Of a stretch of DNA of 64,000 nucleotides, positions 1-64,000 are shown piece after piece (position 1 is the stretch's first letter; the number at the start of each line of letters is the position of its first letter). The translations under genes and the position numbers were made by a program. The stretch is taken from assembly GCF_964222135.1 (NCBI RefSeq), contig NZ_CAXQBR010000004.1, forward strand, positions 1 to 64,000. The letters are read 5' to 3'. Source of the DNA: Euzebya sp. (GTDB lineage Bacteria; Actinomycetota; Nitriliruptoria; Euzebyales; Euzebyaceae). Under the pieces are notes generated by a model, which ran no database searches, was not told the origin of the DNA, and was given only the letters and a program-made list of their open reading frames with translations.

Positions 1-143
1 CCAAGACCGACATCGGCCGCGAGGAGAGCGAACCCGACGCCGCCTGCGACCGGGGGATCGCCATCGCGGATGGACCCCCGTGCGACGTCCCCTCCATCCC
101 CGAGACGGTCGTCGGGCCGAGGGGGGCCGACGGGGACCGCAGG

Positions 144-758
144 TCAGTCGCGCCTGATGACCGCCAGCCAGGCGTGGACCGTGTCGTCCCAGCCGTGGGC
201 GACCTCGATGGACGTGGCCTCCACCGACTCGACCGTCCAGCCGTCGGCGAACGCGTGGTCGATGTCCGCCCGCGACATCCGGCGGGGGCCGGCGTCACCC
301 GGCGTGCGGTCGCTGACGCAGAGCACCAGGACGACACCGCCGGGGCGCAGGACCTCCCGCAGCTCGGCGACGTAGCGCGCCTCGTCCGGAGGGCCGAGCA
401 CGTGGAGGAGCCCGCAGTCGACGACGGTGTCGTACACCTCGCGCAGCGCCCGGAGGTCGCGGGCGTCCCCGACCTCGAAGCGGACGTCCAGCCGGCGCGC
501 CGCCGCCTTCTGCCGCGCCTGGCGGATCGCCTCGGGGACCACGTCCACCCCCGTCGCCGCCAGGCCGCGGCTGGCGGCCAGCAGGGCGTGCTCGCCGGTC
601 CCGCACCCGACATCGAGCACGTGCCCTGCCATGAGGCCCCGGTCCGCGGCGCCCACGAGCGCCGGTTGTGCGCGGCCGATCTCCCACGGAGGCTGATCCG
701 CGTACGCGTCCGCGAACGCCTCGGCGACACGTACCGGCCGGTCGGGATCCTCGCCCAC
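144..758 (-). CDS. Class I SAM-dependent methyltransferase
   Basis: Predicted cytosolic methyltransferase of 204 residues; the substrate cannot be told from sequence. The SAM-binding glycine motif LDVGCGTGEH lies at about residues 49-58, followed by VDVVPEAI, a VGDARDL stretch and LREVLRPGGVVLVL, the usual order in the Rossmann-like methyltransferase fold. GTG at 758 is chosen because an AGGAGGT lies at 773-779 and the in-frame residues further upstream are low-complexity and do not match the fold. The spacer of 14 bases is long, so the start is not certain. The gene is divergent from the hydrolase beginning at 856, with about 97 bases between them. Nothing recognisable lies between it and the left edge of the window. 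Confidence 0.85.
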   Translation of the reverse strand: MGEDPDRPVRVAEAFADAYADQPPWEIGRAQPALVGAADRGLMAGHVLDVGCGTGEHALLAASRGLAATGVDVVPEAIRQARQKAAARRLDVRFEVGDARDLRALREVYDTVVDCGLLHVLGPPDEARYVAELREVLRPGGVVLVLCVSDRTPGDAGPRRMSRADIDHAFADGWTVESVEATSIEVAHGWDDTVHAWLAVIRRD

Positions 759-855
759 GCACCCACCATCGCACCTCCTGCCGCCGATGGCGATGAGGTC
801 TGAGGCCCCGCCCCGTCCACCTGACGACAGCCCAGTCGAGGGGACCGGAGGAGCC

Positions 856-1710
856 GTGGCGGAGCGCATGATCGAGGTCGGTGACGTGCAGCTGTGCGCC
901 GAGGCGTTCGGCGATCCCGCCGACCCGGCGGTCCTCCTCGTCATGGGGCTCGGCGCATCGATGCTGTGGTGGGACGAGGCGCTGTGCCGGTCCCTGGCCG
1001 ACGCAGGGCGGTTCGTGATCCGCTACGACCACCGGGACACCGGACTGTCCACGGCGTACCCGCCCGGCCGGCCGGGCTACTTCGGGGGCCACCTCGCGGA
1101 CGACGCGATCGCCGTGCTCGACGCCCACGACATCCTGGCTGCCCACGTCGTGGGTGTCTCCGCCGGCGGCGGAGTGGCGCAGCTCCTCGCGCTGGACCAC
1201 CCCGACCGCGTCCGCTCACTCGGGCTCATCAGCTCCTCACCGGCGACGCCGGGCGACCGCGATCTGCCAGCGCCCACCCCGGCGTTCCGCACCCTCGCCG
1301 CCACCGCGTCGGTGGACTGGGCGGATCCCGCGTCGGTCGTCGCGTACCAGCTCGAGTTCACCCGCGTGCTGGCCGGACAGGACCGACCCTTCGACGAGGC
1401 GTACCACCGCGAGCTCGTCGAACGCGACGTCGCGCGGGCCCGCGACCCGGCCGCCCTGCAGAACCACGACCTGCTCGACGGCGGGCGGAGCGGACACCCG
1501 CCCCTCACGACGATCGCCGTGCCCACCCTCGTCGTGCACGGCACGGCGGACCCCATGTTCCCGCCAGGGCACGGGGAGGCGCTGGCCGGCGCGATCCCCG
1601 GTGCACGCCTGCTCCTGCTCGACGGCATGGGCCACGGCGTCGTCCCGGCGGACCACGACGCGCTCGCCACCGCGATCCTGGCCCACACGGCACCGGGACC
1701 CCCGGAGTGA
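856..1710 (+). CDS. Alpha/beta-fold hydrolase
   Basis: Predicted alpha/beta hydrolase of 284 residues, similar in layout to the RdmC/aclacinomycin-methylesterase-like esterases; the substrate is unknown. The oxyanion strand LLVMGLGASM is followed by the nucleophile elbow GVSAGG (Ser about 102), the acid in HGTADPMF (Asp about 232) and the base in MGHGVV (His about 260). No signal peptide is visible. GTG at 856 follows GGAGGAG at 847-853 very closely. An ATG at 868 with its own weak GGAG is a realistic alternative that would shorten the protein by four residues. It ends against the convergent ABC permease gene, and a hairpin at 1790-1829 separates the two. Confidence 0.86.
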   Translation: MAERMIEVGDVQLCAEAFGDPADPAVLLVMGLGASMLWWDEALCRSLADAGRFVIRYDHRDTGLSTAYPPGRPGYFGGHLADDAIAVLDAHDILAAHVVGVSAGGGVAQLLALDHPDRVRSLGLISSSPATPGDRDLPAPTPAFRTLAATASVDWADPASVVAYQLEFTRVLAGQDRPFDEAYHRELVERDVARARDPAALQNHDLLDGGRSGHPPLTTIAVPTLVVHGTADPMFPPGHGEALAGAIPGARLLLLDGMGHGVVPADHDALATAILAHTAPGPPE

Positions 1711-1789
1711 GACTGGCCGGTCGATCTGGACCGCCTGCTGGCTGAGGCGACCCGGGTCGGCAACCCGAGGTGGGGGAGGGGAGGGCCAT

Positions 1790-1829
1790 GATGTGCAGCT
1801 CGGCCAGTCACGTGGCCCAAGTGCACATC
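1790..1829. terminator. Imperfect hairpin between convergent genes
   Basis: GATGTGCA (1790-1797) pairs with TGCACATC (1822-1829). Inside it GGCCA pairs with TGGCC around a six-base loop, with a four-base mismatch between the two helices. It lies between the convergent hydrolase and permease genes, so it could terminate transcription from both sides. There is no T-tract, as is usual in high-GC actinobacteria. The terminator role is inferred from position and fold only. Confidence 0.5.
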
Positions 1830-1847
1830 GGCGCGCCGGCCGCGCCC

Positions 1848-1878
1848 CGGCGCCCCATGCCTCCCGGCGCCCCATGCC
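1848..1878. repeat. Two 14-bp direct repeats, period 17
   Basis: CGGCGCCCCATGCC occurs at 1848-1861 and again at 1865-1878, just before the stop codon of the permease on the minus strand. No function is apparent. The rest of the 180-base intergenic stretch contains only the hairpin at 1790-1829. Confidence 0.6.
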
Positions 1879-1890
1879 CCCCGACGCGGC

Positions 1891-3504
1891 TCAGGCCGTC
1901 GAGTGGATGTCGCGGCGGGCGAAGGTGACCTGTCCGACGACGACCAGGGCGACCGCCGCCACCGCCAGCACGACGAGCGGCGCCCAGCGCATCCCCTCCG
2001 CCGGCAGGAGCGGGGTGTGACCCAGCGGGGAGAGGTCCAGCGCCCACTGCGGGAACTGCAGCAGCTGGCCCAGCCAGCCGACGATGCCGGCGTAGGCGAC
2101 GACCGCCCACGCCAGCGGGGTGATCCGCGGAGCCACGCCGTACAGGGCCACCGTGATCCCGATGACCAGCCAGATCGCGGGGACGTGGGCGAGGGCGGCG
2201 CCCAGCACCCGGGTGACGTACGCGCCGTCGCCCAGGCTCGAGGCGACGCTCACGCCCAGGCCGACGCCGGTCAGCACCATGAGCAGCGCGCTGCCCGCCA
2301 GGGCCACCACCAGGTGGCTGGCCAGCCAGCGGCGCCGCGACGTCGTGGCCAGCAGGGCCTCGGCGCGCCCGCTGACCTCCTCGCTGCGCGCCCGGACCGT
2401 GGCCACCACCGCGAACACGGTCGCGAGGACCGCGAAGACGAGGGTGATGATGGCCAGCCAGGCGTCGATGATCGTCCCGCCCAGGTCGGCGACGGCGTCC
2501 TCGATGACCGACATCTCCGAGACGAACCGCTCGACCTCGGTCGCGAGCGTCCCGTAGCCGACGGCGAACAGCCCGACCGCGAGGCTCCACCAGGCGACGC
2601 TCGACCGGTGCAGCCGCCAGGCCAGCCCGAGCGGGGTGGTCAGGCCGTCGCGCGCGTGCGCACGACCGGGTCGTGGCGGCACCAGGCTGGCGCCCACGTC
2701 CCGGCGGGTGCTCAGCGCGTACGCCGCGGCGACGAGGGCGACGACCGCCACCGCGGAGAGGCCCAGCGGCCACCAGCGGTCGTCGACGTACACGCGGGTC
2801 TGCTGGGCCCACCCGATCGGCGACAGCCACGACAGGGCGTTGCCGCCGAGGGCCGCCATGTCCCCGGCGGCCCGCAGCGTGTAGGCCAGGACCAGCACCG
2901 CACCGGCCAGCCCGTTGGCGCCCCGGGCGCTGGCGTTGACCTGCACCGCGACGGCGGCGACGGCCGCGAAGACCACACCGGTGGAGGCCACCGCGGCGCT
3001 GAAGAGGACCGACCCCTCCCACCCCACGTCCGCGATCCCAAGGCTGCCGATGCCGACGGCGAGCAGGACGGCCAGCACCGCGTTCGCCCCGACGGCCACC
3101 GCCAGCGCGGCCGTGGTCATCGCGTGGCGGCCGACGCGGCTGGCGCGGATCAGCTCGGCACGCCCGGCCTCCTCCTCGAGCCGTGTGTGGCGGACCACGG
3201 TGAAGATGCTCATCAGCGCGACGAAGACCGCGACCCAGCTGAGGTACTCGTGGCCGACCATCGCGCCGAAGGTGTAGTCGTCCAGCCCGTACCCGGGTCC
3301 GCTGATCGCCCGGGTCCCCGGGTTCTGGACCAGGACCGCGCGGGCCTGGCGGTCGACCGCCTCGGGGTAGAGGCCGGGCAGCGCCGCCACCGACGCGAGG
3401 GTGAACGCGGTCAGGCACAGCAGCCAGATCGCCAACCGGACCCGGTCGCGTCGCGCGATCACCGCCACCAGGTGGACCGTGCCGGTCAGGCTGCGGGGCG
3501 TCAC
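1891..3504 (-). CDS. ABC-2 type exporter permease
   Basis: Membrane permease of 537 residues, partner of the ATPase encoded immediately upstream in the same operon. The sequence has an N-terminal helix (IWLLCLTAFTLASVAAL), a soluble loop and then repeated groups of hydrophobic helices in two halves, about twelve in all. This matches the actinobacterial two-module ABC-2 permeases annotated as antibiotic or polyketide exporters. GTG at 3502-3504 overlaps the TGA of the ATPase gene (3501-3503) in a GTGA junction, so translation is probably coupled. With the TetR gene at the head of the operon, a drug- or metabolite-inducible efflux pump is the likeliest role; the substrate is unknown. Confidence 0.85.
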   Translation of the reverse strand: MTPRSLTGTVHLVAVIARRDRVRLAIWLLCLTAFTLASVAALPGLYPEAVDRQARAVLVQNPGTRAISGPGYGLDDYTFGAMVGHEYLSWVAVFVALMSIFTVVRHTRLEEEAGRAELIRASRVGRHAMTTAALAVAVGANAVLAVLLAVGIGSLGIADVGWEGSVLFSAAVASTGVVFAAVAAVAVQVNASARGANGLAGAVLVLAYTLRAAGDMAALGGNALSWLSPIGWAQQTRVYVDDRWWPLGLSAVAVVALVAAAYALSTRRDVGASLVPPRPGRAHARDGLTTPLGLAWRLHRSSVAWWSLAVGLFAVGYGTLATEVERFVSEMSVIEDAVADLGGTIIDAWLAIITLVFAVLATVFAVVATVRARSEEVSGRAEALLATTSRRRWLASHLVVALAGSALLMVLTGVGLGVSVASSLGDGAYVTRVLGAALAHVPAIWLVIGITVALYGVAPRITPLAWAVVAYAGIVGWLGQLLQFPQWALDLSPLGHTPLLPAEGMRWAPLVVLAVAAVALVVVGQVTFARRDIHSTA

Positions 3505-4427
3505 CTCGACGCCCCCGACCGCGTCGTCCCCGGACCGCGGTGGAGCTCGCTGTCGTAGTGGCGGAGCATGAGCTCCTCGAGGGTCGGGGGGTGGCTGGTC
3601 AGACCGCGCAGGCCGAGGGAGGTCACGTGCGCGACGGCAGCCTCCAGGTGCTCGCCGTCCACGGAGAACCGGACCCGCTGGCCGTCCACCTCCAGGTCGT
3701 GGATGCCGCTCAGCCCCTCGAACCCGTCGGGCGCCGCGACGGTCAGCGCCTCGATCGTCGTCCGCGCCAGGTGCCGCATGTCGGCCAGGGTCCCGGTCTG
3801 GACGACCCGCCCCTGGCGGATGATGCTGATCCGGTCGGCCAGCGCCTCGACCTGGGCGAGGATGTGGGACGACAGCAGGATCGTCCGCCCCTCCGCCGTC
3901 AGGTCCCTGACCACCTCCTGGAACACGACCTCCATCAGCGGGTCCAGCCCGGCGGTCGGCTCGTCGAGGAGGAGCAGCTCGGCGTCCGAGGCGAGCGCCG
4001 CGACGATCGCCACCTTGTGCCGGTTCCCCTTCGAGTAGGTGCGGCCCTTCTTGGTCGGATCGAGGTCGAACCGCTCGACCAGATCGTCGCGGCGCGTCCG
4101 GTCCAGGTGGCCACGCAGCGTGCCGAGCAGGTCGATGGCCTCCCCGCCCGTCAGGTTGGGCCACAGCTCCACGTCCCCGGGCACGTAGGCGAGGCGGCCG
4201 TGCAGCTCGAGCGCGTCGGCCCAGGGGTCGCCGCCCATGACCCGGACCTCGCCGGCGTCGCGGCGCAGCAGGCCGAGCAGGATCCGCAACGTGGTGGTCT
4301 TCCCGGCGCCGTTGGGGCCGAGGAAGCCGTGGACCTCGCCCTCGGCGACCGCGAGGTCCAACCCGTCGAGGGCGGTGGTCCGCCCGTAGGTCTTGGTCAG
4401 GCCGACGGCCTCGATCAGATCGGGCAT
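3501..4427 (-). CDS. ABC exporter ATP-binding protein (DrrA-like)
   Basis: ATPase of 308 residues that should energise the permease at 1891-3504. Walker A is GPNGAGKTTT (about residues 37-46) and Walker B is LLLLDEP followed by the D-loop TAGLDP. The H-loop lies in LLSSHIL. The signature motif reads YSKGNRHKV rather than the usual LSGGQ, a variant also seen in related exporters. A C-terminal region of about 90 residues resembles the DrrA accessory domain. It starts four bases after the stop of the TetR gene and overlaps the permease by four bases, so all three are one transcript. Confidence 0.88.
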   Translation of the reverse strand: MPDLIEAVGLTKTYGRTTALDGLDLAVAEGEVHGFLGPNGAGKTTTLRILLGLLRRDAGEVRVMGGDPWADALELHGRLAYVPGDVELWPNLTGGEAIDLLGTLRGHLDRTRRDDLVERFDLDPTKKGRTYSKGNRHKVAIVAALASDAELLLLDEPTAGLDPLMEVVFQEVVRDLTAEGRTILLSSHILAQVEALADRISIIRQGRVVQTGTLADMRHLARTTIEALTVAAPDGFEGLSGIHDLEVDGQRVRFSVDGEHLEAAVAHVTSLGLRGLTSHPPTLEELMLRHYDSELHRGPGTTRSGASR

Positions 4428-4431
4428 CCGT

Positions 4432-5082
4432 TCACGCTCCGGTGGGGTCGGGGGAGGTGGCGGCGCGGACCTCGCGCCACCACTCCGAGGCGGTCAGGTC
4501 GGCGATGGCCTCGTAGGCGTCGAACGTCGCCTGGCCGATGCGCCGCACGGTGGACTCGGTGAACGGCTCGATCCCCATCCGGCGGGCGATGTGGGCCTGC
4601 AGGACCATCGTGGAGGTGTTGAGCGCGGTGAGGACGGCCGCGGCGTCGCGGGTCCGCGGCGACCCCGGTTCGAACCGGTCGGGCCAGGTGCTCGACAGGT
4701 ACGCCTCGCTCGCCGACATCACCTGGTCGACGAGGTCGTCGATCGCCGTGGACCCGTCCACCATCGCGCGGCCGACGTAGCGCTGGACCACCGGCGCCAT
4801 CGAGATCAGGATGGACAGCACCTGCGGGTCGCTGAGGCGTCCGGCGTCGATCGCCGTCGTCTTGAACCGGATCAGCTCGAGCACGCGCTCGTCGCAGGCG
4901 GACCGCAGCCCGTCCTTGGTGCCGAAGTGGTGCTGGACCAGCCCGAGGGACACCCCCGCCGCCGCGGCGATGCCCCGCATCGTGGCGCCCTGGTAGCCGT
5001 GCTCGGCGAAGGCCTCCATCGCCGCGTCGCGGATCCGGGCCCGCGTGGTCAGGTCACCGACGGCATCGGGGGTCGCGCGCAC
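4432..5082 (-). CDS. TetR family regulator of the adjacent exporter
   Basis: DNA-binding repressor of 216 residues. The N-terminal helix-turn-helix is typical of TetR (IRDAAMEAFAEHGYQGATM, then IAAAAGVSLGLVQHHFGTKD), followed by an all-helical ligand domain. GTG at 5080-5082 is chosen because a complete promoter ends six bases before it: -10 TATTGT at 5089-5094 and -35 TTGACT at 5112-5117, with 17 bases between. The mRNA would be leaderless. A 16-bp palindrome overlaps the -10 box, which points to autoregulation of the tetR-ATPase-permease operon. The inducer is unknown. Confidence 0.88.
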   Translation of the reverse strand: MRATPDAVGDLTTRARIRDAAMEAFAEHGYQGATMRGIAAAAGVSLGLVQHHFGTKDGLRSACDERVLELIRFKTTAIDAGRLSDPQVLSILISMAPVVQRYVGRAMVDGSTAIDDLVDQVMSASEAYLSSTWPDRFEPGSPRTRDAAAVLTALNTSTMVLQAHIARRMGIEPFTESTVRRIGQATFDAYEAIADLTASEWWREVRAATSPDPTGA

Positions 5083-5088
5083 GACGTG

Positions 5089-5125
5089 ACAATACGACCG
5101 TATTGCATGCAAGTCAACCGTATTG
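5089..5125 (-). promoter_or_regulatory. Promoter with TetR operator candidates
   Basis: On the minus strand -35 TTGACT (5112-5117), a 17-base spacer and -10 TATTGT (5089-5094) stand six bases before the tetR start. The near-perfect palindrome CAATACGACCGTATTG (5090-5105) covers the -10 and part of the spacer. The half-site ACCGTATTG recurs at 5117-5125, exactly 20 bases from the copy at 5097-5105. TTGCATGCAA (5103-5112) is a further perfect palindrome. Binding by the downstream TetR protein is inferred from position. Confidence 0.72.
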
Positions 5126-5185
5126 CCGCGGTATTTGCCACCTGGTGTCGGGTTCCGGTCGGCCGTGACGGGGCAGGACCGGCTG

Positions 5186-6835
5186 GTGACACCGGACGCC
5201 ACGGCGCAGGAGCGCGCCGACCTGATCGAGACCGTCGCCCACGCCGCCCTGGGCTACGAGGAGCTCCACGAGGGGCAGCTCGAGGCCACCAGGGCGGCGC
5301 TCAGCGGCCGCGACGTATTGGTGGTCATGCCCACCGGGTCCGGCAAGTCGGCGATCTACCAGATGGCCGGAGCCCTGGCGGGCGGGACCGTCGTGGTCAT
5401 CTCCCCCCTCCTCGCCCTCCAGCGCGACCAGATCGTGGCGCTCGGGGGACGTCTCGGGGGTGCGGTGGCGCTGAACTCGACCCTCAGCCGCAGCGAGCGC
5501 GACGAGGTGATGGACCAGCTGGCCAGCGGCGAGCGGACGTTCGTCTTCCTCGCCCCCGAGCAGCTCCGCAACGACGACACGCGCGCGCAGCTGGCGGAGA
5601 TCGGCGTGCGGATGCTCGTCGTCGACGAGGCCCACTGCATCGCCAGCTGGGGTCACGACTTCCGTCCTGCGTACCTCCAGCTCGGCGAGAGCCGCGCCGG
5701 CCTCGGCGACCCGCAGGTCCTGGCCCTGACCGCCACCGCCTCCGCCCCGATCCGCCGCGAGATCATCGAGGAGCTGCGGATGGACGACCCGGTCGTCGTC
5801 AGCTCGGGCATCGTCCGCCCCTCGATCACCCTGGACGTCGTCACGACCAAGGACCTCGACGCAGCCACCCGGACCGTCGTCGACCTGGTCGCCGAGACCG
5901 CCGGCACCGGGCTGGTCTACGTCGCCACCCGAGCGGCTGCTGACGAGCTGGCCGCGACCCTCGCGACCGACGACCGACCCGCGCTGGCCTACCACGCCGG
6001 TCTGCCGACCTCGACGCGCACCGAGGTGGAGGCGCGCTTCGCCGAGCCCGACCCGGTCGTGGTCATCGCCACCACCGCCTTCGGGATGGGCGTCGATGTC
6101 CCGCACGTCCGCTTCGTCATCCACCGCGAGGCCCCCGCCTCGCTCGACGACTACTACCAGGAGTTCGGCCGCGCCGGCCGCGACGGCGACCCCGCGCGGG
6201 CCGTGCTGGTCCGCACCCTCGAGCACGCCACCAGCCGACGGATGGAGGGCGGGGTGACCCAGATCGAGCCGGCCACCTTCGACCGGGTGGCGCGTGGGCT
6301 GGCCGCCATCGGGGACCCCGTCGACGTGGCCGACGTCGCCGACGAGCTCGACATGACCGCGACGCGGCTGACCATGGTGGTCGAGCACTTCACCCGCACC
6401 GGCGCGATCCGCGCGGAGGACGCCGGCACCCTCACCTGGACCGGCGACACCGATCCCGACGAGGCGGTCGAGGACGCGGTCGAGCACCACCGACGCGACC
6501 AGGCGCTGGCCCGCAGCCAGGTCGCGATGATGCGGGAGTACGTCGACACGGCCGCCTGCCGCTGGCGCACGATCGGAGCCTACTTCGGCGAACCCGACGT
6601 CGAGGCCTGCGGCGCCTGCGACAACTGCCGGGCGGGCACCGCCGACACCGCCGAGGGCGAGGCGGGTGCCGACCACGACCTCGTCCCCGGCACCCGTGTG
6701 ACCCACGCCTCCTTCGGCGCCGGCACCGTCGAGGGCGTCGAGGGCCGGCGGCTCATGGTGCTCTTCGACGAGGCCGGCTACCGGACCCTGGCTGCTGACG
6801 TCGCCCTCGCCGGCGACCTCCTGACCGTCGACTGA
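5186..6835 (+). CDS. RecQ family ATP-dependent DNA helicase
   Basis: Superfamily 2 DNA helicase of about 549 residues for DNA repair or recombination. Motif I is MPTGSGKSAIY (about residues 49-59), the DEAH box is VVDEAHCIASWGHDFRP (about 145), motif III is LALTATA, and motif VI is YQEFGRAGRDG. The RecQ zinc module follows, with one Cys then ACGACDNC, and a winged-helix-like segment. The C-terminus carries a short GTRVTHASFGAGTVEG domain instead of an HRDC domain. GTG at 5186 follows GCAGG at 5173-5177. A GTG at 5165 is also possible, so the first residues are uncertain. It is transcribed away from the TetR operon. Confidence 0.9.
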   Translation: MTPDATAQERADLIETVAHAALGYEELHEGQLEATRAALSGRDVLVVMPTGSGKSAIYQMAGALAGGTVVVISPLLALQRDQIVALGGRLGGAVALNSTLSRSERDEVMDQLASGERTFVFLAPEQLRNDDTRAQLAEIGVRMLVVDEAHCIASWGHDFRPAYLQLGESRAGLGDPQVLALTATASAPIRREIIEELRMDDPVVVSSGIVRPSITLDVVTTKDLDAATRTVVDLVAETAGTGLVYVATRAAADELAATLATDDRPALAYHAGLPTSTRTEVEARFAEPDPVVVIATTAFGMGVDVPHVRFVIHREAPASLDDYYQEFGRAGRDGDPARAVLVRTLEHATSRRMEGGVTQIEPATFDRVARGLAAIGDPVDVADVADELDMTATRLTMVVEHFTRTGAIRAEDAGTLTWTGDTDPDEAVEDAVEHHRRDQALARSQVAMMREYVDTAACRWRTIGAYFGEPDVEACGACDNCRAGTADTAEGEAGADHDLVPGTRVTHASFGAGTVEGVEGRRLMVLFDEAGYRTLAADVALAGDLLTVD

Positions 6836-6847
6836 CGGCCGGGTCAG
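6832..6847. terminator. Short hairpin containing both convergent stop codons
   Basis: CTGAC (6832-6836) and GTCAG (6843-6847) flank a six-base GGCCGG loop. The TGA of the helicase (6833-6835) lies in one arm and the stop of the minus-strand ATPase gene (6844-6846) in the other. The five-base stem is short, so termination is only a possibility. Confidence 0.35.
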
Positions 6848-7281
6848 GACACCGAGTCGGCCAACAGCGAGTTCTCGGTAGCAGCCACCGCCCGGGTCAG
6901 CTCGACGAGCGTGCCGCCGTCGGGGGAGGGGGTGAAGCGCGCCTCGTCCACCAGCGCCCGCATGATCGCGACGCCCCGGCCGGACTCGCTCAACGGGTCC
7001 ACCGGCTCGGTGCCCGCGAACGCGTCGCTCAGGTACGGCGTGCGCTCGTTGACCACGTGGACGCTGGCGGTGAGGTCGCGGAGCTGGAAGCGGACGGTGA
7101 AGGTGTCGTCGTCCTTCGCGTGGGTGACGACGTTGTTGCACGCCTCCGACAGCGCGAGGGTCAGGTCGTGGACGTCGTCGGGGTAGACGCCGATCTCCGT
7201 GCACAGGGTGCCGACGGCGTGGCGGAGCACCGTGATGGCGCGGGTCTGCCGCGGGAGTTCGATCTCGAGCGTGACGTTCAC
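6844..7281 (-). CDS. RsbW/SpoIIAB-like ATP-binding anti-sigma kinase
   Basis: Small GHKL-type ATPase of 145 residues. The N box is ALSEACNNVVTHA and the G box is ESGRGVAIMRAL; both are hallmarks of the HATPase_c_2 family that includes the anti-sigma factors RsbW and SpoIIAB. Proteins of this kind bind or phosphorylate anti-sigma antagonists in stress or sporulation-type partner switches. No sigma factor or antagonist gene lies beside it, so its partner is unknown. The start codon is GTG at 7279-7281, with no strong ribosome binding site. It is convergent with the helicase gene, and the stop codons are nine bases apart. Confidence 0.85.
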   Translation of the reverse strand: MNVTLEIELPRQTRAITVLRHAVGTLCTEIGVYPDDVHDLTLALSEACNNVVTHAKDDDTFTVRFQLRDLTASVHVVNERTPYLSDAFAGTEPVDPLSESGRGVAIMRALVDEARFTPSPDGGTLVELTRAVAATENSLLADSVS

Positions 7282-7374
7282 CGGGAGGGGTCCAGTCGGT
7301 CGATGTCGCCCAGCGGGGGGAAGGGCTGAGCAGCATGTACCCCTTCGTCGGGGGCATCACGCCTGGCTGGTCGG

Positions 7375-7396
7375 CTGAGACGGGACCGCGTCTCAG
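7375..7396 (-). terminator. Hairpin terminator after the DUF1003 gene
   Basis: CTGAGACG (7375-7382) and CGTCTCAG (7389-7396) form an eight-base perfect stem with a six-base GGACCG loop. The stop codon of the minus-strand DUF1003 gene (7393-7395) lies in one arm, so the hairpin ends the ychF - MgtE_N - DUF1003 operon. Confidence 0.7.
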
Positions 7397-7893
7397 GAAC
7401 CTCCGACCCGCCGCTCCACCGCCTCCACCCGGGCGGTCAGCTGCTCGACGGCGTCGGTCAGCGCCCGCAGATCGCGCCCGACGTTGCGCTGCTCCGCCAC
7501 GTCGGTGACGGCGACGCGCACCGCTGCCAGCTCGCGGGCCAGGTACTCGGTGTCGGACAGCGTCCGGTTGCCCACCCGGCGGTCCCGCTCGGCCTGGGCC
7601 CGGTCCCGGTCGGCCTGGCGGTTCTGGGCCAGCAGGATCAGCGGCGCGGCGTAGCTGGCCTGGGTCGAGAAGAACAGGTTGAGGAGGATGAAGGGGTAGG
7701 GGTCCCAGCGGAACCGCACGGCGACGATGTTGATCACCACCCAGACGATCACCACGACCGTCTGGGCCACCAGGTAGGTGGCGGTGCCGAGGAAGTTGGC
7801 GATCGCCTCGGAGAACCGGCCGAAGCGCTCCTGGTCGTAGAACACCCCGACGCGCCGGCGCGTGCCGCGGGGGGCGGACAGGTCGCGGCTCAT
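7393..7893 (-). CDS. DUF1003 family membrane protein
   Basis: Inner-membrane protein of 166 residues, function unknown. Two hydrophobic helices are visible (TYLVAQTVVVIVWVVINIVA and PFILLNLFFSTQASYAAPLI, with the family-typical FDPYPF-like WDPYPFILLN segment). A cytosolic helical tail rich in Arg, Ala and Glu has coiled-coil character. ATG at 7891-7893 overlaps the TGA of the upstream gene in an ATGA junction. In actinobacteria DUF1003 proteins are often found next to a PRC/MgtE_N/CBS protein, as here, which suggests a shared membrane-associated or divalent-cation-related role (inference). Confidence 0.87.
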   Translation of the reverse strand: MSRDLSAPRGTRRRVGVFYDQERFGRFSEAIANFLGTATYLVAQTVVVIVWVVINIVAVRFRWDPYPFILLNLFFSTQASYAAPLILLAQNRQADRDRAQAERDRRVGNRTLSDTEYLARELAAVRVAVTDVAEQRNVGRDLRALTDAVEQLTARVEAVERRVGGS

Positions 7894-9143
7894 CGCCGAC
7901 CCCCGCCCCGCCGCGCGGTCCGCGGCGCCCGGTCGTCCGCGGAGATCTCCCGCCACCCCTCGGGCAGGATGTGGTCCAGCGCGTCGTCGACCGTCACCGC
8001 CCCGAGCAGGCGGCCGGCGGCGTCGCAGACCGGCACCGCGAGCATGTCGTAGGCGGCCAGCATCCGCGTCACCGCCTCGTCCGAGGCGTCGGGCGGCACC
8101 TGGCGGACCTCCTCGGCGTCGACGCAGTCGCCGAGCGCGGTGGAGGGGACCTCCCGCAGCAGCTGCTGCAGGCTGACGACGCCGAGCAGGGGACCGGTCG
8201 GGGACTCGTGGGGCGGTTCGGTGACGAACACCTGCCCGGCCAGGACGCTCGGGATCTCCGGCTCGCGCAGCAGGGCGAGGGCCTCGGCGACCGAGGCGTC
8301 CGGGCCGAGGATCACCGGCTCGGGCGTCATCAGGCCGCCCGCGGAGTTCGGTGCGTGGCGCAGCAGCCGCTGGAGGTCCGCGGCCTCCTCGGGCTCCATG
8401 GCCGCGAGCAGCTCGCGCCGCTGCGCGGCAGGCAGCTCGGCCAGCAGGTCGGCGGCGTCGTCGGGGGCCATCTCCTCGAGGACGTCGGCGGCCCGCTCGA
8501 CGGTGATCTCGCCGATCAGGCCCGCCTGGTCGGCCTCGGGCAGCTCCTCGAGCAGGTCGGCCAGCTGCTCGTCGTCGAGCGTGGTGACGACCTCGGTGCG
8601 GTCGGCCTCGCTCAGGTCCGCGATGCGCTCGGCGACGTCGACGGGGTGCAGGTCCCGCAGGTGCGCCCAGCGGTCGCGGGTGTCGCCGAGCAGCGGTTCG
8701 AGGACCTCCCAGGACTCGCTGCGCCGACGGCCTCGCCGGCCGAGGCGCTTGCCGACGACGAGGTCCGCGCGGGCCAGCTCCCAGGGCCGCGCCGGGGGTC
8801 CGGTCTGGGCGATCGCCACGTCGTTCACCACCGACCCGTCGGGCAGGCGCTGGTCGAGGAGCCCGTCGAGCACCAGCACCTCGGCCGGGCGGGGGGAGAA
8901 GTGGCGCAGGTTGATGCTCGCGCTGGCCAGGTGCACCCCCTCGGCGTCGATGCGGCGGACCCGGGTGATCGCGACGAAGATCCGCCGCCCCGGGACGGTC
9001 ACGACGAGCCCGACGACCGGCGGCGGGCGTCCAGGGCGTGCCGGGCCGATCACCACGTCGGCGACCTTGCCGATCGTCACCCCCTCGGGATCGAGGACGC
9101 TGAGCGCGCTGATCCGCGAGGCGTACGAGAGGGGCCCGGGCAC
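7890..9143 (-). CDS. PRC-barrel / MgtE N-domain / CBS protein without channel domain
   Basis: Cytosolic protein of 417 residues. Residues 1 to about 110 resemble a PRC-barrel (SVLDPEGVTIGKVADVVIG). Residues about 165-270 form the MgtE intracellular N domain (repeated helices such as LADLLEELPEADQAGLIGEI and AADLLAELPAAQR). A CBS pair starting near GGLMTPEPVILGP occupies about 280-400. In MgtE channels these domains sense Mg2+ and gate a membrane pore, but no membrane domain follows here. It is therefore a stand-alone sensor or regulator, possibly acting on the DUF1003 protein encoded with it. GTG at 9141-9143 follows the ychF stop by five bases. Confidence 0.86.
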   Translation of the reverse strand: MPGPLSYASRISALSVLDPEGVTIGKVADVVIGPARPGRPPPVVGLVVTVPGRRIFVAITRVRRIDAEGVHLASASINLRHFSPRPAEVLVLDGLLDQRLPDGSVVNDVAIAQTGPPARPWELARADLVVGKRLGRRGRRRSESWEVLEPLLGDTRDRWAHLRDLHPVDVAERIADLSEADRTEVVTTLDDEQLADLLEELPEADQAGLIGEITVERAADVLEEMAPDDAADLLAELPAAQRRELLAAMEPEEAADLQRLLRHAPNSAGGLMTPEPVILGPDASVAEALALLREPEIPSVLAGQVFVTEPPHESPTGPLLGVVSLQQLLREVPSTALGDCVDAEEVRQVPPDASDEAVTRMLAAYDMLAVPVCDAAGRLLGAVTVDDALDHILPEGWREISADDRAPRTARRGGGRR

Positions 9144-9148
9144 GAGGA

Positions 9149-10243
9149 TCAGCTCGAGTGCAGGAAGTGGATCACGTCCCCGTCGGCGACGACGTACTCC
9201 TTGCCCTCCTGGCGCAGCCGGCCGGCGTCGCGGGCGCCGGACTCGCCACCCAGCTCGACGTAGTCGTCGTAGCTGACCACGTTCGCGCGGATGAACCCCC
9301 GCTGGATGTCGGAGTGGATCTTGCCCGCCGCGACCGGGGCGGTCGCGCCCCGCCGGACCGTCCAGGCCCGCGCCTCCTTCTCACCGGCGGTGAAGAACGT
9401 CAGCAGCCCGAGCAGGTCGTAGGCGGCGGTGACGAGCTTGTCGAGCCCGGAGCGCTCGAGGCCCAGGTCGGCCAGGAACTCCGCCCGCTCGGCGGGGTCG
9501 AGCTCGGCGATCTGCGCCTCGGCCTCCGCGGAGATCACCACGACCTCCGCGCCCTCCGCCTCGGCGATCTCCCGGACGACGTCGACCAGCGCGGTGCCGT
9601 CGGGCAGGTCCCCCTCACCCACGTTCGCCGCGTACAGCACCGGCTTGGCGGTCAAGAGCCCGAGCTCGGCGACCTCCTTCTCGTGCTCGGGCGGCACGTC
9701 GAAGGTGCGGACCGGCTCGCCCGCCTCGACGTGGGCGAGGAGCCGCCCGAAGAGCTCCGCCGCCCGGATCGCGTCCTTGTCGCCGGACTTCGACGTCTTC
9801 TGCGCCCGCTCGACGCGCCGGGTGACGATCTCGAGGTCCTTGAGCAGCAGCTCGGTCGAGATGACCTCGATGTCGCGAGCCGGGTCGACCGACCCGTCGA
9901 CGTGGACGATGTCGTCGTCGGCGAAGCAGCGGACCACGTGGCAGATCGCGTCGACCGCCTGGATGTGGCTGAGGAACTGGTTGCCGAGCCCCTCGCCCTT
10001 CGAGGCGCCGCGGACCAGCCCGGCGATGTCGACGAACTCGACGGTGGTCGGCACCTTCTTCGCGGCCTTCGCGAGCCGCTCCAGCACGTCGAGGCGCTCG
10101 TCGGGCAGCGGGACCATGCCGACGTTCGGCTCGATCGTGGCGAACGGGTAGTTCGCCGCCTCGGCGCCGGCCGCGCTGACGGCGTTGAAGAGGGTGGACT
10201 TGCCCACGTTGGGCAGCCCGACGATGCCGACCTGGAGTGCCAT
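9149..10243 (-). CDS. ychF: Redox-responsive ATPase/GTPase YchF (OLA1 family)
   Basis: Obg-related P-loop NTPase of 364 residues, about the normal family length. G1 is GLPNVGKSTLFN (about residues 8-19), G3 is FVDIAGLVRGASKGEGLGNQ, and the C-terminal TGS domain contains FFTAGEKEARAW and GKIHSDIQRGFIRANVVSYDD. YchF proteins prefer ATP, bind ribosomes and modulate translation and stress responses. ATG at 10241-10243 is chosen because MALQVGIVGLPN is the conserved N-terminus; an upstream in-frame start would add 13 atypical residues. It is the first gene of the operon continuing into the MgtE_N and DUF1003 genes. Confidence 0.95.
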   Translation of the reverse strand: MALQVGIVGLPNVGKSTLFNAVSAAGAEAANYPFATIEPNVGMVPLPDERLDVLERLAKAAKKVPTTVEFVDIAGLVRGASKGEGLGNQFLSHIQAVDAICHVVRCFADDDIVHVDGSVDPARDIEVISTELLLKDLEIVTRRVERAQKTSKSGDKDAIRAAELFGRLLAHVEAGEPVRTFDVPPEHEKEVAELGLLTAKPVLYAANVGEGDLPDGTALVDVVREIAEAEGAEVVVISAEAEAQIAELDPAERAEFLADLGLERSGLDKLVTAAYDLLGLLTFFTAGEKEARAWTVRRGATAPVAAGKIHSDIQRGFIRANVVSYDDYVELGGESGARDAGRLRQEGKEYVVADGDVIHFLHSS

Positions 10244-10306
10244 AGGCCCGCCAGGGTGCCCGGTGGCCCCGACGACGTCCACGGCCCGGCGCCGTCAGGG
10301 GCGGCG

Positions 10307-10963
10307 TCAGCGCGCCATCCGCCCCGTCTCCCACGCCCAGGCCGCCAGCTCGACGCGGTTGCGGGCGCCGACCTTCCGCATGAGGTTCGCGAGGTGCGTC
10401 TTCACCGTGGCGAGCGACACGTACAGCGCCTCGCCCACCTCGGCGTTCGTCAGCCCGCGGGCGACGGCGCGGAGCACCTCCTCCTCCCGCTCGGTCAACG
10501 CCTCGGCGGGCTGGCGGGGCGTGCCGCCGCCGGCGAAGTGGTCGAGCATGCGGACCGTGATCGACGGCGACACCAGCGCGTCGCCGCGGATGGCCGCGTC
10601 CGCGGCCTCCACCAGCAGCGCCGGCCCGGCGTCCTTCAACAGGAAGCCGCTCGCCCCGCCGGTGAGGGCCGCGTGGACGTACTCGTCGAGGTCGAAGGTG
10701 GTCACGACCACGACCGGGATCGGGTCGACGACGTCGGGGCCGGCCAGCTGGCGGGTGACCTCGAGGCCGTCGACGCCGGGCATGCGGATGTCGACCAGGC
10801 AGACGTCCGGCCGCAGCTGGCGGGCCCGGGAGATCGCGGTGCGGCCGTCGCCGACCGCCGCCACGACGTCGAACCCGGCGGCCTCGAGGATCATCCGGAA
10901 GCCCGACCGCACCATCTCCTGGTCGTCGGCGATCAGCACCCGGCCGCGGCTCGGCCCGCTCAC
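10307..10963 (-). CDS. NarL/LuxR family response regulator
   Basis: Response regulator of 218 residues. The receiver domain has the acidic pair in LIADDQ, the phosphoacceptor Asp in CLVDIRMPG, Thr in VVVTTFD and Lys in FLLKDAGP. The C-terminal LuxR-type helix-turn-helix is LTEREEEVLRAVARGLTNAE followed by LYVSLATVKTHLANLMRKVG. GTG at 10961-10963 overlaps the TGA of the histidine kinase gene in a GTGA junction. The kinase/regulator operon is divergent from an ABC transporter operon, and the 12157-12172 palindrome between them is the obvious candidate target. Confidence 0.93.
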   Translation of the reverse strand: MSGPSRGRVLIADDQEMVRSGFRMILEAAGFDVVAAVGDGRTAISRARQLRPDVCLVDIRMPGVDGLEVTRQLAGPDVVDPIPVVVVTTFDLDEYVHAALTGGASGFLLKDAGPALLVEAADAAIRGDALVSPSITVRMLDHFAGGGTPRQPAEALTEREEEVLRAVARGLTNAEVGEALYVSLATVKTHLANLMRKVGARNRVELAAWAWETGRMAR

Positions 10964-12120
10964 CCGCCCGCTCCCGGGACCGGGATCCAGGCCGACACCA
11001 GCCAGCCGCCGCCGGTGGCCGGGCCGGCGCTGAAGCGCCCGCCGAGGGCGGCCACGCGCTCGGCCAGCCCGTCGAGGCCGAAGGCGTTGCGACGGGCGGG
11101 AGGCGCGGCGGGCGGGCCGTCGTCGCGGACGCTCACCTGGACCCCGTGGTCCCGTCCGGCGACGTCGACGGTGACGCGGCGGGCGAGGGGCGCGTGGCGC
11201 CGCACGTTGGTCAGGCTCTCCTGCACCACCCGGAAGACGGTCGGGGCGATGTCGGACGGCACGGCTGCCGCATCGAGCGACAGCGCCACCTGCGGGCCGG
11301 TGGCGGACACGTCGGCGACCAGGCGGCGCAGGTCGTCGAGGCCCGCGGTCGGGGCCAGCGGGGCGTCGGGGTCGGCGCGGAGCGAGCCGACGAAGCGGCG
11401 CATCGCCGCCATCGTCTCGGCGCCGCTGCGCTCGATGGCGGCCAGGGCGTCGAGGACCGGGTCGACGTCCTCCACCGCCGCGCCGGCGGGGTCCACCGGT
11501 CGCCGCGACCGGGTGACGACCTGGGCCGCCTGGGCCTGCACGACGATGCCGGTGACGTGGTGGGCGACGGTGTCGTGCAGCTCGCGGGCCAGGGCCAGGC
11601 GCTCCTCGCGGCGGGCGCTGGCTGATTCGCGGGCCGCCATCTCGTCGAGGTAGCGGTAGTAGAAGCCGACCGCGACGGCGATGACCACCAGCAGCCACAG
11701 CGACACCGCGATGCTGCCCGGCGACCCGAGCGGCCCGCTGGCCCGCAGCGCCATCACGCCGGTGTCGAGCAGCGCGGCGGTCACGCCGGCCACGGCCACC
11801 GCCGGCGTCGCGTGGCGGACGGTGCCGCCGACCAGGACCAGCAGGGCGCCCATCTCGGTGAAGCCGGGCAGCCCGTCGAACCCCAGCGCGATCGTCGCGA
11901 GCGACGCGGTGATGCCCGCGGTCACCGCCACCGCCAGCCCGATGTCGCGCCGTCGGGGCATGAGCAGGGTGGCCGCGGCCACCAGGCTCGCCAGCGGCGC
12001 GACGGTCCAGCCGTCGGCGACGACGACGTCGAGCACGAGCCCGGCCACGGCGCCCACGGCGACGACCGCGGTGAACGCCGCGGCGCCGACGCGCTGCAGC
12101 CACGGCGTGATCCGTTCCAT
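10960..12120 (-). CDS. Sensor histidine kinase (HisKA_3 type)
   Basis: Membrane histidine kinase of 386 residues that pairs with the NarL-type regulator encoded just downstream. Residues 1 to about 165 contain six or so hydrophobic segments and no sizeable extracellular loop, so it probably senses within the membrane or through a partner protein. The phosphorylated His lies in ARELHDTVAHHVTG, and the ATPase domain shows VVQESLTNVRRHA and FGLDGLAERVAALGG. A -10 box TACGCT at 12129-12134 lies eight bases before the ATG, so the transcript may be leaderless. The arrangement resembles kinases that monitor an adjacent ABC transporter. Confidence 0.92.
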   Translation of the reverse strand: MERITPWLQRVGAAAFTAVVAVGAVAGLVLDVVVADGWTVAPLASLVAAATLLMPRRRDIGLAVAVTAGITASLATIALGFDGLPGFTEMGALLVLVGGTVRHATPAVAVAGVTAALLDTGVMALRASGPLGSPGSIAVSLWLLVVIAVAVGFYYRYLDEMAARESASARREERLALARELHDTVAHHVTGIVVQAQAAQVVTRSRRPVDPAGAAVEDVDPVLDALAAIERSGAETMAAMRRFVGSLRADPDAPLAPTAGLDDLRRLVADVSATGPQVALSLDAAAVPSDIAPTVFRVVQESLTNVRRHAPLARRVTVDVAGRDHGVQVSVRDDGPPAAPPARRNAFGLDGLAERVAALGGRFSAGPATGGGWLVSAWIPVPGAGG

Positions 12121-12128
12121 CGGCGTCG

Positions 12129-12134
12129 AGCGTA
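12129..12134 (-). promoter_or_regulatory. -10 box of the histidine kinase gene
   Basis: TACGCT on the minus strand, eight bases before the ATG at 12120. No clear -35 is seen. This fits the leaderless layout found at many genes in the window. Confidence 0.55.
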
Positions 12135-12156
12135 GGCGCAGCGCCGGCGGGCGGGA

Positions 12157-12172
12157 TCAGCCGAACGGCTGA
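12157..12172. promoter_or_regulatory. Palindrome between divergent two-component and ABC operons
   Basis: TCAGCCG and CGGCTGA flank a central AA, giving a 16-bp inverted repeat midway between the kinase start (12120) and the micropeptide start (12231). NarL-type regulators bind short inverted repeats, so this is a plausible operator for the regulator at 10307-10963. Alternatively it could be a hairpin. Inference only. Confidence 0.45.
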
Positions 12173-12230
12173 GGCGTGACCGGCCGGCCGGTGGAGGTGG
12201 CGGGTCCGGGACCGGAGGAGCGTGTGGCCC

Positions 12231-12335
12231 ATGGACACCTCCCTCGACCTGATCCACGCCATCGGCGCCACGCTGGGCGGGCTCGGCCTGCTCGTGCTGC
12301 TGATCGGCCTCGTCCTCACCGGAGGCGAGGCGTGA
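12231..12335 (+). CDS. 34-residue single-pass membrane micropeptide
   Basis: Small open reading frame starting MDTSLDLIHAIGA and ending in GGEA. The middle is almost entirely Gly, Leu, Val and Ile (GGLGLLVLLIGLVL), long enough for one membrane helix. Support comes from a strong GGAGGAG at 12214-12220 spaced ten bases before the ATG, and from a TGATG junction linking it directly to the ABC ATPase at 12335. No named family is recognised. Position and coupling suggest a small subunit or regulator of the transporter or of the divergent sensor kinase (inference). The alternative is that it is only a leader ORF that couples ATPase translation. Confidence 0.6.
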   Translation: MDTSLDLIHAIGATLGGLGLLVLLIGLVLTGGEA

Positions 12336-13099
12336 TGGCGTCCACCCCTCCGCCGCCGCCCCCTCCCGCACCGCCGGCGGGGACCCTGCCGGTGCTCGCC
12401 GGCCGGGGGCTGGTCAAGCGCTTCGGGGACGTGGCCGCCGTCGCCGGCGTCGACATCGACGCCTGGGCGGGGTCCTCGGTCGCCCTCACCGGTCCGAGCG
12501 GCTCGGGCAAGTCGACGCTCCTGCACCTGCTGGCCGGCATCCTGGCGCCCGACGACGGCGGGGTGTGGCTGTCGGGGGAGCGCATCGACCGCCTGGGGGA
12601 GCGGCAGCGCTCGGCCATCAGGACCCGGCGGTTCGGCTTCGTCTTCCAGCAGGGCTTCCTGTTGCCCGAGCTCAGCGCAGCGGAGAACGTCGCGCTCCCG
12701 CTCATGCTGGCCGGCACGCCGCGTCGGGATGCCGTCGACGCGGCCCGCCGGTGGTTCGCCCCGCTGGGCCTGCAGGGCCTCGAGCGCCGCCGCCCCGGCG
12801 AGCTGTCCGGCGGGCAGGCCCAGCGCGTCGCGATCGCTCGCGCCCTGGTCGGCCAGCCCGAGGTGCTGTTCGCCGACGAGCCCACCGCGGCCCTCGACAC
12901 CGCCGCCGGCGCCCAGACCGTCGACCTGCTGCTGCGCGCCGCGACCGAGGTCGGCGCGGCCGTCGTCGTCGTGACCCACGACCCCGACGTCGCGGACCGC
13001 TGCGACCGCCAGCTCGACCTGCGCGACGGTCGCCTGGTCGGGGCCCCGGGGATGCCTGAGGGGGCGCCCGCGGGTGCGTGGGCGGGGATCGGACGATGA
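12335..13099 (+). CDS. ABC transporter ATP-binding protein (LolD/MacB type)
   Basis: ATPase of 254 residues. Walker A is GPSGSGKSTLLH (about residues 52-63), the Q-loop is FVFQQGFLLPELSA, the signature is LSGGQAQRVAIARAL, Walker B is VLFADEPT with the D-loop AALD, and the H-loop is VVVTHD. It belongs to the MacB/LolD/FtsE branch that works with FtsX-fold permeases, and such a permease is encoded next. A proline-rich stretch precedes the domain (residues 1-20). ATG at 12335 overlaps the micropeptide stop by one base, and the ATGA junction at 13096 couples it to the permease. Confidence 0.9.
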   Translation: MASTPPPPPPPAPPAGTLPVLAGRGLVKRFGDVAAVAGVDIDAWAGSSVALTGPSGSGKSTLLHLLAGILAPDDGGVWLSGERIDRLGERQRSAIRTRRFGFVFQQGFLLPELSAAENVALPLMLAGTPRRDAVDAARRWFAPLGLQGLERRRPGELSGGQAQRVAIARALVGQPEVLFADEPTAALDTAAGAQTVDLLLRAATEVGAAVVVVTHDPDVADRCDRQLDLRDGRLVGAPGMPEGAPAGAWAGIGR

Positions 13100-15150
13100 G
13101 CGCCGTCACCATCGCCGGCCGCCTGCTGGCGGGCGGCGGTCGCCGCAGCGCCCTCGACCTCGGCCTGTCCGCCGCCGGCGTCGCGGTGTCCGTCGCCATC
13201 ACGCTGCTGGTCCTCGGCGGCCTCCACGGCCTGGACGCCCGCAACACCCGCACCGACTGGCGCTCGCCCCTGGTCAGCGAACCCGGGAGCGTGCGCGACC
13301 CGGTCGCCCTGCAGCAGCTGACCTACGAGCGCCTCGGCGAGACCACGATCACCGTCGTGCGCCTCGCCCCCCTCGGGGACGGCGCGCCGCTGCCGCCGGG
13401 TGTCGACCGGCTGCCCGCCGACGGCGAGGTCCTCGCCTCGCCGAGCCTGCAGGCGCTGCTCGACGGGCCCGGCGGCGACCTGCTGCTGCCCCGCCTCGGC
13501 GACCGGGTCGTCGGGGCGGTCGCCGCCGACGGGGTGGCGCACGCCGACGAGGCGTTCGCCGTCGTCGGCGACACGTCGCTGACCCCCACCCCCGCGTCGG
13601 AGATCCCGCCCTACGACCACCGGGTCGCCGGGCCGTTCGCCCCCTCCCCGGTCGTCGAGGTGGGCGGCTGGCAGGGCGCGGGCGGCGGCGACCAGGCGGA
13701 CCTCTACACCCAGCTGTTCGGCTTCGCCGGCGTCCTGCTGGTCGCCCCCTCGATCCTGCTGCTGGGCGCCGCCGCCCGGTTCACCGCCGCGCGGCGCGCC
13801 GTCCGGTTGGCGGGGCTCCGCCTGGCCGGCGCGTCGCCGTCCCAGATCACCCGGATCGCGGCGCTCGAGTCCCTGGCGGGGGCAGTCGCCGGCGTCGTCC
13901 TCGGCATCGCGCTGGCCTGGGCGGGTCGGCTGGTGGTCGCTGGCATCCCCCTCGCCGGCGGGCCGTTCGGGTACGGCGAGCTGGCCGTCCCGTGGTCCCA
14001 GATCGGGCTGGTCGCCGTCGTCGCGCTCGTCGTCGCGGTCATCGCCTCCCTCGCCGGCCTGCGGGCCGTGCGGGTCAGCCCCCTCGGGGTCGTCCGGCCG
14101 TCCGGCGACCGCCGCCCGAGCCTGTGGCGGGTCGTCGCCCTCGGCGTCGTCCTGACGTTGTTCGGCGCCGCCGGCGTCGTCGTCGGCAGGGGAGGGGAGG
14201 CCGTCCTCCTGATGGTCGCCCTCGCCCTGGTCATCGGCAGCATCAGCGTCGTCGGCCCCTGGTTCACCTGGCTGGTCGGCTGGGCGACGGCCCGGACGTC
14301 CCGCCGGCCGACGACGCTGCTGGCGGCCCGCGGCATGACGAGCGACCCGATCGGCGCGTTCCGACCGGCCACGCCGCTCGTCTTCACCGCCTTCGTCGGC
14401 GGGTTCCTGCTGGTCGTGACCGGCACCACCAGCCTGTTCACGGCCGCGGACAGCTCCGAGGCCACCCTCGTCGTGCCGCCCGGACCTGCGGTCGCCGACG
14501 TCCGCCAGGTCCTCGACGAGGCCGGCGTCACCGCCGACGTGGCAGCCGACGACGCGCGCGCGCGCGACGTCGCCCTGGCGGGGGAGGGCGGCGTGCAGGT
14601 CTTCGACCCCTCGCAGGTCGACGTGGAGGTGCGCGTCGACGTGCGCTACCCCGCGCAGGTGGAGGTGGCCCGCACCGCCCTCGACCCGCTCGTGCACCCC
14701 GAGGTGCCCCGGACCGCCGCCGATGCCGCCAGCGCCGAGGTGACCGTCCTCGAGGACATCGGCCGGGGCGGCTGGGGGGTGGTCGGCCGCGCCCTGGTGC
14801 AGGCGGCCGCCGCGACCGGGGTCGGCGCGGCCGCGAGCGTCCTGGAGCGCGGCCAGACCCTCGCGGCGCTGCGGCTCGCCGGGATGGAGCCGCGGCGGAT
14901 GCTCGCGGTCCGGGTGGTCCACGCCGGACTCCCGGTCGGCGTCATCGCGGGCATCAGCACTGCCCTCGGGGCCGGGGCCGCCGCCATCGTCGTCGTGTCC
15001 TCCGGCCCGACGGGCATCACCGCCGAGCTGGGCAGCGTCCTCGGCCCACCCGCGATCGTGGTCGGCGCCGTCGCCGCCGCGGTGCTCGGGGCCGCGCTGT
15101 CCTGGCCGGTCCTCCGCGACGTCACCGCCCGCCCCCTCGCCGACGCCTGA
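13096..15150 (+). CDS. FtsX-like ABC transporter permease
   Basis: Membrane protein of 684 residues made of two FtsX-like halves. There is an N-terminal helix (about residues 28-48), a soluble extracytoplasmic region (about 50-205), a cluster of helices near 210-320, further helices near 345-400, a second soluble region (about 450-560) and a last cluster of three helices to the C-terminus. Permeases of this group usually use ATP to drive mechanical work on lipoproteins, peptides or cell-wall enzymes rather than classic import. It forms one operon with the micropeptide and ATPase, divergent from the two-component system. Confidence 0.86.
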   Translation: MSAVTIAGRLLAGGGRRSALDLGLSAAGVAVSVAITLLVLGGLHGLDARNTRTDWRSPLVSEPGSVRDPVALQQLTYERLGETTITVVRLAPLGDGAPLPPGVDRLPADGEVLASPSLQALLDGPGGDLLLPRLGDRVVGAVAADGVAHADEAFAVVGDTSLTPTPASEIPPYDHRVAGPFAPSPVVEVGGWQGAGGGDQADLYTQLFGFAGVLLVAPSILLLGAAARFTAARRAVRLAGLRLAGASPSQITRIAALESLAGAVAGVVLGIALAWAGRLVVAGIPLAGGPFGYGELAVPWSQIGLVAVVALVVAVIASLAGLRAVRVSPLGVVRPSGDRRPSLWRVVALGVVLTLFGAAGVVVGRGGEAVLLMVALALVIGSISVVGPWFTWLVGWATARTSRRPTTLLAARGMTSDPIGAFRPATPLVFTAFVGGFLLVVTGTTSLFTAADSSEATLVVPPGPAVADVRQVLDEAGVTADVAADDARARDVALAGEGGVQVFDPSQVDVEVRVDVRYPAQVEVARTALDPLVHPEVPRTAADAASAEVTVLEDIGRGGWGVVGRALVQAAAATGVGAAASVLERGQTLAALRLAGMEPRRMLAVRVVHAGLPVGVIAGISTALGAGAAAIVVVSSGPTGITAELGSVLGPPAIVVGAVAAAVLGAALSWPVLRDVTARPLADA

Positions 15151-15183
15151 CCCGCCGTCGGCGGGGCGGGTGGCGACCGCCCC

Positions 15184-15189
15184 TACGCT
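15184..15189 (+). promoter_or_regulatory. -10 box of the hydrolase gene
   Basis: TACGCT lies seven bases before the ATG at 15197, with no ribosome binding site between. This suggests a leaderless transcript starting at or next to the ATG. Confidence 0.55.
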
Positions 15190-15196
15190 GGCCCGC

Positions 15197-15919
15197 ATGC
15201 ACGTCGACTACGAGGGTCCCGCCGACGGCCGACCGCTGGTGCTGCTGCACGGGGGGATCGGCACCGGCCGGTACCACTGGTCCAAGCCGCTCACCGCCCT
15301 GGCCGAGGCCGGCTGGCGGGTCCACCTGCCCGACCTGCCCGGCCACGGCCGGACGCCGGTCGGGGACCGCGAGTACGGCCGGGACGTGCTGGTCGACGCG
15401 GTCCGCGCCCACCTCGAGTCCCTCGAGGAGCCTGCGGTCGTCGGCGGGTTCTCGATGGGTGGGCACACCGCGCTGGCCCTGGCCCAGCACGACCACGACC
15501 TGTTCGCCGGCCTCGTCCTGGTCGGCGTCAGCGTCCGCGACCACGAGGGCCTCCACGGCTGGCGGTCGAAGTTCGAGCCGGACACCCTGCAGGAGATCTA
15601 CCCGCTGTGGGTGAAGCAGCTCGCCCGGCTGCACGAGCCCCTCGGCGGACCGGACGCGTGGCGGGGGGTGTGCACCCGCGACTCGAGCGGCCTGGCGGTC
15701 GACGTCGACCTCGACGCGCTCGCCGGCCTCGAGGTGCCGACCCTGCTGGTCCGCGGGGACACCGACGTGACCGTCGACCCCACCCACTACGCCGAGCTGC
15801 GCGAGATCTGGCCCCACGCCGAGGAGTTCGTCGTCCCCGACGGCGGCCACGACGTGCAGCTCACCCGCGCCGAGGTCGTGACCCCGGTGCTGGTCGACTT
15901 CCTCGGCCGCGCGGTCTGA
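15197..15919 (+). CDS. Alpha/beta hydrolase
   Basis: Predicted cytosolic alpha/beta hydrolase of 240 residues. It shows the HGG oxyanion segment (LVLLHGGIGTGRYHW), the nucleophile elbow GGFSMGGHTAL (Ser about 88), the acid in VRGDTDVTV and the base in PDGGHDVQL. The substrate is unknown. ATG at 15197 is chosen because a TACGCT -10 box ends seven bases before it; an in-frame upstream start would lie inside the promoter. The next gene begins 26 bases downstream on the same strand. Confidence 0.87.
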   Translation: MHVDYEGPADGRPLVLLHGGIGTGRYHWSKPLTALAEAGWRVHLPDLPGHGRTPVGDREYGRDVLVDAVRAHLESLEEPAVVGGFSMGGHTALALAQHDHDLFAGLVLVGVSVRDHEGLHGWRSKFEPDTLQEIYPLWVKQLARLHEPLGGPDAWRGVCTRDSSGLAVDVDLDALAGLEVPTLLVRGDTDVTVDPTHYAELREIWPHAEEFVVPDGGHDVQLTRAEVVTPVLVDFLGRAV

Positions 15920-15945
15920 CCCGGCGTGCGAGACTCCGAGGGCAG

Positions 15946-16821
15946 ATGACCGCCATCCGCCGCCTGACCGACCACCTGCCGACCCTCACCCGACCGACGC
16001 TCTTCGCCGCCTTCGAGGGGTGGAACGACGCGGGGGAGGCGGCGACCGGCGCCGTCGACGCGCTGTGCGAGGTGCTCGACGCCGAGGACTTCGCCGACAT
16101 CGACCCCGAGGACTTCTTCGACTTCCAGGTGACCCGCCCCGTCGTGCGCTGGCAGGACGACCGGCGGGTCCTCGAGTGGCCGTCGAACACCTTCAGCCAC
16201 GCCCGGACCGGCGGGGCGCGCGACGCCGTCCTGCTGCGGGGTCGCGAGCCGAACACCCGCTGGCGGACGTTCACCGACGACATCCTCGACCTGGCCCGCC
16301 AGCTCGGCGTCACGCGGGTGGTGACCCTCGGCGCGCTGCAGGTCGACGTCCCCCACACCCGACCGGTGCCGGTGACCGGCACGTCGTCGGACACCGAGGT
16401 GGCCGCCGCGCACGGGCTGCGGCGCTCGAGCTACGAGGGGCCGACCGGCATCGTCGGCGTGCTGCACCAGGCGGCGGAGGAGGCGGGGTTCGAGGCCGTC
16501 AGCCTGTGGGTCGGCGTGCCGCACTACCTGGCGGGCACCGCCTACCAGTCCGCGTCGCTCGCCATCGCGCGCCGGGTGGCCGGGCTGCTCGACACCGACC
16601 TCGACCTCGACGAGCTGGCCGACGAGGCCGACGCGCAGCTCTCCGACATCGCCGAGCTGGTCGCCGAGGACGACGAGCTGGCCGAGTACGTCACCGAGCT
16701 CGAGTCCCGCGCCGACGCCGACCACGACCCCCTGGACACCGACCAGCTGCCGAGCCCGCCGGTGACCGGCGAGCAGCTCGCCGCGGAGTTCGAGCGCTAC
16801 CTGCGCGACCGCGGCGAGTAG
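15946..16821 (+). CDS. PAC2 family protein
   Basis: Protein of 291 residues of the PAC2 family, related to a eukaryotic proteasome-assembly chaperone and widespread in actinobacteria; its bacterial role is not established. Typical segments are FAAFEGWNDAGEAATGA at the N-terminus, TRVVTLGALQVDVPHTRPVP in the middle and VSLWVGVPHYL. The C-terminal 70 residues are strongly acidic and helical (DLDELADEADAQLSDIAEL). ATG at 15946 matches the family N-terminus, whereas the longer reading frame upstream overlaps the hydrolase. It is convergent with the YqeY gene and ends in a shared hairpin. Confidence 0.9.
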   Translation: MTAIRRLTDHLPTLTRPTLFAAFEGWNDAGEAATGAVDALCEVLDAEDFADIDPEDFFDFQVTRPVVRWQDDRRVLEWPSNTFSHARTGGARDAVLLRGREPNTRWRTFTDDILDLARQLGVTRVVTLGALQVDVPHTRPVPVTGTSSDTEVAAAHGLRRSSYEGPTGIVGVLHQAAEEAGFEAVSLWVGVPHYLAGTAYQSASLAIARRVAGLLDTDLDLDELADEADAQLSDIAELVAEDDELAEYVTELESRADADHDPLDTDQLPSPPVTGEQLAAEFERYLRDRGE

Positions 16822-16843
16822 CCCCCGTGTGTGGCGGGGCTAC
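16818..16843. terminator. Bidirectional hairpin containing both stop codons
   Basis: GTAGCCCC (16818-16825) pairs perfectly with GGGGCTAC (16836-16843) around a ten-base loop. The TAG of the PAC2 gene (16819-16821) and the TAG of the minus-strand YqeY gene (16840-16842) sit symmetrically in the two arms. It should act as a terminator from either side. Confidence 0.75.
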
Positions 16844-17295
16844 CCCGGCTTGAGGATCCCGCTGACCATCCGGTTGAGCACCTTGCCGTCGGCCTGGCCC
16901 TTCACCTTCGGCATCAGCGCGCCCATCACCTTGCCGATGTCGCCGGGTCCTTCGGCCCCGACCTCGGCGATCGTGTCGCGCACGATCTGCTCCAGCGCCG
17001 CCTCGTCGAGCTGCTCGGGGAGGTAGCCCTCGAGGACGGCGAGCTCGGCCTGCTCGGCCTCGGCCAGCTCGTCCCGGCCGGCTGTGGTGTAGGTCTCGAC
17101 CGACTCGCGGCGCTTCTTCGCCTCCTTGGCGATGATCGCCTCGACCTCCTCGTCGGCGACGTCCTGGCCGTGGCCGGGTTCGGCCCGGAGGTTCTTGATG
17201 CCGGCCAGGACGCTGCGCAGCGTCGCGGTCCGCACCTTGTCCCGGGCCTTCATCGAGTCCGTCAGGTCGCGCTGGATCTGGTCTGCGAGGCTCAT
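16840..17295 (-). CDS. GatB/YqeY domain protein
   Basis: YqeY-like protein of 151 residues, the usual length. The fold is the helical tail domain shared with the GatB subunit of the tRNA amidotransferase, but free-standing YqeY has no proven function. Characteristic segments are LADQIQRDLTDSMKARD at the N-terminus, TLRSVLAGIKN, and the C-terminal DIGKVMGALMPKVKGQADGK. ATG at 17293-17295 is preceded by TACGCT at 17304-17309 (eight bases away), so the transcript is probably leaderless. It is divergent from the HAD phosphatase. Confidence 0.93.
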   Translation of the reverse strand: MSLADQIQRDLTDSMKARDKVRTATLRSVLAGIKNLRAEPGHGQDVADEEVEAIIAKEAKKRRESVETYTTAGRDELAEAEQAELAVLEGYLPEQLDEAALEQIVRDTIAEVGAEGPGDIGKVMGALMPKVKGQADGKVLNRMVSGILKPG

Positions 17296-17303
17296 CGCTG
17301 CGG

Positions 17304-17348
17304 AGCGTACGCCGTCGCCGGCGGGCTGCAGCAGCTGGCGGCTACCCT
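17304..17348. promoter_or_regulatory. Divergent pair of -10 boxes
   Basis: On the minus strand TACGCT at 17304-17309 serves the YqeY gene (gap eight bases). On the plus strand TACCCT at 17343-17348 serves the HAD gene (gap nine bases). Both start codons lack a ribosome binding site. Confidence 0.55.
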
Positions 17349-17357
17349 GCGGCCGCG

Positions 17358-18245
17358 ATGGACGCGACCCTCCCACCCGACCTGCTGGCGCTCGAGCCCG
17401 GCGGACGACGGGACGCCTGGCGACCCGCCACCCGACCGGGGCTGGTGCTGCTCGACGTCGACGGGACGCTCATGGGCCCGGACCGGGTCGTCACCGACCC
17501 GGTCGTGCAGGCCGTCCACGCGATCGTCGACGCCGGCGTGCCCGTCGGGTTCGCCACCGGCCGCAACGTCGCCGGGGTGGCCACGGCCTACGACCAGCTG
17601 CGGATCGCCGGTCCCCACGTGGTGCTGAACGGCGCCCAGATCCGCCGCGACGGGCGGTCGGTGCGGACCTGGCCGCTGACCGACGACCAGCGCGACGCGG
17701 TGCTGGCGCTGTGCGACGAGCGGGACCTGTACGCCGAGCTGTACACCGACGACCACGTGCTCGTGACCGCGATGGACGAGCGGTACGAGCCGCACTGGAC
17801 CGAGGTGATCGGCCAGCCGCTCGGCACCGTCGCCGAGCACCCCGACCTCGTGCGGACCACGATCAAGGCGACCATCGTCACCCACGGCGAGGAGCAGACC
17901 GCCGCCGTCGTCGACCGGGTGGGCGAGCTGGGCATGAACGCGGGCGCGGCCACCTCGCCGGTCACCCCCGGGTTCACCTACGTCAACATCACCCACCCGG
18001 ACGCGGACAAGGGCAAGGCCGTCGCGGCCGCCGCGGCCCTGGTGGGGGTGGACGTCGACGCAGTCGTGGCGATCGGCGACGGCGCCAACGACCTGCCCAT
18101 GCTGCGGGTGGTCGGCACCGCCATCGCGATGGGCGATGCCGGCGAGGTCGTGCGCGCCGCCAGCCACCACGTGGTCCCCGACGTGGTCGGCGACGGCGTT
18201 GCCGTGGCCCTCCGCGCGGTGGAGGCGTGGGTCCGCGCCCGCTGA
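17358..18245 (+). CDS. HAD superfamily phosphatase (Cof type)
   Basis: HAD hydrolase of 295 residues with a type IIB cap, probably a sugar-phosphate or nucleotide phosphatase. Motif I is LLDVDGTLMGP (nucleophile Asp about 33), motif II is FATGRN, the motif III Lys lies in PDADKGKAVAA, and motif IV is IGDGANDLPML. The cap domain lies between FATGRN and KGKA. The substrate is not predictable. ATG at 17358 follows a TACCCT -10 box by nine bases. Its 3' end runs into a 17-bp triplicate repeat shared with the end of the convergent epimerase gene. Confidence 0.9.
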   Translation: MDATLPPDLLALEPGGRRDAWRPATRPGLVLLDVDGTLMGPDRVVTDPVVQAVHAIVDAGVPVGFATGRNVAGVATAYDQLRIAGPHVVLNGAQIRRDGRSVRTWPLTDDQRDAVLALCDERDLYAELYTDDHVLVTAMDERYEPHWTEVIGQPLGTVAEHPDLVRTTIKATIVTHGEEQTAAVVDRVGELGMNAGAATSPVTPGFTYVNITHPDADKGKAVAAAAALVGVDVDAVVAIGDGANDLPMLRVVGTAIAMGDAGEVVRAASHHVVPDVVGDGVAVALRAVEAWVRAR

Positions 18246-18296
18246 CCCGTCGGTCCAGCAAGCCCGTCAGTCCAGCAGGCCCGTCAGTCCAGCAAG
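18246..18296. repeat. Three tandem 17-bp repeats across a stop codon
   Basis: CCCGTCAGTCCAGCAAG in three consecutive copies: 18246-18262 (one G/A change), 18263-18279 (one change) and 18280-18296. The last copy codes for the C-terminal GLLD and stop of the minus-strand epimerase (stop 18284-18286). The first two copies lie beyond that stop, directly after the stop of the HAD gene. Confidence 0.9.
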
Positions 18297-19258
18297 CCCA
18301 CGTCCTGGAGCCACGCGCGGGTCCGCGCCATCCCCTCATCCAGGGACACCGACGGCTCCCACCCGAGCACGTCCCGCGCCTTCGCGATGGAGTACGTGCC
18401 GGGGTGGGTGACGTACTCGAGCGCCCTCGCGGTGAACGGCGGGGCGACGCCGAGGGGACGCATGACCCGCTCCGCCCCGGCGGTGAGCGACCGGGCGGCG
18501 TAGCGGGGGACCGACCGGAGGGACCGGCCCAGCATCTCCGCGTACCGGCCGAAGAAGTCCGCGGCGGGCACCCCGACCCCTCCGGTGACGTGGAAGATCT
18601 CGCCACGGCCCGCCTCCGCGGTGCCGGCGGCCAGGGCGCCGTCGACCAGGTCGTCGACGAACACCGGGCTCATGATCCCGGTGCCGCCGTCGACCAGGAC
18701 GAACAGGCCCTTGCGGATCAGCGTGACCGCTCGGACGGTCCACTGGGCGGAGTGGGGGCCGTAGACGTCGCCGGGCCGCACGATCGTGAGGGGCAGGCCC
18801 TTCGCGGCGATGCTGAGCGCCACGTGCTCCGCGGCCACCTTCGTGTCGGTGTACGGGTTGTGGGTCATGCGGACGGGGTGGGTCTCGTCGGCCCCGTCGG
18901 GGAAGTCGTCGCCCAGGACGACGATGGAGGAGAGGTGCAGCAGCCGGCCGACACCCGCCGCGGCGGCGAGCTCGGCCACCGTCCGCGTGCCGCCGACGTT
19001 GACGTCCCAGTGGCTGCGCGCGTCGCCGATGTCGCCGAGCAGGGCCGCGGTGTGCACCACCAGGTCCGCGTCGCCCAGCACGTCGGCCCAGGGGCCGGGT
19101 CGGGTCACGTCGCCGGTGATCACCCGGGGGCCGGGGCGGACGTCCACCCCGGGGACGTCCCAGCCGGCGGCGACGAGCCGCTGGGTGAACGCGCGGCCGA
19201 GGAACCCGGCGCCGCCGGTGACGACCGCCCGGCGGCCGGCCCCGTCAGTGGGTGGCAC
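18284..19258 (-). CDS. NAD-dependent epimerase/dehydratase (extended SDR)
   Basis: Extended short-chain dehydrogenase of 324 residues. The dinucleotide motif is VVTGGAGFLGRAF (about residues 12-24), the active-site Ser lies in LHLSSIVVLG, and the YxxxK pair is YTDTKVAAEH. This layout fits nucleotide-sugar epimerases and 3-beta-hydroxysteroid-dehydrogenase-like enzymes; C-terminal parts such as SPVFVDDLVDGA support a membrane-lipid or sterol-like substrate group only weakly. GTG at 19256-19258 overlaps the upstream zinc-ribbon gene by 14 bases, so the two are co-transcribed. The coding end overlaps the 17-bp repeat array. Confidence 0.88.
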   Translation of the reverse strand: MPPTDGAGRRAVVTGGAGFLGRAFTQRLVAAGWDVPGVDVRPGPRVITGDVTRPGPWADVLGDADLVVHTAALLGDIGDARSHWDVNVGGTRTVAELAAAAGVGRLLHLSSIVVLGDDFPDGADETHPVRMTHNPYTDTKVAAEHVALSIAAKGLPLTIVRPGDVYGPHSAQWTVRAVTLIRKGLFVLVDGGTGIMSPVFVDDLVDGALAAGTAEAGRGEIFHVTGGVGVPAADFFGRYAEMLGRSLRSVPRYAARSLTAGAERVMRPLGVAPPFTARALEYVTHPGTYSIAKARDVLGWEPSVSLDEGMARTRAWLQDVGLLD

Positions 19259-19670
19259 CGGCGCCCTCGACGTCGCGGGCCGCCGCCGCCATGTCCGCCA
19301 CCGTCGTGCGCGCCAGCGCCGCCGCCAGGTCGCCGAGCAGGGCCGCGAGGTCGTTGCGGACCGACACGGTCACCCGGCCGGGCTCGGAGTCCACGTCGAC
19401 GTCCAGGTCGGCCCCGTCGGTCGTGGTGACCAGCTCCGGCCGGGGCGGCCACAGCGGCTCGTCGGGGTGGTCCTCGGACAGGTAGTCCCAGGTCTCCGGG
19501 TGGATCTTGGCCACCAGGTCGGCCACCGCGCGGAGGTCGTCGGCCAGGCGGGGCAGGCGCTCCCCGATGTCGTGGAGCAGCTCGTCGACCACCGCCGCGT
19601 GCTCGCGGCAGTAGAGGTGGTCCGGGGGGAGGGACTCCCCGCAGACCGCGCAGACGTCGTCCCGGTACAT
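19245..19670 (-). CDS. Small zinc-ribbon protein, function unknown
   Basis: Protein of 141 residues not assigned to a named family. The N-terminus has a compact metal-binding pattern: Cys7, Cys10, Cys21 and His24 in DDVCAVCGESLPPDHLYCREH-like order. A helical segment (VVDELLHDIGERLPRLADDL) and a hydrophilic beta-rich part (ADLDVDVDSEPGRVTVSV) follow, then a C-terminal helix. ATG at 19668-19670 is chosen because -10 TATCCT at 19679-19684 stands eight bases before it. The longer reading frame upstream is made of the 51-bp repeats and is not credible. It is co-transcribed with the epimerase. Confidence 0.75.
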   Translation of the reverse strand: MYRDDVCAVCGESLPPDHLYCREHAAVVDELLHDIGERLPRLADDLRAVADLVAKIHPETWDYLSEDHPDEPLWPPRPELVTTTDGADLDVDVDSEPGRVTVSVRNDLAALLGDLAAALARTTVADMAAAARDVEGAGATH

Positions 19671-19678
19671 CGGGTCCG

Positions 19679-19684
19679 AGGATA
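19679..19684 (-). promoter_or_regulatory. -10 box of the zinc-ribbon gene
   Basis: TATCCT on the minus strand, eight bases before the ATG at 19670, with no ribosome binding site between. Confidence 0.55.
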
Positions 19685-19725
19685 GGCCGCCGCCGCGCTG
19701 CGTCCGCAGTCCTGCTGCCCGCGAG

Positions 19726-19848
19726 GCGCCCGTGGGTCGATGGCGGTGCCGGAGGACCGACGTGACGTCCCGCGATGCGCCCGTGGGTCGATGGCGGTGA
19801 CCGGTGACCGTCATGACGTCCCGTCATGCGCCCGTGGGTCGATGGCGG
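19726..19848. repeat. 51-bp tandem repeat, 2.4 copies
   Basis: The 21-bp core GCGCCCGTGGGTCGATGGCGG occurs at 19726, 19777 and 19828, exactly 51 bases apart. The intervening sequences are also similar and share GTGACGTCCCG or ATGACGTCCCG. It fills most of the 207-base gap between the zinc-ribbon gene and the TetR gene. No gene is supported here. Because the period is a multiple of three, the repeat yields artificial open frames on both strands. Confidence 0.9.
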
Positions 19849-19877
19849 CCGGCGTGGTGAGCCGGCCGGGCCGTACC

Positions 19878-20456
19878 TCACCCGCCCGCGGACACGCCCC
19901 TGAGGATCTGGTCGGCCAGCGCCGTGGTGAAGTCCGGGTCGGCGGGGTCGCGTCCGGCGGCCGCGCGGCCGAGCACGGCCATCAGCACCGCGCCCAGGAT
20001 CGCGTTCGCCGCGTCCGCCGGCGCCGCGACGTCGAACGCGCCCGTGGCCCGCCCCTCGGTCAGCAGCTCGCGCAGGGGACCGGCGATGCGCGCGTCGTTG
20101 AGCTCGAGCACCGGGGCGAGGGCCCCGCGCGCGCCAGCCGCCGCGAGCAGCGCGGCGCAGGTCCCCGGCCGGCCGCCGAGGTACCCCGCCATCGCGACGA
20201 CCACGGCGCGCAGCCGGTCCGCGGGGGGTCCCTGCCCGTCGTCCGCCGCGGCCATCGCGGCAGCGCCCTCGCGCACGTGGGCGGACAGCAGGAACGCCAG
20301 CAGGTCGTCCCGTCCGGCGAAGTAGTAGTACAGCGTCGCGCGGGAGGCCCCGACCATGCGCGCCACGTCCTCGAGGCGCAGGTCGGCGTCCACGGCGAGC
20401 ACGTCGTCGCTGACGGCGAGCAGGCGGTCGGCCAGGTCCGGCGGGGGCGTCTTCAC
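19878..20456 (-). CDS. TetR family regulator
   Basis: Repressor-type DNA-binding protein of 192 residues. The helix-turn-helix is LRLEDVARMVGASRATLYYYF (residues about 26-46, conserved YYYF) and the C-terminal ligand domain is helical. GTG at 20454-20456 is chosen because -10 TATGCT at 20463-20468 lies six bases before it. A longer GTG start at 20486 would place the promoter inside the gene. It is divergent from the SDR gene at 20512, and the palindrome 20490-20511 between them is the likely binding site for both genes. Confidence 0.86.
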   Translation of the reverse strand: MKTPPPDLADRLLAVSDDVLAVDADLRLEDVARMVGASRATLYYYFAGRDDLLAFLLSAHVREGAAAMAAADDGQGPPADRLRAVVVAMAGYLGGRPGTCAALLAAAGARGALAPVLELNDARIAGPLRELLTEGRATGAFDVAAPADAANAILGAVLMAVLGRAAAGRDPADPDFTTALADQILRGVSAGG

Positions 20457-20462
20457 ATCGCC

Positions 20463-20511
20463 AGCATATTGGACGTTGATCTGCACGATGATCTAGATTA
20501 CAGTCTAGATC
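20463..20511. promoter_or_regulatory. Divergent promoters with an operator palindrome
   Basis: Plus strand: -35 TTGATC (20476-20481), 17-base spacer, -10 TACAGT (20499-20504), seven bases, ATG of the SDR gene. Minus strand: -10 TATGCT (20463-20468), six bases, GTG of tetR. A perfect inverted repeat GATCTAGA-TTACAG-TCTAGATC (20490-20511) covers the plus-strand -10 and abuts the ATG. Binding by the divergent TetR protein would block SDR transcription; this is inferred. Confidence 0.78.
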
Positions 20512-21312
20512 ATGATCCAAACACGTGATGCGTACGGCCCCTGGGCCCTCATCACCGGCGCCGCCTCCGGGATCGGCGCCGGCTTCGCCCGGCACCTGGC
20601 CCGAGAGGGCCTCGACATCGTCCTCGCCTCCCGCTCCGCCGAGCGACTGACCGCCCTCGGCGCGGAGCTCACCGCCGCCCACGGCACCGCCCACCGCGTG
20701 GTGCCCGTCGACCTGTCCGCAGCCGACGCCGTCCAGGCCCTGGCTGACGCCACCGCGGACCTCGACGTCGGCCTGGTCGTCTCGAACGCCGGGGCCCCGC
20801 ACCTCGGGCCGTTCCTCGACCGCGACGCCGCCGACCTCCACGCCGACGTCGCGCTCAACGCGACCGCCCACCTCGACATCGCCCACCACTTCGGGCGGCG
20901 CCTCCGAGAACGCGGCCGCGGCGGGCTGGTCCTGGTCTCGGCCTTGGGTGCCCTCCACGGCCTGCCGCTGATGGCCAACGACAGCGCCGCGAAGGCCTAC
21001 GTCGCGAACCTGGGGGAGGCGCTCCACCACGAGCTCCGGCCCGCCGGCGTCGACGTGACCGTCCTCCTGCCCGGCAACGTCGACACGCCGATCATCAACG
21101 CGATCGGCCTGGACCGGACCGCCATGCCGATGCGGACCCTCCCCGTCGACGTCGCGGTGGCCGAGGCCATGGACGCACTGGCCCGCGGGCGTGCGCGGCA
21201 CATCCCCGGACGGCTGCCGCGGACGGCCGCCCGGGTCGTGCCGCGCAGCCTGTCGATCGCGGTCAACGCCAAGATGATGGCGGGCGCGCTCGACCGTCGT
21301 CCCACAGGATGA
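20512..21312 (+). CDS. SDR family protein with altered active site
   Basis: Classical short-chain dehydrogenase fold of 266 residues. The cofactor motif is GAASGIGAGFA (about residues 16-26), followed by LDVGLVVSNAGAPH. The expected catalytic Ser lies in LVSALGAL. The YxxxK pair reads DSAAK: Lys is present, but the Tyr position is Asp (codon GAC in the block around 20990). The enzyme may therefore not be a normal oxidoreductase, or another residue may serve. The promoter overlaps the TetR operator at 20490-20511, so expression is probably induced by a ligand of that regulator. The last third, with RTAARVVPRSLSIAVNAKMM, resembles family members that sit on membranes. Confidence 0.87.
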   Translation: MIQTRDAYGPWALITGAASGIGAGFARHLAREGLDIVLASRSAERLTALGAELTAAHGTAHRVVPVDLSAADAVQALADATADLDVGLVVSNAGAPHLGPFLDRDAADLHADVALNATAHLDIAHHFGRRLRERGRGGLVLVSALGALHGLPLMANDSAAKAYVANLGEALHHELRPAGVDVTVLLPGNVDTPIINAIGLDRTAMPMRTLPVDVAVAEAMDALARGRARHIPGRLPRTAARVVPRSLSIAVNAKMMAGALDRRPTG

Positions 21313-21403
21313 CGGGCCGCCCGCCGACAGGGTCCTGCAGCACGACGCGAGATCGTCCCCGCAGCGGTCGTGCCGCCCGCGCCGGCGGCTGCAGGATGCC
21401 GGC

Positions 21404-22351
21404 ATGGACGAACGCCCCACGCTCGCCGTCGACGACCTGGTCCGCCGGTTCGGAGACCTGACCGCGGTCGACGGCGTCACCTTCCACATCGCCCCGGGGG
21501 AGGCCTACGGGCTCCTCGGACCCAACGGTGCCGGCAAGACCACGACCATCTCGATGGCGATGGGTCTGCTGGAACCCGACGCGGGCACCGTCGAGGTCGC
21601 CGGCGTCGACATGGCCACCGAGCCGATGCGGGCCAAGCGCCAGGTCGGCTACGTCCCCCAGGAGATCGCCCTCTACCCGGACCTCACCGCCCGGGAGAAC
21701 CTCGACTTCGTCGCCCGGCTCCACGGCCTCGACGCCAGCACCCGGAGGGCCCGGATCGGCGAGGCCCTCGACCTCGTCGGCCTCGCCGACCGGGCCGACG
21801 AGCGGATCGACACCTACTCCGGCGGGATGCAGCGCCGCATCAACATCGCGGCCGGGCTGCTCCACCACCCCTCCCTCCTCATCCTGGACGAGCCGACCGT
21901 CGGCGTGGACCCGCAGTCGCGCAACGCGATCCTCGAGGGCGTCGCCGAGCTGAGCCGGACCGGCATGTCGATCCTCTACACCTCCCACTACATGGAGGAG
22001 GTCGAGCGGCTCTGCGACCGCGTCGGCATCGTCGACGGCGGTCGCCTGATCGCCGAGGGCACCCAGCGCGAGCTGGTGTCCCGCGTCGGGTCCACCGACC
22101 GCGTCGAGCTGGCCGTCGACGGCGACGCCGAGCTGATCGCGAAGCGCATCGGCGGGCTCGACACCGTGATCGAGGCGACCGCCGAGCACGACGACGGCGC
22201 CTGGACCGTCCGGGTCCTGACCGCCGACGCGCGCCGCCACCTCGCCACGATCGTCGCCGCGGCCGAGGGCCGTGTGATCGGGGTGGAGATCGTCGAGCCG
22301 GACCTCGAGAGCGTGTTCCTGTCCCTCACCGGCCGCGGGCTGCGGGACTAG
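21404..22351 (+). CDS. ABC exporter ATP-binding protein (DrrA-like)
   Basis: ATPase of 315 residues for the two permeases encoded next. Walker A is GPNGAGKTTTIS (about residues 39-50), the signature is YSGGMQRRINIAAGL, Walker B is LLILDEPTVGVDP, and the H-loop is ILYTSHYMEEVE. A C-terminal extension of about 90 residues is typical of DrrA/NatA-like exporters. It is followed by a GTG-started permease with its own ribosome binding site 15 bases downstream. The 91-base gap to the SDR gene shows no clear terminator, so read-through from the SDR gene is possible. The substrate is unknown. Confidence 0.9.
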   Translation: MDERPTLAVDDLVRRFGDLTAVDGVTFHIAPGEAYGLLGPNGAGKTTTISMAMGLLEPDAGTVEVAGVDMATEPMRAKRQVGYVPQEIALYPDLTARENLDFVARLHGLDASTRRARIGEALDLVGLADRADERIDTYSGGMQRRINIAAGLLHHPSLLILDEPTVGVDPQSRNAILEGVAELSRTGMSILYTSHYMEEVERLCDRVGIVDGGRLIAEGTQRELVSRVGSTDRVELAVDGDAELIAKRIGGLDTVIEATAEHDDGAWTVRVLTADARRHLATIVAAAEGRVIGVEIVEPDLESVFLSLTGRGLRD

Positions 22352-22365
22352 AGGGGAGGGACGTC

Positions 22366-23499
22366 GTGCGCACCGCCCTCGTCATCGCCGCCCGCGACCT
22401 GCGGTCGCGGCTGCGGGACCGCTCGGTCCTCATCTCCGCGCTGGCCGCCCCCTACGCCCTCGCGCTCATCCTGACCCTCGCCCTGTCCGGGTCCGGCGAC
22501 TTCACCACCAGCTACGGGCTGGTCGTGGAGGACGACGGCGCGGTGGGCGAGGCGTTCACCGCCGCCGTCACCGGCCCCGAGGTCACCGCGTTCGCCGAGG
22601 TGACGCGCTACGACTCCACCGCGGACGCCGAGCAGGCGCTGGCCGACGGGGACGTCCGCGCCGCCTGGGTCGTGCCGGCCGGGCTGTCCGCGCAGGTGCA
22701 GGCCGGCGGCACCGCGGCGGTGGAGATCGTCACCACACCGGCCGAGACGGTCACCGCCGATGTCGCCGAGTCCATCGCAACCGGCTTCGCCGCCGACGTG
22801 CAGGCCCGGGGGCTGGCCCTACGGCTCGGCGCGGACCCCGAGGACGTCGGCGCGACCGCCCCGGCGATCACCATGGAGCAGGCCACCGCCGAGGAGGCCA
22901 CCGACGTCGCCGCGTCCTACTTCGGACCGGCGATGGCGACGTTCTTCGTCTACTTCCTGATCGCCATGGGCCCCCGCTCCCTGCTGCGCGAGCGGCGCCA
23001 GGGCACGCTCGTCCGGGTCCTCAGCGCGCCGGTCAGCCCCCGGTCGGTGCTGCTCGGCAAGGCGATCGGCGTGGTCGTCAGCGCGTTCGCGGCGCTGGTG
23101 GTCCTGTGGCTGGCGACGACCGCGATGCTCGGGGCCGACTGGGGCCACCCCCTCGGGGTGCTCGGCATCTCGGCGGCCTTCGTGCTGGCCGCGGCCGCGA
23201 TCGCCGCGTCCGTCATGACCGTCGCGACCACCGAGAAGCAGGTCGAGGGACTCGTGTCGATCGTGGCGTTCACCTTCGCCCTCCTGGGTGGCAACTTCTT
23301 CCACCTCAGCGAGATGCCCGCCGTGATGCGGACCCTCTCGCGGCTGACGCCGAACGGCTGGGCGATGGACGGCTTCAGCGAGCTGATCGCCGGCGCGTCG
23401 GTGACCTCGATCCTCCCCAACGTGGCCGTCCTCCTCGGCATCGCGGTCGCCTTCACCGCGCTCGCGCTGCCCCGCACCGCGAAGGTCGTGACGCCGTGA
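22366..23499 (+). CDS. ABC-2 type permease, first subunit
   Basis: Membrane permease of 377 residues. One helix at the N-terminus (about 22-40), a large soluble extracytoplasmic loop (about 45-185) and then five to six helices from about residue 195 to the end: the topology of the ABC2_membrane_3/YhaP-type exporters. GTG at 22366 follows GGGGAGGG at 22353-22360 by five bases. The stop overlaps the next start in a GTGA junction. It probably dimerises with the permease encoded next. Confidence 0.87.
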   Translation: MRTALVIAARDLRSRLRDRSVLISALAAPYALALILTLALSGSGDFTTSYGLVVEDDGAVGEAFTAAVTGPEVTAFAEVTRYDSTADAEQALADGDVRAAWVVPAGLSAQVQAGGTAAVEIVTTPAETVTADVAESIATGFAADVQARGLALRLGADPEDVGATAPAITMEQATAEEATDVAASYFGPAMATFFVYFLIAMGPRSLLRERRQGTLVRVLSAPVSPRSVLLGKAIGVVVSAFAALVVLWLATTAMLGADWGHPLGVLGISAAFVLAAAAIAASVMTVATTEKQVEGLVSIVAFTFALLGGNFFHLSEMPAVMRTLSRLTPNGWAMDGFSELIAGASVTSILPNVAVLLGIAVAFTALALPRTAKVVTP

Positions 23500-24659
23500 C
23501 CCTCCCCTCCACCGCGATGACCGTCCACGCCGTCGTCCGCGCGAACCTCCTCCGCCTGGCGAGGGACCGTGCGGCGCTGTTCTTCCTGGTCCTGCTGCCG
23601 CTCCTGATCGTCTTCGTCGTCGGGCTCGCCTTCGGGTCGGGGGACCAGGTGATCCGCATCGCCGCGACCGCCCCCGACACGCCGTTGGCCGCCGACCTGC
23701 TCGACCAGCTCCGCGCCGACGACGCCCTCGAGGTAGTCGTCGCCGACGGTGCCGAGGCGGTCCGCGTCGCGGTCGAGCGCGGCGACGCCCAGGGCGGGGT
23801 CGTCGTCGCCGACGGCTACGACGCGGCGCTCGCCGCCGGGGGCCAGGTCACCGTCGAGCTGATCACCGACGACGCCGAGGGCGTCGGCGCGGTGGTCGGC
23901 CAGGCCGTCGCCGGTGCGGTCGCCCAGGCCGACGCCCGCGTCGTCGCGCTCCGCGCGGCCGGGGTCGACGACCTCGCCGCCGGGCTCTCCCGGCTCGACG
24001 GCGTCGACCGGTCGCTGACCGTCGACCGCCGCCTGCTGGCCGAGGACGCCGCCGGCCTGCCGCGCGGGTACGACGCCACGGCCGGCCAGAACCTGATCCT
24101 GTTCGTCTTCATCACCGCGCTCGCCGGCGGGGTGCAGCTGATCGAGAGCCGACGCCTGGGCGTGACCCGCCGAAGCCTCGCCGCTCCCGTCCGCAGCGGC
24201 ACCCTCCTCGTCGGCGAGTCGATCAGCCGGTTCGTGATCGCGATGGGCCAGGGGCTGGTCGTCATCGTCGGCACGGTCGTGCTGTTCGGGGTCGAGTGGC
24301 GGAACCTGCCGGTGACCCTGCTCCTCCTCGCGATCTTCGCCCTCGTCGGCGCCGGCGTCGCGATGCTGCTCGGGGCGGTCATGTCCAACGACGAGCAGGC
24401 GGATTCGCTGATCGCGCCGCTCGGGATCGGCCTCGGCATGCTCGGCGGCTGCATGTGGCCGCTCGAGGTCGTGCCGGGCTGGATGCGTGCGGTGGGCCAC
24501 GTCACCCCGCACGCGTGGGCCGTCGACGTCCTGAACGACCTGCAGGGGAGGGGAGCGGGCCTGGCCGACGTCGCCGGCCACCTGGCGGTGCTCGGCGTCG
24601 CGGCGGTGCTCCTGCTGGCGGTCGCCGGGGTGGCGCTGCGACGGCGGCTGGTCAGCTGA
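23496..24659 (+). CDS. ABC-2 type permease, second subunit
   Basis: Membrane permease of 387 residues with the same topology as its upstream neighbour: an N-terminal helix (LFFLVLLPLLIVFVVGLAF), a soluble loop and six C-terminal helices ending VLLLAVAGVALRRR. It probably forms a heterodimeric exporter with the preceding permease and the ATPase at 21404-22351. GTG at 23496 overlaps the previous TGA by four bases. The 3' end overlaps the convergent peptidase gene by eight bases. Confidence 0.87.
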   Translation: MTLPSTAMTVHAVVRANLLRLARDRAALFFLVLLPLLIVFVVGLAFGSGDQVIRIAATAPDTPLAADLLDQLRADDALEVVVADGAEAVRVAVERGDAQGGVVVADGYDAALAAGGQVTVELITDDAEGVGAVVGQAVAGAVAQADARVVALRAAGVDDLAAGLSRLDGVDRSLTVDRRLLAEDAAGLPRGYDATAGQNLILFVFITALAGGVQLIESRRLGVTRRSLAAPVRSGTLLVGESISRFVIAMGQGLVVIVGTVVLFGVEWRNLPVTLLLLAIFALVGAGVAMLLGAVMSNDEQADSLIAPLGIGLGMLGGCMWPLEVVPGWMRAVGHVTPHAWAVDVLNDLQGRGAGLADVAGHLAVLGVAAVLLLAVAGVALRRRLVS

Positions 24660-26772
24660 GGGATCGTCGGAGGAAGTCGAGCTGGTGGAGGAGGAGGTTC
24701 GCGTTGACCTCCTCGTCCGGGGTGAAGTGGGTCACCCCCGACAGGGGCAGCACCTCGTGGGGCCGCCCCGCCTCGAGCAGCGCACGGCTGAGCCGGAGCG
24801 TGTGGGCGCTGACGACGTTGTCGTCCGCCAGGCCGTGGATCAGCAGGAGCGGGCGGGTCAGGGCGGGCGCGTCGCCGATCAGGGACGAGGCGTCGTAGGC
24901 GCCGGCGGCGACGTCGGGGTGGCCCAGGTACCGCTCGGTGTAGTGGGTGTCGTACAGGCGCCAGTCGGTGACGGGCGCGCCGCTGACGGCGGCGTGGAAC
25001 ACGTCCGGGCGGCGCAGCACGGCCAGGGCCGCCAGGTAGCCGCCGAACGACCACCCGCGGATCGCCACCCGCTCGAGGTCGAGGACGCCGGGGTGCTGCT
25101 CGTCGGCACGTCGCAGCGCCGCGATCTGCCCCTCGAGCGGCGGTCCGGCCATGTCGCCGGCGATGCGGGCGCCCCAGGACAGCGAGTGGCCGGGGCTGCC
25201 GGGGCCGTCGGTCACCAGGACCGCGAAGCCGTTGGCGGCGAACCAGGCCGACGTCAGGTTCGCCGCGCCGGCGGCGACCACCCGCCGCGCACCGGGACCG
25301 CCGTAGGGGTCGACGAGGACCGGCAGCGGACCGTCGTCGGGCGTCCACGTCGACGGGACGAGGAGGATCGACACCGGTTCGTCCTGGCCGCCCACCGGGC
25401 CGTGGACCACCACCGGCAACGGCGGCGCCTCGACGGCGGCGGAGGGGATCGTGACCGTGCCGTCCACGGTCGTGGTGACGGCGGTGGTGCCGGGGGTGCG
25501 CTGGGTGATCGCGATCCGTCCCCCGCCGGTGGTGGCGGCCGCGACGCCGTTCAGCTCGCTGATGACGGTCGTGGCGCCGGACCCCGGGTCGATGCGGGCC
25601 ACGACGGTGCACCACGGCCGTGCGCGGACGTGGGCGGTGACGACGATCCCGTCCGGCTGGGCGTCCACGATCGAGGCGATCATGAGGGCGGTGTCGCCGC
25701 AGGGCTGGCCGTCGACCTCGAGTCGGCGCGTGTCATCGTGCGCCTGCGCGGCCTGGACGACCCGGACCAGGCGACCGTCGGGGAGCCAGGTGGGGCTGCC
25801 CGCCACGAGCTCGATCCACGGGACGTCGTGCTCGACGGCGACCTCGGTGGTCTCGCCGGTGGTGGTGTCGACGGTCCGGATGCCGACGGTCTGCTGGTCG
25901 CGGCTCTGCACGACCAGCGTCGGGGGACCGGCCTGCCCCCACACGACGTCGGCGAGGTACTCGTGGCCGTCGGCGTCCCACGAGACCGGTGTCGAGGACC
26001 CGTCGAGCTGGACCAGCGCCAGCTGGACCCGCGCGTTGTCGGTGCCGGCGGCCGGGTAGCGGATGGCGGTCGGCCGGGCGGCCGGATCGACCGGCGAGGC
26101 GATCCACCACTCGCGGACGCCTGACACGTCGACCCGGGCCACGAGCAGGCTGCGGCCGTCCGGGGCCCACCAGTAGCCCCGCGTGCGGTCCATCTCCTCA
26201 CCGGCGACGAACTCGGCCAGGCCCCACGTCACGTGGGGGTCGCGGTCACCGACCAGCCGCCGCGGGGCCGAGGTGCCGTCGCGCCTGACCACCCAGAGCG
26301 CGCCGTCCTCGACGTAGGCGACGTGCGTGCCGGTCGGGTCCGGACGGGGGTCGACGACCGGGCCGTCGACGGCCAGCTGCTCGACCTCCCCGCTCGCGGC
26401 GTCGCAGACCAGCAGCTTCCCGCCGAGGGGGACCGCGACGTGGCGCGCGTCGGCGTCGCAGGCGTAGGTGACCACGCCGCTGCCGCGCTCGCGGGCGCGC
26501 TCGCGCCGGGCGCGCTCCTCCGGCGGGATGTCGGCGTCGTCGGCACCGACGGTGGCGGGGTCCAGCAGGACCCGCTCGCCCTCGCCGTCGAGCACCCAGA
26601 GGGACTGCGCCGGCGCGTCCCCCGTGCCGCGGAGGAACAGGACCCGGTCTGCGGCGACGGTGAGGTGGCGGGGGACCCCCAGGCTGAAGCCCTGCGTGCG
26701 GGCGTGCAGCCGGGGGAACTCCGGGTGGGCGCACGCACTCGCGGCCTCGACGGCACGCACGTCGTCCGACAT
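24652..26772 (-). CDS. S9 family prolyl oligopeptidase (DPP IV-like)
   Basis: Serine peptidase of 706 residues with no signal peptide, so cytosolic. The N-terminal half is a DPP IV-type beta-propeller (for example GLAEFVAGEEMDRTRGYWWA, with the conserved Glu-Glu that binds the peptide N-terminus). The C-terminal alpha/beta hydrolase domain has GWSFGGYLA (Ser about 575), LADDN (Asp about 650) and GVTHFT (His about 682). It should release N-terminal dipeptides, often X-Pro, from small peptides. ATG at 26772 follows GGGAGGGG and lies 17 bases after the stop of the upstream 613-residue gene, so they form an operon. It is convergent with, and slightly overlaps, the ABC exporter operon. Confidence 0.9.
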   Translation of the reverse strand: MSDDVRAVEAASACAHPEFPRLHARTQGFSLGVPRHLTVAADRVLFLRGTGDAPAQSLWVLDGEGERVLLDPATVGADDADIPPEERARRERARERGSGVVTYACDADARHVAVPLGGKLLVCDAASGEVEQLAVDGPVVDPRPDPTGTHVAYVEDGALWVVRRDGTSAPRRLVGDRDPHVTWGLAEFVAGEEMDRTRGYWWAPDGRSLLVARVDVSGVREWWIASPVDPAARPTAIRYPAAGTDNARVQLALVQLDGSSTPVSWDADGHEYLADVVWGQAGPPTLVVQSRDQQTVGIRTVDTTTGETTEVAVEHDVPWIELVAGSPTWLPDGRLVRVVQAAQAHDDTRRLEVDGQPCGDTALMIASIVDAQPDGIVVTAHVRARPWCTVVARIDPGSGATTVISELNGVAAATTGGGRIAITQRTPGTTAVTTTVDGTVTIPSAAVEAPPLPVVVHGPVGGQDEPVSILLVPSTWTPDDGPLPVLVDPYGGPGARRVVAAGAANLTSAWFAANGFAVLVTDGPGSPGHSLSWGARIAGDMAGPPLEGQIAALRRADEQHPGVLDLERVAIRGWSFGGYLAALAVLRRPDVFHAAVSGAPVTDWRLYDTHYTERYLGHPDVAAGAYDASSLIGDAPALTRPLLLIHGLADDNVVSAHTLRLSRALLEAGRPHEVLPLSGVTHFTPDEEVNANLLLHQLDFLRRSLS

Positions 26773-26789
26773 CGCCCGCCCCTCCCGGC

Positions 26790-28631
26790 TCAGGATCCCG
26801 TGGTGCCCGGCTCGTGGTCCGGCGCGTCCGCGGACGCGGTGGCCGCAGCCCCGGCCGCGTCGGGCTCGCTGCCCGACTCGGGTTGTGGCACCTCGGGGGC
26901 CGCGGAGGGCTCCGCGGGCTCGGGCGCCGAAGCAGCGGGTTCCCCGTCGGTCGCCGGCGGCGGCGTGGCCGAGGGCCGGTCCGCCGGTGCGGTGGCCGGC
27001 CGGCTGTCGGGGGCGCCGCTGGCCGCAGTCGGCGGGGGGTCCTGCGCCGGGCCGGCCAGCGCCGCGACGGCGGCGTCGATCGCCGCGCCGGGGTCCTCGT
27101 CGGTGGCGAAGTCGCCGCTGGCGGCCGGCTCGCCCTGGCGGGGGCAGCGCTGCTCGTGACCGGGCCGGACCCACGTCCACGCCTGGCAGGCCTGGCAGCG
27201 CGTCTCGGGCCGGACCATCGGGTTGCCCTCGAGCACGAGGGGGAGGTGGATCGCGTCGAACCCCGCGCAGACGAAGGCCTCGTACGCCTTCTCGCCGAGC
27301 ATCCGGTTGCTCGCGGCGACGTCGTCGAGGATCTGCTGGGGATCGAGGTCCGCGCCGTCGTCGACCATGCGCTTGATCAGGTCGGCCGACTCGGGGCGTC
27401 CGAGGTCCAGGCCCTCGAGGGTCGGCACGGTGAGGGACTCCGGCATCGGCACCTCGACGCCGAGCCGCTGCCAGCGGGTCCACTCGCTGAGCCCCGTCGC
27501 GCGGTCAGCGGCTGCCGCCGCGCGGACGCGTTCGCCGACCCGGGAGGTGAGCTGCTGGCCGTGGCCGTGGTCGTGCGCCCAGGCCATGATCGCGCCGATG
27601 TCGGGGGCGTCCAGGTCGACCCGGTCGATCAGGGCGGAGACCTGCTCGGGGTACTGGTCGGTCGCCATCTGGAGCGTGGCCACGGTGGCCGGGAGCCGGT
27701 CCGCGTGGGCGCCGAGGGCGGCGTCGACGGCCTCGGGGATCTCGACCCCCGCGTCCTTCAGCGCGGCCGCTTCGGCCAGCCAGCGGTCGGACGGGTCGTC
27801 GGGGACCTCGACCACCACGCCTGACGACTTGCGCGCGAGCGCCGCCATCACGGCGGGGCGCTGGCGGATGGCCGGCCCCATCGGCTCGAGGATCTCGGTC
27901 AGCCACTTCCAGGGCAGGCCGGTGGCCCGGTCGATGTCGGCGGCGACGCGGTCGGCGTCGCCCAGCAGCCCGAGGTGGGTCGCGGTGCGCAGCTTGGCCT
28001 TCGCGCGCTCCTGGGCGCGCTGGCGGGCCTGCAGCACCGGCTTGCACTCCTCGGGGAACGCCTTGAACAGGTCCCACAGGAAGAACAGGTCCTGGTACCG
28101 GCCGGTGGCGGCGCTCGCGATGAAGTGGCGGCACAGCGCCTCGGCCCCGAGCAGCGCGCCGGCGGTCACCGGTGGCACCTCGGTGATGATCGCCTCGCGG
28201 TGCTTGCGCGCCATCCGCGACAGCTTCGGGTCGGGGTCCTGGACGTAGGCGAGGGCCGCCGCGCTGGTCGTCCCGATCCGCCGGACGACCTCGGAGGGGT
28301 CGGGACCGGACGGCTTCTTCTTCTCCTTCGGCTTCTTCTTCTTGTCCTTCTTCGGCTCACCGGCTTCGGCCGCGTCGGCGGGGGGCGCGTCGGTGGAGGG
28401 CGCGTCGGTGGAGGGCCCGGGGCTCCCCTGCTCTGCGGCCTCCGGCTCGGCAGGCGCCTCCGGCTCGGCAGGCGCCTCCGGCTCGGTGGCTGCCTCGGGC
28501 TCAGCAGGTGCCTCGTCCACCGCGGGTTCGGGCTCGGCGGGTGCCGGTGCCTGCGCCTCGACCGCCTCGGGAGCGGGGTCGGTGCTGGTGGGGTCGGTGG
28601 GTCGGGGCTGGTCGGACGGCGATGCCGTCAT
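26790..28631 (-). CDS. Large protein of unknown function with disordered ends and a zinc-ribbon
   Basis: Protein of 613 residues that I cannot place in a family. Residues 1-95 are low-complexity Pro/Glu/Ala with repeats of PAEPEA, then a basic Lys cluster (KKDKKKKPKEKKKP, about 95-110). The central 400 residues are helical and well composed, including ARKHREAIITEVPP and FFLWDLFKAFPEECKPVL. A zinc-ribbon-like pair follows, CQAC then a Cys after 14 residues (WVRPGHEQRCP), before a second Pro/Ala-rich tail of about 100 residues. ATG at 28631 has AGGAGGT four bases upstream. It is co-transcribed with the S9 peptidase. The middle could be a nucleic-acid- or protein-binding scaffold; that is a guess. 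Confidence 0.8.
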   Translation of the reverse strand: MTASPSDQPRPTDPTSTDPAPEAVEAQAPAPAEPEPAVDEAPAEPEAATEPEAPAEPEAPAEPEAAEQGSPGPSTDAPSTDAPPADAAEAGEPKKDKKKKPKEKKKPSGPDPSEVVRRIGTTSAAALAYVQDPDPKLSRMARKHREAIITEVPPVTAGALLGAEALCRHFIASAATGRYQDLFFLWDLFKAFPEECKPVLQARQRAQERAKAKLRTATHLGLLGDADRVAADIDRATGLPWKWLTEILEPMGPAIRQRPAVMAALARKSSGVVVEVPDDPSDRWLAEAAALKDAGVEIPEAVDAALGAHADRLPATVATLQMATDQYPEQVSALIDRVDLDAPDIGAIMAWAHDHGHGQQLTSRVGERVRAAAAADRATGLSEWTRWQRLGVEVPMPESLTVPTLEGLDLGRPESADLIKRMVDDGADLDPQQILDDVAASNRMLGEKAYEAFVCAGFDAIHLPLVLEGNPMVRPETRCQACQAWTWVRPGHEQRCPRQGEPAASGDFATDEDPGAAIDAAVAALAGPAQDPPPTAASGAPDSRPATAPADRPSATPPPATDGEPAASAPEPAEPSAAPEVPQPESGSEPDAAGAAATASADAPDHEPGTTGS

Positions 28632-28728
28632 GGGAACCTCCTGCCTTTCGCGAGCACCGTGGCTCGCAGCCGGGACCATGTGATCTCGCGGTGCGGGAGG
28701 ACGTCGGGCTGTCGTGAGGCCCTTCGGC

Positions 28729-28740
28729 ACGTGGCCACGT
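28729..28740. promoter_or_regulatory. Perfect 12-bp palindrome upstream of the 613-residue gene
   Basis: ACGTGGCCACGT lies about 100 bases before the ATG at 28631, within a 211-base intergenic stretch that otherwise shows no gene, hairpin or clear promoter. A protein-binding site is possible, but short GC palindromes also occur by chance. Confidence 0.3.
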
Positions 28741-28842
28741 CCGCCGGCGCGAGGGTCGTGATGGACACCTACGTAGTCGGGATGTGGCCGTGAGGATACT
28801 CGACCCGGCCACCGGGGTCGTCCGCGCGCGAGGTGGTGGCGG

Positions 28843-29370
28843 CTACTGGCCGCTGTCGGGGTTCTCCGGGATGATCAGCTCCTGGCCGACCTGGAGGGGC
28901 GAGCTGCCGCCCAGGTTGTTGGCGCTGGCGATCACGCCGAAGGCGGTGGGGTCCCCGTAGACCGCCTCGGCGATCGTGGACAGCGTGTCGCCCGACTGGA
29001 CGGTGTAGATCCGGTTGCCGCTGTCGTCGGTCTGGGTGTCCGCCGGCGTGGTCCCCGGTCCCTCCGTCCCGCCGTCCGTCGTCTGCCCGCCCGTCCCCTC
29101 GGTCCCACCGCCGGTGGGGGCCGCGGAGTTCCGCGCCTCCTGCAGCTGCTGCTGCAGCTGGGCGATGGTGGTCGTCCGGCTCTCGAGCTCGGACCGGGTG
29201 GTCGTCAGCTCGCTCTCGACCGCGTCGAGCTCCGCCTGGTCGACGCCGCCGCCCCCGCCGGTGCAGCTGCCGAGGATGAAGGCGAGGATCAGCGCGGCCG
29301 CGAACACGGCGATGCGACCCCAGAGGATGCGTCCTCCGAAGTCCTCGGCTCCCTCGTAGTCGAAGTCCAT
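28843..29370 (-). CDS. LysM-domain envelope protein, probable lipoprotein
   Basis: Protein of 175 residues. A hydrophobic N-terminal segment (IAVFAAALILAFIL) ends in LGSC, a lipobox-like site with Cys36, so it may be a lipoprotein or a membrane-anchored protein. A coiled coil follows (QAELDAVESELTTTRSELES and onward), then a Gly/Thr-rich linker and a C-terminal LysM domain (YTVQSGDTLSTIAEAVYG to LQVGQELIIP) that should bind peptidoglycan. -10 GATACT at 29379-29384 lies eight bases before the ATG. It is divergent from the Cys-rich gene at 29464. Confidence 0.88.
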   Translation of the reverse strand: MDFDYEGAEDFGGRILWGRIAVFAAALILAFILGSCTGGGGGVDQAELDAVESELTTTRSELESRTTTIAQLQQQLQEARNSAAPTGGGTEGTGGQTTDGGTEGPGTTPADTQTDDSGNRIYTVQSGDTLSTIAEAVYGDPTAFGVIASANNLGGSSPLQVGQELIIPENPDSGQ

Positions 29371-29378
29371 GGATCCCT

Positions 29379-29384
29379 AGTATC
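29379..29384 (-). promoter_or_regulatory. -10 box of the LysM gene
   Basis: GATACT on the minus strand, eight bases before the ATG at 29370, with no ribosome binding site between. Confidence 0.5.
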
Positions 29385-29449
29385 CACGGATCGACACGGC
29401 ATTCGAGGAAGCAGGACGTGTCCCGGTCGCACGGGGGTCCTCTGACGTC

Positions 29450-29455
29450 TACCCT
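29450..29455 (+). promoter_or_regulatory. -10 box of the Cys-rich protein gene
   Basis: TACCCT, eight bases before the ATG at 29464, with no ribosome binding site; probable leaderless start. Confidence 0.55.
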
Positions 29456-29463
29456 CCGCCGCC

Positions 29464-30189
29464 ATGTTGGACCGCGAGTGGGTCAGCCTGACGGACCCCG
29501 AGGAGCCGCACGACCGGTACCTCTTCGACGTCTCGTTCCTGACCTCGTCGTACTCCTGCATCTACGGCCAGGGCTGCCCCGGGACCGCTGGCATCGAGGG
29601 CGACGACCGCGGCTGCTGCCGCTTCGGCGCGCACTTCGTCGACGACGAGGACCGCGACCGGACGATCGAGATGGTCGACGTGCTCGGGCCCGAGTACATG
29701 CAGCGCCACGCGCTCGCGTCGCGCCGGGGGATCATCGCCACCGAGTCCGACGGCAGCGAGCGCACCCGCATGGTGGAGGGGGCCTGCATCTTCCTCAACC
29801 GCACCGGCTGGACGCGGGGCCCCGGCTGCGCTCTGCACCAGTACGCCGTCGACCGCGGCGAGCACCCGGTCGACTACAAGCCCGAGGTCTGCTGGCTGGT
29901 GCCGCTCCGCCGCGAGATCGAGACCGACGTGGCCGACGACGGCGAGGAGCGCGTCACCACCGTCGTCACCAGCTACGACCGCGGGGCCTGGGGGCCCGGT
30001 GGGTCGGACTTCGCGTGGTGGTGCACCACCGACGACGACCGTGCGTACGGCGGCACCGAACCCGTGTACCGGTCGATGCGGCGTGAGCTGACCGAGATGA
30101 CCACCCCGGCGGTCTACGCCGAGCTGGTCCGGTACCTCGAGGGCCGGATGACCAGCCGCCGGCTCCTCCCGCTGATGCCCCCGACGTGA
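29464..30189 (+). CDS. Cys-rich protein resembling YkgJ/DUF3109 metal-cluster proteins
   Basis: Protein of 241 residues. The cysteines are clustered: Cys32 and Cys38 (SCIYGQGCPG), Cys51-Cys52 (RGCCRFG), Cys108 (GACIFLN), Cys122 with His125 (GPGCALHQYA), Cys143 (EVCWLVPL) and Cys187. The order CIFL - CxLH - CWLxPL recalls the YkgJ/DUF3109 group, which is thought to bind zinc or an iron cluster. This is a resemblance by pattern, not a proven match. The metal and function are unknown. It is translationally coupled (GTGA) to the 103-residue gene downstream, and its leaderless -10 box is at 29450-29455. Confidence 0.75.
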   Translation: MLDREWVSLTDPEEPHDRYLFDVSFLTSSYSCIYGQGCPGTAGIEGDDRGCCRFGAHFVDDEDRDRTIEMVDVLGPEYMQRHALASRRGIIATESDGSERTRMVEGACIFLNRTGWTRGPGCALHQYAVDRGEHPVDYKPEVCWLVPLRREIETDVADDGEERVTTVVTSYDRGAWGPGGSDFAWWCTTDDDRAYGGTEPVYRSMRRELTEMTTPAVYAELVRYLEGRMTSRRLLPLMPPT

Positions 30190-30497
30190 CCGGTCACGAC
30201 GAGCGCCGGCTCGCCGCACCCCAGCTCCGCGAGACCGCCGACATCTGGTGGGATTCCGGCACCGACCCGGTGATCACCTGGGACGCCTCCGGCCGCCGGT
30301 TCTGGCTGGCCGACGGCGCCGGCGCCCACCACCGCCTCACCCTCGCCGTCCTGGGCGGCGACCCGCCCCTCGACCCGCTGGCGGTGGCGACCGCCCTCCG
30401 CGACGGCCTGGCCGCGTGCGACTTCCCCCCGACCGAGACCGGCGTCCCCGCCGACCGCGCCCGCGCCACCCTCCGGGCCGCCGGTCTGACGGTCTGA
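30186..30497 (+). CDS. Small protein of unknown function coupled to the Cys-rich gene
   Basis: Protein of 103 residues with no recognised family. It is soluble, with two tryptophan-rich strands near the N-terminus (ADIWWDSGTDPVITW, RRFWLADG) and helices in the second half (LDPLAVATALRDGLAAC). GTG at 30186 overlaps the TGA of the preceding gene by four bases, so it is probably translated with it and may act in the same complex. Its last codons and stop lie inside an 8-bp triplicate repeat. Confidence 0.7.
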   Translation: MTGHDERRLAAPQLRETADIWWDSGTDPVITWDASGRRFWLADGAGAHHRLTLAVLGGDPPLDPLAVATALRDGLAACDFPPTETGVPADRARATLRAAGLTV

Positions 30498-30506
30498 CGG
30501 TCTGAC
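30483..30506. repeat. Three tandem 8-bp repeats across a stop codon
   Basis: GGTCTGAC is repeated at 30483-30490, 30491-30498 and 30499-30506. The stop TGA of the 103-residue gene (30495-30497) is in the second copy. The unit contains TGA in each copy, so alternative frames also stop here. Confidence 0.85.
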
Positions 30507-30525
30507 CCACCGCCCACCGCTCGGC

Positions 30526-31104
30526 TCAGCCGCGCAGGTCCTCGGGTCTGTTGAGGTTCCGCGCCCACCGGGCGTGTCCGGACAGGGCGGACGAGGTGGC
30601 CTCGTCGAGGACGGTCGCGCCGAGGGCCTCGGCGGCCCGCGCCACCGACCGCACGCCGTCGGCGACCAGCACGGCCAGACCCATCGCCGCCGTCGCGGCC
30701 CAGACGGCGTGCAGGGGTTGGGGTCGGCCGTCGGCGGAGGGGATGAGCGCCGGCTCGCCGGCCCAGCGGTCGGCCAGGGCACCCAGCAGCCCCGGGTCCG
30801 GGTCGGCCAGGTCCACGGCCAGGACGGCGGCGAGGTCGTGCTCGACCGCGACCAGGCCTGCGACCAGGCCGCCGAGGGGGCCGACGTCAGCCGGACGGTC
30901 GGGGACCTGCGGCACCGCGACGTCGGGGATCCGCCGCGGTCCCGAGGCGACGACGACGTCGTCGGCGACCTGGCGCAGGCAGCGGACCGCGCGATCGACG
31001 AGGCGCGCGCCGTCGACGGGGATGAGGGCCTTGTCCCGCCCCATCCGCCGTGACGCCCCCCCGGCCAGCACGACGCCGGAGATCCCCGCGGTGCCGACCG
31101 TCAC
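30526..31104 (-). CDS. mobA: MobA-like nucleotidyltransferase (molybdenum cofactor guanylyltransferase)
   Basis: Nucleotidyltransferase of 192 residues. The GTP-binding N-terminal motif LAGGASRRMGRDKALIPV (about residues 13-30) is characteristic of MobA/MocA-type enzymes. A GPLGGLVAGL segment and a metal-binding Asp region (LAVDLADPDPGLL) follow. It would attach GMP to molybdopterin, or CMP in close relatives. No other molybdenum cofactor gene is nearby, so MocA-like or other NTP-transfer roles remain possible. It is the last gene of a four-gene minus-strand operon, 16 bases after the 60-residue membrane protein gene. Confidence 0.8.
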   Translation of the reverse strand: MTVGTAGISGVVLAGGASRRMGRDKALIPVDGARLVDRAVRCLRQVADDVVVASGPRRIPDVAVPQVPDRPADVGPLGGLVAGLVAVEHDLAAVLAVDLADPDPGLLGALADRWAGEPALIPSADGRPQPLHAVWAATAAMGLAVLVADGVRSVARAAEALGATVLDEATSSALSGHARWARNLNRPEDLRG

Positions 31105-31120
31105 GTGCGCGCCACCGCCC

Positions 31121-31303
31121 TCAACGCCGCGCCACGAGCCAGCTCGCGACCAGGTAGGTGACCACGGCGACCAGCGCGGACGCGGCGAGGCGCAGGACGG
31201 TCACCTGCCCGGTGACGGCGAGCGTGGCGAGGTCCCCGACGAACAGGCCCAGGCCGAGGGAGATCGGGAGGTAGCGGATCCGCCCCACCGGCCGCTCGCT
31301 CAC
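31121..31303 (-). CDS. 60-residue membrane protein
   Basis: Small protein with two hydrophobic stretches (YLPISLGLGLFVGDLATLAV and LAASALVAVVTYLVASWLV) bracketed by Arg residues, so probably a two-helix membrane protein. No family is recognised. GTG at 31301-31303 overlaps the TGA of the preceding gene in a GTGA junction, which supports real translation despite its size. It sits between the MDMPI-like gene and the MobA-like gene in one operon. Confidence 0.7.
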   Translation of the reverse strand: MSERPVGRIRYLPISLGLGLFVGDLATLAVTGQVTVLRLAASALVAVVTYLVASWLVARR

Positions 31304-32121
31304 GAGAACATCCGGGCCGTCGCGAGCCGGGACGCCTCCCCACCCGTGGTCACCAGGCCCGCCGCGGCGGCGGCGCCCTCGTCCAGCCGCCCGGTCATCA
31401 GCAGGCTGAACACCGCTGCCGGCGCCTCGAGCACGTCCTCGGCGGGCACGTCGCCCCAGCGCCCCCGCCCGTCGACGACCACCGCGGTGCGGTCCCAGCG
31501 GAGCGGGTCGCCGAGCACCACCCGCACCGCCGCGCCCTCCGGCGCGGCGGCCTGGCGGCTGTGGAGCCACGGGATCCGCGCCGCGACGTAGGTGTGGCAC
31601 TCGACGGCCGCGCGGCTTCCGTCGGCGAGGTCGGCGGGCACCCCGAGTGCCGTCGAGAGGTCCCACAGGTGGTGCCAGAGGTCGAACATCCGGACGGCGA
31701 ACAGGTCCCGCTGGTCAGTCGGGCCGAGCGGCCCGACCGCGTCGCCGGTGAGGTCGTCGAGCGCGGCCAGCCCCTCCACCTGGGCCCGTGCCGCGCGGTC
31801 GAGCTCCTCGCGGAGCCGTCCCGGCGACCAGTCCCGGCGGGCGGCGACGTCCCGCTCCATCTGGGCGTCGAGCGCGGACATGCCGGCCGGCGGCGCCCAC
31901 CCCTCCGGGATCGCGGGCTGGTCGAGACCCGCGAAGCGGGACGTCGCCCCGGTCACGTGCGCGACGAGGTCGTGGACGTCCCACGCCGGGCACGGGGTGG
32001 GACGGTGCCAGGTCACGGGGTCCCCGGTCGCGAGCGCGCCGTCCACCACCGCGGCCACCCGGTCCCACAGGGCCTCCGCCGCCGCGGCGGCCTCTGCGGG
32101 CGCGAGGGCGGCGTCGCTCAC
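31300..32121 (-). CDS. Maleylpyruvate isomerase family mycothiol-dependent protein
   Basis: Protein of 273 residues in the actinobacterial DinB-related group (TIGR03083-like). The hallmark N-terminal segment is PTPCPAWDVHDLVAHVTG (about residues 41-58), and the second metal-ligand region is RMFDLWHHLWDL (about 143-154). Family members use a bound metal and mycothiol as cofactor, but most paralogs have unknown substrates. GTG at 32119-32121 overlaps the stop of the lipase gene by four bases. It is the second gene of the lipase - MDMPI - small membrane protein - MobA operon. Confidence 0.85.
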   Translation of the reverse strand: MSDAALAPAEAAAAAEALWDRVAAVVDGALATGDPVTWHRPTPCPAWDVHDLVAHVTGATSRFAGLDQPAIPEGWAPPAGMSALDAQMERDVAARRDWSPGRLREELDRAARAQVEGLAALDDLTGDAVGPLGPTDQRDLFAVRMFDLWHHLWDLSTALGVPADLADGSRAAVECHTYVAARIPWLHSRQAAAPEGAAVRVVLGDPLRWDRTAVVVDGRGRWGDVPAEDVLEAPAAVFSLLMTGRLDEGAAAAAGLVTTGGEASRLATARMFS

Positions 32122-32969
32122 GAGGCCGTGGAGCGGTCCGCCACCCGCTCGTCCAACCAGGCGATCACGTCGGCGATGACCCGGTCGCGCTCGGGCTCGT
32201 TGAACACCTCGTGGTACAGGCCGTCGTAGGTCCGGAGGTCCACCACCTGGGACCCGAGACCGGCGGCCAGGTCCTCGGCGCCGCTGACGGCGGCGAGCCG
32301 GTCGGCGGTGCCGTGCACGATCAGGGTCGGCTCGGAGATGCGCTCCGCGCGGGGGAGGTGGGTGCGCTCCAGGGCCAGCAGCGTCGCCCCGGTCCCCGCG
32401 GGGATGCCGCCGTGGAAGACCAGGGGGTCCTCCTCGTAGGCCCTGACCACGGCCGGGTCACGGCTGACGTCCGATGCCGGCAGCTTCTGGGTCGGGACGC
32501 CCGGCAGCAGGCGGCCGAGCCACGGGGCCAGGGCCCGCAGGGGCGCGGGCACGTCGCTCGCGTTGCGGAGGAAGGGCCCGCTCAGCACGACCGCGGCGAC
32601 CTCGCGGTGGTGCCCGCTCAGGTGGTCGATGACCGCCGCGCACCCCATGGAGTGCCCGAGCAGCACCTGGGGGAGGTCCGGCAGCGCCCGGGCGACCTGC
32701 TCGCGGAACAGGGCCAGGTCGGTCCCGAGGAGCCCCATGTCGGTCACCAGCGCGCGGGACCCGCCCGACCGGCCGTGCCCGCGGTGGTCGAACGCCGCGA
32801 CCGCGAAGCCGGCGTCGCACAGGGCCTCGGCGACGTGGGCGTACCGCCCGGAGTGCTCGGCGAAGCCGTGGGACACGACCACCACCGCGCGGGGGTCGGG
32901 CGGCCGCCACGTCTGGGTGAAGATGGCGATGCCGCCGGCGGTCAGGAACTGGTCCTCGGTGTGCTCCAT
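32118..32969 (-). CDS. Monoacylglycerol-lipase-like alpha/beta hydrolase
   Basis: Serine hydrolase of 283 residues in the lysophospholipase/monoacylglycerol lipase group. It shows SHGFAEHSGRY (oxyanion strand), FDHRGHGRSGG, the nucleophile in LGHSMGCAA, the acid in VHGTADRLAA and the base in YDGLYHEVFNEPERD, which is the C-terminal signature of bacterial monoacylglycerol lipases. Cytosolic or peripheral, with no signal peptide. -10 TAGTCT at 32979-32984 lies nine bases before the ATG; it heads a four-gene operon in which each next start overlaps or nearly overlaps the previous stop. Confidence 0.91.
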   Translation of the reverse strand: MEHTEDQFLTAGGIAIFTQTWRPPDPRAVVVVSHGFAEHSGRYAHVAEALCDAGFAVAAFDHRGHGRSGGSRALVTDMGLLGTDLALFREQVARALPDLPQVLLGHSMGCAAVIDHLSGHHREVAAVVLSGPFLRNASDVPAPLRALAPWLGRLLPGVPTQKLPASDVSRDPAVVRAYEEDPLVFHGGIPAGTGATLLALERTHLPRAERISEPTLIVHGTADRLAAVSGAEDLAAGLGSQVVDLRTYDGLYHEVFNEPERDRVIADVIAWLDERVADRSTAS

Positions 32970-32978
32970 CGACCCCGC

Positions 32979-32984
32979 AGACTA
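32979..32984 (-). promoter_or_regulatory. -10 box of the lipase operon
   Basis: TAGTCT on the minus strand, nine bases before the ATG at 32969, without a ribosome binding site. Confidence 0.5.
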
Positions 32985-32999
32985 GGTCAGCGGGCCGGG

Positions 33000-33554
33000 T
33001 CAGACGTCGACTCGTCCGCCCGCCCGCCAGTACTCGCCGCCCGCGCGGTCCATGAAGCCCTCGTCGACGAGCGCGCGCCGCAGCGCCGCGTAGTCGGGGT
33101 GCCACAGCGACAGCACCCCGTTCACCTCGGCCTCGGGGTAGCGGCGGCCCGGCTCGAACTCGAGCGCGAGCCGCTCCAGCACGACCAGCCGGTGGGACCG
33201 CTTGGCGGGGATCTCGGTCAGCCGGTTGCCGCTCGCGTACCGGGCGATGACGTCCCGCTCGTCCGCGGTCAGGCCGAAGAACACCCGGGCGGCGGGGGCC
33301 GGCGGGGACGGCAGCTGGTCCGCGACGGCGACCAGCCCCTCGTCGCGCAGGTGCCACCGGGCCCCGGACACCTTCTCCACCAGCCCGTCGACGGCCAGCA
33401 GGCCGATCCACTCGAGCACGTCGCGACGGGCCGCGCCGGTCTCCTCCACCAGCTCCCCGGTGGTGCGGTCGGCGACCGCGAGGAGGCCGAGCACCCCGAG
33501 GCGCCCCCGGTCCAGGGCGAACTTCGCGTACTGCTCCGGCGTCATCGATCCCAT
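33000..33554 (-). CDS. HTH / DUF2087 transcriptional regulator
   Basis: Regulator of 184 residues. The N-terminal part is an ArsR-like winged helix (RLGVLGLLAVADRTTGELVE, then a recognition segment RDVLEWIGLLAVDGL). The C-terminal DUF2087 domain has RLVVLERLALEFEPGRRYPE and the closing DYAALRRALVDEGFMDRAGG. The start may be ATG 33554 or ATG 33545; both follow GGCGGAG. It is divergent from an MFS exporter, and the 26-bp palindrome at 33587-33612 between them is the expected operator, so it probably represses both. The ligand is unknown. Confidence 0.87.
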   Translation of the reverse strand: MGSMTPEQYAKFALDRGRLGVLGLLAVADRTTGELVEETGAARRDVLEWIGLLAVDGLVEKVSGARWHLRDEGLVAVADQLPSPPAPAARVFFGLTADERDVIARYASGNRLTEIPAKRSHRLVVLERLALEFEPGRRYPEAEVNGVLSLWHPDYAALRRALVDEGFMDRAGGEYWRAGGRVDV

Positions 33555-33581
33555 CTTCTCCGCCCCTCGCAACCTCGCGCC

Positions 33582-33612
33582 TTGACGACGGTAAACAGAC
33601 TGATTTACCGTC
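33582..33612 (+). promoter_or_regulatory. MFS promoter with an embedded 26-bp operator
   Basis: -35 TTGACG (33582-33587), an 18-base spacer and -10 TACCGT (33606-33611) stand six bases before the MFS ATG at 33618. GACGGTAAA (33587-33595) and TTTACCGTC (33604-33612) form a perfect nine-base inverted repeat with an eight-base centre, filling the spacer and -10. A repressor bound here would block RNA polymerase. The DUF2087 regulator is the obvious candidate (inference). Confidence 0.8.
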
Positions 33613-33617
33613 ACCCG

Positions 33618-34931
33618 ATGCGATCGACCCGCGACGGCCGCCGCCCGGCCCTCGGTCCCGAGGTCCGGGACGTGGTGCTGGCGCGGCTCATCTCCTCCAC
33701 CGGGGCCGAGGGGGCGTTCTTCCTCGGTCTGTGGGGCAAGGCCGCCTACGCCTTCGACGGCACGCCGGGTGAGCTCGCGCTGATGAGCGCGCTCGTGGCG
33801 CTCGGCGCGATGGCCGGCAGCGTCATCGGCGGCGTCGCCGTCGACCGCTTCGACGCCCGTCGCGTCGTGCTCGCGGCCGAGGGGGTCTTCGTCCCCGCCA
33901 CGCTGCTGCTGATCGTCGCGCGCGACATGCCGACGCTCCTCGCCTTCGGCATCGTGTCGTGGCTGGCCGGCGCGGTGCTCGAGACCGCGATCGTGTCCCT
34001 CCCACCGGTGCTGACGACGCCGGAGCGACTGGAGCAGGCCAACGCGCGGCTCGAGTCGGCGAACTGGACCGCCCTGATCATCGGTCCTGCCGTCGCCGCG
34101 CCGCTCGTGACCGCCTTCGGGGTCGACAGCGTCTTCCTGTTCGACGCGCTGACGTCGGTGGTCGCGCTGGCGCTGATCGCCAGGATCCACCTGCCCGAGC
34201 GGGAGGAGTCGCCGACGGCCGGCGGGCGCGAGCACGCCTCGTCGCTGCGCCAGACCCTGGACGGGCTGGCCTACGCCGTCGGATCACCGCCCATCCGGTT
34301 GGCGCTGTACCTCGGCGCGCTGATCGAGGTGGCCTTCGGCATGTTCGTCGCGCTCGAGCCGCTGTTCTTCCGCGACGTGGTGGGGGTGGGGGTGGAGGCG
34401 ATCGGCTACGTCAACGCGGTCTTCGGCGCCGGCCTGCTGGCGGGGTCGCTCGGCCTCGAGCGGCTGGCGGGCCGCTGGTCCGGCTTCCGGACGCTGACCG
34501 GGCTGGTCGGCCTCTCCGGCATCGGCGGGGTCCTCTACGTGGCCACCCCGTCGCTGGTCACGGTGCTGATCGGCGCGGTCGTGTGGTCGGTCCCGCTCGG
34601 GGCCGCCCTGCCCCTGGTGCGGACCCTCGCCCAGCAGCACGCCGATCCGGCCTACACCGGGCGGGTCATGGGGGCGATCGGCATGGTGGCCTCCGGTCTC
34701 GCGATCATGCCGCTCGTCGTCGCCCCCGCGCTGGCTGCCGCCCTCGGGGTGCAGGGGGTGCTGATGGCCTCGGCGAGCATCGCCCTGATCGGTGCGCCGT
34801 GGGTCCTCGGCCGTGCCGCGCGGCTGGACCGCGATCGACCCGCGGGCGTGCCCCACGAGCCGCACCCGCCGGTGGCCGCCCCCTCGCCCAAGGGGATGCC
34901 CTCGCCGACCCCGGATCTGGACCCCACCTGA
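33618..34931 (+). CDS. Major facilitator superfamily exporter
   Basis: Membrane transporter of 437 residues with about twelve helices in two halves. The N-terminal half includes the cytosolic loop VDRFDARRVVLAAEG (an MFS motif A-like turn), and the segment PERLEQANARLESANW is typical of the MFS_3/enterobactin-exporter-like drug exporters. The 45-residue tail is rich in Pro. It is probably a drug or metabolite efflux pump repressed by the divergent DUF2087 regulator. The stop overlaps the next ATG (TGATG). Confidence 0.88.
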   Translation: MRSTRDGRRPALGPEVRDVVLARLISSTGAEGAFFLGLWGKAAYAFDGTPGELALMSALVALGAMAGSVIGGVAVDRFDARRVVLAAEGVFVPATLLLIVARDMPTLLAFGIVSWLAGAVLETAIVSLPPVLTTPERLEQANARLESANWTALIIGPAVAAPLVTAFGVDSVFLFDALTSVVALALIARIHLPEREESPTAGGREHASSLRQTLDGLAYAVGSPPIRLALYLGALIEVAFGMFVALEPLFFRDVVGVGVEAIGYVNAVFGAGLLAGSLGLERLAGRWSGFRTLTGLVGLSGIGGVLYVATPSLVTVLIGAVVWSVPLGAALPLVRTLAQQHADPAYTGRVMGAIGMVASGLAIMPLVVAPALAAALGVQGVLMASASIALIGAPWVLGRAARLDRDRPAGVPHEPHPPVAAPSPKGMPSPTPDLDPT

Positions 34932-35521
34932 TGCCGGTCGACGTCGAGGCCCACGACCTCCCCCTGCTGGGCGAGCGGCCCGCGGTCGAGCTCGCCAACT
35001 CCCTGTACGAGGGTGAGGAGGTCGCGGATGCCCTGGCCGACCCCGCGATCGCGCAGGCGTGGGTCGAGGCGGTGGCGGCGGGGGAGGGGTGGGACCCACC
35101 CGCGCCCCACTCACCCCCCGACGTGGCAGCGCTCCGCGGCCTGCGCGACGCCGTCCGCGTCCTCCTCCTCGCCGTCGTCCACGGACGGCCGCCCGATCCG
35201 GCCGCGCACGCCGCGGCGGTCAGGACCCTCAACGACGACGCGGCGGCCGCCACGCGGGTGGTCGCCCTGGACTGGCCCTCCGGCGGCACACCCCGGGCGA
35301 CGGCGGCGGTCACCGGCGCGGGCCCGGCGGTGCTGCGCTGCGCGCTGGCCGGGGACGCGATCGCGCTCCTCACCGGCGAGGACCGCCTGCGGCTGCGCCG
35401 CTGCGCCAACCCGCCGTGCCCGATGGTGTTCGTCGCCCAGCACGGCCGGCGGCGGTTCTGCCACCCCGGCTGCAGCCACGCGGTCCGCCAGGACCGCTAC
35501 CGACGCCGCCGCGGGAGCTGA
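34931..35521 (+). CDS. CGNR zinc finger / ABATE domain protein
   Basis: Protein of 196 residues. The N-terminal ABATE-type domain starts LPLLGERPAVELANSLYEG. The C-terminal CGNR-type zinc finger has Cys pairs in RRCANPPCPMVF and RRFCHPGCSHAVRQDRYRR, with the usual CGNR reading CSHA here. Such proteins are putative transcriptional regulators with unknown inducers, common in actinobacteria. ATG at 34931 shares one base with the MFS stop, so it is translated from the same mRNA and may regulate the exporter or respond to its substrate. Confidence 0.88.
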   Translation: MPVDVEAHDLPLLGERPAVELANSLYEGEEVADALADPAIAQAWVEAVAAGEGWDPPAPHSPPDVAALRGLRDAVRVLLLAVVHGRPPDPAAHAAAVRTLNDDAAAATRVVALDWPSGGTPRATAAVTGAGPAVLRCALAGDAIALLTGEDRLRLRRCANPPCPMVFVAQHGRRRFCHPGCSHAVRQDRYRRRRGS

Positions 35522-35537
35522 GGCGTGGCGGGCTGCG

Positions 35538-36386
35538 CTACCGCTCGACGGGGACGTCGACCAGGGAGCCGTACTCGGTCCAGGACCCGTCGTAGTTCCG
35601 CACCCGGTCGTAGCCGAGGATCTCGTGCAGCACGAACCAGGTGTGCGCCGACCGCTCGCCGATGCGGCAGTACGCGACGATCTCATCGTCGCCGGTGAGG
35701 CCCTTGCCCTCGTAGATCTCCCGCAGCTGGTCGGCGGGCAGGAACTCCCCGGTGTCGGGGTTGACCGCGGTGCCCCACGGCACGTTCGCGGCGCCCGGGA
35801 TGTGGCCGGGGACCATGGCGGCCTCGCCCGGCAGGTGCGGCGGCGCGGTCGTCTCGCCGCTGAACTCCGCGGGAGAGCGGACGTCGATCAGGGCGGTCCC
35901 CTCGGGCGCGCCGACGAACTGGGCGAGGACCTGCTCGCGCCGCGCCCGGATCGCGGGGTCCGCCTCGGACGGGGTGTAGCCCGACGTCGGCGTCACCTCG
36001 GTGGGGTCCGAGGTCAGCTCGCGGCCCTCGAGCTCCCACTTCTTCCGGCCGCCGTCCATCAGGGCGACCGCGTCGTGCCCGTAGACCTTGAAGTACCAGT
36101 AGGCGTAGGCGGCGAACCAGTTGTTGTTGCCGCCGTAGAGCACGACGTGGGTGTCGCGGGTGATGCCGCGCTCGTCCATCAGCCGTGCGAACCCCTCGGC
36201 GTCGAGGAAGGTCCGGCGCAGCGGGTCCTGCAGGTCCGCCTTCCAGTCCAGCCCGACCGCACCGGGGATGTGGCTGCGGCTGTACGCCTCGATGTCCTCG
36301 TCGACGTCCACGACGCGGACCTGCGGGTCGTCCAGGTGCTCGGCGACCCAGTCGGTGCTGACCAGCGCATCAGGGTTGGTTGGCAT
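35538..36386 (-). CDS. Thiosulfate/3-mercaptopyruvate sulfurtransferase
   Basis: Two-domain rhodanese of 282 residues. The first domain is inactive (HVVLYGGNNNWFAAYAYWY), and the second holds the catalytic Cys in VAYCRIGERSAHTW. It transfers sulfane sulfur from thiosulfate to thiol acceptors or cyanide, as in the actinobacterial CysA/SseA type. ATG at 36386 follows GAGCAGGA. The stop is 17 bases from the convergent CGNR gene, with no strong hairpin between them. Confidence 0.93.
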   Translation of the reverse strand: MPTNPDALVSTDWVAEHLDDPQVRVVDVDEDIEAYSRSHIPGAVGLDWKADLQDPLRRTFLDAEGFARLMDERGITRDTHVVLYGGNNNWFAAYAYWYFKVYGHDAVALMDGGRKKWELEGRELTSDPTEVTPTSGYTPSEADPAIRARREQVLAQFVGAPEGTALIDVRSPAEFSGETTAPPHLPGEAAMVPGHIPGAANVPWGTAVNPDTGEFLPADQLREIYEGKGLTGDDEIVAYCRIGERSAHTWFVLHEILGYDRVRNYDGSWTEYGSLVDVPVER

Positions 36387-36534
36387 GTGGTGTCCTGCTC
36401 CCTCCGCACGCGCGTGCGGTCGTCGTCACAGCGGGCTCGGCGCGACTGTAACCACGTCCCCGGTCGCCGAGGCAGTGACAACGGTGGCAACGCGCCCGGC
36501 GTCCCGGCAGAACCGTGCGAACCGCCGGCGGGGA

Positions 36535-36540
36535 TATCGT
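36535..36540 (+). promoter_or_regulatory. -10 box of the DUF885 gene
   Basis: TATCGT, nine bases before the ATG at 36550, with no ribosome binding site. Confidence 0.55.
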
Positions 36541-36549
36541 TCGGATCCG

Positions 36550-38277
36550 ATGGCCCTGCCCCCCTCCCCGACGGCCGACCAGCCGGCCAGCGCGACGCTG
36601 GCGGAGCTCGCCGAGGCGTACCACACACACCAGATGGCCGCCGACCCGCTGGCCGCGACCTACCACGGGCTGGTCGCGCACCGCGACGCCCTCCCCGACG
36701 TGACCGCCGAGGGGCAGGCGGGCATCCGCCGTCGGGCGGAGGCGCTCCGCACCGCCGTCGCGCACGTCCCCGCCCATGGCCTCGACGCCACCGAGCGCAC
36801 GACCCGGTCGATGCTCCTCGAGCTCCTCGGCTGGGAGATCGCGGAGCTGGACCAGGGGTGGGTGGAGTTCAGCGTCGACGCCTTCGACCACGGGCCGCAG
36901 GTCGAGCTGCTGTTCGTCCTCTCCCGCGTCGACGTCGATGACGCCGCCGCGGCCGACGACCTCCTCACCCGCCTCGCCCAGGTCGGCACCCACCTCGACG
37001 CGGCGCTCACCCGCCACCGCGACGGCCTGGACGGCGGCAGGTCCCCGGTCCACCGGGGCGTGAGCGCCGCCATCGCGCAGTGCCGCGCGACCGCCGCGCA
37101 GCCCGCCGGCGACGCGCACCTCCTGGCGCCGCTGCGCGCATGGGAGGGCCTCGACCCGACCCGACGCGCCCGGGCCGAGCGGCTGTGGACCCACGTGGTC
37201 GCCCCGGCGTTCACCCGCTACGCCGACGGGTTGGCCGCCGACGTCGAGCCGCACGCCCGACCCGACGACCGGGCGGGGCTGTGCTGGCTGCCGGGCGGCG
37301 ACGAGCTGTACGCCGCCGCGCTGCGGCGCTACACCACCCTGGGAGACCCCGACCCTGACGAGATCCACGCCACCGGCCTGCGCCTCGTCGCCGCCCTCGC
37401 CGCGGAGTACGCCGAGATCGGCAGCCGCGCCCTCGGGCTGGACGACCTCGCCGCCATCACCCACCGGCTGCACACCGACCCCGACCTCGACTACGCCCAC
37501 CCCGACGAGATCGTCGCGCACGCCCAGCAGCTCGTGGACATGGCCGCCGACCGCGTGGGGGAGGTCGTCGGCCGCCTGCCCTCGACCCCCTGCGTGGTGC
37601 GGGCGATCCCCGAGGTGGAGGCTCGCGGCGCGGCGGCCGCGTTCTACCAGGTGCCGGCGGACACCCGCCCGCACGGGACGTACTGGGTCAACACCACCGA
37701 CCCGGTCCTCGCCCGCTGGAAGGCGGAGGCGACCGCCTTCCACGAGGCGTCCCCAGGGCACCACACCCAGCTCGGGCTGCAACGCGAGCTGGACCTGCCG
37801 ACGTTCCGGCGCTTCGGAACCCTCCTCAGCGGCTACGCCGAGGGGTGGGGCCTGTACACCGAGCGGCTGGCCGCCGAGATGGGCATGTACTCCGGCGACG
37901 TCGCCCTGCTCGGCATGCTCGCGACCGACTCGATGCGCGCCTGCCGGCTGGTCGTCGACACCGGACTGCACCACCTCGGCTGGTCCCGCCAGCAGGCCAT
38001 CGACTACATGCGGGCCAACTCCCCCCTGCCGGCCGGCTCGGTCCGCGCCGAGATCGACCGCTACGTCGTCTACCCCGGACAGGCCTGCGCCTACGCGCTC
38101 GGGCGCCTCGAGATCCAGCGGCTGCGCGCCGACGCCGAACGGCGGCTCGGCCCGGCGTTCGACCTGCGGGCCTTCCACGACGTCGTCCTCGGCCAGGGCA
38201 GCGTCCCGCTCGGGGTGCTGGCCGACAACGTCGAGGCATGGGCGGCCGGCAGGTCGGGTACGGACGGGGACGGCTGA
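36550..38277 (+). CDS. DUF885 family zinc metallopeptidase-like protein
   Basis: Protein of 575 residues of the DUF885 family, all-helical and related in fold to M2/M3-type peptidases. The putative metal site is FHEASPGHHTQL (about residues 397-408, HExxxGH), with the downstream Glu in YAEGWGLYTERLAAEMG. Family members are usually annotated as peptidases, but few have been tested. No signal peptide is seen. ATG at 36550 has -10 TATCGT nine bases upstream. Its 3' neighbour, the BCCT gene, starts 63 bases later on the same strand with its own GGAGG site. Confidence 0.88.
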   Translation: MALPPSPTADQPASATLAELAEAYHTHQMAADPLAATYHGLVAHRDALPDVTAEGQAGIRRRAEALRTAVAHVPAHGLDATERTTRSMLLELLGWEIAELDQGWVEFSVDAFDHGPQVELLFVLSRVDVDDAAAADDLLTRLAQVGTHLDAALTRHRDGLDGGRSPVHRGVSAAIAQCRATAAQPAGDAHLLAPLRAWEGLDPTRRARAERLWTHVVAPAFTRYADGLAADVEPHARPDDRAGLCWLPGGDELYAAALRRYTTLGDPDPDEIHATGLRLVAALAAEYAEIGSRALGLDDLAAITHRLHTDPDLDYAHPDEIVAHAQQLVDMAADRVGEVVGRLPSTPCVVRAIPEVEARGAAAAFYQVPADTRPHGTYWVNTTDPVLARWKAEATAFHEASPGHHTQLGLQRELDLPTFRRFGTLLSGYAEGWGLYTERLAAEMGMYSGDVALLGMLATDSMRACRLVVDTGLHHLGWSRQQAIDYMRANSPLPAGSVRAEIDRYVVYPGQACAYALGRLEIQRLRADAERRLGPAFDLRAFHDVVLGQGSVPLGVLADNVEAWAAGRSGTDGDG

Positions 38278-38340
38278 CGGGCCGGGCTGCTGATCCCGCG
38301 CGCCGCAGCTGTCCACGACCAGCGGCGGAGGCGACAGCAC

Positions 38341-40158
38341 ATGGCGAGGCAGACCGACCGGACCGACCAGGCACAGACCTACCGCGAGCAGGTGGACGCC
38401 GACCGGGAGTCCCGGTTCCACGCGATCCACGACCGACCCCGCTTCCACGGCCTCCAGGTCGATCCCGAGGTCGACTTCTACCCGGAGGTCCGCGACCGCG
38501 AGCCGGGCGACACGAACATCGTCGCCAAGGGCTTCGACCTGCACCCGTGGGTCACGTTCGTCTCCGCGGGGCTGCTGGCCGTCTTCGTCGGGCTGACGCT
38601 CGCCTTCCCCGAGCAGACGTCCTCGGCGTACGAGGCCACCCTGAGCTTCACGACCGAGCGCTTCGGCTGGTTCCTCATCGTCACCGCCAACATCCTGGTC
38701 GTCGCCGCGATCTACTTCGCGCTCAGCCGCTACGGCAAGATCCGCATCGGTGGCCCCGACGCCCAACCGGAGTTCACCCGGCCCGCCTGGTACGCGATGC
38801 TCCTCAGCGCCGGCATGGGGATCGGCCTGATGTTCTGGTCGGTCGCCGAGCCGATCAGCCACCTGGGGGAGCCCTCACCTGCCTTCGACGTCCAGCCCGG
38901 GACGGAGGCCGCGGGCGAGGCGGCGTTGTCCACCACCTTCTTCCACTGGGGCCTGCACCCGTGGGCGATCTACGCGATCGTCGGTCTGGCCCTCGCGTTC
39001 TTCGCCTACAACCGCGGGCTGCCGCTCACCTTCCGCTCGGTCTTCTACCCGGTGCTCGGCCGTCGGATCTACGGCGGGTGGGGCAACGCGATCGACATCC
39101 TCACGGTCCTCGCGACCCTCTTCGGGCTGGCGACGTCCCTCGGCCTCGGCGTCGGGCAGGCCGCCGCCGGCCTCGAGTTCCTGTTCGGCTGGGAGAGCGG
39201 CACCTCCACCCAGGTGCTGATGATCGGCGGGATCACCGCCCTCGCGACCCTGTCGGTCGTGGCCGGACTGGACCAGGGCGTGAAGCGGCTGTCCCAGCTG
39301 AACCTGATCCTCGCCGGCGGGTTCCTCGCCTTCATCGTGCTGGTCGGACCGACCCTCTTCCTGCTGAGCGCCCTGACCCAGTCCCTCGGCTTCTACATCC
39401 AGGTGCTGCCCGAGCAGGCCTTCTACGCCCAGGCGTTCGCCGACTCCGACTGGCAGGGCACCTGGACGGTCTTCTACTGGGGCTGGTGGATCTCCTGGTC
39501 ACCCTTCGTCGGCATGTTCATCGCCCGCGTGTCGAAGGGCCGGTCGGTCCGGGACTTCATCAGCTCCGTCGTCGTCGTCCCGGCGATCCTGTCGTTCATC
39601 TGGATGGCGGTGTTCGGCGGTGCGGCCCTCGACGTGCAGCTGAACGGCATCCGCGACCTGGCCGGCGCCGTCGACGAGGACGCGGCCACGGCGATGTTCG
39701 AGATGCTCCAGGCCTTCCCGCTGACCGAGGTGGCGTCGATCATCGCGATCCTGCTCGTGACGTCGTTCTTCGTCACCTCGTCGGACTCCGGGTCGCTGGT
39801 CGTCGACCACCTGACGAGCGGCGGGAAGCTCGATTCGCCCCGCCCCCAGCGCGTCTTCTGGGCGGTCATGGAGGGGGTCATCGCGGCGGTGCTGCTGATC
39901 GGCGGTGGGCTCGAGGCCCTGCAGACCGCGGCCATCTCGACCGGCCTGCCCTTCGCCCTGGTGCTGCTGTTCATGCTGTGGAGCATGCGGCGCGCCTTCG
40001 ACGAGGAGCTCGACCTGCTCGAGGGGCACTACGACGCCCGCCGGTACGCCTCGCGGCACGAGACGCTGCTCGAGGGCGAGTACCCGAGCCTCGGCACCGA
40101 CGCCACCCACCCGCACGCCGAGGAGGAGGCCGAGGAGGCCGACCGGGCCGTCAGATGA
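38341..40158 (+). CDS. BCCT family betaine/carnitine/choline transporter
   Basis: Membrane transporter of 605 residues with twelve helices preceded by a 70-residue polar N-terminal tail. The substrate-binding helix reads SAGMGIGLMFWSVAEP, and the second conserved block is YWGWWISWSPFVGMFIARVS; both are BCCT hallmarks. These Na+- or H+-coupled carriers take up betaine, choline, carnitine or ectoine as osmolytes or nutrients. ATG at 38341 follows GGAGG at 38327-38331. A sarcosine-oxidase-like FAD enzyme is convergent downstream, so uptake and demethylation of methylated amines may be linked. The exact substrate is not predictable. Confidence 0.93.
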   Translation: MARQTDRTDQAQTYREQVDADRESRFHAIHDRPRFHGLQVDPEVDFYPEVRDREPGDTNIVAKGFDLHPWVTFVSAGLLAVFVGLTLAFPEQTSSAYEATLSFTTERFGWFLIVTANILVVAAIYFALSRYGKIRIGGPDAQPEFTRPAWYAMLLSAGMGIGLMFWSVAEPISHLGEPSPAFDVQPGTEAAGEAALSTTFFHWGLHPWAIYAIVGLALAFFAYNRGLPLTFRSVFYPVLGRRIYGGWGNAIDILTVLATLFGLATSLGLGVGQAAAGLEFLFGWESGTSTQVLMIGGITALATLSVVAGLDQGVKRLSQLNLILAGGFLAFIVLVGPTLFLLSALTQSLGFYIQVLPEQAFYAQAFADSDWQGTWTVFYWGWWISWSPFVGMFIARVSKGRSVRDFISSVVVVPAILSFIWMAVFGGAALDVQLNGIRDLAGAVDEDAATAMFEMLQAFPLTEVASIIAILLVTSFFVTSSDSGSLVVDHLTSGGKLDSPRPQRVFWAVMEGVIAAVLLIGGGLEALQTAAISTGLPFALVLLFMLWSMRRAFDEELDLLEGHYDARRYASRHETLLEGEYPSLGTDATHPHAEEEAEEADRAVR

Positions 40159-40179
40159 CGGCGCGCCGTCAGATGACGG
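40148..40179. repeat. Duplicated palindrome spanning two convergent stop codons
   Basis: CCGTCAGATGACGG occurs at 40148-40161 and 40166-40179, 18 bases apart. Each copy is itself an inverted repeat (CCGTCA and TGACGG around GA). The BCCT stop (40156-40158) lies in the first copy and the FAD-enzyme stop (40169-40171, minus strand) in the second. It may serve as a bidirectional terminator. Confidence 0.75.
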
Positions 40180-41299
40180 CGGTCTCGACGGTCAGGTCCC
40201 GGCCCCGGAAGCGCTCGATGCGGAACGGCGCGATGTCGAGGGTGTGGGCCCGGCCGTCGAGGACCTCCTCGGCGATCAGCCGCCCGCACCCGGGTGCGTG
40301 CATCACCCCGTGGCCGCTGAACCCGCAGGCGTTGACCCACGTCGGCGCCGCGGGGTCGCGGCCCAGCACCGGGCTGTAGTCGGGCGTCACCTCGTAGTAG
40401 CCCCACCAGGAGGCCTTCGCGTCGAGCTCCTCGTCGGCGAACCACGGGTAGCGGTCCGACAGCGCCTCGACGATGGGGTCGAGGTGGTCCCAGTTGACGC
40501 CCTCGAGGAACCCGGTGGGGGCGTCGTGGTCGTGGTGGCCGATCAGCAGGCGGTCGCCCTCGGAGCGGAAGTACACGCCGGACGGCACGTCGATCGTCAG
40601 GGGGAGGGGACGCGCCCGCGACCGGGGGGCGGTGACGAACACGTCGTTGCGGAACGGCTCGACGGGCACCTCCAGGCCGGCGTAGCCCGCGACCTGCTGA
40701 GCCCACGCCCCGGCGGCGTTGACGACCACGTCGACGTCGACGGTCCCCTCCGTCGTGGTGAGGCGCCACCCCTCCCCCCGCGGCTCGGCGCCGACCACGG
40801 TCTCGAGGCGGTGGAAGACCGTCCCCTCCTCCCGCGCGTGCTGCATCAGCAGCTGCGTCGACCGGTCGGGGTCGACGAACCCGTCCTCGGGGCCGAAGGT
40901 GGCCCCGGCGATGCCCTCGGGGTCGAAGTCGACGATCCGCCGGGCCTCCTCGACGTCGAGCACGTCGACCGAGGCGCCCTGCTCGCGCTGCATCGCCACC
41001 TGGTCGAGCCGCTCGTCCCACTGCTCCGGCGGGACCAGGAACAGGTAGCCGTGGGGGGTGTAGCCCGAGTCGTTGGCGCGGTACCAGTCGAGGGCCAGGA
41101 GCGACAGGCGGACGTTGTGCGGCGTGGCGAACTGGGTGCGGAACCCGGCGGCGCTGCGGCCCGTCGAGCCCATCGCCACGCCCTCCTCCCGCTCGATGAC
41201 GGTGACCTCCGCACCGCGGGATGCCAGGTGGTAGGCGCAGGACGCGCCGACGATCCCGGCGCCGATGACGGCGACGCGCGGTGCGGTTCGCGTGGTCAC
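40169..41299 (-). CDS. FAD-dependent amine/sarcosine oxidase-like oxidoreductase
   Basis: FAD-binding protein of 376 residues of the DAO/sarcosine oxidase beta-subunit family. The dinucleotide motif is VAVIGAGIVGASCAYHLA (about residues 9-26), followed by GSTGRSAAGFRTQF, and a C-terminal flavin contact VNACGFSGHGVMHAPGCGR. It would oxidise secondary or tertiary amino acids such as sarcosine or dimethylglycine. GTG at 41297-41299 shares one base with the stop of the enoyl-CoA hydratase (TAGTG), so they form an operon. The link to the adjacent BCCT carrier is suggestive only. Confidence 0.88.
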   Translation of the reverse strand: MTTRTAPRVAVIGAGIVGASCAYHLASRGAEVTVIEREEGVAMGSTGRSAAGFRTQFATPHNVRLSLLALDWYRANDSGYTPHGYLFLVPPEQWDERLDQVAMQREQGASVDVLDVEEARRIVDFDPEGIAGATFGPEDGFVDPDRSTQLLMQHAREEGTVFHRLETVVGAEPRGEGWRLTTTEGTVDVDVVVNAAGAWAQQVAGYAGLEVPVEPFRNDVFVTAPRSRARPLPLTIDVPSGVYFRSEGDRLLIGHHDHDAPTGFLEGVNWDHLDPIVEALSDRYPWFADEELDAKASWWGYYEVTPDYSPVLGRDPAAPTWVNACGFSGHGVMHAPGCGRLIAEEVLDGRAHTLDIAPFRIERFRGRDLTVETAVI

Positions 41300-42099
41300 T
41301 ACCGGCCCACGTAGGTCGGGCGCTCCTTCGCGACGAACGCCGCCACGCCCGCGCGGGTGTCCTCGGTCGCGGTCAGCGACGCGATCGACTCCGACTCGTC
41401 GGCCATCTGCGCCTCGAGCGGCTGGTGGTAGGCGGTCCGCAGGAGCGCCTTCGCGCCGGCGTACGCCCGGGTCGGGCCGGCCGCCAGCTGCTGGGCGAGG
41501 GCCATCGCGCGGTCGGCCAGCTCCCCGTCGGGCACGACCTCGGTGACGAGCCCCCACTCGAGGGCCTCGGTGGCGCTCAGCCGCCGGTTGGTGAAGACGA
41601 GCTCCTGGGCGCGGCGCAGCCCGACGAGGCGGGGCAGGTACCAGGAGCTCGACATGTCCGGCGTCAGCCCGGCCGCGGTGTAGGCCATCGTGAACGCGGC
41701 GGACTCGGCCGCGATGACCAGGTCACCGCCGAGCATGATGCTCATGCCGCCGCCGGCGGCCATGCCCTGCACGGCGATGACGACCGGGGCGGGTCCGCGG
41801 GACAGCCGCTCGGCGGCCGCGTGCGCGTAGGCGGTCAGGGTCCGCAGCGCCCGACCCATCGCCTCGGCACCCTCCTCTGCTGCGCCCGCGAAGTACTTCA
41901 GGTCGCCGCCGACGTGGAACGTCGGCCCCTCGGCGTCGATCAGCACGGCGCGGACGGCCGGGTCGTGGGCGATCTCGGCGGAGACCGCCTCGAGCTCGCG
42001 GCCCTGGTCGAGGTCGAGGGCGTTGTGGCGGTCGGGCCGGTTGAAGGTGACGTGCGCCACCCCGTCGGCCAGCTCGTAGCGCAGGCGGGTCAGGTCCAT
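41299..42099 (-). CDS. Enoyl-CoA hydratase/isomerase
   Basis: Crotonase-fold enzyme of 266 residues. The oxyanion-hole segments are FHVGGDLKYFAGA and QGMAAGGGMSIMLGGD. The usual catalytic Glu positions near AYTAAGLTPDMSSSW carry no clear Glu pair, so isomerase or another crotonase chemistry is possible. It acts on a CoA thioester in beta-oxidation or a related pathway. -10 TACGGT at 42106-42111 lies six bases before the ATG. It is the first gene of a two-gene operon with the FAD oxidase. Confidence 0.88.
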   Translation of the reverse strand: MDLTRLRYELADGVAHVTFNRPDRHNALDLDQGRELEAVSAEIAHDPAVRAVLIDAEGPTFHVGGDLKYFAGAAEEGAEAMGRALRTLTAYAHAAAERLSRGPAPVVIAVQGMAAGGGMSIMLGGDLVIAAESAAFTMAYTAAGLTPDMSSSWYLPRLVGLRRAQELVFTNRRLSATEALEWGLVTEVVPDGELADRAMALAQQLAAGPTRAYAGAKALLRTAYHQPLEAQMADESESIASLTATEDTRAGVAAFVAKERPTYVGR

Positions 42100-42105
42100 G
42101 GCGGC

Positions 42106-42111
42106 ACCGTA
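42106..42111 (-). promoter_or_regulatory. -10 box of the enoyl-CoA hydratase operon
   Basis: TACGGT on the minus strand, six bases before the ATG at 42099, with no ribosome binding site. Confidence 0.5.
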
Positions 42112-42117
42112 GTGGAT

Positions 42118-43074
42118 CTAGACCGGGGGAGGGACGCCCAGCTCGTCCTCAACGGCCGTCTCCTCCGACGCCGAGACGACCTCGGCCGGTCGGCGCTGGG
42201 CCAGGTAGACCCCGACGACCAGGATGGCTGCGCCGGCGAAGACGTTGGGGCCGAACCGCTCGCCGCGCACCAGCGCGCCGGCGATGAGCCCGACGATCGG
42301 GACCAGGTAGGTGACCATCGACGCGTTCGTCGCCCCGACGCTGCCGATCAGCGTGAAGTAGATGATGAACGCGACACCGGTCCCGAGCAGCCCGAGCGCG
42401 AACAGGGCCAGGGCGGGCCACAGCGAGAGGTCGAGCGGCGCGGGCGGCGGCCCCTCCAGCGCCAGCGACAGCACCGTCATCACCACCGCACCCGCGACCA
42501 GCTGGGTGCCGACCGCGGGCAGCGTCTTGACCCGACCGGAGATCTCCTTCCGGGTGATCACGCTGCCGAGCCCGTAGGCGAACGGCGCGACCGCGGCGAT
42601 GACCAGGGCGAGCAGCGGCCCGCCGGCCGAGACCTCCCCGCCGATGATCACGATCGAGCCGACGGCGGCCACCAGCAGGCCCACGACCCGTGCGGCGTAG
42701 AGGCGCTCGATGCCGGTCAACACGGCGAGGACGAGCGTCGCCGCCGGCGTGGTGGCGTTCAGCACGGCGACCAGCCCGGAGTCGAGGGACTGCTGCGCCC
42801 ACGCCTGCCCGAACCAGCCGGCGGCGGTGCCCGCCACCCCGATCAGCGCCAGCGCTGCGAGGGTCCGCCGTCCGGCGGGGATGCGCAGCCCGCGCAGCAC
42901 GACGATCACCACGAGCAGGGCGCCACCGATGCTCAGCCGGCCCGCGACGACCCAGCCGGGCGGGATCTCCTCCACCGCGGTCTTGATGAAGAGGAACGAG
43001 TTGCCCCACAGCAGCGCCAGCAGCACCAGCAACCCCGCGTCGCGCGGGGTGAACGACGAACGACCAGCAGCCAC
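42118..43074 (-). CDS. EamA/DMT family transporter
   Basis: Membrane protein of 318 residues with ten hydrophobic helices arranged as two EamA repeats (first repeat from LLVLLALLWGNSFLFIKTAV, second from LLALVIAAVAPFAYGLGSVI). The group exports amino acids or other metabolites; the substrate is unknown. GTG at 43072-43074 follows GAGGGGAG at 43079-43086 with a four-base spacer. It is preferred over an ATG at 43137, which would add 21 residues of unrelated composition. It is divergent from the acyl-CoA dehydrogenase. Confidence 0.87.
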   Translation of the reverse strand: MAAGRSSFTPRDAGLLVLLALLWGNSFLFIKTAVEEIPPGWVVAGRLSIGGALLVVIVVLRGLRIPAGRRTLAALALIGVAGTAAGWFGQAWAQQSLDSGLVAVLNATTPAATLVLAVLTGIERLYAARVVGLLVAAVGSIVIIGGEVSAGGPLLALVIAAVAPFAYGLGSVITRKEISGRVKTLPAVGTQLVAGAVVMTVLSLALEGPPPAPLDLSLWPALALFALGLLGTGVAFIIYFTLIGSVGATNASMVTYLVPIVGLIAGALVRGERFGPNVFAGAAILVVGVYLAQRRPAEVVSASEETAVEDELGVPPPV

Positions 43075-43172
43075 CGCGCTCCCCTCTGTCCCGACGCCCG
43101 GGCGGGCGCCAGCCGACGATGATCGCACGGCTGGCATGCTGTGCCCGCATCCGACCAGACCGGAGGACCGCG

Positions 43173-44321
43173 ATGCAGCGCAGCCTGTTCACCGAGGAGC
43201 ACGACCTGTTCCGCGACACCGTGCGGGGCTTCGTCGCCGACCGGGTGGTCCCGTCCCACGACGACTGGGACGACGCCGGGATCGTGCCCCGCGAGCTGTT
43301 CACCGGCGCCGGGGCGCTCGGGATGCTGGCCCTGCAGGCCCCCGAGCGGTTCGGCGGCGGGGGGATGGCCGACTTCCGCTTCAACCAGGTGCTGCTCGAG
43401 GAGTTCCACTACGCCGGTGTGGCCCCGGCGGGGTTGTCGCTGTCCCTGCACAACGACATCGTCCTGCCGTACTTCACCGAGCAGGCGTCCGAGGACCAGC
43501 AGGCGCGGTGGCTGCCCGGCATCTGCACCGGCGAGACGATCACCGCGGTGGCGATGACCGAACCGGGGACCGGGTCGGACCTGGCGTCGGTCGCCACGAC
43601 GGCACGGCGCGACGGCGACCACTACGTGGTCAACGGGTCGAAGACGTTCATCTCGAACGGGATCAACGCCGACCTGGTCGTCACGGCGGTCAAGACCGAT
43701 CCCTCGAAGCGGCACGCAGGGATGTCGCTCGTGGTCGTCGAGCGCGGGATGGAGGGGTTCGAGCGGGGCCGCAACCTCGATAAGATCGGCATGCACGCCC
43801 AGGACACCGCCGAGTTGCACTTCTCCGACGTCCGGGTGCCGATCGAGAACCGGCTGGGGGAGGAGGGGGAGGGGTTCACCATCCTCACCGCGAACCTGCC
43901 CCAGGAGCGGCTGGCCATCGCGATCAGCGGCGTCGCGGCGGCCCGGGCGGCCGTCGACTGGGCGCTCGCCTACGTGAAGGAGCGGACCGCGTTCGGCCGG
44001 CCGATCGGGGACTTCCAGCACACCAAGTTCGTGCTGGCCGAGTGCGACACCGAGGTCACCATGGCCGAGGTCTTCACCGACACCTGCGTGCTGGCGCTGA
44101 ACGCCGGGTCGCTGTCGGCGGCGGACGCGAGCCGGGCCAAGTGGTGGTGCACCGAGCTGCAGAAGCGGACGATCGACCGCTGCCTGCAGCTGTTCGGCGG
44201 CTACGGCTACATGCGCGAGTACCCCATCGCGAGGGCGTACGCCGACGCCCGCATCACCACGATCTACGGGGGGACGACGGAGATCATGAAGACGATCATC
44301 GCGAAGGACCTGGGGCTGTAG
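43173..44321 (+). CDS. Acyl-CoA dehydrogenase
   Basis: FAD-dependent acyl-CoA dehydrogenase of 382 residues, normal length. FAD/acyl-CoA segments include AVAMTEPGTGSDLAS and FISNGINADLVV. The C-terminal signature is LFGGYGYMREYPIARAYADAR, and the catalytic base is Glu about 370 in YGGTTEIMK. It oxidises acyl-CoA to trans-2-enoyl-CoA and passes electrons to ETF. ATG at 43173 follows CGGAGGA at 43161-43167. Chain-length preference is not predictable; short- or medium-chain is typical of this layout. It may feed the enoyl-CoA hydratase encoded 1 kb away on the other strand. Confidence 0.94.
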   Translation: MQRSLFTEEHDLFRDTVRGFVADRVVPSHDDWDDAGIVPRELFTGAGALGMLALQAPERFGGGGMADFRFNQVLLEEFHYAGVAPAGLSLSLHNDIVLPYFTEQASEDQQARWLPGICTGETITAVAMTEPGTGSDLASVATTARRDGDHYVVNGSKTFISNGINADLVVTAVKTDPSKRHAGMSLVVVERGMEGFERGRNLDKIGMHAQDTAELHFSDVRVPIENRLGEEGEGFTILTANLPQERLAIAISGVAAARAAVDWALAYVKERTAFGRPIGDFQHTKFVLAECDTEVTMAEVFTDTCVLALNAGSLSAADASRAKWWCTELQKRTIDRCLQLFGGYGYMREYPIARAYADARITTIYGGTTEIMKTIIAKDLGL

Positions 44322-44363
44322 GGCACGGTTCGACGAGCGCCTCGCGGGGGGAGGGTGCGAGCC

Positions 44364-45224
44364 ATGCGCTTCCAGCGTCGTGGCCGCCTGTCGTCGAACA
44401 TCGAGGACCGGCGGGGGCGTGGCCGGGCCGCAGCGGTCGGTGGCGGGGGCCTCGGCATCGTGGCCGTGGTCGCGTTCCTGCTCGTCAACCTCCTGAGCGG
44501 CGGTGACGTCGACCTCGGCGGGGTCCTGTCCCAGCTGGAGGCGCCGGCACCCGCGGGGCAGGGGGAGTCCATCCCCACCGGCGGCGAGGCCACCAGCGAC
44601 CTGGACGAGTTCGTGTCCTTCGTCCTCGACGACGTCCAGGCGTTCTGGGACGAGCAGTTCGCCGCGTCCGGCCAGCGCTACGACGAGGCGGTGCTCGTGC
44701 TGTACGAGGGCGGCACCGGCACCGCCGGGTGCGGCTACGGGTCCGCGACGGCCGGGCCGTTCTACTGCCCCGCGGATCGGAAGATCTACCTGGACCAGTC
44801 GTTCTTCCGCCAGCTCGCCGACCGCTTCGACGCGCCGGGCGACTTCGCGCAGGCCTACGTCCTCGCCCACGAGGTGGCCCACCACGTCCAGAACGAGCTC
44901 GGCATCTCCGACCGGGTCCGCGCCGAGCAGCAGGCCGACCCCGACGGCGCGAACGAGCTGTCGGTGGCCCTCGAGCTGCAGGCCGACTGCCTCGCCGGGG
45001 TGTGGGGGTACGCCGCCCTCGACGCCGACCTGCTCGAGCCGGGCGACCTCGAGGAGGCCCTCGGCGCCGCCACCGCGGTCGGGGACGACACGATCCAGTC
45101 GGGCGCGGGCGCGGACGTCAACCCCGAGACGTGGACCCACGGGTCCGCCGAGCAGCGCACCCGCTGGTTCCGCACCGGCTTCGAGTCCGGCGACCCGAAC
45201 CGGTGCGACACCTTCACGAGCTGA
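44364..45224 (+). CDS. Neutral zinc metallopeptidase (YpfJ family)
   Basis: Membrane-anchored putative zinc peptidase of 286 residues. One N-terminal helix (GGGLGIVAVVAFLLVNLLS, about residues 30-48) leaves the rest outside. The metal site is LAHEVAHHVQ (HExxH), with the third ligand region SVALELQADCLAGVWG. The motif pair CGYGS and FYCPADRKIYLD is typical of the family. The substrate is unknown. ATG at 44364 lies nine bases from GGGGGGAGG; a GTG at 44355 directly against that site is less likely. It follows the acyl-CoA dehydrogenase by 42 bases. Confidence 0.91.
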   Translation: MRFQRRGRLSSNIEDRRGRGRAAAVGGGGLGIVAVVAFLLVNLLSGGDVDLGGVLSQLEAPAPAGQGESIPTGGEATSDLDEFVSFVLDDVQAFWDEQFAASGQRYDEAVLVLYEGGTGTAGCGYGSATAGPFYCPADRKIYLDQSFFRQLADRFDAPGDFAQAYVLAHEVAHHVQNELGISDRVRAEQQADPDGANELSVALELQADCLAGVWGYAALDADLLEPGDLEEALGAATAVGDDTIQSGAGADVNPETWTHGSAEQRTRWFRTGFESGDPNRCDTFTS

Positions 45225-45237
45225 TCCCGTCCCCCGG

Positions 45238-45243
45238 TACCGT
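45238..45243 (+). promoter_or_regulatory. -10 box of the pyridoxamine-oxidase-like gene
   Basis: TACCGT, seven bases before the ATG at 45251, with no ribosome binding site. Confidence 0.55.
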
Positions 45244-45250
45244 TCCGCGG

Positions 45251-45793
45251 ATGGGCAAGCGGTACGACCAGATCACCCCCGCGTTCGAGCGCTTCATCGC
45301 CGACCAGCACATCTTCTTCGTGGCCACGGCCGCGCCGGAGGGCCGGGTCAACACCTCCCCGAAGGGCATGGACACCCTCCGGGTCCTCGGACCGAACCGG
45401 ATCGCCTGGCTGCAGGTCACCGGCAGCGGCAACGAGACCGCCGCCCACCTCGCCGTCGCGCCCCGGATCACGCTGATGTGGTGCGCCTTCGAGGGGCACC
45501 CGCGCATCCTGCGGGCGTACGGCACCGGGCGGGTCCTGCACCGCCACGACGAGGGGTGGGACGACCTCATCGGCCACTTCGACGAGCGGCCGGGCACCCG
45601 CCAGATCGTCGACTGCGCCATCGACCTGGTCCAGACCTCCTGCGGCATGGCCGTGCCCTACTTCGACCACGTCGGCGACCGCGACGACCTCGACCGCTGG
45701 GCGGAGGCCAAGGGCGCCGACGGCCTCGCCGCCTACTGGCAGCAGAAGAACACCACCAGCCTGGACGGCGCCCCGATCACGCTGCCGACGTAG
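45251..45793 (+). CDS. Pyridoxamine 5'-phosphate oxidase family flavoprotein
   Basis: Split-barrel protein of 180 residues. The conserved N-terminal part FFVATAAPEGRVNTSPKGMD, the strand RIAWLQVTGSGNETAAHL and the LMWCAFEG strand fit the Pyridox_oxidase/F420-or-FMN-binding split-barrel group. Members bind FMN, F420 or heme, and many have no known substrate, so PdxH activity is not claimed. ATG at 45251 follows -10 TACCGT by seven bases. It is convergent with the 147-residue gene, separated by a repeat and hairpin region. Confidence 0.9.
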   Translation: MGKRYDQITPAFERFIADQHIFFVATAAPEGRVNTSPKGMDTLRVLGPNRIAWLQVTGSGNETAAHLAVAPRITLMWCAFEGHPRILRAYGTGRVLHRHDEGWDDLIGHFDERPGTRQIVDCAIDLVQTSCGMAVPYFDHVGDRDDLDRWAEAKGADGLAAYWQQKNTTSLDGAPITLPT

Positions 45794-45844
45794 CGGCCCT
45801 CCCCTCCACCGGTTGGAGGGGCGGGGGCGCCGGCGTCGGCGGGA

Positions 45845-45916
45845 CCATCTGCACGTCGTCCGGTGGCGGCGCCGAGCCATCTGCACGTCGTCCGGGAGGG
45901 GGCCGGACGATGTGCG
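45845..45916. terminator. Direct repeat plus hairpin between convergent genes
   Basis: CCATCTGCACGTCGTCCGG occurs at 45845-45863 and 45877-45895, 32 bases apart. The second copy is followed by an inverted partner CCGGACGATGTGC (45902-45914) that pairs with its GCACGTCGTCCGG with one mismatch, leaving a loop of about six bases. This hairpin in the 166-base gap between convergent genes is a likely bidirectional terminator. Confidence 0.6.
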
Positions 45917-45959
45917 GTTCGGCGGCGAGGGGAACGTGAGACCGTGCAGTTGGGCGCGG

Positions 45960-46403
45960 TCACGGCCGGTCGACGGTGACCTCCGGGTGCTCGACCTGGG
46001 CGTCGAGAAAGCCGCCGTAGACGACCGCGACCTGGTCCAGCCACGGGTGCAGCCCGCCGGTGCGCAGCGCCTGCAGCCGCGCCACCGCGCCCACGCCGAC
46101 GGCCGCGGCCAGCTCGCCGTCCTGCACCCCTTCGAGGTCCGCGTACCACCCGTCGTCGCCGACCTGCACCCACAGGTCGAGGCAGAGGCCGGGATCGTCG
46201 CCGCTGCGCGCCGCCACGTCACCGAACCACGTCGGGCAGCGGCGCCGGACCACGCCCACCAGCGGTCCGTCGCAGTGGAACAGCACCGAGCGGTCGTCGG
46301 CGTTAGACCGCTGGACCGGGAACCCCTGCGGGGCGAAGACCGGCTCGAGGCGGTCGATCACCGCCCGGGCGAACCCTGGCCGCCCCCGGGCGTCCCCCTC
46401 CAC
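45960..46403 (-). CDS. Protein of unknown function coupled to pgi
   Basis: Soluble protein of 147 residues with no family I recognise. It contains hydrophobic strands (RSVLFHCDGPLVGVV, CLDLWVQVGDDGWYADLEG) and a helix (GAVARLQALRTGG), suggesting a compact alpha/beta fold. GTG at 46401-46403 comes one base after the pgi stop, so it is transcribed and probably translated together with pgi. A role in sugar-phosphate metabolism is possible but has no direct support. Confidence 0.65.
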   Translation of the reverse strand: MEGDARGRPGFARAVIDRLEPVFAPQGFPVQRSNADDRSVLFHCDGPLVGVVRRRCPTWFGDVAARSGDDPGLCLDLWVQVGDDGWYADLEGVQDGELAAAVGVGAVARLQALRTGGLHPWLDQVAVVYGGFLDAQVEHPEVTVDRP

Positions 46404-46404
46404 C

Positions 46405-48033
46405 TCACGCTCCCCGGGCGTCGCGGTAGCGCTGGATCAGGGCGTTGGTCGAGGGGTCGTGGTCGAGGTCGGCCGAGGGGTCGGCCAGCTCCGGGGTGAT
46501 GGCCTTGGCCAGGACCTTGCCGAGCTCGACGCCCCACTGGTCGAAGCTGTTGACCCCCCAGATCGCGCCCTGCACGAACACCTTGTGCTCGTACAGCGCG
46601 ATGAGCTGGCCGAGGACCGACGGGGTGAGCTCCGGCGCGAGGATCGTGGTCGTCGGCACGTTCCCCTCGAAGGTCCGGTGGGGGACGAGGCCCGCCTCGA
46701 CGCCCTCCGCCGTGACCTCCTCGGCGGTCTTGCCGAACGCCAGCGCCTCGCCCTGGGCGAACAGGTTCGCGATCAGCTGGTCGTGGTGGACCTGGGCGTC
46801 GGGCAGGTCGTAGCCGGGGCGCAGGAAGCCGATCAGGTCGCACGGCACGGTCGTCGTCCCCTGGTGGATCAGCTGGTAGAAGGCGTGCTGGCCGTTGGTG
46901 CCCGGCTCGCCCCACACGATCGGGCCGGTCTCGATCCCCACCCGGGTGCCGTCGAGGCGGACGTGCTTGCCGTTCGACTCCATGTCGAGCTGCTGCAGGT
47001 ACGCCGGGAAGCGCGCCAGGTCGTGGCTGTACGGCAGCACCGCGTGGGTGGGGAGGTCGAAGAAGTTGCGGTACCAGATCCCGAGCAGGGCCATCAGCAC
47101 CGGGGCGCTCTCGCGCAGCGGGGTGTCCCGCAGGTGCTCGTCGATCGTCCGGAACCCCGCGAGGAACTCGCGGAACGCGTCGGGGCCGATCGCGATCATC
47201 AGCGACAGGCCGATCGCCGACCCGACCGAGTACCGCCCGCCGACCCAGTCCCAGAACCCGAACATGTTGTCGGGGTCGATCCCGAAGTCGCGGACCCCCT
47301 CGGCGTTCGTAGACAGGGCGACGAAGTGCGACGCGACCGCGTCGTCCGATCCGAGCGCGTCCACCAACCAGCCGCGGGCGGACCGGGCGTTCGTGAGGGT
47401 CTCGATCGTGGTGAACGTCTTCGACGCGACCACGAACAGCGTGGTCGCGGGGTCCAGGTCGGCGAGGGTCCGGGCCAGGTCCGCCCCGTCCACGTTCGAG
47501 ACGTAGCGGCACTCGAGACCGTCCTGGCGGTGGGCGGCCAGCGCCCGGTACGCCATCGCCGGGCCGAGGTCGGAGCCGCCGATGCCGATGTTGACGATCG
47601 TGCGGATCGCCTCGCCGGTGTGACCGGTCCACTCGCCCGACCGCACCCGGTCGGCGAAGGCGGCCATGCGGTCGAGGACCTCGTGGACGCCCGGGACCAC
47701 GTCCTCGCCGTCGACCGTGATCGACGCGTCCCGCGGAGCCCGCAGGGCGGTGTGCAGCACAGCGCGGCCTTCGGTGGTGTTGATCGGCTCCCCGGCGAGC
47801 ATCGCGCGGATCCGGTCCTCCACGCCGGCGGCGTCCGCCAGCTCGACCAGCACGTCGAGGGTCTCGGCGGTCGCCCGGTGCTTCGACAGGTCCAGCACCA
47901 GGTCGCCGGCGGTGACGGTCAGGTCCTCGGCCCGGTCGGGGTCCCCGAACAGCTCGCGCAGGTGGATGTCGGCGAGCTGGGCGTGGTGGGCGGCGACTAC
48001 CGCCCACTGCGGGGTGGTCTCGATGGCGGTCAC
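46405..48033 (-). CDS. pgi: Glucose-6-phosphate isomerase
   Basis: Enzyme of 542 residues, the normal length of the long bacterial type. It interconverts glucose 6-phosphate and fructose 6-phosphate in glycolysis and gluconeogenesis. Family signatures are [40 protein letters not shown], the catalytic Glu in [12 protein letters not shown], His in [14 protein letters not shown] and Lys in [24 protein letters not shown] at 48031-48033 follows AAGGAG at about 48046-48053. It is divergent from the giant subtilase and co-transcribed with the 147-residue gene. Confidence 0.97.
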
Positions 48034-48144
48034 GACGGTGGCACTCCTTCACAGGCAGGTGTCCCAACCGGTTCTACCGCGCCCGCCGCCGGCGCATGCG
48101 TGCCCGGTCGGCGCCCCGAGGCGGACCGGACTGGAGGAGCTGTG

Positions 48145-48150
48145 CATACT
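48145..48150 (+). promoter_or_regulatory. -10 box of the subtilase gene
   Basis: CATACT, five bases before the ATG at 48156. A GGAGGAG a little upstream (48133-48139) is too far to be its ribosome binding site, so initiation is probably leaderless. Confidence 0.45.
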
Positions 48151-48155
48151 GGGGC

Positions 48156-51100
48156 ATGAGCCACCGCAGTCAGCTCTCCCTCGTCCTGCTCGTCCTGCTC
48201 GTCGCCGGGGTGCTCCCCGCCACCGCGCAGGGGGGTGGACGGTTCCCCTCGGACGACCCCGACCCGCGGGTTGGCACGCCCGACGACCCGGAGTTCGACT
48301 GCTCCGAGCCGGACGACGAGGATGACGTCGACCCCTGCCCGTCGATCTACGACGAGCAGTACGGGCTGTTCGGCTTCGCGCCGGCCTCGACGCAGCTGAC
48401 CGCGCGCTACCGCACCGGCCCGGATGCCGGCCAGCCGATGGTGTCCGGCGTGTCGGCGGACCTTGCCTGGAAGACCACGACCGGGGACCCCCTCGTGACC
48501 ATCGCGATCCTCGACACCGGCGTCCGCTGGGGCGACGAGCGGATCCGCACCAAGATCTGGCTCAACGCGGCCGAGCTGCCCCGGCCCCAGGGCAGCGGTA
48601 CCCACGACGCCGACGGCGACGGCGTGGTGACCGTCGACGACTGGGCGGACGACAGCCGGGTCGCGGATGCCAACGACAACGGCCTGCTCGACGGCCAGGA
48701 CCTCATCCGCGCGTTCAGCGACGGCGTCGACGACGACGCCAACGGCTACGTCGACGACATCGCCGGCTGGGACTTCTTCGACGACGACAACGACCCCTCC
48801 GACGACTCGTCCTACTCAGCCGCGGGCGGGCACGGGACCGGCCGGGCGCGGGAGGCGGCCGAGCAGACCGACGACGGCATCGCCAGCGCCGGAGTCTGCC
48901 CCGAGTGCCGGGTGATGATGCTGCGCGAGTGGGACTCCTTCGTCGTCCCCGGCGACAACTACGCCGCGGCGACGGTCTACGCCGCCGACAACGACGCCCT
49001 CGTCCAGGTCGTCGCCAACGGCGTGCTGACCAACTCCGCGTCCGCCCGCGAGGCGGCCAGCTACGCCGCGGACCGCGGGATGGCGCTGATGCACGTCTCG
49101 AGCGACCTCAACACCTCCAACCACAACTACCCGACGAACTACCGCGAGAGCATCTTCATCAACGGGTGCGTCCCCGACACCGTCGGGCTGGGCACCGAGA
49201 TCCCCGGTCTGCAGCCGATCGTCGACGGGCTGGGGGTCATCGACTCCCAGGTCCCGCCCACGACGTTCTTCCGCCAGTCGAACCTGACCCAGCACGGCGA
49301 GCACGCGGCGGTGTGCTTCATGGCCGTCACCGGGTCCGAGGCCACCGGGCAGGCCGGCGGCGCGGCGGGCCTGCTGCACTCGAGGGCGATCGAGGTCTTC
49401 GGCGAGCCGCTGACCTCCGACGAGGTCAAGCAGCTGCTCACGATGACGGCCGAGGACGTGCTGGCGGCGAACACCCTCGGCATCGGGACCGCCGATCCGG
49501 CTCAGGAGGGGTTCGACGTCCACTTCGGCTACGGCCGCGCCGACCTCGCCGCCGCCGTCGCCCGCGTCGCGGCGGGCCAGGTCCCGCCCGAGGCGTGGAT
49601 CGACGACCCGGCGTGGTGGACCCTCGTCGACCCGGTCGCGACCCCGACCCTCGAGGTCGCCGGGCACGTCGCCGCGGACCGAGCCGACGGCTGGACCGCC
49701 GAGCTGCAGTGGGCGCCCGGCAACGAGCCGGCGGAGGGGGACTTCACCACCGTCGCCACCCTGGACGGCGATGCCGCCCACGACGGGGTCCTCGGCACCA
49801 TCGACATGGCCGACGTCGCCGCCGCGACGCCGGGGTCGGCCGACGGCACCCCGCCGGCCAGCCCCACCGACCGCCTGTTCACCGTGCGGCTGGTCGCCAC
49901 GGATGCCGACGGCAACCGCGGTGAGGACCGCAAGGCCTACTTCGCCCACCACGACCCCTCGACCCACGAGGGGTGGCCGCGGTTCACCGACACCGGCGGC
50001 GAGACGTCGCTCGTGTTCGCCGACCTCGACGGCGACGGCACCCAGGAGGTCATCGACGCCGACTCCTCGGGCTGGCTGACGGTCACGAGCCACACCGGCC
50101 AGCCGCACGCGCGGTTCAACGGCGGTCGGCCGTTCCAGCTGCCACCGGCGTTCTACCACCACCCCGAGGTCCCGGCCTTCGCGAGCGGCGCGGTGCCCGC
50201 CGTGACGAGCGGCTGGCGCACCCCGGCTGTCGCGGACCTGGACGGTGACCTGTCACCCGACATCGTCGCGACGACCTGGGATGGGCGGCTGTACGCCATC
50301 GATGCCCGCGGGCGGGTGCTCGACGGCTTCCCGGTGTCGGTGGATCCCGACCTGTCGGCCGACCCGACCGAGGCGGACCACCGCAAGCGCGGCTTCCTCG
50401 CCGCCCCGACCATCGCCGACCTCGACGGCGACGGCGCCCGCGAGGTCGTCGCGGCCGCCCTCGACGGGCACCTCTACGCGTGGCAGGCCGACGGCACCCC
50501 GCGGGACGGCTTCCCGGTGCGGCTGGCGGACCCGGACGAGCCCGAGTTCTCCGGCGGCGAGCTGATCGCCACGCCCGCCGTCGGCGACGTCGACGGCGAT
50601 GGCGACCTCGAGATCGTGTCCGGGTCCTCAGAGGTCTACGGCGCCACCACCGGCGCCCCCGGGGGGATCGAGGAGGCCGTCACCGGGCTGGTGACCAACC
50701 TGGTCGCCGGACTGGCGGGCGGCTCCACGCGGCTGTACGTCGTCGAGGACGACGGCACGTTCGCCGACGGCTGGCCCGTCGCCGTCAACGCGATCCTGCC
50801 AGACATCCTCCCGCTCGTCGGCCCGCAGCACGTCCCCGCACTGGCCGACGTCGACGGCGACGGCGACGACGAGATCGCCTACTCGGTGACCGCCGGGGAC
50901 CTGTCGCTGTACGACGGCGACGGCTCGGTGATCCGCAGCTACTCAGACGAGCTGCCCGCATCGGCGGTACCGCCTGCGCGCCCGGAGGGCGCGACCCTTC
51001 CGGTGACGCTGAACCTGGTCGAGTACCCCTCGATCGGCGACCTCGACGGCGACGGCGGGCACGACATCGTCAAGGGAGGGGTCGGGGCGACCCAGGCGGT

Positions 51101-52748
51101 CAACCTGGTCCTCACCGGCCAGAACCTGCCGTACGAGCACCTGGTCCAGGCCTGGTCGATGGACGCCGCCCCCTACCGCCCCGGGTTCCCCGCGGCGATC
51201 GACGACTACCAGCTGCTGAGCGCCCCCGCGATCGCCGACGTCGACGGTGAGGCCGGCGCCGAGGTGCTGGCCACCTCGGGGCTGTACCTGCTGCGCGCCT
51301 ACGACGCCTCGGGTGCCGAGGTCGCCGGGTTCCCCAAGCTGACCGGGGGCTGGACCATCGGGACCCCCGCCGTCGGGGACCCCGACGGCGACGGGTTGGT
51401 CGAGATCGCCGTCGGCACCCGCGAGGGCTGGCGGCTGATGTGGGACACCGACACGCCGGCCGAGCAGCTCGACTGGACCACCGAGTCCCACGACGCCTGC
51501 CACACCGCCAACGCCGGCACCGACTGCACCCCGCCGGCGCGGGTGACCGACCTGTCGCTCGAGGACGGGGCGGTGACGTGGACGCCGACCGGCGACGACG
51601 GGCGGTTGGGCGAGGCCGCCACCTACGAGGTCCGCGCGGCCGACCGGCCGATACGCACCTTCGCGGACTGGCAGGCCGCCGACGTGGTCGCCACGGACGT
51701 CGCCGCAGGTGATGCGGGGGCCGGCGTGGCGGTGCCCGCCGACGTCGCCCACGTCGCGGTGGTCGCCCGGGACGACGCCGGCAACGCCTCGACCATCGCC
51801 GCCACGGGTGTCGCCGAGGTGACCCGCCTCGCCGGCGACGACCGGATCGAGACGGCCGTGGCGGTGTCACAGGCGACGTACGAGTCCGCCGACACCGTCG
51901 TGATCGCCCGCGCCGACGTGTACGCCGACGCCCTCGCCGGCGCGCCGCTCGCCGTCCGCGAAGAGGCGCCGCTCCTGCTCAGCCACCCCGACGTCCTGCC
52001 GGCGGCCACCGCCTCCGAGCTCGACCGGCTGGGCGCGGGCACCGCGGTCCTGCTCGGCGGCGAGGCGGCCCTGTCCGGCGAGGTGGCGGACGACCTGACC
52101 GCGCGGGGCATCACCGTCGAGCGGGTCGCCGGCCCCACCCGGTTCCACACCGCCGCGGCGATCGCCGAGGCGTTCGACCCCGCAGGCGAGGCGCTCCTCG
52201 TCGAGGGGATCCACGCCGACCCGGCGCGTGGCTGGCCCGACGCCCTGGCCGCCTCCGCCCTGGGCGGAATCGCCGACGTGCCGATCCTGCTGACCGCCGC
52301 CGACGCCCTGCCGGACGTGACCGCCGAGGCGCTCACCGGCCGGGCGGCGGTGACGATCATCGGCGGCGAGGTCGCCGTCGCGCCGGCGGTCGCCGATGCG
52401 GCCGGGGACGCCGCCGGCGTCTCGCCGACCCGGATCGCGGGGCTGACCCGCTTCGAGACCGCCCGGGCGGTGGCCGAGGAGGCCCTCGACCGCGGCGCGA
52501 CGCCCGAGGCGGTGTGGCTCGCGACCGGCGCGGCGTTCCCCGACGGCCTGGTCGCCGGCGCCGCCGCCGCGGCCACGGACGGGGTCCTGCTGCTCGTCGA
52601 CCCGATCTCGCTGCCGCCGGAGGCACCCGCCGCGGCGTTCCGCGCCGCGCACGCCGACGAGGTCGCCCGCGTGCTCGTCGCGGGCGGGACGGCCGCGGTG
52701 TCCGACGCGGTGCTCGAGGCCGCGACGGCGATCCTGGGCGGGGGGTGA
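48156..52748 (+). CDS. Secreted subtilase with VCBS-type repeats and three CWB2 cell-wall repeats
   Basis: Surface protein of 1530 residues. Signal peptide: residues 1-28 (hydrophobic core LSLVLLVLLVAGVL, cleavage near ATAQG). S8 peptidase domain about 95-470: Asp about 120 (AILDTGVRW), His about 226 (GGHGTGRA), Ser about 394 (TGSEATG). An acidic insert with EF-hand-like calcium loops (DADGDGVVTVDD, DANDNGLLDGQD) lies between Asp and His. The usual oxyanion Asn is Asp about 317 (SSDLN). About 618-1090: eight FG-GAP/VCBS-like repeats (ADLDGDGAREVVAAALDGH pattern), likely a beta-propeller. A fibronectin-like stretch follows, then three CWB2 repeats from about 1221 (RLAGDDRIETAVAVSQ, RVAGPTRFHTAAAIAE, RIAGLTRFETARAVAEE). 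CWB2 repeats hold proteins to wall polymers. Substrate unknown. The ATG is set by the signal peptide. Confidence 0.92.
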   Translation: MSHRSQLSLVLLVLLVAGVLPATAQGGGRFPSDDPDPRVGTPDDPEFDCSEPDDEDDVDPCPSIYDEQYGLFGFAPASTQLTARYRTGPDAGQPMVSGVSADLAWKTTTGDPLVTIAILDTGVRWGDERIRTKIWLNAAELPRPQGSGTHDADGDGVVTVDDWADDSRVADANDNGLLDGQDLIRAFSDGVDDDANGYVDDIAGWDFFDDDNDPSDDSSYSAAGGHGTGRAREAAEQTDDGIASAGVCPECRVMMLREWDSFVVPGDNYAAATVYAADNDALVQVVANGVLTNSASAREAASYAADRGMALMHVSSDLNTSNHNYPTNYRESIFINGCVPDTVGLGTEIPGLQPIVDGLGVIDSQVPPTTFFRQSNLTQHGEHAAVCFMAVTGSEATGQAGGAAGLLHSRAIEVFGEPLTSDEVKQLLTMTAEDVLAANTLGIGTADPAQEGFDVHFGYGRADLAAAVARVAAGQVPPEAWIDDPAWWTLVDPVATPTLEVAGHVAADRADGWTAELQWAPGNEPAEGDFTTVATLDGDAAHDGVLGTIDMADVAAATPGSADGTPPASPTDRLFTVRLVATDADGNRGEDRKAYFAHHDPSTHEGWPRFTDTGGETSLVFADLDGDGTQEVIDADSSGWLTVTSHTGQPHARFNGGRPFQLPPAFYHHPEVPAFASGAVPAVTSGWRTPAVADLDGDLSPDIVATTWDGRLYAIDARGRVLDGFPVSVDPDLSADPTEADHRKRGFLAAPTIADLDGDGAREVVAAALDGHLYAWQADGTPRDGFPVRLADPDEPEFSGGELIATPAVGDVDGDGDLEIVSGSSEVYGATTGAPGGIEEAVTGLVTNLVAGLAGGSTRLYVVEDDGTFADGWPVAVNAILPDILPLVGPQHVPALADVDGDGDDEIAYSVTAGDLSLYDGDGSVIRSYSDELPASAVPPARPEGATLPVTLNLVEYPSIGDLDGDGGHDIVKGGVGATQAVNLVLTGQNLPYEHLVQAWSMDAAPYRPGFPAAIDDYQLLSAPAIADVDGEAGAEVLATSGLYLLRAYDASGAEVAGFPKLTGGWTIGTPAVGDPDGDGLVEIAVGTREGWRLMWDTDTPAEQLDWTTESHDACHTANAGTDCTPPARVTDLSLEDGAVTWTPTGDDGRLGEAATYEVRAADRPIRTFADWQAADVVATDVAAGDAGAGVAVPADVAHVAVVARDDAGNASTIAATGVAEVTRLAGDDRIETAVAVSQATYESADTVVIARADVYADALAGAPLAVREEAPLLLSHPDVLPAATASELDRLGAGTAVLLGGEAALSGEVADDLTARGITVERVAGPTRFHTAAAIAEAFDPAGEALLVEGIHADPARGWPDALAASALGGIADVPILLTAADALPDVTAEALTGRAAVTIIGGEVAVAPAVADAAGDAAGVSPTRIAGLTRFETARAVAEEALDRGATPEAVWLATGAAFPDGLVAGAAAAATDGVLLLVDPISLPPEAPAAAFRAAHADEVARVLVAGGTAAVSDAVLEAATAILGGG

Positions 52749-52787
52749 CGCCCGACCGGGGGTAAAGATCGAGGTGGGCGTGCCGAT

Positions 52788-54059
52788 GTGGAGGGGGTGC
52801 AGACGGCACCCCACGCGATCACCGCGCCGGTCACCGTCGCCAGGCTGCTCTCCAAGGGGAGGATCCGGGCGGTGTACCAACCCGTCGTGCGCCTGGACGA
52901 CCGGTCCGTGGTGGGCTACGAGGCGCTCATGCGCGGACCCGAGGGGTCGCCGCTCGAGTCGGCGCGCGCGCTCATGGAGGCCGCCGAGGCGGAGGGCCTG
53001 ACCGAGGAGCTCGGCCGAGCGGCTGTCGCCGCGGCGATCGACGGCGCCAGCGAGGCCGGGCTCGGCGCCACCCACACCGTCTTCCTGAACATCCGGGCGA
53101 AGACCCTCACCACCCGCCTGCGCGACGACGCGGTCATCGAGCGCGCGGGGAACCGGCTGCGGCTCGTCTGGGAGTTCGTCGAGCGCACCCTGCTCGAGGA
53201 CCCCGCCGGGCTGCTCGCCGCCGTCGAGAGCTACCGCGAGCGCTACTGGGGGGTCGCCCTCGATCACGTCGGCACCGACAACGCCGCCGCCCTGGCGCTG
53301 CTGCCGTTCGTGCGGCCCGACGTGATCAAGCTCGACCTCGGCCTGATCCAGCGGAAGTCGACCCGCGACATCGGCCGGGTCGTCGCGGCCGTCGCCGAGC
53401 ACGTCGAGCTCAACGGCGGCGAGATCGTGGCCATGGGTGTCGAGACCGAAGCGCACCTGGAGCGCGCCCTCACCCTGGGCGCCACCCTCGGCCAGGGGTG
53501 GCTCTTCGGTCGGCCAGACGTCCTCCCGACCGAGGTGCCCCGCCCCACCGGCACCGTCCCGCTCATCGTCGCCCCGACCGCCCAGCAGCCCTCCACCCCG
53601 TTCGACCTGGTCGCCGCGGGCCGGTCGGACGTGCGGATCGCCACCAAGTCGACGCTGCTCGGCCTGTCGAAGTTCATCGAGGGCCAGTCCGACCTGTCCG
53701 ACCACCGCTACATCCTGCTGTCGACGTTCCAGCACGTCCGGAACTTCACGATCCGCACCCGCGCCCGGTACGCCCGCCATGCGGCCGCCTGCGCCCTGAC
53801 CGGCATCTTCGGCGTCGGGGTCCCGACCCGACCGGGCGGCGCCACCGTCGGGGTGCCGCTCAGCTCCGACGACCCGCTCGCCCGGGAGTGGACCGTCATC
53901 TGCATCGGCCCGCACTACTCCGCCGCCCTGATCAGCCGCGACCTGGGCGACCGCGGTGACGACAGCCGCCGCCGCTTCGAGTTCGTCCTCACCCACGACC
54001 GCAGCGCGGTCGTCGCGGCCGCCCGGAGCCTGATGGCCCGCATCGCCCGCCAGGCCTGA
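52788..54059 (+). CDS. EAL-domain protein with C-terminal DICT sensory domain
   Basis: Cytosolic protein of 423 residues. Residues about 15-245 form an EAL domain: YEALMRG (Glu45), FLNI (Asn101), WEFVERT, IKLDLG (Lys181) and GATLGQGWLFGRP. Two normally conserved sites differ: the DDFGTG loop reads LDHVGTDN (second Asp replaced by His160), and the AEGVE loop reads AMGVE. Cyclic-di-GMP hydrolysis may be reduced or lost, leaving a binding role. Residues about 270-420 match the DICT domain, a small-molecule or light-sensing module found with diguanylate cyclases and two-component proteins (ILLSTFQHVRNFTIRTRARY). GTG at 52788 is the likeliest start. Confidence 0.85.
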   Translation: MEGVQTAPHAITAPVTVARLLSKGRIRAVYQPVVRLDDRSVVGYEALMRGPEGSPLESARALMEAAEAEGLTEELGRAAVAAAIDGASEAGLGATHTVFLNIRAKTLTTRLRDDAVIERAGNRLRLVWEFVERTLLEDPAGLLAAVESYRERYWGVALDHVGTDNAAALALLPFVRPDVIKLDLGLIQRKSTRDIGRVVAAVAEHVELNGGEIVAMGVETEAHLERALTLGATLGQGWLFGRPDVLPTEVPRPTGTVPLIVAPTAQQPSTPFDLVAAGRSDVRIATKSTLLGLSKFIEGQSDLSDHRYILLSTFQHVRNFTIRTRARYARHAAACALTGIFGVGVPTRPGGATVGVPLSSDDPLAREWTVICIGPHYSAALISRDLGDRGDDSRRRFEFVLTHDRSAVVAAARSLMARIARQA

Positions 54060-54108
54060 CGCACCCCACCGGCGTGGCAGGCTGGCAGCGGGTCCGGAGC
54101 TGGGACCC

Positions 54109-54151
54109 CCGGACGAGCAGCGCCGTACCCGGACCGCGACAAGACGGCGTC
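54109..54151 (+). promoter_or_regulatory. Guanidine-III riboswitch (ykkC-III class)
   Basis: The conserved blocks of the class occur in order: CCGGACGAG (54109-54117), CGCCGTACCCGG (54121-54132) and GACAAGACGGCG (54138-54149). The helix pairs GCGCCGT (54120-54126) with ACGGCGT (54144-54150), and a pseudoknot pairs CCGG (54109-54112) with CCGG (54129-54132). This matches, to my recollection almost base for base, the Thermobifida fusca guanidine-III aptamer. It ends against the ribosome binding site CAGGGAG (54151-54157) of the exporter gene, so free guanidinium probably controls translation initiation. Confidence 0.95.
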
Positions 54152-54163
54152 AGGGAGTTCACC

Positions 54164-54481
54164 GTGCACTGGATCGTCCTGATCGCCTCCGGCGTGCTCG
54201 AAGCCGTGTGGGCCGCCGCCCTCTCGCGCGCCGAGGGGTTCACCCGCCTCGCCCCCTCCGTGGTCTTCCTGGTCGCCCTGACGGCCAGCATGGGCGGACT
54301 GGCCTACGCGATGCGCGGCCTGCCGCTCGCGACCGCCTACACCGTGTGGGTCGGCACCGGCGCGGTGCTCACGACCGTCTACGCGCTGGCCACGGGCCAG
54401 GAGGCGCTCTCCGCCGTCCGGCTGCTCCTGCTGGCCGGCATCGTCGGGTGCGTCGTGGGGTTGAAGGTCACCAGCCCGTAG
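54164..54481 (+). CDS. gdx: Guanidinium exporter Gdx (SugE-type SMR transporter)
   Basis: Small multidrug resistance family membrane protein of 105 residues with four helices, the standard size. The essential acidic residue is Glu13 in SGVLEAVWAAAL. The second helix follows GFTRLAPS, and the segment MRGLPLATAYTVWVGTGAV matches the Gdx/SugE subgroup rather than QacE/EmrE. These antiporters export guanidinium in exchange for protons as antiparallel dimers. GTG at 54164 follows CAGGGAG at 54151-54157. The guanidine-III riboswitch directly upstream confirms the guanidinium role. Confidence 0.95.
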   Translation: MHWIVLIASGVLEAVWAAALSRAEGFTRLAPSVVFLVALTASMGGLAYAMRGLPLATAYTVWVGTGAVLTTVYALATGQEALSAVRLLLLAGIVGCVVGLKVTSP

Positions 54482-54493
54482 GCAGCGGTGCGG

Positions 54494-54551
54494 TTGACAG
54501 ACCACACCGGGACACAGATCATAGGACTTCCTACTATTTGATGTCCTAGGA
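54494..54551 (+). promoter_or_regulatory. IcmF promoter with inverted repeats
   Basis: -35 TTGACA (54494-54499) and a weak -10 GATCAT (54517-54522) are 17 bases apart. Downstream, TAGGAC (54522-54527) and GTCCTA (54543-54548) form an inverted repeat, and TCCTAGGA (54544-54551) is a perfect palindrome overlapping the ribosome binding site AGGAG of icmF. Binding by the MarR protein encoded after icmF is a reasonable inference. Confidence 0.6.
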
Positions 54552-54558
54552 GCTGCTC

Positions 54559-57500
54559 GTGGTCGAGAAGTCGGACCTGCACGTCCCGGCGAACCCGGTG
54601 CGGATCGTCACCGCCGCCAGCCTGTTCGACGGCCACGACGCCGCGATCAACATCATGCGGCGCCTGCTGCAGAGCCAGGGGGCCGAGGTCATCCACCTCG
54701 GCCACGACCGGTCGGTCGCCGAGGTGGTCACCGCAGCGGTGCAGGAAGACGTCCAGGGCGTCGCCATCTCGAGCTACCAGGGCGGTCACGTCGAGTACTT
54801 CAGCTACCTCGCCGAGTCCCTCCGCGAGCGCGGCGTCGGGCATGTCAAGGTCTTCGGCGGCGGCGGCGGCGTGATCGTCCGCGAGGAGATCGCGCTGCTC
54901 GCCGAGCGCGGCGCCAGGATCTTCAGCCCCGAGGACGGCCAGACGCTCGGGCTGCCGGGAATGATCAACACGATCATCCGCGAGTGCGACGTGTCCCTCG
55001 CCGACGGCGACGGCCCGGACGCCGATGCGCTGATGTCCGGCGACGAGGTGGCGCTGGCCCGCACCATCACGCGGATCCAGTCCGGCCGGCGCCCCGATTG
55101 GCTCGCCGCTCCCGGCCGGGACGTGCCGGTCCTCGGGCTCACCGGGACCGGTGGGGCGGGGAAGTCGTCGCTGACCGACGAGATCGTGCGCCGCTTCCGC
55201 CGCGACTACGAGGACAAGCTGCGCATCGCCGTGCTGGCGATCGACCCGACGCGCCGCCGCGGTGGCGCGCTGCTCGGCGACCGGATCCGCGCCAACTCGA
55301 TCGAGCCGGGCCGGGTGTTCTTCCGGTCCCTCGCCACCCGGGAGCCGGGCGCGGAGGTCCCCGAGGACCTGGACGGCATCGTCACCGCGGTCAAGGCCGC
55401 CGGGTACGACCTGGTGATCATCGAGACCCCCGGGATCGGCCAGGGCGACGCGGCGATCATCGACCACGCAGACGTCAACGTCTACGTGATGACGCCGGAG
55501 TTCGGTGCGGCCAGCCAGCTCGAGAAGATCGACATGCTGGACTTCGCCGACGTCGTGGCCATCAACAAGTTCGAGCGGCGCGGCGCGGAGGACGCGATGC
55601 GCGACGTCGCCCGCCAGATGGTCCGCAACCGCGAGGCGTTCGGCACGCCGTGGCAGGAGATGCCCGTCTTCGGCACGTCCGCCGCCCGCTTCGACGACGA
55701 CGGTGTGACGGCCCTCTACCAGCACCTCCGCGAGGCGCTGGTCCCGAAGGGTCTGGCCGACGGCGGCGGGGCCCTGCCCCGCGTCGACGTGCGCGCCTCC
55801 TCGGGCCTCACGTCGCTGATCCCCGCCGAGCGCGAGCGCTACCTCGCCGAGATCGCCCGGACGGTCCGCGACTACCACGCCGAGACCCTCGACCAGGCCG
55901 ACCTCGCCGGCCAGCTGCAAGCCGTCCGGACCACCGCGCGGATGCTCGAGGCCGGAGAGGCGGCGGACACCGTGGATTCGCTCGCCGACGACCTGGCGGA
56001 CGGCCTGCACGAGGAGACCCGCCGCCTCCTCGAGGACTGGCCGGACACCGTGGAGCGGTACTCCGGCGACGAGATCAGCTTCGAGGTCCGCGGTCGGACG
56101 ATCACCGCCGCCGCCACCCGGGAGACGCTCAGCGGGTCGAAGGTCCGCCGCGTCGCGCTGCCCCGCACCGACAGCCACCGGGACCTGGTCCGGTTCCTCC
56201 GCTCGGAGAACCTCCCCGGTCGGTTCCCCTTCACCGCCGGGGTGTTCCCGCTCAAGCGGGACGGCGAGGCGCCCGCCCGCATGTTCGCCGGCGAGGGCGA
56301 TCCGTTCCGCACCAACCGCCGGTTCCACCTGCTGGCCGAGGGGCAGCCGGCGACGCGCCTCTCGACGGCGTTCGATTCGGTGACGCTCTACGGGCGGGAC
56401 CCGTCAGAACGTCCCGACGTCTACGGCAAGGTGGGCACGTCCGGGGTGAGCATCGCCACCCTCGACGACATGAAGGCCCTGTACGACGGGTTCGACCTGT
56501 GCGATCCGACGACGTCGGTGTCGATGACCATCAACGGACCCGCCCCCACGATCCTCGCGATGTTCCTCAACACCGCCGTGGACCAGCAGATCGACCGGTT
56601 CGTCGAGCGGGAGGGGCGGGAGCCCGACGGATCGGAGCTGGACGACATCCGGGCCCACACCTTCAGCACCGTCCGCGGCACGGTGCAGGCCGACATATTG
56701 AAGGAGGACCAGGGCCAGAACACCTGCATCTTCTCCACCGAGTTCGCGCTCCGGTGCATGGCCGACATCCAGGAGTGGTTCATCGACCACGACGTCCGCA
56801 ACTTCTACTCGGTGTCGATCAGCGGCTACCACATCGCCGAGGCGGGGGCGAACCCCATCAGCCAGCTGGCGTTCACGCTGGCCAACGGCTTCACCTACGT
56901 CGAGGCCTACCTGGCCCGCGGGATGGACATCGACGACTTCGCGCCGAACCTGTCGTTCTTCTTCTCGAACGGCATGGACGCCGAGTACACCGTCCTCGGG
57001 CGGGTCGCCCGGAGGATCTGGGCCGTGGCGATGCGGGAGCGCTACGGCGCGAACGACAGGTCGCAGAAGCTGAAGTACCACATCCAGACGTCGGGCCGGT
57101 CGCTGCACGCCCAGGAGATGCACTTCAACGACATCCGCACGACGCTCCAGGCGCTGTGCGCGATCTACGACAACACCAACAGCCTGCACACCAACGCCTA
57201 CGACGAAGCCGTCACCACCCCGACCGCCGAATCGGTCCGCCGTGCCCTGGCGATCCAGATGATCATCGACTCCGAGTGGGGGCTCGCGAAGAACGAGAAC
57301 CCCCTCCAGGGCAGCTACGTCGTCGACGAGCTGACCGATCTGGTGGAGGAGGCGGTGCTGGCGGAGTTCGACCGGATCGCCAACCGCGGCGGCGTGCTGG
57401 GGGCCATGGAGACCGGCTACCAGCGCGGCAAGATCCAGGACGAGTCGATGCTGTACGAGAGCCGCAAGCACGACGGGTCGCTGCCGATCGTCGGCGTCAA

Positions 57501-57777
57501 CACGTTCCTGCCGCCGGAGGGCGAGTCCGAGGACCTGCCGACCGTCGAGCTGGCCCGTGCGACGGAGGACGAGAAGCGGTCCCAGCTCGAGCGCGTCACC
57601 GCCTTCGCCGAATCGAACCGCAGCCGGACGGAGCAGGCGCTGACCGACCTGCAGGAGGCCGCCACATCAGGTGGCAACACCTTCGCCGCGCTGATGGAGG
57701 CGGTCCGCCACTGCTCGCTCGGCCAGATCACCGACGCGTTCTTCGAGGTCGGCGGCCAGTACCGCCGGAACGTCTGA
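54559..57777 (+). CDS. icmF: Fused isobutyryl-CoA mutase IcmF
   Basis: Fusion enzyme of 1072 residues. The N-terminal B12-binding domain (about 12-145) has the cobalt ligand region FDGHDAAIN (His about 26) and SSYQGGHVEYF. The middle G-protein chaperone domain (about 185-450) has Walker A TGTGGAGKSSL (Lys about 202) and NKFERRG. The C-terminal mutase domain starts near 610 (YGKVGTSGVSI). It rearranges isobutyryl-CoA and n-butyryl-CoA with adenosylcobalamin. In the GQNTCIFS segment Gln720 stands where methylmalonyl-CoA mutase has Arg, as expected for acyl groups without a carboxylate. GTG at 54559 follows AGGAG by six bases. The gene is followed one base later by a MarR regulator. Confidence 0.96.
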   Translation: MVEKSDLHVPANPVRIVTAASLFDGHDAAINIMRRLLQSQGAEVIHLGHDRSVAEVVTAAVQEDVQGVAISSYQGGHVEYFSYLAESLRERGVGHVKVFGGGGGVIVREEIALLAERGARIFSPEDGQTLGLPGMINTIIRECDVSLADGDGPDADALMSGDEVALARTITRIQSGRRPDWLAAPGRDVPVLGLTGTGGAGKSSLTDEIVRRFRRDYEDKLRIAVLAIDPTRRRGGALLGDRIRANSIEPGRVFFRSLATREPGAEVPEDLDGIVTAVKAAGYDLVIIETPGIGQGDAAIIDHADVNVYVMTPEFGAASQLEKIDMLDFADVVAINKFERRGAEDAMRDVARQMVRNREAFGTPWQEMPVFGTSAARFDDDGVTALYQHLREALVPKGLADGGGALPRVDVRASSGLTSLIPAERERYLAEIARTVRDYHAETLDQADLAGQLQAVRTTARMLEAGEAADTVDSLADDLADGLHEETRRLLEDWPDTVERYSGDEISFEVRGRTITAAATRETLSGSKVRRVALPRTDSHRDLVRFLRSENLPGRFPFTAGVFPLKRDGEAPARMFAGEGDPFRTNRRFHLLAEGQPATRLSTAFDSVTLYGRDPSERPDVYGKVGTSGVSIATLDDMKALYDGFDLCDPTTSVSMTINGPAPTILAMFLNTAVDQQIDRFVEREGREPDGSELDDIRAHTFSTVRGTVQADILKEDQGQNTCIFSTEFALRCMADIQEWFIDHDVRNFYSVSISGYHIAEAGANPISQLAFTLANGFTYVEAYLARGMDIDDFAPNLSFFFSNGMDAEYTVLGRVARRIWAVAMRERYGANDRSQKLKYHIQTSGRSLHAQEMHFNDIRTTLQALCAIYDNTNSLHTNAYDEAVTTPTAESVRRALAIQMIIDSEWGLAKNENPLQGSYVVDELTDLVEEAVLAEFDRIANRGGVLGAMETGYQRGKIQDESMLYESRKHDGSLPIVGVNTFLPPEGESEDLPTVELARATEDEKRSQLERVTAFAESNRSRTEQALTDLQEAATSGGNTFAALMEAVRHCSLGQITDAFFEVGGQYRRNV

Positions 57778-57778
57778 G

Positions 57779-58273
57779 GTGACCGCCGACCTGGATCCGA
57801 TCGCCGAGGCCCACCGCCAGTGGGTCGACCACGGCTGGGGTGATGTGGCGGACGGGATGGCGGCCGTCACGTCGATCACCCGCGTCCAGGCGCTCTTCCA
57901 GCAGCGGATCGACGAGCTGCTCCGCCCCCTCGACCTGACCTTCGCCCGCTACGAGATCCTGCAGCTGCTGACGTTCAGCCGGACCGGCGCGCTGCCGCTC
58001 GCCGCCATCGGCCGGCGCCTGCAGGTGCACCCGACGTCGGTGACCTCGGCGATCGACCGGTTGGAGCGCCAGGGGTTCGTCGCCCGCGAGGATCACCCCA
58101 CCGACCGCCGGGCGAAGCTGGCGCGGTTGACCGAGGACGGTCGAGCCGCGGCGAAGGCGGCGACCGCGCTCCTCAACGAGCAGGTGTTCGCCGCGCCCGG
58201 CCTCTCCGCTGAGGACACCCGCAGCCTCGTGGACCTCCTGACCCGCATGAGGCGCAGCGCGGGCGACGTGTAG
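57779..58273 (+). CDS. MarR family regulator of the icmF operon
   Basis: Winged-helix regulator of 164 residues. The DNA-binding part is LTFARYEILQLLTFSRTGAL, then HPTSVTSAIDRLERQGFV and the wing REDHPTDRRAKLARLTEDG. GTG at 57779 follows the icmF stop by one base, so the two are translated together. MarR proteins next to B12-dependent acyl-CoA mutases presumably respond to an acyl-CoA or related ligand. The palindromes at 54522-54551 in the icmF promoter are the probable target (inference). Confidence 0.9.
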   Translation: MTADLDPIAEAHRQWVDHGWGDVADGMAAVTSITRVQALFQQRIDELLRPLDLTFARYEILQLLTFSRTGALPLAAIGRRLQVHPTSVTSAIDRLERQGFVAREDHPTDRRAKLARLTEDGRAAAKAATALLNEQVFAAPGLSAEDTRSLVDLLTRMRRSAGDV

Positions 58274-58305
58274 CGCGGACCCACCCCTCACGCGCGGTGT
58301 GCGCG

Positions 58306-58330
58306 GTGACACGGTGGGGCACAATGTCAC
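58306..58330. promoter_or_regulatory. Inverted repeat upstream of the HD-GYP gene
   Basis: GTGACA (58306-58311) and TGTCAC (58325-58330) are six-base arms 13 bases apart, ending five bases before the ATG at 58335. A CACAAT between them (58320-58325) could be the -10. It could be an operator, but there is no nearby dedicated regulator. Confidence 0.4.
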
Positions 58331-58334
58331 GCAG

Positions 58335-60194
58335 ATGGCCCAGGAGCCGGCGGGAGCAGGACGGTGGGTGGCGCGACCGGTCGCCGCCTGGACCGTCCGC
58401 GCCGTCATGGTGCTCGGGCCGGTCATCGGCGGGTTCGCCACCGCGTGGGTGGTGGCCACCCTGCTGCCGCCGGTGGAGGGGCTGTGGCGGGTCATCGCCT
58501 GGTGGTCGGCGGTGCTGCTCGCCTCGGTCGTCGGTGCCGGCGTCGTCGAGGTGCTCGCCCGGCGCCTCGCGCCGCTCCGGTCGCTCTTGTCCGCGTCGCT
58601 GCTGTTCCCCGGCTCGCCGCCCGCCCGGTGGCGCATCGCCGCGCGCACCCCGAGCCGGACGCAGCTGATCGAGCGGATCGAGGAGGCCCGGGAGCGGGCC
58701 GAGCAGGGCGACGTCGAGGCGATGAGCGCCATGCTGGCGTTCATCAGCCTGCTGCAGGCGCACGACCCGGAGACGCGCGGCCACGCCGAGCGGGTCCGCA
58801 TGTACACCGACCTCCTCACCCACGAGCTCGGCCTGTCCGAGGGCGACCAGGACCGGTTGCGCTGGGCGTCGCTGCTCCACGACATCGGCAAGCTCGAGGT
58901 GGCAGCCGACGTCCTGCAGAAGGACGGCCCGCTCGACGACGAGGAGTGGGCGCGGATCCGCCAGCACCCCAGCCGCGGCATGGCGCTGTGCGCACCGCTG
59001 CTCGACTGGCTCGGTCCCCACGCCGACGCGATCGGCCAGCACCACGAGCGCTTCGACGGCGGCGGCTACCCGGCGGGGCTGGCGGGCGAGGAGATCGGGC
59101 GCAGCGCGCGGATCGTCTCGGTCGTGGACGCCTTCGAGGTGATGACCGGGCCGCGCAGCTACCGGACCCGCATGTCGGTGACGGACGCCCGGGCCGAGCT
59201 GCTGGCGAACGCCGGGTCCCAGTTCGATCCCGCCGTGGTCCGCGCCTTCCTCGGCCTGTCGGTCCGCCGCATCGTGGCGATCGCCGGTCCCGCCGCGGCG
59301 GCGGGGTCGCTCATGTTCCTCCGCCCCTCGCCGGCCCTCGCCAACGGCACCGCGACCGCAGGGCTGGTCGCCCTGGCGGCGGTCGGGGGCGTGCTGACCC
59401 CACCGTCGGGGGCCGAGCAGGTCGTCGAGCAGCCCGCAGCGGTCGACCAGGTCGAGGAGGTGGCGGCAGTCGACGAGGCCGCCGGAGCCCCCGTCGCCGG
59501 CGACCCGGGCACTGCTGACCCCGAGCCGGCTGACCCCGACCCGGCTGACCCCGACCCGGCTGACCCGGACGCCCCGGCCCAGGACCCCGTCGGCCAGGAG
59601 GCCGAGGCCACGGCCGACGCCGCACCTGGGGTGGACGACGCCGACCGCGGGGAGCCCGACCCTGCGGATGACGAGGCCCCACCCATCGCGCCCCAGCCGG
59701 ATCAGCCGGCCCCCGCACCCACGCCGTCTCCCAGCGCACCGGCACCCGGTCCGGTCACTGCCGTCGGCGGCGGCCCGGTGACACCGGTTACGCCGCCCGC
59801 CGACCCCCCACCCCCGGCGGACGGACCTGACGACGCGGACGACGGCGACGACGACGGCGCGGACGACCCGGCCCCCGACGACCCGGCAGGCCCGCCGGAC
59901 GTGGTGGACCGTCCGGACGTCGGCGCCCCACCGGTCGTCGACGCGCCGTTCGGCCGTCCCGACGCCCCGCCGCCGACGCCCCAGCCGTTCTCCCGGCCGA
60001 TCGCGCCCCCGCCACCGGCCGACCCCGGTGGCCCGGGTGGCCCGCCGGGGGACCCGCCCGGCCCCGGCGGGGCCGACCCCGACCCCGATCCCGACGGCGG
60101 CCCGGGGGGCGCGGACCCGGACCCCGATCCGGACACCCCGGCGGACCCCGATCCCGACACGGGTGGCGGGACCGGCGAGGAGGACGCCGCCTGA
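58335..60194 (+). CDS. Membrane HD-GYP domain protein with a long Pro/Asp-rich tail
   Basis: Protein of 619 residues. Two N-terminal membrane helices (about 20-85, including VVATLLPPVEGL and VLLASVVGAGVV). A helical linker follows, then an HD-GYP domain (about 130-310): AHDPETRGHAERVRMY, LLHDIGKLEV, HHERFDGGGYPAGLAGEE and IVSVVDAFEVMT. These enzymes hydrolyse cyclic-di-GMP. A further hydrophobic region (about 315-355) is followed by some 260 residues of disordered, repetitive Pro, Asp, Ala and Gly (DPADPDPADPD pattern). The tail location and function are unknown. The tail DNA contains 15-bp tandem repeats near 59515-59570. Confidence 0.87.
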   Translation: MAQEPAGAGRWVARPVAAWTVRAVMVLGPVIGGFATAWVVATLLPPVEGLWRVIAWWSAVLLASVVGAGVVEVLARRLAPLRSLLSASLLFPGSPPARWRIAARTPSRTQLIERIEEARERAEQGDVEAMSAMLAFISLLQAHDPETRGHAERVRMYTDLLTHELGLSEGDQDRLRWASLLHDIGKLEVAADVLQKDGPLDDEEWARIRQHPSRGMALCAPLLDWLGPHADAIGQHHERFDGGGYPAGLAGEEIGRSARIVSVVDAFEVMTGPRSYRTRMSVTDARAELLANAGSQFDPAVVRAFLGLSVRRIVAIAGPAAAAGSLMFLRPSPALANGTATAGLVALAAVGGVLTPPSGAEQVVEQPAAVDQVEEVAAVDEAAGAPVAGDPGTADPEPADPDPADPDPADPDAPAQDPVGQEAEATADAAPGVDDADRGEPDPADDEAPPIAPQPDQPAPAPTPSPSAPAPGPVTAVGGGPVTPVTPPADPPPPADGPDDADDGDDDGADDPAPDDPAGPPDVVDRPDVGAPPVVDAPFGRPDAPPPTPQPFSRPIAPPPPADPGGPGGPPGDPPGPGGADPDPDPDGGPGGADPDPDPDTPADPDPDTGGGTGEEDAA

Positions 60195-60219
60195 CGGTTG
60201 GGCCGGACCCGACCGGTCA
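60192..60219. terminator. Hairpin containing both convergent stop codons
   Basis: TGACGGTTGGG (60192-60202) pairs with CCCGACCGGTCA (60208-60219) with one bulged base and a short CCGGA loop. The TGA of the HD-GYP gene (60192-60194) and the stop of the minus-strand pirin gene (60217-60219) form the outer base pairs. Probable bidirectional terminator. Confidence 0.65.
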
Positions 60220-61266
60220 GGCCCCGGCGAGCTCCTCGACGCGTCCGTCCGCGTGCCGGGCGAAGCGGCGCAGCTCGGGGCCGTGGTTGGGGTCGTCGAC
60301 GGGCCACGGCCAGCCACCGAACCAGGTCGACCGGTAGTCCTCGTAGGCCCTGGCGATCTCCGCCTTCGTGTTCATGACGAACGGGCCGTACTGCGCGACC
60401 GGCTCGCCGATCGGCCGCCCCTGCAGCACGAGCGCCTCGGCTCCCGCGCCGCCGGGGGCGTCGTCGGCGATCGTCACGGGCACGTCGCAGCGGACCACCG
60501 CGGCGCGGCCCGCGGTCACCTCGGTGCCACCGATGCGGACCGCCCCGTCGCCGAACACGTAGACCACCCGGACCGATTCGGGGTGACGGGCCGTCGGCAT
60601 GGTCCACGACGCCCGCTCGGACAGGGCCAGGTGCCAGATCTGCACGTCGGAGTCCGACCGCGAGGCGTAGGAGTGCGGGGGAGGGGCGGGCGCCCGGTGC
60701 CCCTCCACCGCCTCGCCCGCGACGACGGTGACCTGGACCGGACGGCCGGCGTCGTCGAGGAGGGTGTGCTTGGGGATCTGGTGGTCCCACAGCATCGAGA
60801 AGTGCGGCGGGACCATCTTGTCGGTGGACGGCAGGTTGATCCAGATCTGGAAGAGCTCGGTCTCGTTGTGGCGGTCGCGGTGCAGCAGCGGGAACATCTC
60901 CGCGTGGACGATGCCGGACCCGGCGGTCATCCACTGGACGTCGCCGCGGCCGAACCGGGCGGCGGCGCCGAGGGAGTCGGAGTGGTCCATCCAGCCGCGC
61001 CGCATGAACGAGATGGTCTCGAACCCGCGGTGGGGGTGCTGGGGGAAGCCCGGCACCAGCGACCCGTGGTACATCGACCAGCCGTCGCGCGCGGAGAAGT
61101 CCTGGCCGATCGCGCGGCCGGTCAGCGGCGCGCAGGGGCCGAGCTCGTCGTCCCCTTCGGGGTAGTCGTCGTCGTGGTGGACGCAGAACAGGAACGGGTC
61201 GACGGTCTGCCACGGGCGTCCCAGCTCGACGGTCTGGATCACCGCATCGGGGGTGGGCGACGGCAT
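60217..61266 (-). CDS. Pirin family protein
   Basis: Bicupin protein of 349 residues. The metal-binding cupin motif is PQHPHRGFETISF followed by GRGDVQWMTAGSGIVHAE, with three His and a Glu. Bacterial pirins include quercetin 2,3-dioxygenases and proteins that modulate central metabolism; activity cannot be chosen from sequence. The C-terminus ends with a family-typical WFGGWPWP and a short helix. ATG at 61266 follows GAGGAG. It is divergent from the acetyltransferase gene at 61375. Confidence 0.91.
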   Translation of the reverse strand: MPSPTPDAVIQTVELGRPWQTVDPFLFCVHHDDDYPEGDDELGPCAPLTGRAIGQDFSARDGWSMYHGSLVPGFPQHPHRGFETISFMRRGWMDHSDSLGAAARFGRGDVQWMTAGSGIVHAEMFPLLHRDRHNETELFQIWINLPSTDKMVPPHFSMLWDHQIPKHTLLDDAGRPVQVTVVAGEAVEGHRAPAPPPHSYASRSDSDVQIWHLALSERASWTMPTARHPESVRVVYVFGDGAVRIGGTEVTAGRAAVVRCDVPVTIADDAPGGAGAEALVLQGRPIGEPVAQYGPFVMNTKAEIARAYEDYRSTWFGGWPWPVDDPNHGPELRRFARHADGRVEELAGA

Positions 61267-61359
61267 CTGCGCTCCTCTGCTCGTGCGGGGCCGCCTGCTC
61301 GGCACCGACGCACCCAGATGGTATGGATCCCTACGATCCGGCGCACGGGGTGCACCGGC

Positions 61360-61365
61360 TATCGT
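61360..61365 (+). promoter_or_regulatory. -10 box of the acetyltransferase gene
   Basis: TATCGT, nine bases before the ATG at 61375, with no ribosome binding site. An inverted repeat GGATC-CCTAC-GATCC lies just upstream at 61325-61339 and could be an operator shared with the divergent pirin gene. Confidence 0.5.
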
Positions 61366-61374
61366 CGTCGCCCG

Positions 61375-62439
61375 ATGCCGTCCGCCGTCCCCACCGGTCC
61401 CGCGTCGCCGGGCGTCCCGGCCCGGGAACGCCGCTTCTACCTCGAGCAGTTCACAGGTCGGACGCTCGTGATCGCGCGCGCGGCCGGGTCGCCGGCGGAC
61501 GTCGCGCCGCACGCCGAGCCGGTCGATGCGCTGGTCGCCGACCTGGTCGCCGAGGGAGTCCGCGTGGTCCTGGTCCAGCCGGGGGGCCGCGTCGCGCACC
61601 TCCAGCCCGATGACGCGGGCGTCGTGGCGGTCTGGCGGCAGCTCCGCCGCCACGGGCGGATGCGGATCGCCCTGCCCGACGACCACGACATCCTCCGCAC
61701 CGCGGTCCGCCTGGCCGCCCGCCTGCGGGCCTTCAAGCTGGTGCTCGTCTCGCCCACGGCGGTCCGGCCGACGCCGGAGTCGCGTCCCGCGTCGTTCGTG
61801 TCGCTCGACGCCGCCCACGCCGACGGGGAGGGGTTGGCCGCCCTCGCCGCGGAGGCGCTCGCCGGCGGCGTGGCGACGGTCAACGTCTGCCACCCCGCCG
61901 ACATCGCAGAGGAGCTGCTCACCTACGCGGGCGCCGGCACCTGCTACACGCTCGGCGACTACTGCCGGGTCGAGCGGGTCGGGATCGACGACTACGACGG
62001 CGTCGCCGACCTGATCGCGCACGGGGTGGAGGAGGGCTACCTCAAGCCCCGCGAGCCCGACGCGGTCGCCCAGCTCATCGTGAACGGGTACGGCGCCCGC
62101 GTGGGCGACCACCACCTCGCCGGCTTCGCCGCCCTGCTGACCGAGCCCTACGCGCGCGAGGGCCTGGGCGAGGTCTGCGCGCTCACCACGATCAGCCGCT
62201 TCGCGGGGGAGGGGGTGGGCAGCCAGATCGTCGACGCGATGCTCCGCGACGCCGCCGACCGCGGCCTCGCCGGCGTCTTCGCCTGCACCACCGCAGAGCC
62301 GGCGGCGCGGTTCTTCCGGCGGCTCGGGTTCGTCGAGGTCCCCCAGGCCGAGCTGCCCGCCGCGAAGTGGGACGGGTACGAGCCGGACCGGCGGACGTCG
62401 CTGCGCTGCTTCCTCCACCAGCTGGTGATGCTCGGGTGA
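61375..62439 (+). CDS. N-acetylglutamate-synthase-like acetyltransferase
   Basis: Protein of 354 residues. The N-terminal 200 residues resemble a degenerate amino-acid-kinase domain (for example VRVVLVQPGGRVAHLQPDD and AGVGTC-like AGAGTCYTLGDYC). The C-terminal GNAT acetyltransferase domain includes VERVGIDDYDGVADLIAHG, VCALTTISRFAGEGVGSQIV and ARFFRRLGFVEVP. This kinase-like plus GNAT order is that of ArgA-type N-acetylglutamate synthases, which start arginine biosynthesis. No other arginine gene is nearby, so the assignment is moderate. A -10 TATCGT stands nine bases before the ATG. It is coupled by GTGA to a small DUF4031-like gene. Confidence 0.75.
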   Translation: MPSAVPTGPASPGVPARERRFYLEQFTGRTLVIARAAGSPADVAPHAEPVDALVADLVAEGVRVVLVQPGGRVAHLQPDDAGVVAVWRQLRRHGRMRIALPDDHDILRTAVRLAARLRAFKLVLVSPTAVRPTPESRPASFVSLDAAHADGEGLAALAAEALAGGVATVNVCHPADIAEELLTYAGAGTCYTLGDYCRVERVGIDDYDGVADLIAHGVEEGYLKPREPDAVAQLIVNGYGARVGDHHLAGFAALLTEPYAREGLGEVCALTTISRFAGEGVGSQIVDAMLRDAADRGLAGVFACTTAEPAARFFRRLGFVEVPQAELPAAKWDGYEPDRRTSLRCFLHQLVMLG

Positions 62440-62597
62440 TCCTCGTCGACGACGCGGTGTGGCGCTGGCGCGGTCGGCTGTGGGCGCACAGCGACGTCCG
62501 GCTGCGCGCCGTCGAGCGCGGCGCCGTGCCGGTCGGCTCCCGCGAGCTCGTCCGCCGGCTGCGGGCGGCGGGGTTGCGGAAGCCGAGCCGCGCGTAG
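62436..62597 (+). CDS. Internally shortened DUF4031-like protein
   Basis: Protein of 53 residues. The N-terminus ILVDDAVWRWRGRLWAHSD and the C-terminus GAVPVGSRELVRRLRAAGLR match, from memory, the two ends of DUF4031 proteins, which are usually about 80-90 residues. The usual middle part (a helix containing HAFA and a GDHYDVP-like strand) is absent and the two ends are joined in frame. GTG at 62436 overlaps the acetyltransferase stop in a GTGA junction. It may be a decayed gene or a functional short form; DUF4031 itself has no known function. Confidence 0.6.
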   Translation: MILVDDAVWRWRGRLWAHSDVRLRAVERGAVPVGSRELVRRLRAAGLRKPSRA

Positions 62598-62603
62598 CTC
62601 GGC
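62582..62603 (+). terminator. Hairpin at the end of the short DUF4031-like gene
   Basis: GCCGAGC (62582-62588) and GCTCGGC (62597-62603) form a seven-base perfect stem with an eight-base loop that contains most of the TAG stop (62595-62597). It separates the plus-strand gene from the convergent HD gene. Confidence 0.6.
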
Positions 62604-62610
62604 GGAGCGA

Positions 62611-63186
62611 TCAGGTGACGGGGCGCAGTGAGGCCAGCTCGGTGGTGAGGTTCCGCCGGGCCGGTGCCTCCCAGCGCTGGCGGGCGACCGCGGTGCGGTA
62701 GATCGTCGGGCGGGCGAGGAGCCCCTCCAGCACCGCGATCCGACCCTCCCGCCAGGTCTGGTCGTCCAGGTGGGCGTACTCCGCGCGGACCGCGCGGCGG
62801 TAGGCCTCGTAGGGCTCCGGTGGACCGCCCAGGACGGCCAGGTCGGCGTCGCACAGGATCGCCCCGTCCGGGTCGTCGCCAGCCGGGTCGTGGCCCGCGG
62901 TCAGCCGGACCAGCCGGGCGACCTCGGCGGCGTCAGGGTCGTCGGCCAGCCAGTCGCGGGCGAGCTCGGCCGACCGCGTCTCGTCCTCACCCGGTCGGCC
63001 CTCGTACACCGCGTCGTGGAACCACGCCGCGAGCACCGCCGCCCGGCCGCCACCGAGTTCGACGACCGTGGACGCCACCGCCGCCGCGTGCCCGAAGGAG
63101 TGGTAGGTCCGCGGCGGGTCGGCGTAGCGGGCCTCGAGCCGCCGCCGGAGCTCGGGGTCGAGCACCGGGCCCGCCTCGCGCGTCAT
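62611..63186 (-). CDS. HD superfamily metal-dependent phosphohydrolase-like protein
   Basis: Protein of 191 residues of the predicted HD-domain hydrolase group found in many bacteria without a fixed role. The HD pattern is RTYHSFGHA (first His), WFHDAVYEGRPGEDETRSAELA (His-Asp pair) and LCDADLAVLGGPPEPYEAY (last Asp). The substrate is unknown; some relatives act on nucleotides. ATG at 63184-63186 overlaps the menC stop in an ATGA junction, so it is in the menC operon. Confidence 0.87.
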   Translation of the reverse strand: MTREAGPVLDPELRRRLEARYADPPRTYHSFGHAAAVASTVVELGGGRAAVLAAWFHDAVYEGRPGEDETRSAELARDWLADDPDAAEVARLVRLTAGHDPAGDDPDGAILCDADLAVLGGPPEPYEAYRRAVRAEYAHLDDQTWREGRIAVLEGLLARPTIYRTAVARQRWEAPARRNLTTELASLRPVT

Positions 63187-64000
63187 CGGCCAGACCGGTC
63201 GAGCTGGACCTGCTGCACCGTCGCGGCCGCCAGCGCACCGCGGTCGACCTCGAAGCCCATCCCCGGGCTCTGCGGGACCTCGAGGTGGCCGTCGACCATG
63301 GCCATCGGCCGGGTCACGACGTCCTCGGCGAAGAACCGGTCCGAGGGCGAGTTGTCCCCGACCAGGGTGAAGCCGTCCAGGGCGGCGAGCACGGTGTTCG
63401 CCGCCCGTCCGATCCCCGTCTCCACCATGCCGCCGCACCACACCGGGACGGCGTGGGCGCGGCACAGGTCGTGCATCCGCACCGCCTCGGCGAACCCGCC
63501 GACCCGACCCGGCTTGATGTTCACGACGTCGACGGCGCGCAGCCGGATCGCGTCGGCCACGACCGCGCAGGACGTCGCGGACTCGTCCAGGCACACCGGG
63601 GTCCGCACCGCGGCCGCGAGATCCGCGTGGGCCATCAGCCGGTCCGCTGCGAAGGGCTGTTCGACCATGAGCAGGTCGAAGAGGTCGAGCCGCGCGAGGA
63701 ACCCGATGTCGGACGGGTGGTACGACGCGTTCGCGTCCACCTGCAGCGGCACGTCCGGCCCGAACGCCCGCCGGACGGCCCCGACCGGCTCGAGGTCCCA
63801 GCCCGGCCGGATCTTCAGCTTGATCCGCTGGTAGCCGGCCTCCAGGGACCCGCCGACCACGTCGACCAGCCCCGTCACCACCTCGCCCCCGAGGGCCCGC
63901 TCGTAGGCGGAGCGCTCGATGGCGGGCGCGCTGTCGAGGTTGCGCTGGCCGCGGGTGGCCACGATCTCGTCGATCAGGCCCGGGCTCGCCCCGTGGGCGG
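63183..64000 (-). CDS. menC: o-Succinylbenzoate synthase (partial, 5' end outside window)
   Basis: C-terminal 272 residues of an enolase-superfamily enzyme; the reading frame is open to the right edge, so the N-terminal capping domain is missing from view. Barrel motifs are the catalytic Lys pair in RIKLKIRPGWD, the metal ligands in LQVDANASY, VEQPF and VCLDESATS, and the second catalytic Lys in VVNIKPGRVGG. MenC dehydrates SHCHC to o-succinylbenzoate in menaquinone synthesis; close relatives racemise N-acylamino acids, so promiscuity is possible. It is followed by the HD gene through an ATGA overlap. Confidence 0.9.
   Translation of the reverse strand, partial: AHGASPGLIDEIVATRGQRNLDSAPAIERSAYERALGGEVVTGLVDVVGGSLEAGYQRIKLKIRPGWDLEPVGAVRRAFGPDVPLQVDANASYHPSDIGFLARLDLFDLLMVEQPFAADRLMAHADLAAAVRTPVCLDESATSCAVVADAIRLRAVDVVNIKPGRVGGFAEAVRMHDLCRAHAVPVWCGGMVETGIGRAANTVLAALDGFTLVGDNSPSDRFFAEDVVTRPMAMVDGHLEVPQSPGMGFEVDRGALAAATVQQVQLDRSGR

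Follow-up and report, generated by a model that had tools for sequence, protein, structure and literature searches.

A complete open reading frame of 1530 amino acids lies on the plus strand of the 64,000-nucleotide stretch of Euzebya sp. DNA analyzed here (the window), running from an ATG at position 48156 to a stop codon at 52748. The mechanically called ORF begins at 48096, but a clean signal-peptide-like N-terminus results only from the ATG at 48156. The features assigned to the gene are as follows.

48156..52748, plus strand: complete coding sequence with signal peptide, N-terminal segment, S8-like domain, beta domain, propeller, beta domain, and three CWB2 repeats
48156..48230, plus strand: signal-peptide-like N-terminus, MSHRSQLSLVLLVLLVAGVLPATAQ, from direct sequence reading; relatives have the same kind of start
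48231..48443, plus strand: Cys-containing conserved N-terminal segment of ~70 amino acids, FPS.DPDPR..TPNDP.FD..EPDDED, where an I9 propeptide would usually stand
48495..49535, plus strand: divergent Peptidase_S8 domain, Pfam residues 114-460
48513..48515, plus strand: D120, catalytic acid (Asp32 position)
48600..48794, plus strand: Asp-rich EF-hand/dockerin-like insert, DADGDGVVTVDDW ... DGVDDDANGYVDDIAGWDFFDDDN, with putative Ca2+ sites
48831..48833, plus strand: H226, catalytic base (His64 position), with GHGTGRA in place of GHGTHVAG
48897..48908, plus strand: CPEC motif (C248 and C251), foreign to canonical S8; C248 is present in 108/109 relatives
49104..49106, plus strand: D317 at the oxyanion (Asn155) position, SSDLN context
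49329..49352, plus strand: nucleophile motif TGSEATGQ with S394 (Ser221), Gly393 for Thr220, and Gly398 for Pro225
49584..49946, plus strand: conserved all-beta domain linking protease and propeller, IPPEA.I..P.W..., modeled as Ig/jelly-roll-like
49953..51449, plus strand: eight-bladed FG-GAP-like beta propeller, residues about 600-1098
51546..51767, plus strand: second small beta domain (fn3-like) preceding the anchor, from the secondary structure of the model only
51825..52745, plus strand: three CWB2 cell-wall-binding repeats

Domain architecture and predicted fold

The S8 (PF00082) profile matched the protease domain with 48.3 bits against a cut-off of 21.8, FG-GAP_3 matched five stretches with 57.4 bits, and CW_binding_2 (PF04122) matched three tandem stretches at the C-terminus with 147.2 bits. 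I9-type propeptides are usual in secreted S8 members, and Pfam gave no I9 match in the 1530-residue protein.

The AlphaFold2 model of the S8 domain, built with a 25-sequence alignment, had a pTM of 0.79 and a mean pLDDT of 72.7. Its best structural matches were subtilases, with deseasin MCP-01 (3vv3) at Z 27.2 (rmsd 3.5 over 280) and thermitase at Z 25.9 (rmsd 2.6 over 241), and the domain is predicted to adopt the subtilisin fold; in the model Ser394 lies at the start of a long helix, as Ser221 does. A second model, covering residues 27-1205, had a pTM of 0.82. The propeller region best matched the designed 8-bladed Cake8 (Z 37.4, rmsd 2.0 over 318 residues) and also matched BamB (Z about 31-32). 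Eight DxDGDG-type motifs were counted in the protein, and FG-GAP propellers are expected to have 7 or 8 blades with DxDGDG calcium loops. The protein thus resembles FG-GAP/VCBS propeller proteins in its eight-bladed propeller and DxDGDG loops, with the difference that here the propeller is joined to an S8 domain via the conserved beta domain. The eight FG-GAP-like and three CWB2 repeats proposed in the initial annotation were both recovered.

Active site and its conservation in the family

Alignment with thermitase placed the triad at D120, H226, and S394, with the Asp-His-Ser identity expected of S8. D317 stood opposite the thermitase oxyanion Asn without a gap (AAGNAGNTAPNYP versus VSSDLNTSNHNYP), and again when a profile of 25 relatives was used; the usual S8 oxyanion Asn, which is not strictly required (PC2), is thus replaced by Asp. 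A misalignment of this position was ruled out, since the profile alignment confirms the single-sequence one and the NYP anchor is gap-free. The AlphaFold2 pLDDT is about 44-49 around the oxyanion loop, so the residue was assigned from the sequence alignments. S394 stood opposite the nucleophile with two residues inserted ahead of it, and its motif reads TGSEATGQAGG versus GTSMAAPHVAG, without the usual GTSMAxP signature. Further changes affect Thr220 (Gly393), Pro225 (Gly398), and Ser125 (Ala287). S8 paralogues from the same genome with readable motifs have the normal Asn and GTS[MF][AS][AST]P or a close form. The triad, the oxyanion Asp in SSDLN context, and the EATGQAGG stretch after Ser had all been read correctly in the initial annotation. 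Neither outcome that it named as refuting, a normal oxyanion Asn or a C-terminus lacking CWB2, was obtained.

In known subtilisin-like structures, Thr220 contacts Asn155 and holds it in place, and for the Ser125 position a published structure analysis lists Asn and Ser/Thr as the only types (PMC11593635). The clade described below fits neither type, which suggests that the oxyanion zone was remodeled as a whole.

Relatives of the S8 domain were found in other genomes at 39-83% identity, so the features of this gene are not due to chance. A scan of genome contigs gave 30 loci, of which 26 were close relatives from Actinomycetota, Chloroflexota, Myxococcota, and a few single MAGs, whose contigs may be misbinned. 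Members were present in 25/396 genomes of the window organism's phylum and in 25/299 genomes of the class of G091. For the phylum that includes the Chloroflexota record the count was 3/251, and for that of the Myxococcota record G408 it was 96/235, or 41% of those sampled. More than one paralogue of the family occurs in several genomes (L101; L091 and L097 in G241; G542).

The final set comprised 109 rows after identical domains, short pieces, and one canonical row (Asn and GTS) were dropped; because the filter removes only one sequence, the family-wide Asp count is not a product of selection. The oxyanion Asp was present in 106/109 rows, His in 106/109, an acid (D/E) in 102/103, and a hydroxyl nucleophile (S/T) in 106/108, and the calcium-loop residues D151, D162, D192, D194, and D201 were kept at about 98% or more family-wide. 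In a whole-domain tree, a quick build without bootstrap and with some long branches, the family separated from six canonical S8 outgroup rows with a support of 99, and type A, to which the window's gene belongs, formed one clade of 32 rows, also with a support of 99. Where covered, type A rows kept D120 (31/31), H226 (32/32), and S394 (31/31); D317 was found in 32/32, a count that is partly circular because the type A label is defined by the SSDLN/GDDLN motif. Type A also has Gly at Thr220 (31/31), Gly, Ser, or Ala at Pro225 (31/31), and Ala at Ser125 (32/32).

The other subfamilies vary this site. In type B (44 rows), the triad and Asp are as in type A and the motif is CSSxATG-like. The 18 rows of type M come from the Myxococcota sample and have a Thr nucleophile in a CATG motif, with His, the acid, and the oxyanion Asp kept; Thr-nucleophile rows are L124, L125, and some among L157-L182. 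Type E (11 rows: L136, L137, L141, L143-L147, L151, L153, and L154) has Glu for the acid, within YIEGGVNY, in the six rows readable there, and its oxyanion stretch contains SND. Four degraded rows all belong to one actinobacterial family (f19): L092 and L093 are without His and the oxyanion Asp, L093 also without the nucleophile hydroxyl; L087 is without acid, base, and nucleophile; and L085 keeps the triad with Val at the oxyanion position.

Judged from these alignments, the oxyanion Asp is an inherited trait of a large clade that spans several bacterial phyla, and the one-off oddity implied by the initial annotation gives way to a clade trait. Local decay of a single gene was ruled out, as the changes are common to relatives. 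Compared with the copy in a second genome of the genus (G001), the S8 domain had a dN of 0.12 and a dS of 0.41, and no other module of the protein was as well conserved; the domain is under purifying selection. The family is apparently undescribed: no paper on it was found in the openly accessible literature (S8 with FG-GAP, Thermoleophilia), and the FG-GAP case in a 2008 survey is a trypsin (PMC2605481).

Putative wall anchor, distribution, and gene neighborhood

The genome of the window (G000, 5 Mb) holds at least 160 CWB2 matches, an unusually large wall-protein repertoire for an actinobacterium, and at least four more S8 reading frames in it carry CWB2 (matched by contig, position, and frame length). 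Relatives end differently: Pfam found RTX in L060 and TSP3 in L042, and by eye L051 has an LPxTG-like end and L061 a short Gly/Cys-rich hydrophobic MYXO-CTERM-like one. These differing tails indicate that the C-terminus varies by lineage around a constant protease-propeller core, and their variety suggests a protein held at or near the surface. The CWB2 tail is therefore a local, lineage-specific choice and not a notable invention. The combination of subtilase, propeller, and CWB2, singled out in the initial annotation, loses its novelty in this comparison, because S8-propeller is the family's normal architecture and CWB2 tails are nothing unusual in this genome. The wall anchor proposed in that annotation is supported by homology: the three tandem repeats are like those of Clostridioides difficile wall proteins (SlpA, Cwp proteins), and in C. 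difficile the wall polymer PSII is bound by CWB2 repeats (PMC4973711). NCBIfam similarity to SlpA is confined to the CWB2 region, and the functional part of the present protein is unrelated.

Among four genomes of the genus, the gene is present in G000 and G001 and absent from G002 and G003. The G001 copy shares 78% identity over the core and has different flanking genes. In the window, an EAL-domain-like gene (by eye) occupies 52788-54059 on the same strand and begins 40 bases past the stop codon, an arrangement absent in G001. A plasmid origin found no support, as a tblastn search of a plasmid collection gave no match.

Beside type A genes, no conserved neighbor or substrate gene was found, except for type B genes in some lineages. 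The two adjoin on the same strand, B then A in Chloroflexota (L041 and L042) and A then B in L047, L052, and L101, which hints that they form a working pair. The pairs come from Chloroflexota and Thermoleophilia-like genomes. No type B member was found in the window's genome, and the search for a second family member there gave only a weak canonical S8 match (C55). Type B genes of family f19 (L104, L105, L110, L112, L116, and L118) have a conserved neighbor of their own, which by eye is B12-binding radical SAM-like.

Comparison with known enzymes and proposed function

With the S8 subtilases (MEROPS S8/PF00082, such as thermitase, AK.1 protease, and deseasin MCP-01), the protein shares the fold and the order and identity of the Asp-His-Ser triad, and calcium dependence is likely to be common as well. 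It differs by its oxyanion Asp, the altered Thr220, Pro225, and Ser125, and the altered HGTHVAG and GTSMAAP motifs, and it adds a CPxC motif and the EF-hand-like insert, with no I9 propeptide detected. Sedolisins (S53) also have an oxyanion Asp on a subtilisin fold, as D317 does here (PMC6278154), but their base is Glu, whereas H226 is found in all type A rows, with the Asp of subtilisins as the acid, which rules out a sedolisin identity. PC2 (PCSK2) likewise has an oxyanion Asp in a subtilase with an otherwise Ser-His-Asp triad (PMC4182778), whereas the present protein is bacterial, propeller-bearing, and putatively wall-anchored. Pfam found no match to the P domain typical of proprotein convertases (S8B), and a conserved beta domain without a family assignment stands at that place. 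The other motif changes of this protein are not known from PC2.

With modest confidence, we read the protein as a calcium-dependent surface peptidase whose weakened or acid-shifted oxyanion hole serves limited processing. Secreted, attached to the wall, putatively dependent on calcium, and belonging to a subtilase clade of its own, it would probably use the Ser394-His226-Asp120 triad for acyl-enzyme chemistry on peptide bonds, with an oxyanion hole rebuilt by Asp317 for Asn155, Gly393 for Thr220, and Gly398 for Pro225. An oxyanion carboxylate must be protonated to help. Asp317 would thus donate a stabilizing hydrogen bond only in its protonated form, and low general proteolysis, an acid-shifted optimum, or restricted substrates or self-processing would be expected. 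Presentation or capture of the substrate is the most likely role of the eight-bladed propeller, and attachment of the enzyme to the wall would fall to the CWB2 repeats.

Precedents show that an Asp at this site is compatible with catalysis, although they do not prove it here. PC2 is a working convertase with an oxyanion Asp, its Asp-to-Asn exchange causes no measurable change in activity, and the Asn-to-Asp exchange in Kex2 markedly lowers activity (PMC4182778); sedolisins have Asp at the oxyanion position (PMC6278154). Counting against a limited-processing peptidase are the Kex2 result, the loss of Thr220, the missing I9 match, the Thr-nucleophile and Glu-acid subfamilies, and the four relatives with lost site residues. 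The occurrence of Thr in one Myxococcota subfamily and Glu in another indicates that the site drifts between subfamilies.

The main rival, which we consider rather unlikely, is a pseudoprotease. In this reading the S8-like scaffold is dead, the propeller binds a ligand, and the protein serves as an adhesin or receptor anchored to the wall. In its favor, alteration or loss affects the oxyanion Asn, Thr220, Pro225, HGTHVAG, GTSMAAP, and propeptide alike, Ser-to-Thr subfamilies and fully degraded members exist, and bacterial pseudosubtilases with signaling roles are known, such as CspC (PMC6636752). However, the acid, base, and hydroxyl nucleophile (D/E, H, S/T) are kept in about 100 diverged relatives, which free drift would not achieve, and 3/4 of the degraded members lost at least two active-site residues together. 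Because this triad chemistry is kept, the sequence evidence leans toward a catalytic protein over a binding protein. Between the processing protease and the inactive binder offered in the initial annotation, the former is thus somewhat favored.

It is doubtful that the clade forms a separate catalytic line in which the oxyanion Asp and the loss of Thr220 and Pro225 serve a different reaction, either acid-switched processing or surface acyl transfer; the natural Glu-acid and Thr-nucleophile variants would then still be working enzymes. An ordinary secreted peptidase, with Asp and Asn interchangeable as in PC2 and no special chemistry, is improbable: the PC2 exchange described above speaks for a neutral change, but fixation of Asp in 106/109 relatives is not expected of a neutral site, and Thr220, Pro225, and Ser125 are altered together with Asn155. 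Least probable is an acyl-transfer enzyme for ligation or transpeptidation, for example joining surface proteins, in which a small residue at 225 and an altered oxyanion hole favor aminolysis: the small residue in all 31 type A rows covering position 225, the probable surface location, and the P225A change of subtiligase (PMC7921005) agree with it, but engineered ligases also need Cys at 221, where Ser stands here, there is no known acceptor or conserved substrate gene beside type A genes, and the PatG macrocyclase among the Foldseek matches ranked no higher than ordinary proteases, which is no evidence of function.

For the gene in the window, annotation as a plain "S8 peptidase" or as "inactive" would be premature. 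The share of sampled genomes with members in the phylum of G408 indicates that the role of the family is no rarity. The oxyanion Asn is a textbook helper of subtilisin catalysis, and a clade with a fixed Asp and a kept triad is a natural experiment on the role of this residue, in which subfamilies with a Glu acid or a Thr nucleophile make active, altered, and dead forms directly comparable.
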